Notes under the pieces: generated by a model | What the model was told of the DNA's origin: nothing | Seen by the model: only the letters and a program-made list of their open reading frames with translations | Database searches by the model: none | DNA from: Aquificales bacterium | GTDB lineage: Bacteria > Aquificota > Aquificia > Aquificales > Aquificaceae | Assembly (NCBI GenBank): GCA_027078675.1 | Contig: JALWWX010000216.1 | Coordinates: 1 to 39,981, forward strand | DNA length: 39,981 nucleotides | Reading direction: 5' to 3' | Shown here: piece by piece, positions 1 to 39,981 of the stretch | How positions within the stretch are numbered: the first letter of the stretch is position 1 | Layout of the letters: the number at the start of each line of letters is the position of its first letter | Position numbers and translations under genes: made by a program

Positions 1-1640
<1,640 letters not shown>

Positions 1641-1669
1641 AATATCATGGAACTTGGCGGATATAAGTA

Positions 1670-1675
1670 TATATT
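1670..1675 (+). promoter_or_regulatory. -10 box TATATT upstream of ccdA, leaderless arrangement
   Basis: TATATT lies 8 bases before the ccdA ATG and there is no Shine-Dalgarno sequence between them. Transcription starting about 7 bases downstream of the box would put the 5' end at or next to the start codon. I see no convincing -35 element. Confidence 0.4.
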
Positions 1676-1683
1676 AATATTCC

Positions 1684-2523
1684 ATGTTTGATGTATCACT
1701 TGCTGTTGCGTTTACTGCAGGAATCGTGAGTTTTTTATCGCCGTGTGTTCTTCCTATAATACCTGGGTATCTATCTTACATATCGGGAGTGGGTATTGAG
1801 GATGTTGCAGAAAATAAAAGACTTATAAATTTTAAGGTTTTTATATCCGCCCTCTTTTTCGTCCTCGGATTTATAATCATATTTACCCTTTTGGGTGCTT
1901 CCGCCTCCTTCATAGGAGGCTTTCTTAAAAATTATCAGAGGGAGATAGCACAGGTGGGTGGGGGATTGGTAATATTTTTCGGTCTGCACTTTTCGGGACT
2001 GTTTTTAAGCAGGCATTTAAATAAGATAATTATCCTCTTCGTTCTTGCAGGATTAATAGCTCACCTCTTAGATGTTATAACAAGAAGAGAACTGATCAGC
2101 CTCTATCTTGCCATAGCCATAGCTTACGGTCTTTATCTCTTGAAGGTACATCATCTTCTTTACAGACAAGCGAGACCCGAAGTTAGAACTAAGGTTTCTT
2201 TCTTGGGTGCTTTTATACTCGGTATAGTTTTTGCACTCGGATGGAGTCCCTGTATAGGTCCGGTTCTCGGTTCAATACTCCTTTATGCATCCCAGAAGGA
2301 AACGGTTATGGAAGGAGCTATATTACTGCTTGCCTATTCTTCTGGTCTTGGCATACCCTTTCTTATTTCTGGTCTTTTATTCTCCGCCTTTATTGAATTT
2401 ATAAAGAATTTCGGTAAATACTTTAAATATGTTGAAATTACAGGAGGGGTGCTTCTTATAACCTTGGGTGTACTTCTTGCGGTTGATAAACTTAGCTTGT
2501 TGTCTGATATAGCTACCTTTTGA
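1684..2523 (+). CDS. ccdA: CcdA/DsbD-type membrane thiol-disulfide transporter (cytochrome c biogenesis)
   Basis: A polytopic membrane protein of 279 residues that passes reducing equivalents across the inner membrane to periplasmic thiols, mainly for c-type cytochrome maturation. The two transmembrane Cys of the family are visible: C21 in FLSPCVLPIIPG and C190 in GWSPCIGPVLGS, each in the SPC context. About seven hydrophobic segments can be read; a more polar stretch near residues 115-165 is longer than in minimal CcdA. The gene stands alone in a 43-base spacer after mqnD with its own -10 box. The CxxCH diguanylate cyclase at 22538 is a plausible client of heme attachment in this organism (inference). 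Confidence 0.9.
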   Translation: MFDVSLAVAFTAGIVSFLSPCVLPIIPGYLSYISGVGIEDVAENKRLINFKVFISALFFVLGFIIIFTLLGASASFIGGFLKNYQREIAQVGGGLVIFFGLHFSGLFLSRHLNKIIILFVLAGLIAHLLDVITRRELISLYLAIAIAYGLYLLKVHHLLYRQARPEVRTKVSFLGAFILGIVFALGWSPCIGPVLGSILLYASQKETVMEGAILLLAYSSGLGIPFLISGLLFSAFIEFIKNFGKYFKYVEITGGVLLITLGVLLAVDKLSLLSDIATF

Positions 2524-2525
2524 TA

Positions 2526-2531
2526 TATAAT
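2526..2531 (+). promoter_or_regulatory. -10 box TATAAT upstream of proA, leaderless arrangement
   Basis: A perfect TATAAT ends 8 bases before the proA ATG and starts just after the ccdA stop. The predicted transcript starts at or within a base or two of the ATG. The spacer (GTAAAGGC) holds no usable ribosome-binding site. Confidence 0.5.
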
Positions 2532-2539
2532 GTAAAGGC

Positions 2540-3874
2540 ATGAAAGTTACAGATATTGAAAGCTATATTGAAGAAAAGGTAGAAAGGGCAAGATCTGTTC
2601 TGAGAAGATTATCATCCCTTAAAACTTCCGAAAAGAATAAAGCACTCCTTATAGCTTCCGAGCTTATAGATGCGGAGAGGGAAAAAATAAAGGAGGAAAA
2701 TGAAAAGGATATAAAATCCGCACAGGAGATGGGGCTTAAACCCTCTGTCATAGACAGGCTTACCCTTAATGATAGAAGGATTGACGGTATGATAAAGGTT
2801 CTCAGGGATGTAGCAAATCTTCCAGATCCAGTGGGTGAAATTGTAAGGATGTGGACAGTTCCAAACGGTTTGAAGATAGGTAAGATGAGGGTACCCTTAG
2901 GGGTTATCCTCATCATATATGAATCAAGACCAAATGTGACGGTGGAAGCAGCTTCCTTGTGTATAAAGTCTTCCAATGCGGTTATTTTGAGGGGAGGGAA
3001 GGAAGCCTATAACACGAATATGATTCTTGTTGATATTTTGAGAAGATCCCTTGAAGAGGCTGGTATACCCGAAGATGCGGTACAGTTCATTGACAGGCAA
3101 GACAGGGAGATTGTATGGGAACTTTTAAAACAGGAGGGTAAGATAGATGTGGCAATTCCGAGGGGAGGTGAAGGACTTATAAGGGCGGTTTCCGAGAATG
3201 CTAAGATTCCTGTAATAAAACATTACAAGGGTGTATGTAACATATATGTTGACAAGGATGCGGACCTTAATAAGGCTTACAATATAGTTTTTAATGCAAA
3301 GGTCCAGAGACCTTCCGTATGTAATGCGGTTGAAAATTTGCTGGTTCATAGGGACATAGCGGAAATTTTCCTGCCAAGAATGGCATTTTATCTCGGAAAG
3401 GCTGGCGTGGAGTTAAGATGCGATGAGGAAAGCTTTAATATAATAAAGTCTGATCCCAAGCTTGATTTTGTTCAGATAAAAAGGGCTACAGAAGAAGATT
3501 ACTATGAAGAATTTCTTGATCTTATACTTGCAGTTAAGGTTGTGTCGGATATAGATGAAGCTATTGATTTTATAGAAAAATACGGATCAAAGCATTCCGA
3601 TGCTATAGTTACAGAAAACTATACGAAAGCGATGAAATTCCTTAATGAGGTGGATTCGTCCACCGTTTATGTTAATGCTTCTACAAGGTTTACCGACGGT
3701 AATGAGATGGGTCTGGGGGCGGAGATGGGTATATCTACGGACAAAATTCATGCAAGGGGTCCTGTTGCCCTTGAAGAATTAACCATAACAAAGTATGTAG
3801 TATTCGGTGAAGGTCATATAAGGGATGATTTTGGTGTGCCAGAAATATATTTAAAAGAATATGGAGAGGGTTAG
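2540..3874 (+). CDS. proA: Glutamate-5-semialdehyde dehydrogenase (gamma-glutamyl phosphate reductase)
   Basis: ProA reduces gamma-glutamyl phosphate to glutamate semialdehyde with NADPH, the second step of proline synthesis. The 444-residue protein has the usual length plus a short C-terminal tail, with VPLGVILIIYESRPNV, SNAVILRGGKEA, the catalytic Cys context RPSVCNAVENLLVH and ASTRFTDGNEMGLGAEMGIS, all ProA signatures. It leads a run of close-set genes: its last 14 bases overlap panB. proB is not in the window. Confidence 0.96.
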   Translation: MKVTDIESYIEEKVERARSVLRRLSSLKTSEKNKALLIASELIDAEREKIKEENEKDIKSAQEMGLKPSVIDRLTLNDRRIDGMIKVLRDVANLPDPVGEIVRMWTVPNGLKIGKMRVPLGVILIIYESRPNVTVEAASLCIKSSNAVILRGGKEAYNTNMILVDILRRSLEEAGIPEDAVQFIDRQDREIVWELLKQEGKIDVAIPRGGEGLIRAVSENAKIPVIKHYKGVCNIYVDKDADLNKAYNIVFNAKVQRPSVCNAVENLLVHRDIAEIFLPRMAFYLGKAGVELRCDEESFNIIKSDPKLDFVQIKRATEEDYYEEFLDLILAVKVVSDIDEAIDFIEKYGSKHSDAIVTENYTKAMKFLNEVDSSTVYVNASTRFTDGNEMGLGAEMGISTDKIHARGPVALEELTITKYVVFGEGHIRDDFGVPEIYLKEYGEG

Positions 3875-4664
3875 TATAAGGCATCTATTCAAGAAAAAAG
3901 CGGAAAACAAAAAAATAACAATGCTTTCAACCTATGATTATCTATCCGCAAAGATATGTGATTCCTGTGGTATAGATTGTATTCTCGTGGGAGATTCTCT
4001 TGGTATGGTGTTTCAGGGAAAGGAAAATACCCTATCGGTTACATTGGATGAGATGATATACCATACAAAGGCTGTAAGAAGAGGTGCGAAAAGATCCTTC
4101 GTAATAATAGATATGCCCTTTATGAGTTATCAGGTATCGGTGGAAGAAGCGATTAGAAATTGCGGTAGGGCTATAAAGGAGAGTGGGGCGGATGCGGTAA
4201 AACTTGAAGGTGGGGAGGAAATCGCCGAAATTATATATAAATTAGTAAGTGTAGGGATACCTGTGGTGGGACACATAGGATTTATGCCTCAGAAAATAGG
4301 TATATACGGAGGGTACAAAATAGTGGGTAGGGAGGAAGAGGAAAGTAAGAAACTAAAATCCGATTTTAAAGCTATTGAATCCGCGGGTGCATTTATGATA
4401 ATCCTTGAAACGGTTCCTTGGCAGATGGCTAAGGATATTACGGAATCTTCAAAAAGTATAACCGTGGGTATAGGTGCAGGTAAATACTGTGACGGTCAAG
4501 TACTCGTATTCCACGATCTGGTGGGTCTTGTTGAAGATATTAAACCTAAGTTTGTAAGGAGATATCTTAATGGTGCTGACCTTTTTAGGGATGCGGTAAT
4601 AAGGTACAAGGAAGATGTAGAGAGGGGGGAATTTCCTTCGGAGAGGGAAAGTTATGGATTATGA
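3861..4664 (+). CDS. panB: 3-methyl-2-oxobutanoate hydroxymethyltransferase (pantothenate synthesis)
   Basis: PanB transfers a one-carbon unit from methylenetetrahydrofolate to ketoisovalerate to give ketopantoate. The 267-residue protein carries family motifs: LSTYDYLSAKICD near the N terminus, VGDSLGMVFQG, the substrate-binding VKLEGG, PVVGHIGFMPQ and VGIGAGKYCDGQVLV. The ATG at 3861 lies 14 bases inside proA in another frame, and the 3' end overlaps pilB by 11 bases, so translational coupling along proA-panB-pilB is likely. Placing a vitamin gene directly ahead of a pilus motor gene appears to reflect operon packing rather than shared function. Confidence 0.96.
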   Translation: MERVSIRHLFKKKAENKKITMLSTYDYLSAKICDSCGIDCILVGDSLGMVFQGKENTLSVTLDEMIYHTKAVRRGAKRSFVIIDMPFMSYQVSVEEAIRNCGRAIKESGADAVKLEGGEEIAEIIYKLVSVGIPVVGHIGFMPQKIGIYGGYKIVGREEEESKKLKSDFKAIESAGAFMIILETVPWQMAKDITESSKSITVGIGAGKYCDGQVLVFHDLVGLVEDIKPKFVRRYLNGADLFRDAVIRYKEDVERGEFPSERESYGL

Positions 4665-6351
4665 GAGAATACTTGCTTTGCTTCAGAGGTCTGGATTTAT
4701 AACACCCCAGCAGGCACAGAAGGCGCTTAAAGAAAAGAAGGAGGATGAGGATATTTTTCAGACTCTTTTGAGAATAGGTGTACTTGATGAGGATAAGGTG
4801 GTAAGCTTTTTTACCGATATAATCCCTCACAGGGTATGGACTCAAGACGGTCAAATAAATGTTCCCGAATCCATACTTAGACGATTACCTGAAGAATTTT
4901 TGAGGAAGGCAAAGGTTGCACCAGTCAAATATGAGGATGGAAAGCTTTATGTTATTATGCTTAATCCATTGAATCAGAATCTTCTTAATGAGATAAGATT
5001 TTACACAAAGGTTAGTAACGTTATACCCCTCGTTGCTCCTTTATCAAGTATTGAAAAGACACTTGATAGACTATTCCCAGAATTGAGGGATGTTTTAAAT
5101 GAAATAGAGGAGCCTGCAGAGGTTGAGATAGCGGAAGAGGAAGAAGCGGTTCCTACGGATGTACTTATCAAAGATTCGGAAGAGGCCCCTATCGTTAGGC
5201 TTGCTAACGGTTTAATATTTGAAGCTGTAAAACTCGGTGCTTCTGATATTCATATTGAACCCTTTGAAAAAAAAGTGCTTGTAAGATACAGGGTTGATGG
5301 TGTTTTAAGAGTGTTCCATGAGCTTCCCGTAAAGATTAAAGACAGCCTCGTGGCGAGATACAAGATAATGTCAAATCTGGATATATCAGAAAAAAGGAAA
5401 CCTCAGGATGGAAGGATAAGGATACTTATTCAAAAGAAGAAGATAGATTTAAGGGTTTCAACAGTACCTACGGTATACGGCGAGAAGGTTGTTATGAGGA
5501 TTCAGGAGGCGGAGAAGTATCTAAATGTAAGACTTGAGGATCTGGGTTTTGAGGATGATGACCTTGAGAAGTTCAGAAGGGCTATATGGACACCGTGGGG
5601 AATGATACTTATAACGGGTCCCACGGGTTCGGGTAAAACTACAACCCTTTACTCCGCTCTTATGGAGAGGAATAAGCCTGATGTTAACATAATGACAGCG
5701 GAGGATCCTGTTGAGGTTGCCATCCCAGGTATAAATCAGGTTCAAATCAACGAGAAAATAGGATTGACCTTTGCCTCAGTTCTAAGAGCCTTTCTGAGGC
5801 AGGATCCTGATATAATCCTCGTGGGAGAGATAAGAGACTTTGAAACAGGGGATATAGCCATAAGGGCTTCCCTTACTGGTCACCTTGTATTTTCTACGCT
5901 ACACACCAATGATGCGCCTACCACGGTGACGAGATTAACAGATATGGGTATAGAGCCTTTCCTTGTAGGGTCATCTCTAATAATGGTTGTGGCACAAAGG
6001 CTTATAAGGAAGCTATGTCCTAACTGTAAGGTTGAGGCGAAGATTCCGAGGGATGCACTTGTGAGGATGGGAGTATTAAAGCATGAAAATGAGGATATAA
6101 CCATATATAAGGAGAATCCTAACGGTTGTTCCGCATGTAACAACACGGGCTACAAAGGTAGAACTGCGGTTCATGAGATATTGGAGGTGGACGATGAGAT
6201 AAGAAGACTTATTATTAAAGGAGGAACAGCGGATGAGATAAGGGATCTTGCGAAACAAAAGGGTATGAGAACCCTTTATGAATCTGGGATACTTAAAGTA
6301 AGAAAAGGTATAACATCCATAGAGGAGATTAACAGGGTGTTAACAAAATAA
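4654..6351 (+). CDS. pilB: Type IV pilus assembly ATPase PilB (GspE/PulE family)
   Basis: The hexameric cytoplasmic ATPase that powers pilus extension. The 565-residue protein has the N-terminal GspE/MshE-type domain (about 1-140), an acidic linker rich in Glu near 150-170, and the ATPase core with Walker A GPTGSGKTTTLYSAL, the Asp box MTAEDPVE, Walker B DPDIILVGEIRD and the His box SLTGHLVFSTLHTND. The four-Cys zinc motif that separates PilB from PilT is present as CPNC and CSAC near residues 455-490. It is followed 12 bases later by pilT, then pilC: a complete motor set. Confidence 0.95.
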   Translation: MDYERILALLQRSGFITPQQAQKALKEKKEDEDIFQTLLRIGVLDEDKVVSFFTDIIPHRVWTQDGQINVPESILRRLPEEFLRKAKVAPVKYEDGKLYVIMLNPLNQNLLNEIRFYTKVSNVIPLVAPLSSIEKTLDRLFPELRDVLNEIEEPAEVEIAEEEEAVPTDVLIKDSEEAPIVRLANGLIFEAVKLGASDIHIEPFEKKVLVRYRVDGVLRVFHELPVKIKDSLVARYKIMSNLDISEKRKPQDGRIRILIQKKKIDLRVSTVPTVYGEKVVMRIQEAEKYLNVRLEDLGFEDDDLEKFRRAIWTPWGMILITGPTGSGKTTTLYSALMERNKPDVNIMTAEDPVEVAIPGINQVQINEKIGLTFASVLRAFLRQDPDIILVGEIRDFETGDIAIRASLTGHLVFSTLHTNDAPTTVTRLTDMGIEPFLVGSSLIMVVAQRLIRKLCPNCKVEAKIPRDALVRMGVLKHENEDITIYKENPNGCSACNNTGYKGRTAVHEILEVDDEIRRLIIKGGTADEIRDLAKQKGMRTLYESGILKVRKGITSIEEINRVLTK

Positions 6352-6363
6352 AGGAGGTAAGGC

Positions 6364-7470
6364 ATGACACCTCAGACACAGACTGCAAAGCAGGAGATTA
6401 GACTTATGGATATAGTTATGAAGGCTATATCCTACGATGCAAGCGATATTCACTTAACTCCAGGCACCCCGCCAGTTATAAGGGTTGATGGAAAACTAAG
6501 ACCCTTGGAAGATTTTCCTGTTTTAACACCCGATATGACACAAAGACTTGCCTACTCCGTGATGCCAGAGAAACACAGGAAAACTCTTGAAGAAACAGGT
6601 CAGGCTGATTTTTCCTTTGGTATAAAGGATGTGGGACGATTCAGGGCTAATGTATTCTTTCAGAGGAACACCATAGCTGCCGCCTTTCGTAGATTGCCCT
6701 ACAAGATTCACACCGTAAAGGAACTCGGTCTCACAGAGAAGGTACTTGAGTTGTGTCACAAGAGTATGGGATTGGTGCTTGTTACAGGTCCTACTGGTTC
6801 AGGTAAGACAACAACACTCGCATCCCTGATAAATTATATAAATGAGAATTTCCCTCATCATATCATAACCATAGAGGATCCTATAGAATACACATTTCAA
6901 CATAAGAAAGGAATAGTAAATCAAAGGGAGATAGGACAAGACGTACATAACTTTTCCGACGCCTTGAGGGCAGCGTTGAGGGAAGACCCCGATGTTATTC
7001 TCGTTGGAGAAATGAGGGATAGGGAGACCATAGAGATAGCCTTAAGGGCAGCGGAAACTGGTCATCTTGTTTTCGGAACATTACACACCAATACTGCTAT
7101 TTCAACCATTACGAGGATAGTGGATATATTTCCCTCTGAACAACAGGAGCAGATAAGAGTTCAACTTTCTTTTGTTCTTCAGGGTGTTATATCTCAAAGG
7201 CTCCTGCCAAAGATAGGCGGAGGAAGGGTGCTTGCATACGAATTGATGATTCCCAATTCAGGTATAAGAAATCTTATAAGGGAAAACAAGCTCCAGCAGA
7301 TTTATTCATTGATGCAAAGCGGTCAGGTTGAATCTGGTATGCAGACAATGAATCAGTCCCTATTTAAACTTTACAAGGCTGGTCTTATATCCCTTGATGA
7401 TGCTATGAGGGTTTCGCCGGATATAAAGGAATTGGAGAGGATGATAAATGCTTCCGGCTTGAGGAGGTAA
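6364..7470 (+). CDS. pilT: Type IV pilus retraction ATPase PilT
   Basis: PilT depolymerises the pilus and drives twitching motility. The 368-residue protein lacks the PilB zinc region and has the family hallmarks: SDIHLTPGTPPVIRVDGKL at the N terminus, Walker A GPTGSGKTTTLASL, Walker B EDPDVILVGEMRD, the His box TGHLVFGTLHTN and the PilT-type C-terminal AYELMIPNSGIRNLIRE region (family signature AxxxLxxxxAxxNLIRE). A strong Shine-Dalgarno AAAGGAGG sits just upstream. It lies between pilB and pilC, as in many pilus operons. Confidence 0.95.
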   Translation: MTPQTQTAKQEIRLMDIVMKAISYDASDIHLTPGTPPVIRVDGKLRPLEDFPVLTPDMTQRLAYSVMPEKHRKTLEETGQADFSFGIKDVGRFRANVFFQRNTIAAAFRRLPYKIHTVKELGLTEKVLELCHKSMGLVLVTGPTGSGKTTTLASLINYINENFPHHIITIEDPIEYTFQHKKGIVNQREIGQDVHNFSDALRAALREDPDVILVGEMRDRETIEIALRAAETGHLVFGTLHTNTAISTITRIVDIFPSEQQEQIRVQLSFVLQGVISQRLLPKIGGGRVLAYELMIPNSGIRNLIRENKLQQIYSLMQSGQVESGMQTMNQSLFKLYKAGLISLDDAMRVSPDIKELERMINASGLRR

Positions 7471-7473
7471 AAC

Positions 7474-8706
7474 ATGCCAAAGTTTAGATATAAGGCATAT
7501 ACTCAGGAGGGAGTTCTGGTAGAGGAGACAGCAGAAGCTTCCACAATGCAGGAGCTTGTTAATGAGCTTAAGAGCAAGAATTATACGGTTGTTGAAGTTG
7601 AGTCTCTTACACAGGAGACCAAGAAGAGGGCAGGAAAGGGTGTAAAGAAGAAAAAGGTTCTTTTTGGTGGAGTCAGTGATAGAGACATGTCTCTCATGTG
7701 CAGACAACTTGGTGCGCTGGTAAGGGCGGGAGTGGGTATAGTTGAAGCAATTGAAATAATTGCAGAACAAATGCCTAATCCCATACTGGGTAACGCACTT
7801 GAAAGTGTAGCAAAGATGGTTAGTGAAGGATCTTCTATAACAAACGCTATGTCCAAGCACAGAAAGGTTTTTCCTGACTTTGTTATAAATCTTGTTGCTG
7901 TTGGAGAAGAAACCGGAAATCTTGATACATCTCTTATGAGAGCTGCTGAGTATTATGAGAAGATGGCTATGATAAAGAGTAAAATAAAAAGTGCATCCTT
8001 TTATCCCGTGCTTGTTGTTGTTATAGCTACTGTTATAGTAACAGGTATATTGTACTTCCTGGTTCCTATTTTTGCAGAAATTTACGCATCCTTCGGTGCT
8101 ACGTTACCTTTACCTACCCAGATGCTTATAAATGCTTCAAATTTCCTCAAAGCTAATATACTTCAAATTTTGGGAGGAACCGCCCTCATTATAGTTGCTT
8201 TCAGATATATGATGAGAAAAAGCTACAGTTTTAGAAAAAATGTCCACAGGTTTATCCTTAGAACTCCTAAGTTTGGGGACCTTGCCCTTAAAAGTGCTAT
8301 GGCCAAATTCGGCAGAACAATGGCAACCTTATTTGTAAGCGGTGTTTCCCTTGATAGGGCGTTGCAGATTGCTTCAGAGGTTGCAGGTAATCTCATTATA
8401 AAGGAAGCGGTTGATTTAGTTCAAAAGGAGGTAACTGAGGGGCAACCTATGTGGCAGGCCATGGAAAGACAAGGTATATTCCCGAGGTTGGCTGTGGCTA
8501 TGGTTAAAGTTGGTGAAGAGACCGGTAATCTTGACGATATGCTTGAGTCCCTTGCAAGATTTTATGAAGATGAGGTTGATAAGACAGTTGAAGGTATTGT
8601 TACCTTAATAGAACCTTTGCTTGTTGTTACCATAGGTTGTATAGTTGGTGTCATACTCATAGCACTTTACATGCCTATATTCAAGATAGGTGAAATTATC
8701 AAGTAA
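7474..8706 (+). CDS. pilC: Type IV pilus inner-membrane platform protein PilC (GspF family)
   Basis: PilC is the inner-membrane platform on which the PilB and PilT motors act. The 410-residue protein shows the duplicated GspF domain: a first cytoplasmic domain (about 65-190, RQLGALVRAGVGIVEA), a hydrophobic segment, a second copy (about 270-390, FGRTMATLFVSGVSLDRAL) and a C-terminal membrane segment. Each copy ends in the characteristic VGEETGNLD. The site GGAGG precedes the ATG, 3 bases after pilT. Major pilin, pilMNOPQ and pilD are not in the window. Confidence 0.95.
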   Translation: MPKFRYKAYTQEGVLVEETAEASTMQELVNELKSKNYTVVEVESLTQETKKRAGKGVKKKKVLFGGVSDRDMSLMCRQLGALVRAGVGIVEAIEIIAEQMPNPILGNALESVAKMVSEGSSITNAMSKHRKVFPDFVINLVAVGEETGNLDTSLMRAAEYYEKMAMIKSKIKSASFYPVLVVVIATVIVTGILYFLVPIFAEIYASFGATLPLPTQMLINASNFLKANILQILGGTALIIVAFRYMMRKSYSFRKNVHRFILRTPKFGDLALKSAMAKFGRTMATLFVSGVSLDRALQIASEVAGNLIIKEAVDLVQKEVTEGQPMWQAMERQGIFPRLAVAMVKVGEETGNLDDMLESLARFYEDEVDKTVEGIVTLIEPLLVVTIGCIVGVILIALYMPIFKIGEIIK

Positions 8707-10343
8707 TGTTAAAGTATAAAGACCTTTTGAAGCGAAGATTTGAAAATGAAGGGGGACATATATTCTATAAAAAGCATTTTAAATACAGAATAGCACTCGT
8801 ATTTCCTAACACATATAAGGTGGGAATGTCAAATCTTGGGTTTCAGCTTGTATATTTCCTTTTAAACTCTCGGGATGATATCTTTTGTGAGAGGGTATTT
8901 TTGCCTGACGATAAGGATGCGGAGGTTGTTTCTGTAGAAACCCGAACGCACTTGAGTGAATTTGACCTTATTCTCTTTTCTATACAAACTGAATTTGATT
9001 ATATGAATGTTCTTGATATACTCAAGAGAGCAGGGTTGGAGTTATTTAAAGAGAGGAGAAGAAAGACAGTTATGGCAGGCGGTATAGCGGTTTCTTACAA
9101 TCCTGCTGTTCTCTCTCCCTTCATTGACGGTTTTTTCCTCGGTGAAGCGGAGACGGGAGTATTGGACCATCTTACAGAAGCCTTACCTTTACTGTCGGAT
9201 AAATATGCATTTTTAGAATTTATGGCGAGACATCCACATATATATGTTCCTTCTGTAGATGAAATTGGCACAAAGGAGGTGGGAAGGGTCCATAATCTTG
9301 AATCTGAGACGCATACCCATATATTTACCGAGGAGACCGTATTTGGAGATATGTTCTTATTAGAGCTTGTTAGGGGATGTGAGGCAAGATGCAGATTTTG
9401 TATAGCGGGTTACTTTGTTAAACCCTTCAGACCTAAACCTACGGATCTTGTGAAAGATGCTTTAGAGTGGGGGATTAGATTCAGAAAAAGGGTGGGCCTA
9501 ATAGGGGCGGATGTATCAAATTACCCTTGGATGGAAGAGCTTTATAATCTCATAAAGTTTTACAATTTGGAGGTTTCCTTTTCTTCCCTTAGACCTAAAT
9601 TAGATGATGAGATCTTGTTCAAGATAATAAGGGAATCGGGTCAGAAAACGGTAACTATAGCACCGGAGACTGGTAGTGAGAGACTCAGATTTCTTATTAA
9701 TAAGGTACACACAGATACGGAATATTTGGAGTTCACCGAAAGACTCGTGAAAGACTGCGGGGTAAGGGCGGTAAAACTATACTTTCTTATAGGCTTGCCA
9801 TATGAAGAAGAGGAGGATTTGGAGGCTATTGTTTATTTACTTAAGAGAATTTCCTCAATAAAAGGACTTCCTGAAATAACCGCAAGTATAAATCATGTGG
9901 TCCCCAAGCCTTTCACTCCTTTTCAAAATTATGACATAGGATCCCTTGAGGATATAAAGGGTAGAGTAAAAGCCTTGGAGAGGATCATAAAAAGAAGCGG
10001 TCTAAAAAAAAGAATAAGGTTTCACATTGAAAAACCTGAAAATACCTTTATTGAGTATCTGCTTTCTGTGGGAGATGAGGGTATAGGGCTTTTACTTAAA
10101 GATGTGTATGAAAGATACGGTAATGTTAAGAGACTTACAAAAATGGTCAATCATGTTGATAAATTCAAGCCGGTTGTTTCTTCAGGTATAAGGGAAAGGT
10201 ATATTGAAGCCCATTGGAGTTCTTTTGTTAAGGGTAAAGAACCTTGGGGAGATTGCAGGGACGGGTGTAAGGTATGCGGACTATGTAAGGATCCCTATGT
10301 CTCCTCAAACACCCTCAGGACTACCTATCCTGTTTGTAACTAA
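8706..10343 (+). CDS. Radical SAM protein with N-terminal cobalamin-binding-like domain (TIGR03960-type), function unknown
   Basis: A 545-residue radical SAM protein. An N-terminal region (about 1-200) resembles a B12-binding Rossmann domain (RIALVFPNTYKVGMSNLGF). The radical SAM core carries the cluster motif CEARCRFC near residue 225 in the context LVRGCEARCRFCIAG, followed by GADVSNYPWM and APETGSERLRFLINK. A Cys-rich tail (CRDGCKVCGLCKDP) is probably a second metal site. This pattern fits the TIGR03960 family, found next to ribosome or tRNA genes in many bacteria but without a proven reaction. ATG overlaps the pilC stop by one base (TAATG). Its 3' end overlaps the convergent ispA gene by 39 bases. 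Confidence 0.85.
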   Translation: MLKYKDLLKRRFENEGGHIFYKKHFKYRIALVFPNTYKVGMSNLGFQLVYFLLNSRDDIFCERVFLPDDKDAEVVSVETRTHLSEFDLILFSIQTEFDYMNVLDILKRAGLELFKERRRKTVMAGGIAVSYNPAVLSPFIDGFFLGEAETGVLDHLTEALPLLSDKYAFLEFMARHPHIYVPSVDEIGTKEVGRVHNLESETHTHIFTEETVFGDMFLLELVRGCEARCRFCIAGYFVKPFRPKPTDLVKDALEWGIRFRKRVGLIGADVSNYPWMEELYNLIKFYNLEVSFSSLRPKLDDEILFKIIRESGQKTVTIAPETGSERLRFLINKVHTDTEYLEFTERLVKDCGVRAVKLYFLIGLPYEEEEDLEAIVYLLKRISSIKGLPEITASINHVVPKPFTPFQNYDIGSLEDIKGRVKALERIIKRSGLKKRIRFHIEKPENTFIEYLLSVGDEGIGLLLKDVYERYGNVKRLTKMVNHVDKFKPVVSSGIRERYIEAHWSSFVKGKEPWGDCRDGCKVCGLCKDPYVSSNTLRTTYPVCN

Positions 10344-11114
10344 TTCAATTATATTTCTGATTTCTTCCCCATCGGGTATTATTTTGTTTAACATATTCAT
10401 CGTTTCTTCTCTGAGTCTTTTTACTTCCCTAATTGCAAACTCCGGATCTTTTTTGTAAACACCGTCCTTATCAAGGATGTCATCCGTGAATTGAAAGAGT
10501 AAGCCAAAGTTTCTTCCAAGATTTTCAAGATCGTCAATTATATCCCTCCTTCCCGCCACAATTCCCCCACATACAAAACAAGCTTCAAAGAGGGCAGCGG
10601 TTTTATACATATTTGTCTCAACGGGATTTTCATATCCGTTTATATCAAAAAATTGCCCTAAAACCATACCTTGGATACCAGCCTTTCTGCTTATAACATT
10701 TATAATGTCAATTAAATCCTCTTCTTTTAGGCTTTTGAAAAGATTCCTTTCAGAAAGTATTTGAAAGGCGTAGGTAAGGAGTGCATCACCTGAAAGTATG
10801 GCGTTTGCTTCCCCGAACTTCTTATGGCATGTCGGTTTTCCTCTCCTGAAATCGTCGTTGTCCATGGCGGGTAAGTCATCGTGTATAAGGGAATAATTAT
10901 GAATTATCTCTATTGAACAGCCCACGGTTATTGCATCTTCAATATTACCGCCCAAATAGTAGGTTGTAAGGGTTAATAAAAGGGGTCTTATCCTCTTACC
11001 CCTTTGAAGGGGATAGTAGGTGATAGGTTCATAGATATATGAGGGTATTTTGTCAGGAGAGAGTAAAAACTTTATCCTTTCCTCAATTTGTTCTCTTAAA
11101 TGGCTTATGTCCAT
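10305..11114 (-). CDS. ispA: Short/medium-chain polyprenyl diphosphate synthase (FPP/GGPP synthase type)
   Basis: Condenses IPP with allylic diphosphates to make farnesyl- or geranylgeranyl-diphosphate for quinone tails and undecaprenyl carriers. The 269-residue protein has the first Asp-rich motif as DDLPAMDND (D79, D80, D85, the bacterial DDx4D type), the RGKRIRPLL motif near residue 38 and the second Asp motif FTDDILD near residue 213. Chain length cannot be set with certainty from sequence alone, so ispA is the closest symbol. It diverges from moxR across only 25 bases and overlaps the radical SAM gene at its 3' end. Confidence 0.88.
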   Translation of the reverse strand: MDISHLREQIEERIKFLLSPDKIPSYIYEPITYYPLQRGKRIRPLLLTLTTYYLGGNIEDAITVGCSIEIIHNYSLIHDDLPAMDNDDFRRGKPTCHKKFGEANAILSGDALLTYAFQILSERNLFKSLKEEDLIDIINVISRKAGIQGMVLGQFFDINGYENPVETNMYKTAALFEACFVCGGIVAGRRDIIDDLENLGRNFGLLFQFTDDILDKDGVYKKDPEFAIREVKRLREETMNMLNKIIPDGEEIRNIIELVTNRIGSPEGV

Positions 11115-11121
11115 AACTCAG

Positions 11122-11127
11122 ATTATA
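11122..11127 (-). promoter_or_regulatory. -10 box TATAAT for ispA, leaderless arrangement, overlapping the moxR box
   Basis: On the minus strand TATAAT is followed by 7 bases (CTGAGTT) and then the ispA ATG, with no ribosome-binding site. It shares four base pairs with the plus-strand box at 11124-11129, so the two promoters cannot both be occupied at once. Confidence 0.5.
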
Positions 11128-11129
11128 TT
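11124..11129 (+). promoter_or_regulatory. -10 box TATATT for moxR, overlapping the ispA box
   Basis: TATATT ends 10 bases before the moxR ATG at 11140. The whole divergent spacer (11115-11139) is 25 bases, so any -35 contacts for either promoter must lie inside the opposite gene. No Shine-Dalgarno is visible. Confidence 0.4.
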
Positions 11130-11139
11130 ATTTTCTTAC

Positions 11140-12045
11140 ATGAATGTTAAAAGGGCAATAGAAGAGATAGAACACTTCTTCATAGGTAAAAGACATATAG
11201 TTGAATTAGCCCTTGCGTGCTTAGTTTCACGGGGACACCTCCTCCTTGAAGATATACCCGGTGTAGGTAAGACAACCCTTGCCCTTGCGGTTGCCAAGGT
11301 TTTTGGTCTTGAGTTTAAAAGGATGCAGTTTACGAGCGACCTTATGCCCTCTGATATAACGGGGTCTTTTATCTTTGATCAATCCAGAGGTGAATTTGTT
11401 TTTAAAAAGGGACCTATATTTACAAATGTTTTCCTCGCTGATGAGATAAACAGGGCACCACCTAAGACCCAAAGTGCCCTTCTTGAAGCCATGGCGGAGA
11501 AGCAGGTTACAGCGGACGGAAACACCTTTCCTTTACCTTCTCCCTTCTTTGTTGTTGCTACCCAGAATCCCGTTGAGCAGTATGGAACTTTTCCTTTACC
11601 CGAATCCCAGAAGGACAGATTCTCCATAAGGCTCAGGATAGGGTATCCGGAGAGGGAAACGGAGAAGGAGATATTAAAAGGTGAAGACCCCCTTCAAAGG
11701 GTTAAGGCTATGAAACCCGTGCTAAGAAAGGAAGACCTTGAAAATCTCCAAAAAAGGGCGGATAGCTGTTATGTTTCCGATGATGTAATAGATTATGTCC
11801 TTGATATAATTCAAAGAACGAGAGAGCATCCTTCCATATTAACTGGAGTTTCAACAAGGGGAGCTATGCAACTTTTAAAGGTTTCCCGTGCGATGGCTTT
11901 ATTGAGGGGAAGGGATTTTGTGATACCTGATGATGTAAGGGATGTGGCACCCTTTGTTTTAAGTCATAGGATAATACCGAGGGAGGAAGCTGATGGAGAA
12001 TCTGTTATAAGGGAGATTGTGGAAGAGATAAAAATTCCCCTATAA
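11140..12045 (+). CDS. MoxR-family AAA+ ATPase
   Basis: A 301-residue MoxR ATPase, a chaperone-like AAA+ family usually involved in maturing or activating partner complexes. Walker A reads EDIPGVGKTTLALAVA, followed by the family stretch RMQFTSDLMPSDITG, Walker B VFLADEINRAPPKTQSALLEAM, and sensor-1 VVATQNPVEQYGTFPLPE; all are textbook MoxR. I set the start at ATG 11140 (MNVKRAIEE); upstream in-frame codons would run into ispA and lack similarity to the family. The usual DUF58/VWA partners are not adjacent: the next gene is a HAD hydrolase. Confidence 0.92.
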   Translation: MNVKRAIEEIEHFFIGKRHIVELALACLVSRGHLLLEDIPGVGKTTLALAVAKVFGLEFKRMQFTSDLMPSDITGSFIFDQSRGEFVFKKGPIFTNVFLADEINRAPPKTQSALLEAMAEKQVTADGNTFPLPSPFFVVATQNPVEQYGTFPLPESQKDRFSIRLRIGYPERETEKEILKGEDPLQRVKAMKPVLRKEDLENLQKRADSCYVSDDVIDYVLDIIQRTREHPSILTGVSTRGAMQLLKVSRAMALLRGRDFVIPDDVRDVAPFVLSHRIIPREEADGESVIREIVEEIKIPL

Positions 12046-12046
12046 T
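12041..12046 (+). promoter_or_regulatory. -10 box TATAAT upstream of the HAD hydrolase gene
   Basis: TATAAT overlaps the moxR stop codon (TAA at 12043-12045) and ends 10 bases before the next ATG. No Shine-Dalgarno lies in the gap, so the HAD gene may be read from a near-leaderless message even though it sits only 11 bases after moxR. Confidence 0.35.
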
Positions 12047-12056
12047 AAATAACCTG

Positions 12057-12845
12057 ATGTTTACCCTTCTGATAGACCTTGACGGTGTTCTTGTAAAAGA
12101 TAAGGAACTCAATCCCTTCCCTTATGCTTCCGAGTTTATAGAATTTTTGAGGGATAACAATATACCTTTTAAAATAGTTTCAAACAATTCAACAAGATCA
12201 CCTTCAAAGTTAAGGGAGGATCTTAATAGTAAAGGCATTCCGATAAGGGAAGGAGAGATAATAACACCGGTGGGGGTACTACCCCAGTATCTTAGGGAAA
12301 GGAAAATAAATAAGATCTTTGTTATGGGAACAAATATGCTTGAAGATTATCTGAAAGATGAAGGGTTTGAAGTTGTAAGGGATTATAGGGTGGAGGGTGT
12401 CGTTATAGGCCAAGATAAGGGTATGAATTTTGAAAAATTTAAGATTGCGACATCCGCGGTATTCCTTGAAAAGGCAACTATTGTACCCGTTAATCTGAGC
12501 AGAATAGTGAAAGATTCTGACGGTCTTTATTTCCCAGGAGCAGGTTCCGTTGCTAAGATGATAGTTGAAGCTACAAATTATAAGGAAGAACTGCCCAACC
12601 TCGGAAAGCCTTCAAGGGATTTTGTAAGGATGGCTTTAAAAGGACTGCCCGATGAGGAGGTTTATCTTATAAGCGATGATATATATACAGACCTTATGGG
12701 GGCGAGGGATATAGGACTTAAAACGATCTTTATGACAACGGGTAAGTATAAAAAAGATGAACTTGAAAAATCGGGTTTCATCCCTGACTTTGTATTTAAC
12801 AGCCTTTATGAATTAAAGGCTAAAATATCAGAGTGGTTAAGCTGA
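12057..12845 (+). CDS. HAD-superfamily subfamily IIA phosphatase (NagD-like)
   Basis: A 262-residue haloacid-dehalogenase-fold phosphatase. Motif I is DLDGVLVKD with the nucleophile and acid Asp pair (DxD), motif II is the Ser/Asn-rich VSNNSTRSP, and motif IV is SDDIYTDLMGARD, which gives the metal-binding Asp residues. The cap between motifs II and III is of the IIA (NagD, p-nitrophenylphosphatase) kind. The substrate is unknown; family members act on sugar phosphates, phosphoglycolate or nucleotides. The 3' end overlaps lptD by 13 bases. Confidence 0.85.
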   Translation: MFTLLIDLDGVLVKDKELNPFPYASEFIEFLRDNNIPFKIVSNNSTRSPSKLREDLNSKGIPIREGEIITPVGVLPQYLRERKINKIFVMGTNMLEDYLKDEGFEVVRDYRVEGVVIGQDKGMNFEKFKIATSAVFLEKATIVPVNLSRIVKDSDGLYFPGAGSVAKMIVEATNYKEELPNLGKPSRDFVRMALKGLPDEEVYLISDDIYTDLMGARDIGLKTIFMTTGKYKKDELEKSGFIPDFVFNSLYELKAKISEWLS

Positions 12846-14836
12846 TTTGGATTTTACTGTTGATCATAGCATCCTTTGTTCATGCTTCCTTGCTTATAAG
12901 ATCAGATACCCTTGAAAGGGATGGGGACGGTAATATTGTTGCCAGGGGACGGGTTGAGGTCTTTTATGGGAATTATTTTATTATGGCTGATGAGATCATT
13001 TACAAAAGGGAAAAAAATATAATAATAGCAAAAGGCAATGTTTTTATAGAGGCAAGAGATGAAAACTTAATAGCCCTTGGTGATGAAGCAAGATTTGATC
13101 TTGTCAGTAAGGTAGGCTACATAAAGGAGATAAGCGGTAAATACAGGCGGTTTTACTTCAAGGCGGATGATTTTAAGAAGGTAGGTGAGGAGATTTATGA
13201 AACGCGTAAGGGGGAAATTACAACATGCCCCCCCGATAGGAAGGAAGCACTGCTTTGTTTTTCGCGAGCAAAAATAACCGACAGGTATATATTTTCCTTC
13301 AACAATGTATTGAAAATAGGAAGAGTGCCGGTTTTTTATCTCCCCATAGGGATACTGCCCGTAGGTGACAGGAGATCAGGATTCCTTGAACCTATGATAG
13401 GTACGGATACATACAACAGGGTTATATACAGACAGCCCTTATATTGGGCGATATCTGAAGACAAGGATGCAACTATCACCTTTGATTACAGAAGTGAACA
13501 GGCGGACGGTATTGAACTTGAGTACAGGCAGGTACTCTCCCCCTATAGTAAATACAGTTTCAACTTGTTCTATTACAGAGAACCCTCACCCCCTGGCTTG
13601 TGGTGGAAGGGAAGGAATATGAGGGAGTACAGAAGGGATAGGTACAGATTTAAGATGGACGGAAATTACGGAGGACTCAGATTCGGTGTTGATACAGTAT
13701 CTGATGCCTATTTTATGGAGGATGTATACTTTGTCAGAGAAAAAGAAACAGTTCCCTATCTTCTTTCCTACATTGACTATCATAGGGAATTCAAAGATGT
13801 TATTTTTACTTTTAATCTGAAGAAATTCAGGGATCTTACCCTTTCCGATACTGAGTCTATTGACAGACTACCAGAGATAGGAGTTTTCCTTAAAAATAGG
13901 GAGATAGGTAAAGGAATATTCTTTAACACGGAGATATACTATACAAACTTTTTCCAGGAAAGGGGGGAAAAAATCCATCGCTTTATAATGCGTTCCGAAT
14001 TCAATAAGGGTTTTAACATATTTGGTATAAGGGATTATATTTCACTTACCCATATAAATAACTACTATCTTCCTTATGGTAGCGCATCTTATTCGGATAA
14101 TTTAATTACAACCTTTTCCTTTGAAAATAGAATACCTTTCCTATGGAGTTTTGAGGGGGATATGTTAAAAAAGCAAGCACTCTTTGAGGTTGTATACACA
14201 TATCAGCCTGAGACATTTGAGAATCCTCAGTTTGATGTGTTTGATGAAATAAACAGGAAAAGTGAAATAAAGTTCCGTATGAGTGCTGATACTTATTTGG
14301 GAGAGAGGCAGATTCTCGGCTTATTTATGGAAGGAGGATACAACTATTTAGGTTCTTATTTTTTACCTACTGACGGCAAACTCATAGAGAAGAAATTACT
14401 ACCTTTGAGGGTAGCTTTAAACTTCAGCCCGTTTAAAGGTATAATTTACACTCAAGACTTTTATTATGACCACAATCTTAGGAATATAATAAGGCTTGCT
14501 AATAATCTGTCCCTTACATACGGAGGTGCGAGCGTAGGAGTTGGAAGTTACATAAGCAGGAACAGTCAGAACAGAACGATTTCGGATCAAACAAGATTGA
14601 GGTTAGGTATTAACTACAAGGGTTATTTTATAAACACGTATTCAAATATAGATAACAGACTTGAAAGGGATCTTTTTAAGAGGATATCTTTGGGTTATAA
14701 AAGTCCGTGTTGGTCTTTTAGTATAAAATATCGCAGTACATGGGACGGAAATAAAAAGGATTATATAAATGAGATATATTTATATTTCTCAATCTTTAAT
14801 ATAAGGGAATTCATACTGCCGTTGAGGACAAGATGA
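12833..14836 (+). CDS. lptD: LPS-assembly outer-membrane protein LptD (OstA/Imp)
   Basis: LptD is the outer-membrane beta-barrel that inserts lipopolysaccharide into the outer leaflet. The 667-residue protein starts at GTG 12833 with a signal peptide (KLIWILLLIIASFVHA), then an OstA/LptA-like beta-jellyroll (about 20-125: ARGRVEVFYGNYFIMADEI, AKGNVFIEA), then the barrel with alternating aromatic strands and the conserved LPIGILPVGDRRSGFLEP segment near residue 170. It is somewhat shorter than proteobacterial LptD. Cys residues (CPPDRKEALLC, C near the end) may form the family disulfides. The 3' end overlaps the convergent rpe gene by 26 bases. Together with kdsD it shows an LPS-bearing diderm. 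Confidence 0.88.
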   Translation: MVKLIWILLLIIASFVHASLLIRSDTLERDGDGNIVARGRVEVFYGNYFIMADEIIYKREKNIIIAKGNVFIEARDENLIALGDEARFDLVSKVGYIKEISGKYRRFYFKADDFKKVGEEIYETRKGEITTCPPDRKEALLCFSRAKITDRYIFSFNNVLKIGRVPVFYLPIGILPVGDRRSGFLEPMIGTDTYNRVIYRQPLYWAISEDKDATITFDYRSEQADGIELEYRQVLSPYSKYSFNLFYYREPSPPGLWWKGRNMREYRRDRYRFKMDGNYGGLRFGVDTVSDAYFMEDVYFVREKETVPYLLSYIDYHREFKDVIFTFNLKKFRDLTLSDTESIDRLPEIGVFLKNREIGKGIFFNTEIYYTNFFQERGEKIHRFIMRSEFNKGFNIFGIRDYISLTHINNYYLPYGSASYSDNLITTFSFENRIPFLWSFEGDMLKKQALFEVVYTYQPETFENPQFDVFDEINRKSEIKFRMSADTYLGERQILGLFMEGGYNYLGSYFLPTDGKLIEKKLLPLRVALNFSPFKGIIYTQDFYYDHNLRNIIRLANNLSLTYGGASVGVGSYISRNSQNRTISDQTRLRLGINYKGYFINTYSNIDNRLERDLFKRISLGYKSPCWSFSIKYRSTWDGNKKDYINEIYLYFSIFNIREFILPLRTR

Positions 14837-15479
14837 TGTTCTTAAGTTTTCTGGTTTGATTTTCTATATCATCCGCAAAAAAGATACCTGAACCCACAAC
14901 TACGACATCTGCTCCAGCCCTTACCACTTCACCTATATTATCCTCCTTTATACCCCCGTCTATTTCTATAAGGAAATATGTACCTGTTATATCTCTGAGA
15001 TTTACCAGCTCCCTTAATCTATGAATGGATCTTTCTATAAACTTCTGACCTCCAAAGCCAGGATTTACGGACATTAAGAGTACATAATCTACATAGTGGA
15101 CTATTTCTTTAAGAAGATCAAGGGAAGTTCCCGGATTTATTACAACTCCCGCCTTTGCTCCTTTCTTCTTTATGAGTTCAATTGTCCTGTGTATATGATA
15201 ATTGTTCTCTATATGGACACTTATCCAATCCGCACCCGCAGATATAAACTCTGGTATATATTTATCCGCATTTTCTATCATTAGGTGGGCATCAACTGGG
15301 ATCTCTATCCTCTTTTTGATACACTCCAGTACATAAGGTCCCACGGTAATATTGGGTACGAAGTGCCCGTCCATCACATCAAAGTGTATAAGATCTGCTC
15401 CTCCCCTTATAACAGCTTCTATTTGGGTTTTTAGATCCCAAAAGTCCGCTGACAAAATTGAAGGGGCAAGCAGTTTCAA
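14811..15479 (-). CDS. rpe: Ribulose-phosphate 3-epimerase
   Basis: Interconverts ribulose 5-phosphate and xylulose 5-phosphate in the pentose phosphate or Calvin-type pathways. The 222-residue TIM-barrel protein shows LAPSILSADF at the N terminus, HFDVMDGHFVPNITVGP, VDAHLMIENAD, VLLMSVNPGFGGQKFIE and IEIDGGIKEDNI, giving the catalytic Asp and His residues of the family. It overlaps the upstream hom gene by 4 bases (ATGA), so hom-rpe is one transcript. Length is normal. Confidence 0.96.
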   Translation of the reverse strand: MKLLAPSILSADFWDLKTQIEAVIRGGADLIHFDVMDGHFVPNITVGPYVLECIKKRIEIPVDAHLMIENADKYIPEFISAGADWISVHIENNYHIHRTIELIKKKGAKAGVVINPGTSLDLLKEIVHYVDYVLLMSVNPGFGGQKFIERSIHRLRELVNLRDITGTYFLIEIDGGIKEDNIGEVVRAGADVVVVGSGIFFADDIENQTRKLKNIILSSTAV

Positions 15480-16783
15480 TAGGCTTCCTCCTCCACTCTA
15501 ATTAATATTGTTTCACCTTCAACTACAGGCAACTTTTCAATCTCTTCCACCGCCCTTTTTATATCGTATTCGTAGGCTTTATGGGTAAGTATGACAAGGG
15601 GTATTATTGGTTCTCCTTCCTTACCCGCTATCCTGCATACCTTTTCCTTTTGTAAAACGGAAGCTATACTTATGTTAAAATCCGCAAGCACCTTTGATAT
15701 GGCTGCAAGCACACCAGTTTTATCTGGAACATTAAATCTAAGATAGTATCTGCTGTAAAAATTGCTTGTGAAATGTATATCCTCGTCTTCCCAACTCAAT
15801 ATGAAATCTTCACCATTTATCCCCTCTTTTATCCTTCTTGCAATATCAACTATATCTGACACAACCGCTGAAGCTGTGGGTAAGGAGCCAGCACCTTTTC
15901 CATAATACATGGTTTTACCTACAAAATCCCCCTCTATCATTACCGCGTTGTAAACGGATGAGACTTTGGCAAGGGCATCTTCAGATGGTATAAAGGTGGG
16001 ATGAACCCTTATCTCTACGGAGTTGTTCATCTTCTTTGCTATGGCAAGCAACTTTAATGTGTACCCGAGATCTTTACCCAATTCAACATCCAATCTGTCT
16101 ATGTTTGAAATACCCTCAACAAGTATATCATCAAAGTTAAAAAACCTTCCGTAGGCAATCCATGCCAATATGGCTATCTTGTGTGCTGTATCCCACCCAT
16201 CTATATCAAGGCTCGGATCCGCCTCCGCATATCCTTTTTCTTGAGCTTCTTTAAGGGCTTCATTAAAAGTTACATTGCCTTCCAGCATGCGTGTCAGTAT
16301 ATAGTTTGTTGTACCGTTCAATATACCGTATATTGCCTTTATCTTATTACCTACGAGACCTTCTCTTAGGGCTTTTATTACTGGTATACCGCCTCCTACT
16401 GACGCTTCAAATCCGACACTAACACCCTTTTCCCTTGCCATTTTGAATATCTCATCTCCCCTCTTTGCAAGGAGATGCTTATTAGCGGTAACTACACATT
16501 TGCCCGCTTCAATACTTTCCTTCATTAGTTTGAATGCAAAGTCAATACCTCCCACCAGTTCAACTACTATTTGGGAGCTTTCAATAACTTCCTTATAATC
16601 TGTTGTTTTAAGGTGTTCTGGAACCTCAAACTCTCTCTTTCTGCTCCAATCCTTGTCTGCGACCTTTACCAGCTCTATATCAATGCCTGTCTTTTTCTTT
16701 ATTAGTAATCTGTTATCAAGGAGAAGCTTAACGGTCCCCGTCCCTACCGTTCCGCATCCTACTATACCTACCTTTACTTTCAC
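15476..16783 (-). CDS. hom: Homoserine dehydrogenase (with C-terminal ACT domain)
   Basis: Reduces aspartate semialdehyde to homoserine, the branch point to threonine and methionine. The 435-residue protein has an N-terminal NAD(P)-binding GIVGCGTVGTGTVKLL, the TANKHLLAKRG segment, the core GGGIPVIKAL...GILNGTTNYILT and the catalytic region EADPSLDIDGWDTAHKIAIL. The C-terminal 80 residues (YYLRFNVPDKTGVLAAIS) form an ACT domain for feedback control, most likely by threonine. The start is GTG at 16783. It is preceded 8 bases upstream by a GATAAT box and has no Shine-Dalgarno. Confidence 0.96.
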   Translation of the reverse strand: MKVKVGIVGCGTVGTGTVKLLLDNRLLIKKKTGIDIELVKVADKDWSRKREFEVPEHLKTTDYKEVIESSQIVVELVGGIDFAFKLMKESIEAGKCVVTANKHLLAKRGDEIFKMAREKGVSVGFEASVGGGIPVIKALREGLVGNKIKAIYGILNGTTNYILTRMLEGNVTFNEALKEAQEKGYAEADPSLDIDGWDTAHKIAILAWIAYGRFFNFDDILVEGISNIDRLDVELGKDLGYTLKLLAIAKKMNNSVEIRVHPTFIPSEDALAKVSSVYNAVMIEGDFVGKTMYYGKGAGSLPTASAVVSDIVDIARRIKEGINGEDFILSWEDEDIHFTSNFYSRYYLRFNVPDKTGVLAAISKVLADFNISIASVLQKEKVCRIAGKEGEPIIPLVILTHKAYEYDIKRAVEEIEKLPVVEGETILIRVEEEAY

Positions 16784-16791
16784 AGGTGAAT

Positions 16792-16797
16792 ATTATC
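16792..16797 (-). promoter_or_regulatory. -10 box GATAAT for hom, leaderless arrangement
   Basis: On the minus strand GATAAT is followed by 8 bases and the GTG start of hom, with no ribosome-binding site in the spacer. Confidence 0.4.
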
Positions 16798-16828
16798 TTA
16801 CAGTAAATATGTATTTTCAACAGAATTC

Positions 16829-17623
16829 TTATTGAATATCCTCTTCGGTCAATGTGACCCTGGGTATGGCTTCTTTAAGTTTTTTAAAGGTTTCGTAAAA
16901 ATCATCTTCAATAGTCCTTACCCTTTTACCGTATACCATCTGGAATGCCTTGGACACTATAGCTTCTTTATGCAGGGCGTTGGTTAATCCAAGCTCTTCA
17001 TATTTGCTGTTCAATATGTCTTTAACCTCTTCAAGAAGATTGGCTCTCCTTTCCCTTTCAGCTTCCGCGTCTTTCAAAGATAGTGATGTAAAGTTGTCAA
17101 CTTTCTTTAATACCTTTTCAAAGGCATACCCAGGAAATCTTTTATCGCCGAATCTGTCGGTGATAAAGCCGACCGTGATGTAGTAAGGTTCCTCAACCAT
17201 GGTTTCAAGTTCGTACTCTTCCATATCTGGGTTCTTTTTGAGGTGTTCTATAAATATCTCATAGGCTTGGTGTGCCTTATCTTTAAGGTTGGGTGCCTTT
17301 TCAATGTTAAGGCTCAATATATAGTTCTTTAATTCCTTAGGTAGCACTATAGCCAGCACCTTGTCAAGACCTACCGCCTTTGCAGCCTCAACCCTGTGTT
17401 GTCCGTTTATAACTTCGTAAGTGTTTTCATCACTTTCTATGAGCAGAACAGGGTCAACAAAACCTATCTTTTCTATTGAAAACATAAGCCGTTTTACAAG
17501 TTGTTCTGACAGATCCCTTTGAATGCTCGGTATGACTATCTTGTTTGTAGGTACAATACCGAACTGTAACTCGTATCCCTTTAAAGGCTCCTTTATTGTA
17601 TATAACTCCTTTACCTCCTCCAT
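16829..17623 (-). CDS. Stand-alone ParB/sulfiredoxin-fold protein, function unknown
   Basis: A 264-residue protein whose N-terminal 110 residues match the ParB N-domain/sulfiredoxin fold: KIVIPSIQRDLSEQLVKRLMFSIEKIGFVDPVLLI, then EVINGQHRVEAAKAVGL. The GQHR box replaces the GERR box of chromosome-partitioning ParB, which argues against a Spo0J-type CTPase clamp. The C-terminal part is helical and charged, with no helix-turn-helix that I can recognise. There is no parA beside it; it diverges from ppa across 86 bases. It could be a DNA-binding or nucleotide-hydrolysing relative of ParB. Confidence applies to the fold, not to a function. Confidence 0.65.
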   Translation of the reverse strand: MEEVKELYTIKEPLKGYELQFGIVPTNKIVIPSIQRDLSEQLVKRLMFSIEKIGFVDPVLLIESDENTYEVINGQHRVEAAKAVGLDKVLAIVLPKELKNYILSLNIEKAPNLKDKAHQAYEIFIEHLKKNPDMEEYELETMVEEPYYITVGFITDRFGDKRFPGYAFEKVLKKVDNFTSLSLKDAEAERERRANLLEEVKDILNSKYEELGLTNALHKEAIVSKAFQMVYGKRVRTIEDDFYETFKKLKEAIPRVTLTEEDIQ

Positions 17624-17672
17624 CTCTATTAATTTATTTTACTTCTATTTGGTAATTTTCAATCAATTATGC

Positions 17673-17678
17673 TAACAT
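17673..17678 (+). promoter_or_regulatory. Probable ppa promoter, TTGGTA (17649-17654) and TAACAT
   Basis: A -35-like TTGGTA is separated by 18 bases from TAACAT, about 30 bases upstream of the ppa ATG. Unlike most leading genes here, ppa then has a leader with a clear AGGAGG site (17699-17704). Confidence 0.35.
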
Positions 17679-17709
17679 TTAAAATCAAAAGTAAAGAAGG
17701 AGGTAGCCT

Positions 17710-18243
17710 ATGATAGTTTCCAACATTCCTGCGGGTAAGAATCCTCCCGAAGATATATATGTGGTTGTGGAGATACCTCAGGGTAGCAGTATCAAGTATG
17801 AGGTTGATAAAGAAAGTGGAGCTGTTTTCGTGGACAGATTCCTTTTTACAGCGATGTACTATCCTTTCAACTACGGGTTTATACCCCAAACCCTTGCGGA
17901 CGATGGAGATCCTGTTGATGTATTGGTGATTTCATCCCAACCGGTTGTCCCTGGCAGTGTCATAAGGTGCAGACCAATAGGATTGTTGGAGATGAAGGAT
18001 GAGGAAGGTATAGATACAAAACTTATTGCGGTTCCACATTCAAAGATTGATCCGTCCTATGAAAATATAAAAACTGTTGAAGATCTTCCTCAGTTATGGA
18101 AGGATCGTATAAAACATTTCTTTGAGCATTATAAGGAACTTGAGCCTGGTAAATGGGTTAAAGTTGAAAATTGGAAGGGTATACAGGATGCGATTGATGA
18201 GATAAAGAAGGGTATGGAAAATTATAAGAAGAATAATGGGTGA
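17710..18243 (+). CDS. ppa: Inorganic pyrophosphatase (family I)
   Basis: Hydrolyses pyrophosphate released by biosynthesis. The 177-residue family I enzyme shows [40 protein letters not shown] (the metal-binding Asp cluster DDGDPVDVL) and the C-terminal [19 protein letters not shown] strong Shine-Dalgarno AGGAGG precedes the ATG. The last 8 bases overlap kdsD. Confidence 0.97.
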
Positions 18244-19198
18244 CATTATAAATCTTGGTAGGGAAATATTTGATAAAGAAGTGGAAGGTCTTAAAAGGTT
18301 AAGAGATTCTCTTGATGAGAATTTTGAGAAAGCAGTAAAACTTATAAAGGAATGTGAGGGCAAGGTAATAGTTACAGGCATAGGAAAATCGGGTCATATA
18401 GGCCGTAAGATAGCTTCTACATTTTCAAGTACGGGAACGCCTGCCCACTTTTTACATCCCTCCGAAGCATTGCACGGTGACCTTGGTACTATATCCAAGA
18501 AGGATATAGTTCTTGCTATATCTAACAGCGGTGAATCTGCAGAGGTTATTGCACTTATACCATATATAAAGATGTTAGGTGTTCCCCTTATATCTATAAC
18601 TAACAATCCCAATTCAACCCTTGCCAAACACAGTGATGTTCATTTGTACCTGAATATAGAAAAGGAGGCGTGTCCCCTTGAGCTTGCGCCGACTACATCC
18701 TCTACTGCAACCCTTGTTCTTGGTGATGCGATAGCAATGGTATTGTTGTTGCTTAAAGGTTTTTCGCGTGAGGATTTTGCTATCAGACATCCCGCGGGAT
18801 CCCTGGGAAGAAAACTGAGGCAGGTAAAGGAGCTTTATCATACGGGCAGGGAGCTTCCTGTTGTCAGGGAAGACACCCCTATGAAGGATACAATCTTGGA
18901 GATGACTTCCAAAGGATTCGGGGCTACAGCTGTTGTTAATGATGAAGGAAAACTTGTCGGCATTATAACGGATGGGGACTTGAGAAGATTTTTTAATAGG
19001 GGCGGATCTATTGAGGGACATGTAGCAAAGGATGCCATGACTCCCAATCCTAAGGTTGCTTTTCCAGATGAGCTTGCAAGCGAGGCATTAAAAAGGATGG
19101 AGGATTATAAAATAACCGTTCTTATCGTGGTTGATGAAAATAAAAAGCCCATAGGAATTATCCACATGCACGATATTTTAAGGGCGGAAATTCTTTAG
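18236..19198 (+). CDS. kdsD: Arabinose-5-phosphate isomerase KdsD/KpsF (Kdo synthesis)
   Basis: Converts ribulose 5-phosphate to arabinose 5-phosphate, the precursor of Kdo in the LPS core. The 320-residue protein has an N-terminal SIS domain ([58 protein letters not shown], about 30-200) followed by two CBS domains (about 205-320, ending in [13 protein letters not shown]). Length and order match the KdsD/KpsF/GutQ family. It overlaps ppa by 8 bases. With rpe and lptD it gives a local lipopolysaccharide and pentose phosphate theme. Confidence 0.94.
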
Positions 19199-19204
19199 CT
19201 GTTG

Positions 19205-19213
19205 TGTTATAAT
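19205..19213 (+). promoter_or_regulatory. Extended -10 promoter TGTTATAAT for the atpB operon
   Basis: A perfect extended -10 (TGn plus TATAAT) sits 25 bases before the atpB ATG, just after the kdsD stop. No good -35 is needed with an extended -10. The leader is about 19 bases and contains the ribosome-binding site AAAGGAG. Confidence 0.55.
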
Positions 19214-19238
19214 CTTTTAGGCATTAAAGGAGAAAGGG

Positions 19239-19898
19239 ATGGAAGGCACATCAGTAAAGCATGTTGTGTTGGGTATTGTAGCTATGGCTATTCCCTTAAC
19301 CCTTATAATAATTGCAGGGAAACCATCCACCCGTCCAACAAAGTTCCAAGCCTTATGGGAGGGTTACCTTAGATTTGTAAGAAGTATGCTTATTGACAAC
19401 ATTGGGCAAGAGGGTTTAAAGTATACTCCTCTTATATCCGCAATAGGTTTATTTGTTTTCTTTTCAAACCTCTTAGGAATGGTTCCAGGTTTGGAAGCTC
19501 CTACGGGTAATATGAATACTACCCTTGCCATGGCAATAATAGTATTTCTTTACTATAACTTTGAGGGTTTCCGTAAAAATGGATTAGGATACCTTAAACA
19601 CTTTATGGGTCCAGTTCCTGCCATAGCTCCCTTTTTCTTCGTAATAGAGGTCGTCTCTCACTTTGCAAGACCTATCACACTTGCCTTGCGTCTCTTTGCG
19701 AATATGAAAGGCGGTGCTATACTCCTTGTATCTTTGGTAGGTGTTGTTATTCAGAATCCTTTTACCATGGCATTATCTCCTTTGTTTCTACTGTTCGTTA
19801 TAGCAATAAAATTTTTGGCTGTTGTAATACAAACTTATATTTTCATGATACTTTCCGTTGTCTATCTTGCAGGGGCGGTCGCTCACGAGGAACACTGA
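19239..19898 (+). CDS. atpB: F0F1 ATP synthase subunit a
   Basis: Subunit a forms the proton half-channels of the F0 motor. The 219-residue membrane protein has about five to six hydrophobic helices. The essential Arg is in ARPITLALRLFANMKGGAILL, preceded by the conserved PxA/FFFVIEVVSHF helix. It leads atpB-(Usp-like)-atpE. No F1 or b-subunit genes are nearby, so F0 a and c are split from the rest, as known for Aquifex. Confidence 0.95.
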   Translation: MEGTSVKHVVLGIVAMAIPLTLIIIAGKPSTRPTKFQALWEGYLRFVRSMLIDNIGQEGLKYTPLISAIGLFVFFSNLLGMVPGLEAPTGNMNTTLAMAIIVFLYYNFEGFRKNGLGYLKHFMGPVPAIAPFFFVIEVVSHFARPITLALRLFANMKGGAILLVSLVGVVIQNPFTMALSPLFLLFVIAIKFLAVVIQTYIFMILSVVYLAGAVAHEEH

Positions 19899-19899
19899 T

Positions 19900-20310
19900 A
19901 TGAGAAAGGAAGAAGCACTGTTAATACTTGAAGACAACAGGCACCAGTATGAGTCAGCATTTAAATATGTAGCCAAATTGGGAATGCCTGTTATTCTCCT
20001 TGTAATCCTTGAAGATATATATACACTTGAAAAAACTTCCACATCCCTTGGTGTACCCTTTTCTAAGGATCTGTTACCGAAGGCTAAGGAAAGGGTAAAT
20101 AATAAAATTGACACTGTACTTGAAAAAATAAAAGTTGATATTGTAGAAAGAAATATTGTAGCTGGACCTATGGAGGAAACTGCCATTAAATATATCAGTG
20201 ATAAAGAGCCAGAAACAGTTATAATATGTTTTTCTGATTTTCATAAGTCTGTTAAGTTAGCTGATAAAATTGATAGAGACCTGATGATAATAAAGTTGAG
20301 AGGAGGTTAA
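19900..20310 (+). CDS. Small Usp-like protein encoded between atpB and atpE, function unknown
   Basis: A 136-residue soluble protein starting at ATG 19900, one base after the atpB stop. The pattern of strands and helices ([16 protein letters not shown], a helical middle, [34 protein letters not shown]) looks like a universal-stress-protein fold. The usual ATP-binding GX2GX9G(S/T) loop is absent; only ICFSD stands in its place. There are no membrane segments, so it is not an AtpI/AtpZ-type assembly factor. Its 3' end is 2 bases from atpE, so it is translated with the F0 genes. A role in F0 biogenesis or regulation is inference from position only. Confidence 0.6.
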
Positions 20311-20312
20311 AA

Positions 20313-20654
20313 ATGGGAAAGATATTGTTTGCCATCCTTCTTACTTTGACCGGTATTGCATCAGCGGAAGAAGCTGCATCAGCATCTTCTTCTGATAAGG
20401 CTCTTTTCTACGGTCTTATGGCTATAGCAAGCGGACTTGCAATAGGTCTTGCAGCCCTTGGGACGGGTATAGGTATGGGACAGGCGGTAAGAGGTACACA
20501 GGAAGGTATAGCAAGGAATCCTAATGTGGGAGGAAGACTGCAAACCGTAATGTTCATTGGTTTGGCATTCATAGAAACCCTGGCTCTGTATGCATTGATC
20601 ATTGCTATAGTGTTTGTTTTTACAAATGTGTTTTCCGGAAGGGCAGGATTCTGA
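20313..20654 (+). CDS. atpE: F0F1 ATP synthase subunit c, with N-terminal signal peptide
   Basis: The c-ring subunit. The 113-residue protein is longer than the usual 75-90 because residues 1-18 form a signal peptide ending in an ASA site (GIASA|EE). The hairpin follows: helix 1 (about 31-58), the polar loop RNPN (68-71) and helix 2 with the ion-carrying Glu at position 88 in FIETLALY. By ungapped alignment to the loop Arg, the position of the Na+-ligand Gln in helix 1 is a Met, so proton coupling is more likely. A strong AGAGGAGG precedes the ATG. A c subunit with a cleavable signal is known from Aquifex aeolicus. Confidence 0.95.
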
Positions 20655-20670
20655 GGGGAGTTTTTCCCCT
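20654..20670 (+). terminator. Small GC-rich hairpin after atpE, possible terminator or attenuator
   Basis: AGGGGA and TCCCCT pair in a 6-base stem around GTTTT. The following T tract is interrupted (TCCCCTTTATAATT), so this would be a weak intrinsic terminator. It separates atpE from the rpmH promoter. Confidence 0.4.
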
Positions 20671-20677
20671 TCCCCTT

Positions 20678-20683
20678 TATAAT
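20678..20683 (+). promoter_or_regulatory. -10 box TATAAT for rpmH-yidD-yidC
   Basis: A perfect TATAAT lies 21 bases before the rpmH ATG, and GGGAGG (20692-20697) provides the ribosome-binding site just downstream of the predicted start. No clear -35 is seen. Confidence 0.45.
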
Positions 20684-20704
20684 TAATTTACGGGAGGCAC
20701 TGAA

Positions 20705-20848
20705 ATGTCCAATGCGTTGAAACCTCATATATCAAAGAGGAAGAAAAGGAGAAAAAGTGGTTTTCTTGCGAGAATGTCAACTAAGAGCGGTAGAAAAATA
20801 ATAAGAAACAGAAGAAGAAAGGGGAGAAAGAGGCTTGCACCCTCATGA
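20705..20848 (+). CDS. rpmH: Ribosomal protein bL34
   Basis: A 47-residue, very basic protein: [18 protein letters not shown], then the L34 signature [19 protein letters not shown] and the ending KGRKRLAPS. It is a structural protein of the 50S subunit. Its TGA overlaps the yidD ATG (ATGA). In most bacteria rnpA, the RNase P protein gene, follows rpmH; here it does not. Confidence 0.95.
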
Positions 20849-21051
20849 AGAACCTTTTGATTAATCTTATAAAATTATGGAGATTTCTTATCTCTCCCCT
20901 CTACCCCCCTTCCTGTAGATATCATCCTACTTGTTCTGAATATGCTATCTTATCCTTAGAAAAATACGGGATCATAAAAGGAAGTGTTAAAGCCTTATAC
21001 AGAATTTTAAGGTGTAATCCTTTTAGTAAGGGAGGTATTGATTATCCCTGA
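20845..21051 (+). CDS. yidD: Membrane protein insertion efficiency factor YidD
   Basis: A 68-residue YidD protein that helps YidC-dependent insertion at the inner membrane. It has the N-terminal amphipathic helix ([16 protein letters not shown]) and the conserved three-Cys pattern [12 protein letters not shown] ... [16 protein letters not shown]. It starts inside the rpmH stop and its own TGA overlaps the yidC ATG by one base. Confidence 0.94.
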
Positions 21052-22535
21052 TGGAAGGAAGGGAAATTGATACTAAAAGACTTTTGCTGTTTTTTGTTTT
21101 TATGATCCTTTTTATTATATCTTATCAGTTTATAGCCTATTTCTTTATTCCTAAGGAGGATGTAGTAAATCAAGAGAAGGTACAAGAAAAGAAAGAAATA
21201 AAAATAGATAGGATCATTCTTCCTGAAAAACCAAAATTAAATGAAAAGTCATTGTTTAAGTATGAGTCGGAGGACTTTTATATAGAATTTACAAAACAGG
21301 GAGGAAGGATATATAAATTTATAGACAAAAAGTACAACATGGATCTTATAACTGAAAGGGAGAGGGAGTTAAACCTTTTACCCCTTGAGATTATAACTGG
21401 AAATAAGGAAATTGATAGGATTATTAATACTGCGCAATACGAAATATCTGCTGAAGGTAACAAAATAGTTATGAAAGCCTCGGAGGGGGATATAAGTATT
21501 AGAAAAGTTGTTGAAGTTAATGGGAAGTTAATGAATATTGAAATTGATGTGGATGGTATAAATAATAAGATTTTTCTTAATGCGGGAACTTATCCCGAAG
21601 AGCCTTCCTTTTATACCCATGCGGGTCCTGTTTTAAAGATAGGTTCAGATGTTTTAAGAATTGATGTGGATGATATAGTTGATGAAGAATTATTTACAGG
21701 GAATATATTGTTTGCAGGAGAAGAAAGCAGATATTTCTTTAAAGGATTTGAGGGAAAGATAGACAGTGTTATTGTCAAAAAAATAACAAAAGGTGAAGAT
21801 AGATTTACGTTCACATTTGTATCCTATAATGAACCTATAAAATTCTATGCGGGTGCAAAGGAATATGCCCGTTTTAGAGGTACGGAATTAACAGAAGCTA
21901 TTGATTTCGGCACCCTCAAGATAATAGTTAAACCCATATTTTACATGCTTTACTGGGTTTATGAAAAAACCGGTAGTTGGACACTTTCAATAATAGTACT
22001 TACATTGATTGTTAGGATACTCATGTTTCCCTTAGGATACAAAAGCACCATTGCTATGATGAAGATGTCCAAGCTTGCGCCTAAGATTGAGGAGATAAGG
22101 AACAAATATAAAAAGGACCCTGTAAAAATGCAGGAAGAAATGCTTAAACTTTACAAGGAAGCCGGGTTTAATCCCGCTTCGGGATGTTTACCTATACTGC
22201 TACAGATTCCTATATTTTTCTCATTATATAAGGTGCTTATAATTACGGTAGATCTTAAATTGGAGAGGTTTTTATGGGTTTCAAGTCTCGCGGATAAAGA
22301 TCCCTTCTATATACTGCCCATACTTATGGGTGGTTCAATGATACTTCAACAAAAGCTCCACCCCAGTCCTGACAGTAGACAAAATTTAATTATGTACCTT
22401 TCAGCTATTGCTTTTACTTTCCTTTTTGCGTCCTTTCCATCGGGCTTGGTCTTCTACTGGACACTTAACAATATCTTAAATATATTACAAAGCTATATTA
22501 TTAAAAGGGTAATGCTTAAATCCGATGGAAAGTAG
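21051..22535 (+). CDS. yidC: Membrane protein insertase YidC
   Basis: YidC inserts and folds inner-membrane proteins, including F0 subunit c and others. The 494-residue protein is the long Gram-negative form: an N-terminal anchor (about 8-28), a large periplasmic domain (about 50-290) and a C-terminal core of five membrane helices with IIVLTLIVRILMFPLGYKS and GCLPILLQIPIFFSLYKVL. The hydrophilic-groove Arg is in the first core helix (IVRIL). Proximity to atpE, a known type of YidC substrate, is noted as context. Confidence 0.95.
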   Translation: MEGREIDTKRLLLFFVFMILFIISYQFIAYFFIPKEDVVNQEKVQEKKEIKIDRIILPEKPKLNEKSLFKYESEDFYIEFTKQGGRIYKFIDKKYNMDLITERERELNLLPLEIITGNKEIDRIINTAQYEISAEGNKIVMKASEGDISIRKVVEVNGKLMNIEIDVDGINNKIFLNAGTYPEEPSFYTHAGPVLKIGSDVLRIDVDDIVDEELFTGNILFAGEESRYFFKGFEGKIDSVIVKKITKGEDRFTFTFVSYNEPIKFYAGAKEYARFRGTELTEAIDFGTLKIIVKPIFYMLYWVYEKTGSWTLSIIVLTLIVRILMFPLGYKSTIAMMKMSKLAPKIEEIRNKYKKDPVKMQEEMLKLYKEAGFNPASGCLPILLQIPIFFSLYKVLIITVDLKLERFLWVSSLADKDPFYILPILMGGSMILQQKLHPSPDSRQNLIMYLSAIAFTFLFASFPSGLVFYWTLNNILNILQSYIIKRVMLKSDGK

Positions 22536-22537
22536 GG

Positions 22538-25084
22538 ATGAATATAAAAAATTTTCTCATACTTTCTCTATCAGTATCTGTACTTATTTTACTAATATTA
22601 ATATACGGGGTTAGTTTCTTCATTTTTGATTCAATTATTGAAGACAGGGCTGTAAAACTCTCCAGAGCTTTGGCAAAGGAAACGTTCAACAATATGTATC
22701 AAATAATGAAGAGAGGGTGGACGAGGGAAGAAGTCCTTGAGTTTTTAAAATCTCTAAGTAGCTCCTATAAGGATACACCCTACGAGCTGGGTATATACAG
22801 GGGAGAAATAGTAAAGGAGCTTTTTGGTGAGGTTCCTGAACCAGAGAAATCAAAGGAGGTTATAGAAACATTTAAAACGAAGAAGCCCCTGTATGTGAGG
22901 AAGGGTGATACTTTTATCTATACCTATCCCATTATAGGAAAAAGGGAATGTTTAAAGTGCCATGTTAATGCAAAGGTTGGTGATATCTTTTGCGTTCTTG
23001 AAGTTAAACATGATATGGGTCCCGCACTTAAAAGTTTGAGACAGAGATTACTTATGTTTTTTATGTTTCTATCTCCCATCCCCATAGTTGGGGCCTTCGT
23101 TATAGGTTCTGTTGTTAGCAAAAGAATACATTCATCTGTAGAAATGTTAAGAAACAATGTAAAGAACATTAACAAAATAAGCGACCTGAGGCACATAGAA
23201 ATAAAGAAGGGCAATATTCCCTTTAAAGAGATTGAGGATATATTCCAGGAAGTGAACACCCTTGTTACTAAGCTGAAAAGTGTAGCAATAGACAGGGACA
23301 TTCTTGAATTTGAAATAAAACTGTTGGAAAGGTTTGTTATCACTTCTGAAATAATAAAGGAATGGAGAACATATGTGAAGGATCTTCTTTTCAAGATGAA
23401 TGCTGTTGTGGAAACACATGCTGTTTTTTGTGCTTTTCTTGAAGACGAAAGTATAAATATAGATATATTCTGGAGAGCTAAACCTTCTGTTAGGGCGCAA
23501 TATATAACGGAAAATTTCATAAAGGAAAAACTTTCAAGTATATCCATATTTGCAACGGGTAAGATTGACAGTGCAGGCATATCACATAACATAGGTGATG
23601 CGGAAGGTAGTTCCCTTGATTTTGCTGGTTTACATGATGTTGAAATATATACAAGAGTTGCTATCTTAGAAAAACCCAAGATTGCGGGCCTTTTTGGAAT
23701 AATAGTCAAAAAGGGAGAAGCGTATAAAGATATAAAGGATCTTCTTATGAATGCAATGCTTGCTTCCCTTATAAATGTTATAGGATCGTCAAAAGCCTTG
23801 TATAAGTATATTGAAGAAATTGAATATTATGCGACAAGGGATCCCCTTACTGGTTTATACAACAGAAGGCTGTTCGGTGAGTTTCTTGAACATGAAATTG
23901 AAAGGGCAAAGAGAATAAATACGAATGTAGGTTTGATTTTTATAGATATTGATAACTTTAAGCTCATTAATGATACTTACGGTCATATATATGGGGATAT
24001 GTATTTAAAAGAGGTTGCCCTTGCTTTGAAGAAAAGTATAAGGGAGGAGGATATAGCTGCGAGATACGGTGGTGATGAATTTGCAATAATACTTCCCAAT
24101 TCCGATCTTGACACAACCTTCTTTATAGCAAGAAGGATTAAAAAGTCAATAGAGGATATATATGTTGTATCTTCTAAAGGTGTGTACATAAGATCCACCG
24201 TTTCCATAGGCATAGCAGTATTTCCGGAACACGGTCAGACGACCATGGAGCTGTTGGCAAGTGCGGATAACATGCTGTTACAAGCTAAGGATCAGGGTAA
24301 GAACAGGATATACGGACCTATGGATGAGAGCATAGCTAAAGCGATGGAAAGATATAAGGAGGTAAGCCATCTTATACTTAAAGCTACGGAAAACAAGGAT
24401 CTTATAACGCCTCATTTCCAACCAATAATGAATCTCTCCCAAGAGAAGGTGGAGGCTTACGAAGTGCTAATGAGATTTGGGGATGAGCATATACCTGCAA
24501 GCAAGTTTATTGATATTGCGGAAAGGATGGGAACTATTTATAAGCTTGATACTATTCTGTATGAAAAAACCTTTGAGAAAATCTCATATATAAAGGAAAA
24601 ACATCCGGAGCTTAAATACTTCTTTCTTAATATGTCATCAAGGGCGCTTATACTTGAGGATTTTGTCCTTGATATGGAAAAACTTGCTGTCAAATACGAT
24701 ATAGATCCCGCAATGATAGTATTTGAAATAACAGAGAGACAGGCTGTAAAGACAGAGGACTTACTTATAAAATTTATAACGCGCCTTATAAATGCGGGAT
24801 TCAGATTTGCCATAGATGATTTCGGGTCAGGCTACTCATCATACTACTACTTGAGAAAGATACCCATCCACTTTTTAAAGGTTGAAGGTGAATTTGTTAA
24901 AGGTATGGTAAGAAGCAGGATGGACAGGGCGTTTGTTCACGGTATAGTTTTGCTGGCGAAGGAAGCGGGTATAAAAACCGTTGCTGAGCATGTTGAAACA
25001 AGGCAAATATTTGAAGCGGTGAAAGCTGCAAACTTTGATTATGCTCAGGGTTTTTATATAGGGAAACCTACACCTTATATATAA
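22538..25084 (+). CDS. Membrane GGDEF/EAL protein with a periplasmic c-type heme sensor domain
   Basis: An 848-residue cyclic-di-GMP enzyme. Residues 7-29 form a membrane anchor; the periplasmic domain (about 30-170) carries a CxxCH heme c site, C138-H142 (ECLKCH); a second membrane helix spans about 171-193, followed by a HAMP-like segment and a GAF-like region (about 250-430). The GGDEF motif is intact (RYGGDEF, 511-515) with an inhibitory-site RxxD (REED) exactly five residues before it. The EAL domain reads EVL at 642-644 and keeps the catalytic set visible in FLNMS, FEITE, DDFGSG, LKVEG, AEHVE and AQGF. Both activities are therefore possible. The sensor most likely reads a redox state or a heme ligand. 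It starts 2 bases after yidC. Confidence 0.9.
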   Translation: MNIKNFLILSLSVSVLILLILIYGVSFFIFDSIIEDRAVKLSRALAKETFNNMYQIMKRGWTREEVLEFLKSLSSSYKDTPYELGIYRGEIVKELFGEVPEPEKSKEVIETFKTKKPLYVRKGDTFIYTYPIIGKRECLKCHVNAKVGDIFCVLEVKHDMGPALKSLRQRLLMFFMFLSPIPIVGAFVIGSVVSKRIHSSVEMLRNNVKNINKISDLRHIEIKKGNIPFKEIEDIFQEVNTLVTKLKSVAIDRDILEFEIKLLERFVITSEIIKEWRTYVKDLLFKMNAVVETHAVFCAFLEDESINIDIFWRAKPSVRAQYITENFIKEKLSSISIFATGKIDSAGISHNIGDAEGSSLDFAGLHDVEIYTRVAILEKPKIAGLFGIIVKKGEAYKDIKDLLMNAMLASLINVIGSSKALYKYIEEIEYYATRDPLTGLYNRRLFGEFLEHEIERAKRINTNVGLIFIDIDNFKLINDTYGHIYGDMYLKEVALALKKSIREEDIAARYGGDEFAIILPNSDLDTTFFIARRIKKSIEDIYVVSSKGVYIRSTVSIGIAVFPEHGQTTMELLASADNMLLQAKDQGKNRIYGPMDESIAKAMERYKEVSHLILKATENKDLITPHFQPIMNLSQEKVEAYEVLMRFGDEHIPASKFIDIAERMGTIYKLDTILYEKTFEKISYIKEKHPELKYFFLNMSSRALILEDFVLDMEKLAVKYDIDPAMIVFEITERQAVKTEDLLIKFITRLINAGFRFAIDDFGSGYSSYYYLRKIPIHFLKVEGEFVKGMVRSRMDRAFVHGIVLLAKEAGIKTVAEHVETRQIFEAVKAANFDYAQGFYIGKPTPYI

Positions 25085-25085
25085 T
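25080..25085 (+). promoter_or_regulatory. -10 box TATAAT for the rhodanese gene, overlapping the upstream stop
   Basis: A perfect TATAAT overlaps the stop codon of the GGDEF/EAL gene and ends 7 bases before the rhodanese ATG, with no Shine-Dalgarno. The transcript should start at the ATG. Confidence 0.5.
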
Positions 25086-25092
25086 ATTAACT

Positions 25093-25977
25093 ATGATAAT
25101 TCTGCTTATTTTCACAATACTTTTTGTTTCTCTAACCTTTGGTGACATAAAACTTATAACCCCGTCTCAATTGAAGGATTTAATTAGGGATGAAAATACA
25201 GTAGTTATTGACTTAAGAAGAAGTATAAAGGACTACTGGAAGGGACACATACCCAAGGCTCAGTGGGTTAATGTTGAAGCTTTCCGTTTTCCTAAGAATG
25301 GAATTCCTGCTTTCTTTATTGATCCTGATTTGTTTGTGGAAAAATTGAGGAATCTCGGTATAGACAGAAACACAAAGGTTGTCCTCTACGACGATAAGGG
25401 TTCATTTATAGCCTTTTATGTAGCTTGGGGACTTGATCTTATAGGTCATCCAGAGATCTATGTGCTTGAGGGTGGGTATAACAGGTATGTGGCAGAGGGT
25501 TTTCCGGTAACAAAAGAATACCCTTCGGTTACTCCTAAGAAGAATTACGGTGATTATAGGGTAAGGGAAGATATAAGGGCTGATATTGAAGAGATTAAAG
25601 AAGCCTTAAAAAGCAAAGAGTATATATTTCTTGATGCGAGACCTCCGGAGCTTTATGAAGGAAAAAAGGGGTTTTGGAAGAGATTAGGGCATATAAAGGG
25701 TGCGGTTAACAGATTCTGGCGTCAGGATTTTGAAGAGGTGGAGGGTAAAAATGGTCTTAAGTACTACTTATTGAGACCTAAGGATGAAATAGCTTTATTT
25801 TATGAAGGTTTGAATATAGGCAAAGGAAAGAAGGTGATACTTTACTGCGGGCAGGGGCTAATGTCCGCTGCTACCTACTATGTACTGAAATACTATCTGA
25901 AAGTAAAAGATGAAGTAAAGCTGTATGACGGTTCTTGGAACGAGTATTCTCAAACAGACTTACCTGCCGAGCCTTGA
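25093..25977 (+). CDS. Exported tandem-rhodanese sulfurtransferase
   Basis: A 294-residue protein with a signal peptide (IILLIFTILFVSLTFG) and two rhodanese domains (about 20-140 and 165-290). The first has YDDKGSF where the active Cys would be and is inactive, as in classical thiosulfate sulfurtransferases. The second has the Cys loop CGQGLMSA, with GHIKGA and LDARPPELY upstream. It should transfer sulfane sulfur, for example from thiosulfate to cyanide or a thiol, in the periplasm; the natural acceptor is unknown. This fits a sulfur-metabolising thermophile. The 3' end overlaps the convergent leuD by 18 bases. Confidence 0.85.
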   Translation: MIILLIFTILFVSLTFGDIKLITPSQLKDLIRDENTVVIDLRRSIKDYWKGHIPKAQWVNVEAFRFPKNGIPAFFIDPDLFVEKLRNLGIDRNTKVVLYDDKGSFIAFYVAWGLDLIGHPEIYVLEGGYNRYVAEGFPVTKEYPSVTPKKNYGDYRVREDIRADIEEIKEALKSKEYIFLDARPPELYEGKKGFWKRLGHIKGAVNRFWRQDFEEVEGKNGLKYYLLRPKDEIALFYEGLNIGKGKKVILYCGQGLMSAATYYVLKYYLKVKDEVKLYDGSWNEYSQTDLPAEP

Positions 25978-26466
25978 TTTTGCATATTCCATGAGTCCTC
26001 CTGCCCTAAGTATATCCATAAGCTCTTTCGGAAACTTAGTAGCTTTATAAACCTCTCCCGTCCTCAATATTTTTATTGTACCGCCTTCAAGATCAACCTC
26101 AACCTCATCTCCATGATTTATTTTATCCACCGCTTCCGGAGATTCCACTATGGGAAGTCCCATATTTATAGCATTCCTGAAAAATATCCTTGCAAAGGAC
26201 TTGGCTATTACCACGGGTACTCCCGCATACTTTATGGCTATGGGAGCGTGTTCCCTTGAGGATCCTGATCCGAAATTCCTCCCAGCCACTATTATATCTC
26301 CCTTTTTATGCTCCTTGGCAAAGTTAGGGTGTTCAGAATCTTCCATTACGTGTTGGGCAAGTTCATAGGGATCCGATGTGTTGAGATAGCGGGCTGGTAT
26401 TATTTGATCAGTATCAACATTATCACCAAACTTCCAAACCTTCCCTCTTATAATATTTCCGCTCAT
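25960..26466 (-). CDS. leuD: 3-isopropylmalate dehydratase small subunit
   Basis: LeuD pairs with LeuC to isomerise isopropylmalate in leucine synthesis. The 168-residue protein is the short archaeal/thermophile type: GKVWKFGDNVDTDQIIPARYLN, then IIVAGRNFGSGSSREHAPIAI and AKSFARIFFRNAINMGLPI, the substrate-recognition loop and swivel domain. leuC is not adjacent. It diverges from lplA across 43 bases with a TATATT box 9 bases before its ATG. Confidence 0.94.
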   Translation of the reverse strand: MSGNIIRGKVWKFGDNVDTDQIIPARYLNTSDPYELAQHVMEDSEHPNFAKEHKKGDIIVAGRNFGSGSSREHAPIAIKYAGVPVVIAKSFARIFFRNAINMGLPIVESPEAVDKINHGDEVEVDLEGGTIKILRTGEVYKATKFPKELMDILRAGGLMEYAKSRLGR

Positions 26467-26475
26467 AGTCTTTTT

Positions 26476-26481
26476 AATATA
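26476..26481 (-). promoter_or_regulatory. -10 box TATATT for leuD
   Basis: On the minus strand TATATT is followed by 9 bases and the leuD ATG, with no ribosome-binding site. It faces away from the lplA box in the same 43-base spacer. Confidence 0.4.
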
Positions 26482-26490
26482 TCATAAATT

Positions 26491-26499
26491 TGCTATAAT
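26491..26499 (+). promoter_or_regulatory. Extended -10 promoter TGCTATAAT for the lipoate ligase gene
   Basis: A perfect extended -10 ends 10 bases before the ATG at 26510. The spacer (TTTTAGCATT) has no Shine-Dalgarno. The leader would be about three bases. Confidence 0.55.
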
Positions 26500-26509
26500 T
26501 TTTAGCATT

Positions 26510-27559
26510 ATGAAAATATACAGGTTGAAAGAGCAAGATAATTTGAGGTCTATAACTATCTTTCATGCTATGGCAAGGCTCGGCTACGAGGGTTTGGTTG
26601 TTGTCTATCCTAAGGAGACATACATAAGTGTGGGCTACTTTGACAAAACCCAAAGCATCATTGATGTAGCCAAGTGTCGGGAGCTGGGTATACCTATAAT
26701 AAGAAGGGAAGTAGGAGGAGGTCCTGTTTTACTTGATGGTAATCAGGTTTTTTATCACCTTATAATGAAAAGGGGTGGATATAAGCTTCCCTTTAAAATA
26801 GAAGAAGCTTATGAGAAGTACTCACAGCCTGTAATAAACACCTATAAAAGGCTCGGCATTGATGTATATTACAGACCTATTAATGATATAGCGGTTAAGG
26901 GGTCCCATAAAAAGATAAGCGGTCAGGGTGCAGCTGACATAGGGGATTCTTTTGTTTTCGTAGGAAGTATATTGCTTAAGTTTGACACTAAGCTTATGTC
27001 TCAACTCTTCAGGGTACCGGAGGAGAAGTTTAGGGATAAACTCTATAAAACCTTAGAGGAAAACATATCTTGGGTGGAGAAGGAAACAGGGAAGATGCCA
27101 TCAAGGGATGAGGTGGAAGATATACTGATTGAAGAGTTTTCAAAGATTATAGATTTTAAAGGTGAAGGTACGATAGGAGATGAGGTTATAGAACTTGCTG
27201 ATAAGCTTAAGGAAGAGTTTACTTCGGATAAGGTTCTGTTTGAGGATACTGGAAGGGAACATAGGGCAATAAAGATAAGAGAAGGGTTGTATGTTAGGAA
27301 CGGTGTTCACAAGGCTAAGGGAGGTCTTGTAAAAAGTGAGGTGTATGTGTGGGAGAATGTAATAGAGAATGTACGGATATACGGAGATTTTACCCTATAT
27401 CCCAAGGAGGCGATACTTGAACTTGAGGAACATCTTATAGGTATACCCTTTGAGAAATCTGCTATTGAAAAAAGGGTAAACGATTTCTTTGCAAAGGACG
27501 GACTTGATTTCCCCGGAGTTACCACGGAGGATATAGTAAAGAGTGTTTACGGAGAGTGA
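26510..27559 (+). CDS. lplA: Lipoate-protein ligase A family enzyme
   Basis: Attaches lipoate to a lysine of acceptor proteins such as GcvH-like or 2-oxoacid dehydrogenase proteins. The 349-residue protein has the catalytic-domain motifs RREVGGGPVLLD (RRxxGGGxVxxD) near residue 66 and the lysine motif KKISGQGAA near 140, and a C-terminal accessory domain (about 235-345, with GVHKAKGGLVKSEVYV). In sulfur-oxidising bacteria related ligases lipoylate the LbpA protein of the sHdr pathway; whether this one does so cannot be told here. The stop abuts the ahcY stop with no base between them. Confidence 0.85.
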   Translation: MKIYRLKEQDNLRSITIFHAMARLGYEGLVVVYPKETYISVGYFDKTQSIIDVAKCRELGIPIIRREVGGGPVLLDGNQVFYHLIMKRGGYKLPFKIEEAYEKYSQPVINTYKRLGIDVYYRPINDIAVKGSHKKISGQGAADIGDSFVFVGSILLKFDTKLMSQLFRVPEEKFRDKLYKTLEENISWVEKETGKMPSRDEVEDILIEEFSKIIDFKGEGTIGDEVIELADKLKEEFTSDKVLFEDTGREHRAIKIREGLYVRNGVHKAKGGLVKSEVYVWENVIENVRIYGDFTLYPKEAILELEEHLIGIPFEKSAIEKRVNDFFAKDGLDFPGVTTEDIVKSVYGE

Positions 27560-28919
<1,360 letters not shown>

Positions 28920-28924
28920 TCAAA

Positions 28925-28942
28925 GGTATATAATAATATACC
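28925..28942 (-). promoter_or_regulatory. AT-rich palindrome holding the tRNA-Asp -10 region
   Basis: GGTATAT and ATATACC form a 7-base inverted repeat around AATA. On the minus strand it contains TATTAT (28933-28938), placed correctly to start transcription a few bases before the tRNA 5' end. It could also act as a fold-back at the end of the upstream gene. Confidence 0.4.
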
Positions 28943-28952
28943 ATATTAGATT

Positions 28953-29750
28953 TTAAAAAGGAGCTTTTACTTCAGTGTAACCCTTAGGTATATTAAACAA
29001 ATTTTTATTTATATTCATCTTTTTAACAGATCTAATGGAAACTTCTCCTCCCTGCATTTCCCATTTTATAGGTACACCATACATTTTTATATTTTTATCT
29101 ACGAATTTCTTCAAATCCTTTAATATATCAGGATTGTTCTTACCGAAATCTGTCATTTTCGCAGCTTTAATAAGCAAATTTATTTTCATTTTCTCTGCTC
29201 CTATTAAGTCTTTGTTGTCCTTTGTGAACCATGCTACAACTTCTATATCTCTTGTGCCTTTTTGCATCCCTCCTGCTTTTATTATTATTTTTCTGACCCT
29301 GTATTTGCCTATCCTTTTATACTCGTTTGTTGGTTTTAGGACATCTTTTTTAACATAGCACTTATTTGTATTGGGATCGCACTCAATAAATGAAGACATA
29401 AAGCTTAATATCATAAATTCTGGTATGTGTGAAAAATCTGTGTAGGTTTTCTTTTGATGATCAATAGAAAATATGTTTACTTTGTTATCTGATATTTTCT
29501 GTATTAATGAAGTTTCTTTCTTTATTACAGGTGGTATTGAATTTCTAACATTATCAGGAAGTTGATCCATGTCCATTTTTATATCCGTTTTTGTATCTAT
29601 CCTCATAGCATTTTTTATTATGTAAACGGTAGATACGCTTTCTATTTCAACATGGGCTTCTTTTCCTTTAGATTCCTGAATAACCATATATCCGTTAATT
29701 GAAAATGATAAAGAGGAGGTTAACAGAAGCGCTATTATTAGGTTTTTCAT
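28953..29750 (-). CDS. Secreted protein of unknown function
   Basis: A 265-residue protein with a signal peptide (NLIIALLLTSSLSFS, cleavage near residue 17). The rest is mostly beta-strand and lysine-rich, with patterns such as MRIDTKTDIKMDMDQLP and NIFSIDHQKKTYTDF that recall LolA-like or DUF4412 outer-membrane lipoprotein-related domains (YiiD/LolA fold); the similarity is weak. It has two Cys (IECDPNTNKCYV) that could form a disulfide. It is preceded by an 80-base GC-rich structured leader ending beside a Shine-Dalgarno AAAGGTGAG. I do not recognise a function. Confidence 0.7.
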   Translation of the reverse strand: MKNLIIALLLTSSLSFSINGYMVIQESKGKEAHVEIESVSTVYIIKNAMRIDTKTDIKMDMDQLPDNVRNSIPPVIKKETSLIQKISDNKVNIFSIDHQKKTYTDFSHIPEFMILSFMSSFIECDPNTNKCYVKKDVLKPTNEYKRIGKYRVRKIIIKAGGMQKGTRDIEVVAWFTKDNKDLIGAEKMKINLLIKAAKMTDFGKNNPDILKDLKKFVDKNIKMYGVPIKWEMQGGEVSIRSVKKMNINKNLFNIPKGYTEVKAPF

Positions 29751-29767
29751 GTCTCACCTTTGCTTAA

Positions 29768-29834
29768 GCCGGGCTATTTATACCCCGCCTTTAAGGAGCA
29801 TCCATAACCCGGCAGGCGGCATTTGGATGCTCTT
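29768..29834 (-). ncRNA. GC-rich structured leader element with interleaved complementary segments (unassigned)
   Basis: Three complementary pairs interleave: GCCGGG (29768-29773) with CCCGGC (29808-29813); CCGCCT (29785-29790) with AGGCGG (29814-29819); and GAGCATCCA (29796-29804) with TGGATGCTC (29824-29832). The middle pairs sit in the loop of the last, so pseudoknots are implied. GC is about 57 percent against roughly 40 percent around it. A minus-strand TATAAT (29840-29845) predicts a transcript beginning at the first base of the element, and its 3' edge is next to the Shine-Dalgarno of the secreted-protein gene. Strand is inferred from this. It matches no riboswitch class I know. Confidence 0.5.
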
Positions 29835-29839
29835 CATAT

Positions 29840-29845
29840 ATTATA
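29840..29845 (-). promoter_or_regulatory. -10 box TATAAT upstream of the structured leader
   Basis: On the minus strand a perfect TATAAT stands about 7 bases before the first stem of the structured element. The -35 region is AT-rich without a clear match. Confidence 0.4.
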
Positions 29846-29875
29846 ACCCTTGTATAAGATAAAATTTTAATTATT

Positions 29876-31405
29876 ATGCTTACGGAAAGAAAATCCCTTG
29901 AATCAAGGGAGCTTACATTAATAAACGAGATAGCTAAGGTTTTGAGTAAAGGAGCCTCTGTTGATAATGCTGTTGATGAAGCCCTTAAGATAATGTACTC
30001 CTTCTGGGATGTAAGATACAGTTTTGTGGCTTTATACAATAGGGATTTGAAGGTTTTAAATATAACCCATGCATTTGGACTATCAAAGGAGGAAATAGAA
30101 AGAGGGATATTTAAAAAGGGTGAAGGTATTACAGGAAAGGTATTTAAAACGGGAATACCTGTAGTTATATGGGATATTGAAACTAACAAGGCATTTGCGA
30201 ATAAAACGAGGATAAAGGAAAAGCTTAAAGAAAATGAATCTTTTATAGCGGTGCCTATAAGGGTAGGCGGTGAGATAATAGGCGTGCTTGCTATATTTAA
30301 ATCCTTTGAAGGTAAGGAAAGTGTTGAAAGGAGCCTTGAAGTTTTAATCATAATAGGGACCATACTTGGTATGTTTCTAAGGCTCAATCAGAAAATGACG
30401 GAGGAGAGAAAGGAATGGGAGGAAGAAAAGAGGATACTTACAAGGGAGCTTACTGGAAAGTATAACATAGACAATATTGTGGGTAGCAGTCCAGTAATCA
30501 GGAACTTGATAGATATAATTGAAAAGGTAGCAAGGACGGACAGTACGGTTCTGCTACTCGGGGAGAGCGGTACGGGGAAAAGTCTTTTTGCAAAAACTAT
30601 ACATGCCCTGAGTGAAAGAAAGGATAAACCTTTTATAACAATAAACTGTGCTGCTATTCCTGAGCATTTGCTTGAATCAGAGCTGTTCGGTTATGAAAAA
30701 GGTGCTTTTACCGGTGCTTACGCGTCAAGAAAAGGTAAATTTGAACTTGCAAACGGTGGTACTGTATTCCTGGATGAAATAGGTGATATGCCCTTATCTT
30801 TACAACCTAAAATACTGAGGGTTATTCAGGATAAAGAGATAGAGAGGATAGGGGGGGACAAGACCATAAAGGTAGATGTGCGTATTATAGCTGCTACCAA
30901 CAGGGATCTAAAAAAACTGGTTGAGGAGGGTAAATTCAGGGAGGATCTTTATTACAGATTGAATGTAATACCCATTTATATACCTTCTCTCAGAGAAAGG
31001 AGGGAAGATATACCTTTACTTGTTGAATACTTTCTTGATCTCTACAACAAGAAACACGGTAAGAAAGTTAAGATAACACCAGATGCATTAAAGGTAATGA
31101 TGGATTATGAATGGAGCGGTAATGTCAGAGAACTGGAGAATCTTATAGAGAGGCTTGTGGTTATGAAAGATGATGTTATAAGGGACATTGACTTACCTCC
31201 CTACATACTTACAACGAGAATAAACAGGGAAAAGACGGTGGGCAATATGCCCCAGTACATAGAAAGGACAGAAAGGGAAAAAATTATAGAAGCTTTAGAG
31301 AGGACTGGATATGTGAAATCAAGGGCTGCCAAGCTTTTGGGATACACTTTAAGACAGCTTGATTACAGGATAAAGAAATACGGTATAGAGATAAAGAAGT
31401 TTTAG
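29876..31405 (+). CDS. NifA-type sigma-54-dependent transcriptional activator (GAF-AAA+-HTH)
   Basis: A 509-residue enhancer-binding protein. The N-terminal GAF domain (about 20-160) is followed by the AAA+ domain with Walker A GESGTGKS (229-236), the sigma-54 contact loop GAFTGA (276-281) and Walker [12 protein letters not shown]. The C-terminal Fis-type helix-turn-helix ([24 protein letters not shown]) is very close to that of NifA. No nitrogenase gene is in the window, so its regulon is unknown; Aquificales carry several such regulators. No sigma-54 promoter was seen beside it. A weak TAAAAT lies 10 bases before the ATG. Confidence 0.92.
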
Positions 31406-31434
31406 GGTTGAAAATTCCCTTAAGAATATTAAAA

Positions 31435-31440
31435 TATAAT
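31435..31440 (+). promoter_or_regulatory. -10 box TATAAT upstream of the disulfide oxidoreductase gene
   Basis: A perfect TATAAT lies 32 bases before the ATG, with TTGAAA 21 bases further upstream, a longer spacing than usual. The leader then has GAGGAGG as ribosome-binding site. Confidence 0.4.
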
Positions 31441-31472
31441 TATATGCTTATATTACTGAGGAGGAATAAGCC

Positions 31473-32144
31473 ATGATAATAGGTGCGGATGTTCAAAGAC
31501 AGCTTGAGGATGTGTTTTCAAAAGAACTTGACAAGGATGTAAAAATAATACTATTCAGTCAAGCGATAGGTTGTGATACATGTGAAACTGCGGAACTTCT
31601 TTTTAAAGAGATTTCCGAATTGTCAGAAGGCAAAATAAAACTTGAGGTATATTCACCGGTTCTTGATAAAGAGATTGCACAGAAGTACGGTATAGAAAGG
31701 GTTCCCTCAATAGTTATAGAAGGGGATAAGGATTACGGTATAAGGTACATAGGATTGCCTTCTGGTCTTGAATTTTCAACCATTGTACACGGTATTATTA
31801 ATGTTTCAAAGAGAAAGCCGAATCTTTCTGAGAAAACGATTGAAGAATTAAAGAATATTGACAAAAAGATAAACATAAAAGTTTTTGTTACAACAACATG
31901 CGGATACTGTCCTCAGGCTGCAATAACTGCGATGAACTTTGCCCTCGCAAGTGACTTTATAGATGCTTATATTATTGATGCTTCCGAGAACTATGATCTT
32001 GCGGAACGTTTTCAGGTGGTAGGAGTACCCAAAATAGTTATAAATGATGGTCTTGTTGAATTTGTAGGGGCTCAGCCGGAGAATAACTTTCTCGGGTATG
32101 TACTCTCCGCTTACAAACTTTTGGAACAGGGGGTCAATTCATGA
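31473..32144 (+). CDS. Protein disulfide oxidoreductase with two thioredoxin folds (PDO type)
   Basis: A 223-residue cytoplasmic protein with two thioredoxin-like domains, each with a CxxC site: CDTC at 34-37 and CGYC at 143-146, the latter in the glutaredoxin-like VTTTCGYCPQ context. Both domains keep the cis-Pro loops (ERVPSIVI and VGVPKIVI). This is the PDO family of hyperthermophiles, which forms and shuffles intracellular disulfides and often accepts electrons from thioredoxin reductase. It has a clear Shine-Dalgarno and is followed closely by a DUF3108-like gene. Confidence 0.92.
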   Translation: MIIGADVQRQLEDVFSKELDKDVKIILFSQAIGCDTCETAELLFKEISELSEGKIKLEVYSPVLDKEIAQKYGIERVPSIVIEGDKDYGIRYIGLPSGLEFSTIVHGIINVSKRKPNLSEKTIEELKNIDKKINIKVFVTTTCGYCPQAAITAMNFALASDFIDAYIIDASENYDLAERFQVVGVPKIVINDGLVEFVGAQPENNFLGYVLSAYKLLEQGVNS

Positions 32145-32174
32145 TATTATTTTTTAACAAGGAGGGGGTAAAGG

Positions 32175-32912
32175 CTGAGATATGTCCTTATATCTCTTTT
32201 GGTTTGTTCCCTTACCATCCATTCAAGAGAGCTGACCGCTTGCTACAAAGCCTATTTTTTTATATTCCCCGTTGCGAGATCGTGTATAACCTATAAAGTA
32301 AAGGGTGGTCTACTTGAAATTAAAAGCTTTGTAAAAACCGTAGGTGTTGGTAGGCTTGCACATAAGGTAAATAATAGGGGAGGGGTGGTTATTAAGCTGG
32401 CAAGTTTAAATCCAGAACACTTCTTTTTTCATCAAGAGGAAGGGAGGTTTAAAAGAAGTATGGTTTACTACTTTAATGACAAGGACAACAGTATAAGGAT
32501 AAAAGTAACAAAGTACATAGGACTCACTGACGAAATAGAAGAGGTTGTGGATGAAATACATTCTTACGACGGATATAAGGATCCTTTTACTGCTTCCATT
32601 GATCTTTATACGGAGGTGGGTACAAAGAAAAAGGGATATTTAAAGGTTTTTTATGATGGTGAGAAGTACAAAATACCTTACTTTATAATTGGGGAGGTAG
32701 TGGTTGCAGGAAGGGAAGTATGGCTTGTTGAGGTTGAACCAGATATAAAAACCGAAGGGCTTATGAAACCAAAGGGAAAGTGGTATCTTTGGATTGATAA
32801 AAGGAGGCGATTACCTCTTAAAATGGAACTTGGGTTTACCTTGGGATCAACCCTTGTGGAGCTTGAAAGTATAAGGGGTGAGGAGGATGTTATTTCTGAA
32901 TTGGTAAAGTGA
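32175..32912 (+). CDS. DUF3108-like envelope protein; start codon uncertain (CTG 32175 or TTG 32199)
   Basis: About 245 residues, resembling DUF3108 proteins: ACYKAYFFIFPVARSCITYKV, then a beta-rich middle and FTLGSTLVELESI at the end. No ATG or GTG lies in frame upstream of the homologous region. TTG at 32199 gives a very short N terminus. CTG at 32175 gives a normal signal peptide (RYVLISLLVCSLTIHS) and is placed 9 bases after a strong AGGAGG (32160-32165), so I prefer it. An alternative ATG at 32182 is out of frame and stops after 17 codons. Role in the envelope is inferred from the family and signal peptide. Confidence 0.65.
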   Translation: MRYVLISLLVCSLTIHSRELTACYKAYFFIFPVARSCITYKVKGGLLEIKSFVKTVGVGRLAHKVNNRGGVVIKLASLNPEHFFFHQEEGRFKRSMVYYFNDKDNSIRIKVTKYIGLTDEIEEVVDEIHSYDGYKDPFTASIDLYTEVGTKKKGYLKVFYDGEKYKIPYFIIGEVVVAGREVWLVEVEPDIKTEGLMKPKGKWYLWIDKRRRLPLKMELGFTLGSTLVELESIRGEEDVISELVK

Positions 32913-32931
32913 ATATAATAAGGCTTTGTTG

Positions 32932-32937
32932 TATAAT
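32932..32937 (+). promoter_or_regulatory. -10 box TATAAT for argF, leaderless arrangement
   Basis: A perfect TATAAT ends 7 bases before the argF ATG, with no Shine-Dalgarno in the spacer. A second TATAAT lies at 32914-32919 and would give a leader of about 20 bases, also without a ribosome-binding site. Confidence 0.5.
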
Positions 32938-32944
32938 GGGTTAA

Positions 32945-33865
32945 ATGAAGCGTGATTTCATAGATCTGTGGCAGATATCTCCCGAAGAAGCCTGGAGTAT
33001 ACTAGAACTTGCCCTTGATATAAAGGAAGGGAACAAGGATGTAAAGGATGTGCTTAAAGGTAAGCATATTGCACTTCTATTTTCAAAACCTTCAACAAGA
33101 ACGAGGGTTTCTTTTGAGATAGCTATAAATCAGCTTGGGGGTATAAGTTACTTCCTTCAAGAAAGTCAGTTACAACTTCAAAGGGGTGAGGATGTAAAGG
33201 ATACAGCGAGGACACTTTCGCGATATCTTGACGGTGTAATAATAAGGACCTCCTCTCACACATGGTTGGAGGAATTTTCTCAGTATTCCACCATTCCTGT
33301 TATTAACGCCCTTACGGATAAATCCCATCCGTGTCAGATTCTCAGTGATGTATTTACACTTTATGAAAAGTTCGGCAAAGGTATAAGGGAATTAAAGATA
33401 GCCTACGTGGGTGACGGTAATAATGTGTGTAATACATGGCTTGTAGGAGCAGGGCTTTTCGGTTTGAATCTTTATGTAGCTAACCCTGAAAATTATGAGC
33501 CGAGCAGTTATTATCTTCAAGCGGGAAGGGACTTGGCGGAGGTGACGGGTGGCAATATATATCTTACTACAAATCCAAAAGATGCGGTTAGGGATGCGGA
33601 TATCGTATATACGGATGTATGGTTCAGTATGAACGATCAGCATGACGAAGAAAAATACAATGCCTTAAAACCTTTCCAGGTTAATGAGGAGCTTTTATCC
33701 TATGCAAAGGAATCTGTACTCGTTATGCACTGTCTTCCTGCAAAAAAGGGTCAGGAGATAACAGAGGAAGTGTTTGAAAGATACTCTTCCTTTATTTTTA
33801 CGCAGACGGAGAACAGATTGCATACCCAGAAAGCACTTTTATACTTTATATATCAGGGTAAGTAG
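32945..33865 (+). CDS. argF: Ornithine carbamoyltransferase
   Basis: Forms citrulline from ornithine and carbamoyl phosphate in arginine synthesis. The 306-residue protein has the carbamoyl-phosphate motif SKPSTRTRVSFE, the HPCQILSD motif, YVGDGNNVCNTWLVG, the ornithine-binding DVWFSMND and MHCLPA. These separate it from aspartate carbamoyltransferase. The gene stands alone with its own -10 box and overlaps the convergent M23 peptidase gene by 13 bases. Confidence 0.96.
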   Translation: MKRDFIDLWQISPEEAWSILELALDIKEGNKDVKDVLKGKHIALLFSKPSTRTRVSFEIAINQLGGISYFLQESQLQLQRGEDVKDTARTLSRYLDGVIIRTSSHTWLEEFSQYSTIPVINALTDKSHPCQILSDVFTLYEKFGKGIRELKIAYVGDGNNVCNTWLVGAGLFGLNLYVANPENYEPSSYYLQAGRDLAEVTGGNIYLTTNPKDAVRDADIVYTDVWFSMNDQHDEEKYNALKPFQVNEELLSYAKESVLVMHCLPAKKGQEITEEVFERYSSFIFTQTENRLHTQKALLYFIYQGK

Positions 33866-34479
33866 AGAATTGGATCCTGTCTTATACCGTATTTTATAAC
33901 CTCATAGTGAAGATGCGGTCCGGAGGTTCTGCCCGTTGACCCCACATAACCTATTATCTGACCCTTTTCAACTTTTTCTCCATATCCCACCGCATAATCA
34001 AGGAGATGACCGTAAAGGGTAACAAAGCCATAGCCGTGATAAACTATTACAGTTTTACCATAACCTTTTATCCATCCTACATATATAACCCTTCCGGATG
34101 ATGTTACATTTACAGGTGTGCCGTAAGGTGCCGCTATATCAACACCCGTGTGAAATTCTTTAACCTTTCTGAATATTCTCCATCCGAAATCGGAGGTTAT
34201 TAAACCTACAACGGGCCATATATCCGGTTTTACTGTTTCAACTATCTTTACATCCGCAAGATCTTTTATTATAGTTTCTTCCCTGTATTCTCTCTCTTTT
34301 ATGATCCTTTTAATTTCATCCTCCACGGGAAGTATATCCTTCCCGTTAGAACCCGGTTTATAGCTGTATCCTCCCGTACCGTAATCATTACTGCTGTTGA
34401 ATGAAAGTACGGAAAATAGCAAAAATAGAATTATCCACCTATGTTGTAGAACCCTCCTCATCAAGATAAAAAACCTCAT
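33853..34479 (-). CDS. M23-family metallopeptidase (LytM-like, exported)
   Basis: A 208-residue peptidoglycan endopeptidase or its inactive relative. An N-terminal membrane or signal segment (WIILFLLFSVLSF) is followed by a short linker (about 30-85) and the M23 domain: TSDFGWR, the zinc ligands in FHTGVDIAAPYGTPV (HxxxD), LYGHL and the catalytic-site HLHYEV. All zinc ligands are present, so activity is likely. The first ATG (34479) overlaps bpsA by 41 bases; ATG 34461 (MRRVLQHRW) is an equally good start and overlaps by 23. It is in one transcript with bpsA. Confidence 0.88.
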   Translation of the reverse strand: MRFFILMRRVLQHRWIILFLLFSVLSFNSSNDYGTGGYSYKPGSNGKDILPVEDEIKRIIKEREYREETIIKDLADVKIVETVKPDIWPVVGLITSDFGWRIFRKVKEFHTGVDIAAPYGTPVNVTSSGRVIYVGWIKGYGKTVIVYHGYGFVTLYGHLLDYAVGYGEKVEKGQIIGYVGSTGRTSGPHLHYEVIKYGIRQDPILYLP

Positions 34480-35506
34480 CGCTTATTGGTTCATTCCATC
34501 TTTTAAACCCAGGTAATGTTTCTATTCTGTACCATGCGGATCTGTACCATATATCCCTCGGTGACCTTTTTACAGGGGCAATTTTTGCCGCTTTTGTTTT
34601 TTCATGATACTGCCAATTCATGTAATGGTTGAAATCTTTAACTATATCCGTGATAACAACACCGAAGTTACTGACAAGCTCCTTCTGGAAATTATGCCAC
34701 CTGAAGAGGGAAGAATCCCTTAAAGTAAGACCGAAATATCCAGCACATCCTTCCCTTTTAAGAAGGGATATACCTCTTCCCGTAAATGCTTTAAATGCTG
34801 CTATAGTTTCTGGAGGATCCGTTATAAAAACATCAAAGGCACCTATCCATTCTTCCGGGAAGGGATTCCTTAGATCCCAAACCATTGCCTCCGCATTATC
34901 AATACCAAGCTCCTTGAATACATTTTTATCAAACTCTATAAGCCTTTCATCTATATCAAGAATCACAACCCTCTTAGCCTTTCTTGTAAGGGCAACCGCC
35001 AACCCAGTAAGATCATCTTCCGCTCCCATCACCATTATTTCCTTTCCTCTTAAATCACCCCTTGAGTCAAGGAACAGCACCCTTGAAATAGTCGTCTCTG
35101 GAGTTACCGCACCCTGATCATAGTCTTGTATGGGTTCGGGTCTGTCCTTAGCAATTTGTACAAAGATTCTGTAAAGTTCAATGTCATCGTAAAAGGGAAT
35201 ACCCCTGCCGTCACATGCATTGCATTTATGGTCCTGTATTATATGAATTCCTTCTTCTTCAACAAGATCTCTACCTGCCTGTGTGAGTAAAATATTTTCC
35301 TTATCATCAATAAACAGAAGATTTTTTTCTATGAGTATCTTTACTATGCTTGAAGCGGCAGGAACGGTAAGATCAGCCCTGTCAACGATCTTCCAAAAAT
35401 CCTGTTCTTGTTGTACAGCGGATAACAATCTTTCCACATTTCTCCTGTGTATTCTTACACCGCTGTCTTCCTGAGCTTTCTTTGCCACTTCTGTGAGTAT
35501 GTCCAA
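34439..35506 (-). CDS. bpsA: N4-bis(aminopropyl)spermidine synthase (branched-polyamine synthase)
   Basis: BpsA adds aminopropyl groups to the internal nitrogen of spermidine, making branched polyamines that protect nucleic acids at high temperature. The 355-residue protein has an N-terminal winged-helix-like region (about 1-85), a CNACDGRG pair of Cys, and the aminopropyltransferase Rossmann domain with VMGAEDDLTGLAVALT and the diagnostic ITDPPET. The start is TTG 35506, placed by a strong AAAGGAGG. A minus-strand TATAAT lies about 40 bases upstream. It is found in Thermococcales, Thermus and Aquificales, which supports a thermophile. Confidence 0.93.
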   Translation of the reverse strand: MDILTEVAKKAQEDSGVRIHRRNVERLLSAVQQEQDFWKIVDRADLTVPAASSIVKILIEKNLLFIDDKENILLTQAGRDLVEEEGIHIIQDHKCNACDGRGIPFYDDIELYRIFVQIAKDRPEPIQDYDQGAVTPETTISRVLFLDSRGDLRGKEIMVMGAEDDLTGLAVALTRKAKRVVILDIDERLIEFDKNVFKELGIDNAEAMVWDLRNPFPEEWIGAFDVFITDPPETIAAFKAFTGRGISLLKREGCAGYFGLTLRDSSLFRWHNFQKELVSNFGVVITDIVKDFNHYMNWQYHEKTKAAKIAPVKRSPRDIWYRSAWYRIETLPGFKRWNEPISDEVFYLDEEGSTT

Positions 35507-35524
35507 CTACCGCACCTCCTTTTA

Positions 35525-35539
35525 TGATTTTGAAAATCA
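35525..35539. promoter_or_regulatory. 15-base perfect palindrome between bpsA and tlyA
   Basis: TGATTTT and AAAATCA flank a central G in the 51-base divergent spacer. It lies between the bpsA ribosome-binding site and the tlyA -10 box, where a dimeric repressor could affect both genes. Function is not known. Confidence 0.35.
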
Positions 35540-35544
35540 GGATT

Positions 35545-35550
35545 TATATT
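35545..35550 (+). promoter_or_regulatory. -10 box TATATT for tlyA, leaderless arrangement
   Basis: TATATT ends 7 bases before the tlyA ATG and no Shine-Dalgarno is present. Confidence 0.4.
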
Positions 35551-35557
35551 ATATCAG

Positions 35558-36325
35558 ATGAGGCTTGATAAGTTCTTGGTTGATAGGGGATTGGTAAGAT
35601 CCCGAGAAGAAGGTCAGGCGCTTATAATGATGGGGTATGTGCTTGTTAATGGAAAGGAAGTAACAAAGGCTGGTTATCAGATAAAGGGCGATGAGAATAT
35701 AGAAATAAAGGAGAGGATGAAGTACGTTTCAAGGGGAGGGTACAAGCTTGAAAATGCTCTTGAACGCTTCCGTATTGATGTTAGTGGGATGGTTGCATTG
35801 GATGTGGGTTCTTCAACGGGAGGATTTACTGACTGCCTTCTGCAAAGAGGGGCAAAAAAGGTTTATGCGGTTGATGTAGGTAAAGGGCAGATGGATTTTA
35901 AATTGCGTAATGATCCGAGGGTGATTCTTTATGAAAAGCTTGATGCAAGAAATATAAGCAAGGAGCATGTGCCGGAAAAGGTGGACATAGTTACCGTAGA
36001 TGTTTCTTTTATCTCCCAATGTAAGATACTTTACAATGTTCTTTCCTTTCTAAAAGATAGTGGAATACTTCTTTCACTTGTAAAACCCCAGTTTGAATTG
36101 TCTCCAAAACAGGTAAAGAAAGGAATAGTAAGAAGCGTAGAGGATAAAAAGGAGGCTATAAGAAAGGTGGTGGAATGCATTAAAAAAGAAGGCTTATACA
36201 TAAAGGGTATCATTAAGGCCTTTCCCAAGGGAACTAAGGGAAATGAGGAATTTTTTATCTATGCTAAAAGTGAAAAACCTGATATAAATATAGATAATGA
36301 AATTGGAAGGGCGGTTCATGAATAA
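35558..36325 (+). CDS. tlyA: TlyA-family rRNA 2'-O-methyltransferase (S4 plus FtsJ-like)
   Basis: A 255-residue enzyme of the TlyA family, which methylates the ribose of cytidines in 16S and/or 23S rRNA. The N-terminal S4 domain (RLDKFLVDRGLVRSREEGQALI, about 1-60) binds RNA; the methyltransferase domain follows with ALDVGSSTGGFTDCLLQRGA, YAVDVGKGQMDFKLR, VTVDVSFISQ and LVKPQFEL. It lacks hemolysin-like features despite the family name. It leads a four-gene run: its last 8 bases overlap the next gene. Confidence 0.93.
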   Translation: MRLDKFLVDRGLVRSREEGQALIMMGYVLVNGKEVTKAGYQIKGDENIEIKERMKYVSRGGYKLENALERFRIDVSGMVALDVGSSTGGFTDCLLQRGAKKVYAVDVGKGQMDFKLRNDPRVILYEKLDARNISKEHVPEKVDIVTVDVSFISQCKILYNVLSFLKDSGILLSLVKPQFELSPKQVKKGIVRSVEDKKEAIRKVVECIKKEGLYIKGIIKAFPKGTKGNEEFFIYAKSEKPDINIDNEIGRAVHE

Positions 36326-36707
36326 AATGTTTGTGAATAACACATTAAGGGGAGAGGTGGGTGTTTATCCTCTAACAGCGGAGAACCTGTTCAGGGTCGG
36401 TACAGCTATAGCCATGGTTTTGGAAGAAAAAGGTTATGTGGATATGACCATGTGTCTGTGCAGTATTGATTTTGCGACCCTTTCCGTTGCTGTAGGATTT
36501 ATGGGGGGAGGTGGTTCAGTCTTTATCAACGGAAGTGCTTCCTTGTGTGTTAAAGGGAAATATGATGGTGAGATATATACCCTTGAGATAGAAGGGCTTT
36601 CCTATGAGGATTTTGATAGGGTGGAAAGGATACTACTTGGAAGAAATATACTGAAGAGGAAAAAGGGTAAGCATATAGGAAAAATAACCTACGGAAGGGG
36701 AGTGTGA
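36318..36707 (+). CDS. Stand-alone phosphohexomutase domain-I-like protein lacking the catalytic loop
   Basis: A 129-residue protein starting at ATG 36318 inside the tlyA end. The first half reads NNTLRGEVGVYPLTAENLFRVGTAIAMVL, like the GxRG...LTPE..LRxGRALG start of phosphoglucomutase/phosphomannomutase. The strand-helix stretch DFATLSVAVGFMGGGGSVF fits the following unit, and the end (EDFDRVERILLGRN...GKHIGKI) matches the close of domain I. The VGRDTR strand is replaced by MCLCSID and the TASHNP phosphoserine loop is missing, so it cannot be a mutase. Similarity is by eye; the function is unknown. It may be a binding or scaffolding remnant. Confidence 0.5.
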   Translation: MNKMFVNNTLRGEVGVYPLTAENLFRVGTAIAMVLEEKGYVDMTMCLCSIDFATLSVAVGFMGGGGSVFINGSASLCVKGKYDGEIYTLEIEGLSYEDFDRVERILLGRNILKRKKGKHIGKITYGRGV

Positions 36708-36710
36708 ACA

Positions 36711-36959
36711 ATGGATGTAAAAAAGGAGTCTTTAGAACTTGGAAAGGAAACCATAACGCTTTTAATTGAATGCGGAACACAAATTGACGATATATACAGA
36801 AGATTCAGGGAGTTGAGATTAAGATGCAACGAGCTTTCCTTTCAGTCCGCTCTGTTGAATGTGGAGCATGCATTCTTTATGGTAGTTCAAAGTATGAATA
36901 TACTTAGGGAACAAATAAAGTTGTTAGAAGTAGCAAAAGAAAAGAAGGAGGTGGAATGA
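36711..36959 (+). CDS. Small helical protein of unknown function
   Basis: An 82-residue, almost entirely helical protein (LGKETITLLIECGTQIDDIYRRFRELRL ... a long amphipathic C-terminal helix). There is no signal peptide or membrane segment. It starts 3 bases after the previous gene and its TGA overlaps the next ATG (ATGA). Tight coupling on both sides makes it a real gene and a likely partner of its neighbours. No family recognised. Confidence 0.65.
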   Translation: MDVKKESLELGKETITLLIECGTQIDDIYRRFRELRLRCNELSFQSALLNVEHAFFMVVQSMNILREQIKLLEVAKEKKEVE

Positions 36960-38659
36960 AGGCTATAAAGGCCCTTCTTCTTGACAAGAAGGCAGAGCTT
37001 TTTGAAATACTGGGAGATATTTTCAATGTAACAGGTCACAAGCTAATAGTAGCAAAGACAGAAGATCAGGCGTTAGATCTCCTTAAGGCGGTTGATGTGG
37101 ACATAATGTTGCTACCTTACGAGGATAAGGACTTTTGGATTCACTCAAGGAAAGACCACGGTATAAAAGGAATATATCCTATGTTCATAGGGGATAAGGA
37201 GGAGGAGCTTAAGGAAATAGTTGCTATGGGTTTTTCCTACGTAAATTTCATAATAAAACCCTTTAATCCTCTTGATCTTCTTAACAGGATAGGGCACCTT
37301 TCAACCCTTGAAGAGCATGAGGATCTTTCCATCTTCGGTTTGCTGAATGTACTTATAGAAATGGAAAAGCATGAAGAAACAGGATATGTAGAACTGTCAC
37401 ATAAGGATGAAAAATGCATACTTTTTGTTGAAGGTGGAACCGTTAAAGAATCCACGTGTGAAACTGATGTTTTAAAAAGTTTGTTTGCCAAAGAGCCTGA
37501 AATAACTAAACTCCCCATTGTTGAGGACTTTGTTGCTAAGGAGCAGTTCAACTCAACGGATGATCTCATAGAAAAACTGTGGGTTGAAGTAGAAGAGGTA
37601 GTTGAAGAGAAAACGATAGAAGTAAAAGTTGAGGATAGACTAAAAGAGCTTATAAAGGAAGTTGAGGAGGATGTATATTGCATACAGTTTCGCAGTGATA
37701 AGGATCTCTTGAGTAAAAATGCTTATCTTAGGGTGTTCAGAAATGGTGATACAAAGATAAACGTGCTTATAAATCCGTGGCATCAAATAGTATGGGGTGA
37801 TATAAAGGCGTGTATTGAACACCTCATAGGAGATATTAAATCACTTCATATAGTAATGCTTTTGACTCAGGATGTGTTTAAAAATCATAATGTCCTTAGA
37901 ATAATGGAGGCTAATCCTAAGGTTACACTTATAACCACGAGGGATATAGTGCATTCAATGAGACTTGCCGGTATGCCTGCTTTCAAAACAAGAACTCTTG
38001 ATCTTTTTAGATATTTTAGGGTAACCCTTGCTACTGGTCATACACTGAGTTTTATACCCGCTCCCTATACACCCTATAAAGGTAACTTTGCGGTTATGGA
38101 AAAAGAAAAGAGAATACTTTATACATCAGAGATTTTTAGTTCAATGATCCCCTCATCTCGCTTATCGGATATAACAACCTTTGATCCTCACGGCATAAAA
38201 ATATTCCATATGATACATATGCCCCATTCCGAAGGCGTTAAAAACTTTATAAATAGCTTTGAAGAATTACCTGATTGGATATTACCTGCTTACGGCAGTC
38301 TGTTGAAGGGTGAGGATGTTCAGAAGGCTGTAAATGTTTTGTCAAAGGTCAGTATGGGTATTGAGCTTCCAATAATAAAGGACAAACAAGAAGCTATATT
38401 GATACTGAATGAAACTTTATCCTATATAAAGGGCAGAATAGACGGAGAGCTTTTCAGGGACATACTTTCTGAACTTGAAAGGTTTGCCCTTATAGAAAAG
38501 GGCAGGATAGTGGATGTATTAACTGAGCCTTCCATTACCATTGATCAGCTTTTTATATCCCTTTGTAATGTAAAATCAGTCGGTGATGAAATAATGTACG
38601 ATATACTTAACTTTATAAGTGAAAGGGAAGTTATGCTTCCCGCATTTATGTGTCTTTGA
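36956..38659 (+). CDS. Pseudo-receiver + PATAN/DUF4388-like + degenerate diiron (ODP) domain protein
   Basis: A 567-residue signalling-type protein. Residues 1-118 follow a response-regulator fold and keep the Lys loop (NFIIKPFNPLDLL), but the phosphoacceptor position reads IMLLPYED and the N-terminal acidic pair is LLDKK, so it is probably not phosphorylated. Residues 121-170 (FGLLNVLIEMEKHEETGYVEL ... FVEGGTVKES) match the DUF4388/PATAN pattern. After a Glu-rich linker (190-235), residues 240-460 look like the metallo-beta-lactamase-fold oxygen-binding diiron domain (KNAYLRVF, FIPAPYTPYKGNF, RILYTSEIFSS). The HxExDH ligand motif is lost (TQDVFKNH) and other ligands are changed. The C-terminal 100 residues are helical. 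A sensory role is inference. Confidence 0.6.
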   Translation: MKAIKALLLDKKAELFEILGDIFNVTGHKLIVAKTEDQALDLLKAVDVDIMLLPYEDKDFWIHSRKDHGIKGIYPMFIGDKEEELKEIVAMGFSYVNFIIKPFNPLDLLNRIGHLSTLEEHEDLSIFGLLNVLIEMEKHEETGYVELSHKDEKCILFVEGGTVKESTCETDVLKSLFAKEPEITKLPIVEDFVAKEQFNSTDDLIEKLWVEVEEVVEEKTIEVKVEDRLKELIKEVEEDVYCIQFRSDKDLLSKNAYLRVFRNGDTKINVLINPWHQIVWGDIKACIEHLIGDIKSLHIVMLLTQDVFKNHNVLRIMEANPKVTLITTRDIVHSMRLAGMPAFKTRTLDLFRYFRVTLATGHTLSFIPAPYTPYKGNFAVMEKEKRILYTSEIFSSMIPSSRLSDITTFDPHGIKIFHMIHMPHSEGVKNFINSFEELPDWILPAYGSLLKGEDVQKAVNVLSKVSMGIELPIIKDKQEAILILNETLSYIKGRIDGELFRDILSELERFALIEKGRIVDVLTEPSITIDQLFISLCNVKSVGDEIMYDILNFISEREVMLPAFMCL

Positions 38660-39551
38660 TCTTTACAACCTCACAAAAGTATCTTATAAGTATTTCTTTA
38701 GGGGGTGTGTTAAGGGTTTCATCCTTCAAAGGTATTGCGTAGGGTGAGAGATTTAATTTTCTTTCTTCATGAATACTTAGTTCAAACTTTTTTGAAGGAG
38801 AACACACAGTACCGCCCCTTTTCCTACCGACCGGTGTACTTTCGCCTACAAATAAGCCGAGCATCCTTAGAGCTTTCCTTACACAAAGGGCGGATGTATA
38901 AGATACCCAAATTCCGTCTTCCTTGAGCTTACCTGTTATCTTGCGCAGTAGATCAATGGTCCACATTTCTGGATTTCTGAATGGTGAAAAGGGATCGTGG
39001 AATATCGCATCCGCTCTATCCTTTATAACACCTATTGTATTTCTTATATCCCCCTCTATTAACTCTATAAGTACCCCTTCCCTTTCCAGTGCATTCCTAT
39101 TTTCCCAAACCTTATTATGAAGATCTGTGTATGGTTCGGGCATGGGCGGTAATTTAGAAGGGAAGGTTTTGTCAAGTCCGTATATCTTTATTTCTATCGC
39201 AGGGTTGATGTTTTTGAGGTGATGGATGGCTACAACACTGTTATATCCCAATCCAAAGCCTATGTCTATTATAGTTATCCTACTGCTTTTCTTTGTTTTA
39301 TCAATAAGCCCCGAGGGAAGAAGAAATTTCTCATAGCATTCCCTTACCGCACCCGCATATACACTGTGGTAAGGCTCTCCGTATTCCTTGCTTATAAGCG
39401 TGAAGGAGCCGTCTCTTGTTTTTATTATCTCTCCATCAGCCCTTATTGAAGGTTTACACCATCTTTTAAGTTCCTTTTGTACCTTGAGGGCTTCTTCTTT
39501 GGAAAGTACAATGCCAAATTTTTCAGCAATCTTTTTTATATCCTCTACCAT
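38646..39551 (-). CDS. mnmC2: Stand-alone MnmC2-type tRNA (mnm5U34) methyltransferase (DUF752)
   Basis: A 301-residue SAM-dependent enzyme that methylates the nm5 group on wobble U34 of some tRNAs. The SAM-binding loop IIDIGFGLGYNSVVAI and the motif DAIFHDPFSPFRNPEMW fit DUF752/MnmC2 (family D-x-F-P/D-PxxNPE-WT). In most proteobacteria this domain is fused to the FAD oxidase MnmC1; here, as shown for Aquifex aeolicus, it stands alone. It overlaps lepB upstream by 7 bases and the convergent regulator gene by 14. Confidence 0.88.
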   Translation of the reverse strand: MVEDIKKIAEKFGIVLSKEEALKVQKELKRWCKPSIRADGEIIKTRDGSFTLISKEYGEPYHSVYAGAVRECYEKFLLPSGLIDKTKKSSRITIIDIGFGLGYNSVVAIHHLKNINPAIEIKIYGLDKTFPSKLPPMPEPYTDLHNKVWENRNALEREGVLIELIEGDIRNTIGVIKDRADAIFHDPFSPFRNPEMWTIDLLRKITGKLKEDGIWVSYTSALCVRKALRMLGLFVGESTPVGRKRGGTVCSPSKKFELSIHEERKLNLSPYAIPLKDETLNTPPKEILIRYFCEVVKIKDT

Positions 39552-39981
39552 ATAAAGTGTTTGCCTATCCTGTCAAACCTCGGATTCAATATCGCATAGA
39601 ATATCTGGCGAAAAGCTGTGAATGGTGTTACATCAGTGGTTTTTATAGGGGGTACTTTGCCAGAGAAGTAAATCACAAAGGCTTTTCCCACTATTTTATC
39701 CCTGGGCAGGAATCCCCAGTATCTGCTATCTTCACTGTTATCCCTGTTGTCCCCCATAACAAAGTATGCATTTTCCGGAATCTTAGTCGGGGGAAGGTTA
39801 ATCCGAGGTACCAAGGGATCTTTGTAAAGGGCGATTAGATGTTTCACCCCGTTAGGAAGAGTTTCCTCATATATTAACCTTTCGTGACCGCCGTCTGTAT
39901 CCTTGCCAACAAATCTAAGCGGTAATTCTTTACCGTTTATGAAAACCCTGTGACCTCTTATTTCTATTGTGTCACCGGGCA
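39545..39981 (-). CDS. lepB: Signal peptidase I, C-terminal part (5' end outside window)
   Basis: The frame is open to the window end and begins PGDTIEIRGHRVFINGKEL, the conserved box after the catalytic Lys region. The SPase signature MGDNRDNSEDSRYWGFLP follows. The catalytic Ser and Lys lie before the window edge and cannot be checked. LepB removes signal peptides from exported proteins, several of which are in this window. It is the first visible gene of a lepB-mnmC2 transcript. Confidence 0.96.
   Translation of the reverse strand, partial: PGDTIEIRGHRVFINGKELPLRFVGKDTDGGHERLIYEETLPNGVKHLIALYKDPLVPRINLPPTKIPENAYFVMGDNRDNSEDSRYWGFLPRDKIVGKAFVIYFSGKVPPIKTTDVTPFTAFRQIFYAILNPRFDRIGKHFIW

Follow-up and report, generated by a model that had tools for sequence, protein, structure and literature searches.

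What is encoded in a 125-base gap between two divergently oriented genes of an Aquificales bacterium, and is it peculiar to that place? The gap lies in the window, by which we mean the whole stretch of DNA analysed (39,981 nucleotides, contig JALWWX010000216.1), between the gene for a 265-aa protein on the minus strand and a sigma-54 activator gene on the plus strand. A sequence-only reading had described interleaved complementary segments there, and a check of the sequence found every segment that it named in its place. The parts of the locus are as follows; genomes and loci are designated by G- and L-numbers throughout.

28953..29750, minus strand: gene for the 265-aa protein behind the leader, called secreted in the sequence-only reading
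29748-29750, minus strand: start codon of the leader's gene
29753..29761, minus strand: Shine-Dalgarno-like AAAGGTGAG, between b' and the start codon, assigned from the sequence
29764..29836, minus strand: core leader element, P1 plus two pseudoknot helices, as matched by covariance model R1 with 88.9 bits (L022:1500-1572)
29768..29774, minus strand: segment b' (GCCCGGC), from the covariation alignment
29775..29784, minus strand: linker GGTATAAATA joining a' to b', mostly invariant or nearly invariant columns in alignment A1
29785..29789, minus strand: segment a' (GGCGG), from the covariation alignment
29796..29803, minus strand: P1 3' strand GGATGCTC, covariation in three alignments
29807..29813, minus strand: segment b (GCCGGGT; RNA GCCGGGU), inside the P1 loop, partner b', two-sided changes in 5 of 7 pairs
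29815..29819, minus strand: segment a (CCGCC), inside the P1 loop, partner a' or, alternatively, the Shine-Dalgarno sequence
29825..29832, minus strand: P1 5' strand GAGCATCC, two-sided changes in 8 of 8 P1 pairs among 83 distinct copies
29840..29845, minus strand: TATAAT, a -10-like box 7 nt before P1, assigned from the sequence
29876-31405, plus strand: divergent sigma-54 activator gene

Read as minus-strand RNA, the element runs P1 (GAGCATCC), AAAT, a (GCCGCC), T, b (GCCGGGT), TAT, P1' (GGATGCTC), a short spacer, a' (GGCGGGG), TATAAATA, b' (GCCCGGC) and 17 nt that include the Shine-Dalgarno sequence, such that 17 nt separate the last helix base from the start codon. With the order P1-a-b-P1'-a'-b', the helices P1, a-a' and b-b' all cross one another, which confirms on the minus strand what the sequence-only reading had claimed. 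P1 has a ninth pair, 29824/29804, and the pair after that is a G-U formed in plus-strand RNA only. The linker may span a stacked a-b helix.

No Pfam match was found for the 265-aa protein at E 0.001. Homologues occur in 15 of the 61 genomes searched, its own genome counted, and 13 loci with homologues outside the genus gave no element match, although upstream sequence is short or missing at two of these (L013, L018). The element is not tied to the 265-aa gene. Within the genus this gene exists in two forms, G000/G002 versus G001/G003, with DNA about 70% identical, whereas identity is 89-99% over the stretch that leads up to the element and includes it (window 28953-29767 with orthologues L023, L024 and L025); the break in identity falls at the 3' edge of the element, as if alleles had been exchanged there.

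A large family of knotted leaders in Aquificota

Further copies rule out a leader unique to one gene. The genome that contributed the window has four copies detectable at the DNA level and six with the covariance model: that of the window, those before fusA, ftsH, mreB and trxB, and one at the 3' end of a tnpB-like gene (fusA, mreB and the TrxB-like reductase were named by Pfam, ftsH by its resemblance to FtsH of G011, itself confirmed by Pfam). Model R1 was built from 22 copies with P1 alone set as paired; we took all counts from the model search, since a DNA search at E up to 1 returned many short chance matches. R1 matched 47 of 64 genomes of the family (E 0.01) and 81 of 112 genomes of the order, in 20 of 22 genera (E 0.001). 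At the latter threshold 31 of the 112 genomes had no match, among them G018 and G005, which we take to be the genome of Aquifex aeolicus. Copies per genome reach a maximum of 35 in G011, followed by 20 in G059, 18 in G015 and 16-17 in G010.

A pattern scan of species genomes returned 64 stretches, 59 of them titled as Aquificota lineages. The others came from two Thermodesulfobacterium species, a Thermodesulfobacteriaceae bin, bacterium HR37 and an Archaeoglobaceae bin, which may be misbinned. In the two Thermodesulfobacterium species (L280, L290), which belong to another phylum, a solo element precedes a gene that is similar in both, about 600 aa in L280, and reads as an isopropylmalate-synthase type. 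Viral contigs, phages and plasmids gave no family match, and we rejected spread by phage or plasmid on this ground.

A scan of the window against Rfam detected tRNA only; at a relaxed threshold the best score was 16 bits against a gathering score of 50, and six loci that hold long and solo forms yielded one SRP RNA and nothing else when scanned. Known Rfam families are thus ruled out for the element, none scoring above its gathering threshold. The knotted leaders are a large family in Aquificota that is absent from the Rfam library searched.

Covariation settles the crossing fold

In the window itself, the ABCABC motif with 8, 5 and 6 Watson-Crick pairs has no second site (scan in 20-base steps), and dinucleotide shuffling of the region produced it in 11 of 20,000 trials. 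At a looser 6/4/5 pairs it was present in 470 of 5,000 shuffles, so the single sequence is not decisive. Nested folding gave z = -3.76 for the minus strand (29751-29845) and z = -1.48 for the plus strand (29751-29875). The nested minimum of the window copy retains b-b' and breaks P1 and a-a'; segment a (CGCCU) is paired instead with AGGUG of the Shine-Dalgarno sequence, which is free in the knotted fold. Nested folds were not alike among the five copies compared, and we rejected a nested helix between P1' and the a'-linker as the working fold, since 64.1% of its cells were paired, the same as in shuffles. Segment a resembles an anti-Shine-Dalgarno sequence, and window positions 29784-29819 can pair with 29753-29761, with mild enrichment over the copies.

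Alignment of homologues was more informative. Among 22 aligned copies, 98.9% of cells pair, with two-sided changes in 10 of 20 pairs; among 93 matches (83 distinct), 99.8% of 1,658 pair cells are formed and 14 of 20 pairs have changed on both sides. No shuffle of the 93-row alignment, which had been fitted to P1 and not to a or b, matched the observed values, and slid versions scored far lower. Across the 83 distinct copies, two-sided changes affect 8 of 8 pairs in P1, 5 of 7 in b-b' and 1 of 5 in a-a', where a C-G to G-C exchange at one pair is seen in 22 of the 83 and the four other pairs are invariant. The absence of compensatory changes had been named by the sequence-only reading as grounds for giving up the element; they are present. 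The unpaired AAA and UAYAAAUA are nearly invariant across copies.

In eleven species genomes of one genus, the leader is kept before an M48 (HtpX-like) protease gene (L102, L108, L109, L111, L293-L295, L298-L301). At this one orthologous site, where two of the genes are peptidase M48 by Pfam and the rest were so read from their N-termini, 97.9% of cells pair and two-sided changes occur in 6 of 8 pairs of P1 and 3 of 6 pairs of the following hairpin, H4. The helices a-a' and b-b' show no variation there, and further pair types number 13, under the shuffled mean of 16.1. Sister-species fusA leaders (L113 versus L120) also differ by a compensatory exchange in P1.

Compared with its neighbours, the element shows hardly any extra conservation within the genus. 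We therefore dropped strong within-genus conservation as an argument, and the case for selection rests on covariation. Covariation in homologues settles the fold where the single sequence could not. We conclude from these substitution patterns that selection acts on the three crossing helices at the RNA level; the existence of the family and its structure are near certain.

Most copies lie in sense orientation at a short distance from start codons

The sequence-only reading had placed a structured minus-strand leader directly before a Shine-Dalgarno sequence, and the copies bear this out: a sense ORF of at least 60 codons starts within 60 nt of 80 of the 93 copies, compared with 17 of 93 for antisense ORFs (within 160 nt, 91 of 93 versus 43 of 93). 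The opposite sense, which that reading had also entertained, was rejected on account of this bias and of the plus-strand z given above. For the 68 copies classed as solo (the long form L106 was put in this class, and in row L085 the start was taken within the hairpin; 80 of 93 copies were kept after start codons missing or more than 60 nt off and duplicates were dropped), the last helix base lies a median of 15 nt before the start codon and at 10-20 nt in 66, a spread narrowed by the stem search, which was forced to end at least 8 nt before the start codon. The last helix base is that of H4, or of b' where H4 is missing (window, fusA). Such a fixed spacing could stem from insertion targeting rather than from function.

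Of 88 copies, 19 have a TATAAT no more than 25 nt 5' of P1, compared with 6 of 440 control windows; the copies concerned represent 16 loci when four ftsH orthologues are counted once. In the window, a transcript from TATAAT 29840..29845 would begin at the element. The promoter proposed in the sequence-only reading thus gains from the recurrence of the box, but a -35 box to accompany it in the window was sought and not found. In 40 of 88 copies an upstream ORF ends no more than 45 nt before the element.

Which genes follow? Of the 47 downstream ORFs in G011 and G015, 40 were scanned and 37 had a Pfam match at E 1e-6: Rho, Hfq, S11, RNA polymerase alpha, FtsH, pyrophosphatase, NDK, EF-Ts, ThiG, thioredoxin, oxoacid oxidoreductase subunits, L32, SHMT, IF3, L25, KARI, FtsZ, TatA and M50 peptidase were among those matched. 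Genes read as acpP, rplU, rplI, sucC, fabI and fliP had no Pfam call and were named from their N-termini. Six target families recur across genera (ftsH, L32, hfq, rho, pyrophosphatase and GYD), and a seventh recurring cluster comprises the M48 peptidase and a distant relative. The genes behind the elements share no common pathway. In other bacteria, htpX and ftsH are membrane-protease genes tied to stress. Neighbouring genes can have an element each: in G011 (L139:2256-3202) an Fe-S gene and a cysteine-rich-domain gene have separate elements, and in G010 (L171:1897-2694) two related genes have their own, one a solo and one a long form.

With covarying helices, sense orientation and proximity to start codons all found in the copies, the elements are expected to form a family of structured mRNA leaders. 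The knotted element of the window is best explained as a cis-acting 5' leader RNA of the minus-strand 265-aa gene, a reading drawn from comparative sequence analysis.

Kinship with TnpB omega-RNA

G083 and G085 have a 523-aa ORF whose 3' end overlaps with the element. The G083 protein and its 515-aa relative in G001 matched TIGR01766 and TIGR01765 above cut-off; NF040570 stayed under its cut-off, and no Pfam model reached gathering for either protein. TnpB-linked long forms are present in two families of the order. They add stem 1, a hairpin 5' of P1 whose loop can pair with a 3'-terminal ACCAGG. Across the 33 long forms aligned, of 40 found, stem 1 is 98.5% paired and its covariation score is 0.321, compared with 0.185 in shuffles (0 of 500 reach it); two-sided changes in 3 of its 6 pairs do not exceed shuffles (277 of 500). 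The loop pairing with the 3' end is possible in every aligned long-form row, although it is partly built in, as CTATG and CAGG ends were the features by which long forms had been chosen. R1 detects long and solo forms alike, the P1/a/b core being common to both. From these alignments we consider it very probable that an IS200/IS605-type TnpB transposon has this knot as the central domain of its omega-RNA.

The main set of 93 copies, 47 of which come from G011 and G015, comprises 16 long forms and 77 copies that lack stem 1; a second set (L203-L228) has 14 long forms among 27 matches from 17 genomes. The window copy has neither stem 1 nor loop pairing to a 3' end, and it is not at a tnpB 3' end, being preceded by the TATAAT box and the divergent sigma-54 activator gene. 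The absence of stem 1 from this copy and from the 77 argues that they are not standard guides. The 60 nt 3' of the window element, moreover, are 82% identical in G002, 61% in G001 and 56% in G003, and such variability in copies without stem 1 makes a standard guide function unlikely. Since the window copy also lacks the H4 hairpin and CCAGG, it is the core that supports descent of this copy from a transposon end.

As regards INDEPENDENCE from TnpB, 17 genomes were searched with TIGR01766, and no match emerged in G015, G017 or G004, which hold 18, 5 and 3 elements, respectively (G015 and G017 are draft genomes, and G004 is one contig). In G018 the TnpB elements have other ends and no knot; they (L192-L197) end in inverted repeats (GAGGCTGTTCTAAAAAT) and represent a different class of TnpB transposon within the same family. 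The sequence-only reading was thus right about a leader with crossing helices, and it missed the many copies, the relationship to TnpB and the independence from any one gene.

Insertions at Shine-Dalgarno sites

Two insertions could be compared with empty sites in relatives:

L118:696-2266: TnpB transposon, directly after AAGGAGG
L119:2037-2433: 397-nt relative lacking tnpB, directly after AAGGAGG

On contig 39 of G001, the transposon is flanked by ..CTGGAAGGAGG and AGAGGTATG; in G000 the site is empty, ..CTGGAAGGAGG AGAGGTATG being uninterrupted, and the alignment of G002 runs gap-free across the insertion site at two loci. On contig 48 of G001, the 397-nt relative sits between AAAGGAGG and TAATTTATG, before a fabI-like gene, at a site that is empty in G000, G002 and G003. 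In both cases the insertion separates AAGGAGG, a Shine-Dalgarno sequence located 6 nt ahead of the start codon, from that codon, and ACCAGG takes over its position. GGGAGG borders a third copy (G000 contig 182) on the left; a clean empty site for it was sought and not found.

Proposed origin and function of the leaders

We propose that an omega-RNA scaffold was domesticated as a cis-acting mRNA leader. For this whole chain of steps we regard the case as evenly balanced, and the direction from transposon to leader is preferred on parsimony, not on proof. Insertions behind strong Shine-Dalgarno sites would leave the right-end RNA as the leader of a host gene, the right end (..ACCAGG) then occupying the former Shine-Dalgarno position. 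Loss of tnpB and stem 1 would follow, the latter exposing a CCAGG that is maskable in long forms, and the knot would be retained for a benefit in cis. Our view of the mechanism is tentative. We infer that the work is mostly constitutive: a heat-stable knot would start near the transcript start or shortly after the upstream gene and end about 15 nt before the start codon, keeping the ribosome-binding site free. By this account the knot would hold segment a, isolate the ribosome-binding site and shield the 5' end of the mRNA in hot cells.

Given that segment a is able to pair with the Shine-Dalgarno sequence and that AGGYG is enriched there, the main rival is a regulon-wide switch, in which loop and linker would bind a metabolite, an ion or a host protein, or sense temperature, and would set housekeeping translation, possibly by trading a-a' for pairing between segment a and the Shine-Dalgarno sequence. 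We consider it possible but doubtful. It would suit the near-invariant unpaired AAA and UAYAAAUA, the window's nested minimum with CGCCU on AGGUG, and the recurrence of the same gene families (hfq, pyrophosphatase, L32, GYD, ftsH, rho) in different genera. AGGYG occurs in 16 of 63 Shine-Dalgarno windows of element genes versus 10 of 99 controls (Fisher p 0.015), though orthologues are counted among the 63 and AGGYG would serve well as an ordinary Shine-Dalgarno sequence too; mean duplex energy is -7.9 versus -6.84 in controls (p 0.011). Against a switch, AGGYG is absent from 47 of the 63 windows, the target genes lack a shared pathway, and the other nested alternative (P1'/a'-linker) is not conserved. 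What is left of the translational riboswitch suggested by the sequence-only reading is that masking of the Shine-Dalgarno sequence may, as modelled folds allow, act as a switch in the window copy.

The history could also have run the other way, an old host leader having been captured by a transposon as its right end and turned into a guide scaffold. Leaders in genomes without a TIGR01766 match, the G018 TnpB elements that lack the knot, and Thermodesulfobacterium leaders for which the sense ORFs listed over about 2 kb upstream include no TnpB-like one would all accord with such a capture. We hold it to be improbable in view of the long forms in two families and of the position of the knot between stem 1 and stem 4, the place of omega-RNA stems 2-3 in the portion of the ISDra2 study used here (PMC10097598). 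That the copies are functionless transposon scars, kept because the right end provides a Shine-Dalgarno sequence, would explain the lineage-specific insertions at such sites, the 397-nt tnpB-less copy included, and a spacing equal to the right end plus the native distance to the start codon. This reading is already weakened by the compensatory P1 changes and invariant a and b helices of the 11 orthologous leaders, and the window and fusA copies keep the knot without the end that would give a Shine-Dalgarno sequence; we regard it as very unlikely. Least credible of all, with only the faintest chance of being right, is that solo copies serve as guide RNAs in trans with TnpB or a nuclease-dead relative. 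Their scaffold domain is homologous and TnpB-like proteins occur in 33 of 64 family genomes, but 77 of the 93 main-set copies lack stem 1, G015 and G017 (drafts) and G004 have no TIGR01766 match, and identity between species is only 56-82% over the 60 nt that follow the window element on its 3' side.

We return to domestication. Stated in full, the proposal is that in Aquificota the guide-RNA scaffold of a Shine-Dalgarno-targeting transposon became a genome-wide set of cis-acting knotted leaders for essential mRNAs of hot cells, and that these leaders set translation or stability and are retained even where no TnpB-family gene is detected; for this joint claim we see equal weight for and against. 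If it is true, a mobile-element guide RNA has been built into the machinery that expresses dozens of basic thermophile genes, including those for translation factors, ribosomal proteins, RNA polymerase alpha, FtsH and Hfq. It would also reveal a route by which transposon ends turn into mRNA leaders and would link the target choice of TnpB to ribosome-binding sites. A compact RNA with three mutually crossing helices would be open to probing and structure solution, and mRNA protection and initiation in thermophiles would become directly testable.

Comparison with known systems

The comparisons that follow draw on extracts of the papers cited. Aquificales non-coding RNA candidates n1-n99, structured RNAs of the same bacterial order, have been reported from dRNA-seq confined to Aquifex aeolicus (Lechner et al. 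2014, PMC4227106), and in the sections available no such leader family is described among the A. aeolicus candidates. Among the open-access papers listed on exapted omega-RNA, on TnpB with leaders or housekeeping genes and on the Aquificales genera, titles and abstract openings yielded no report of a knotted leader family, and we found no open-access report tying TnpB to Shine-Dalgarno sequences and the target-adjacent motif.

Riboswitches and ribosomal-protein leaders are likewise structured 5' leaders adjoining a Shine-Dalgarno sequence, but here one fold precedes unrelated genes and no ligand is known; the likeness to riboswitches is partial, in that only some copies could adopt an alternative fold that masks the Shine-Dalgarno sequence. 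TldR proteins are of TnpB origin. They are described as RNA-guided regulators in host regulation (PMC13418256, in extract), and thus offer a parallel as a TnpB-derived RNA-guided system serving the host. TldR requires a protein and base-pairing to a target, whereas copies of the present element occur in genomes without a detected TnpB-family gene.

The IS607 TnpB of ISFba1 has the TAM AGGAG, which resembles a Shine-Dalgarno sequence, and its RAGATH-18 reRNA is, like the long forms, a TnpB guide RNA (PMC11061315, in extract). Unlike our long forms, that reRNA is said not to overlap coding sequence (PMC11061315), and the Rfam scan of six loci here gave SRP RNA only. In the omega-RNA (reRNA) of ISDra2 TnpB (IS200/IS605), the order given in the extract is stem 1, inner stems, stem 4, a 3' end pairing with the stem-1 loop, and guide (PMC10097598). 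The inner domain here differs from it in consisting of P1 and two crossing pseudoknots, and the window copy differs further in lacking stem 1, the guide-side pseudoknot and tnpB. The long forms, by contrast, resemble the ISDra2 RNA in overlapping the 3' end of tnpB and in having a stem 1 with loop pairing to the guide-side 3' end, inner stems and stem 4.
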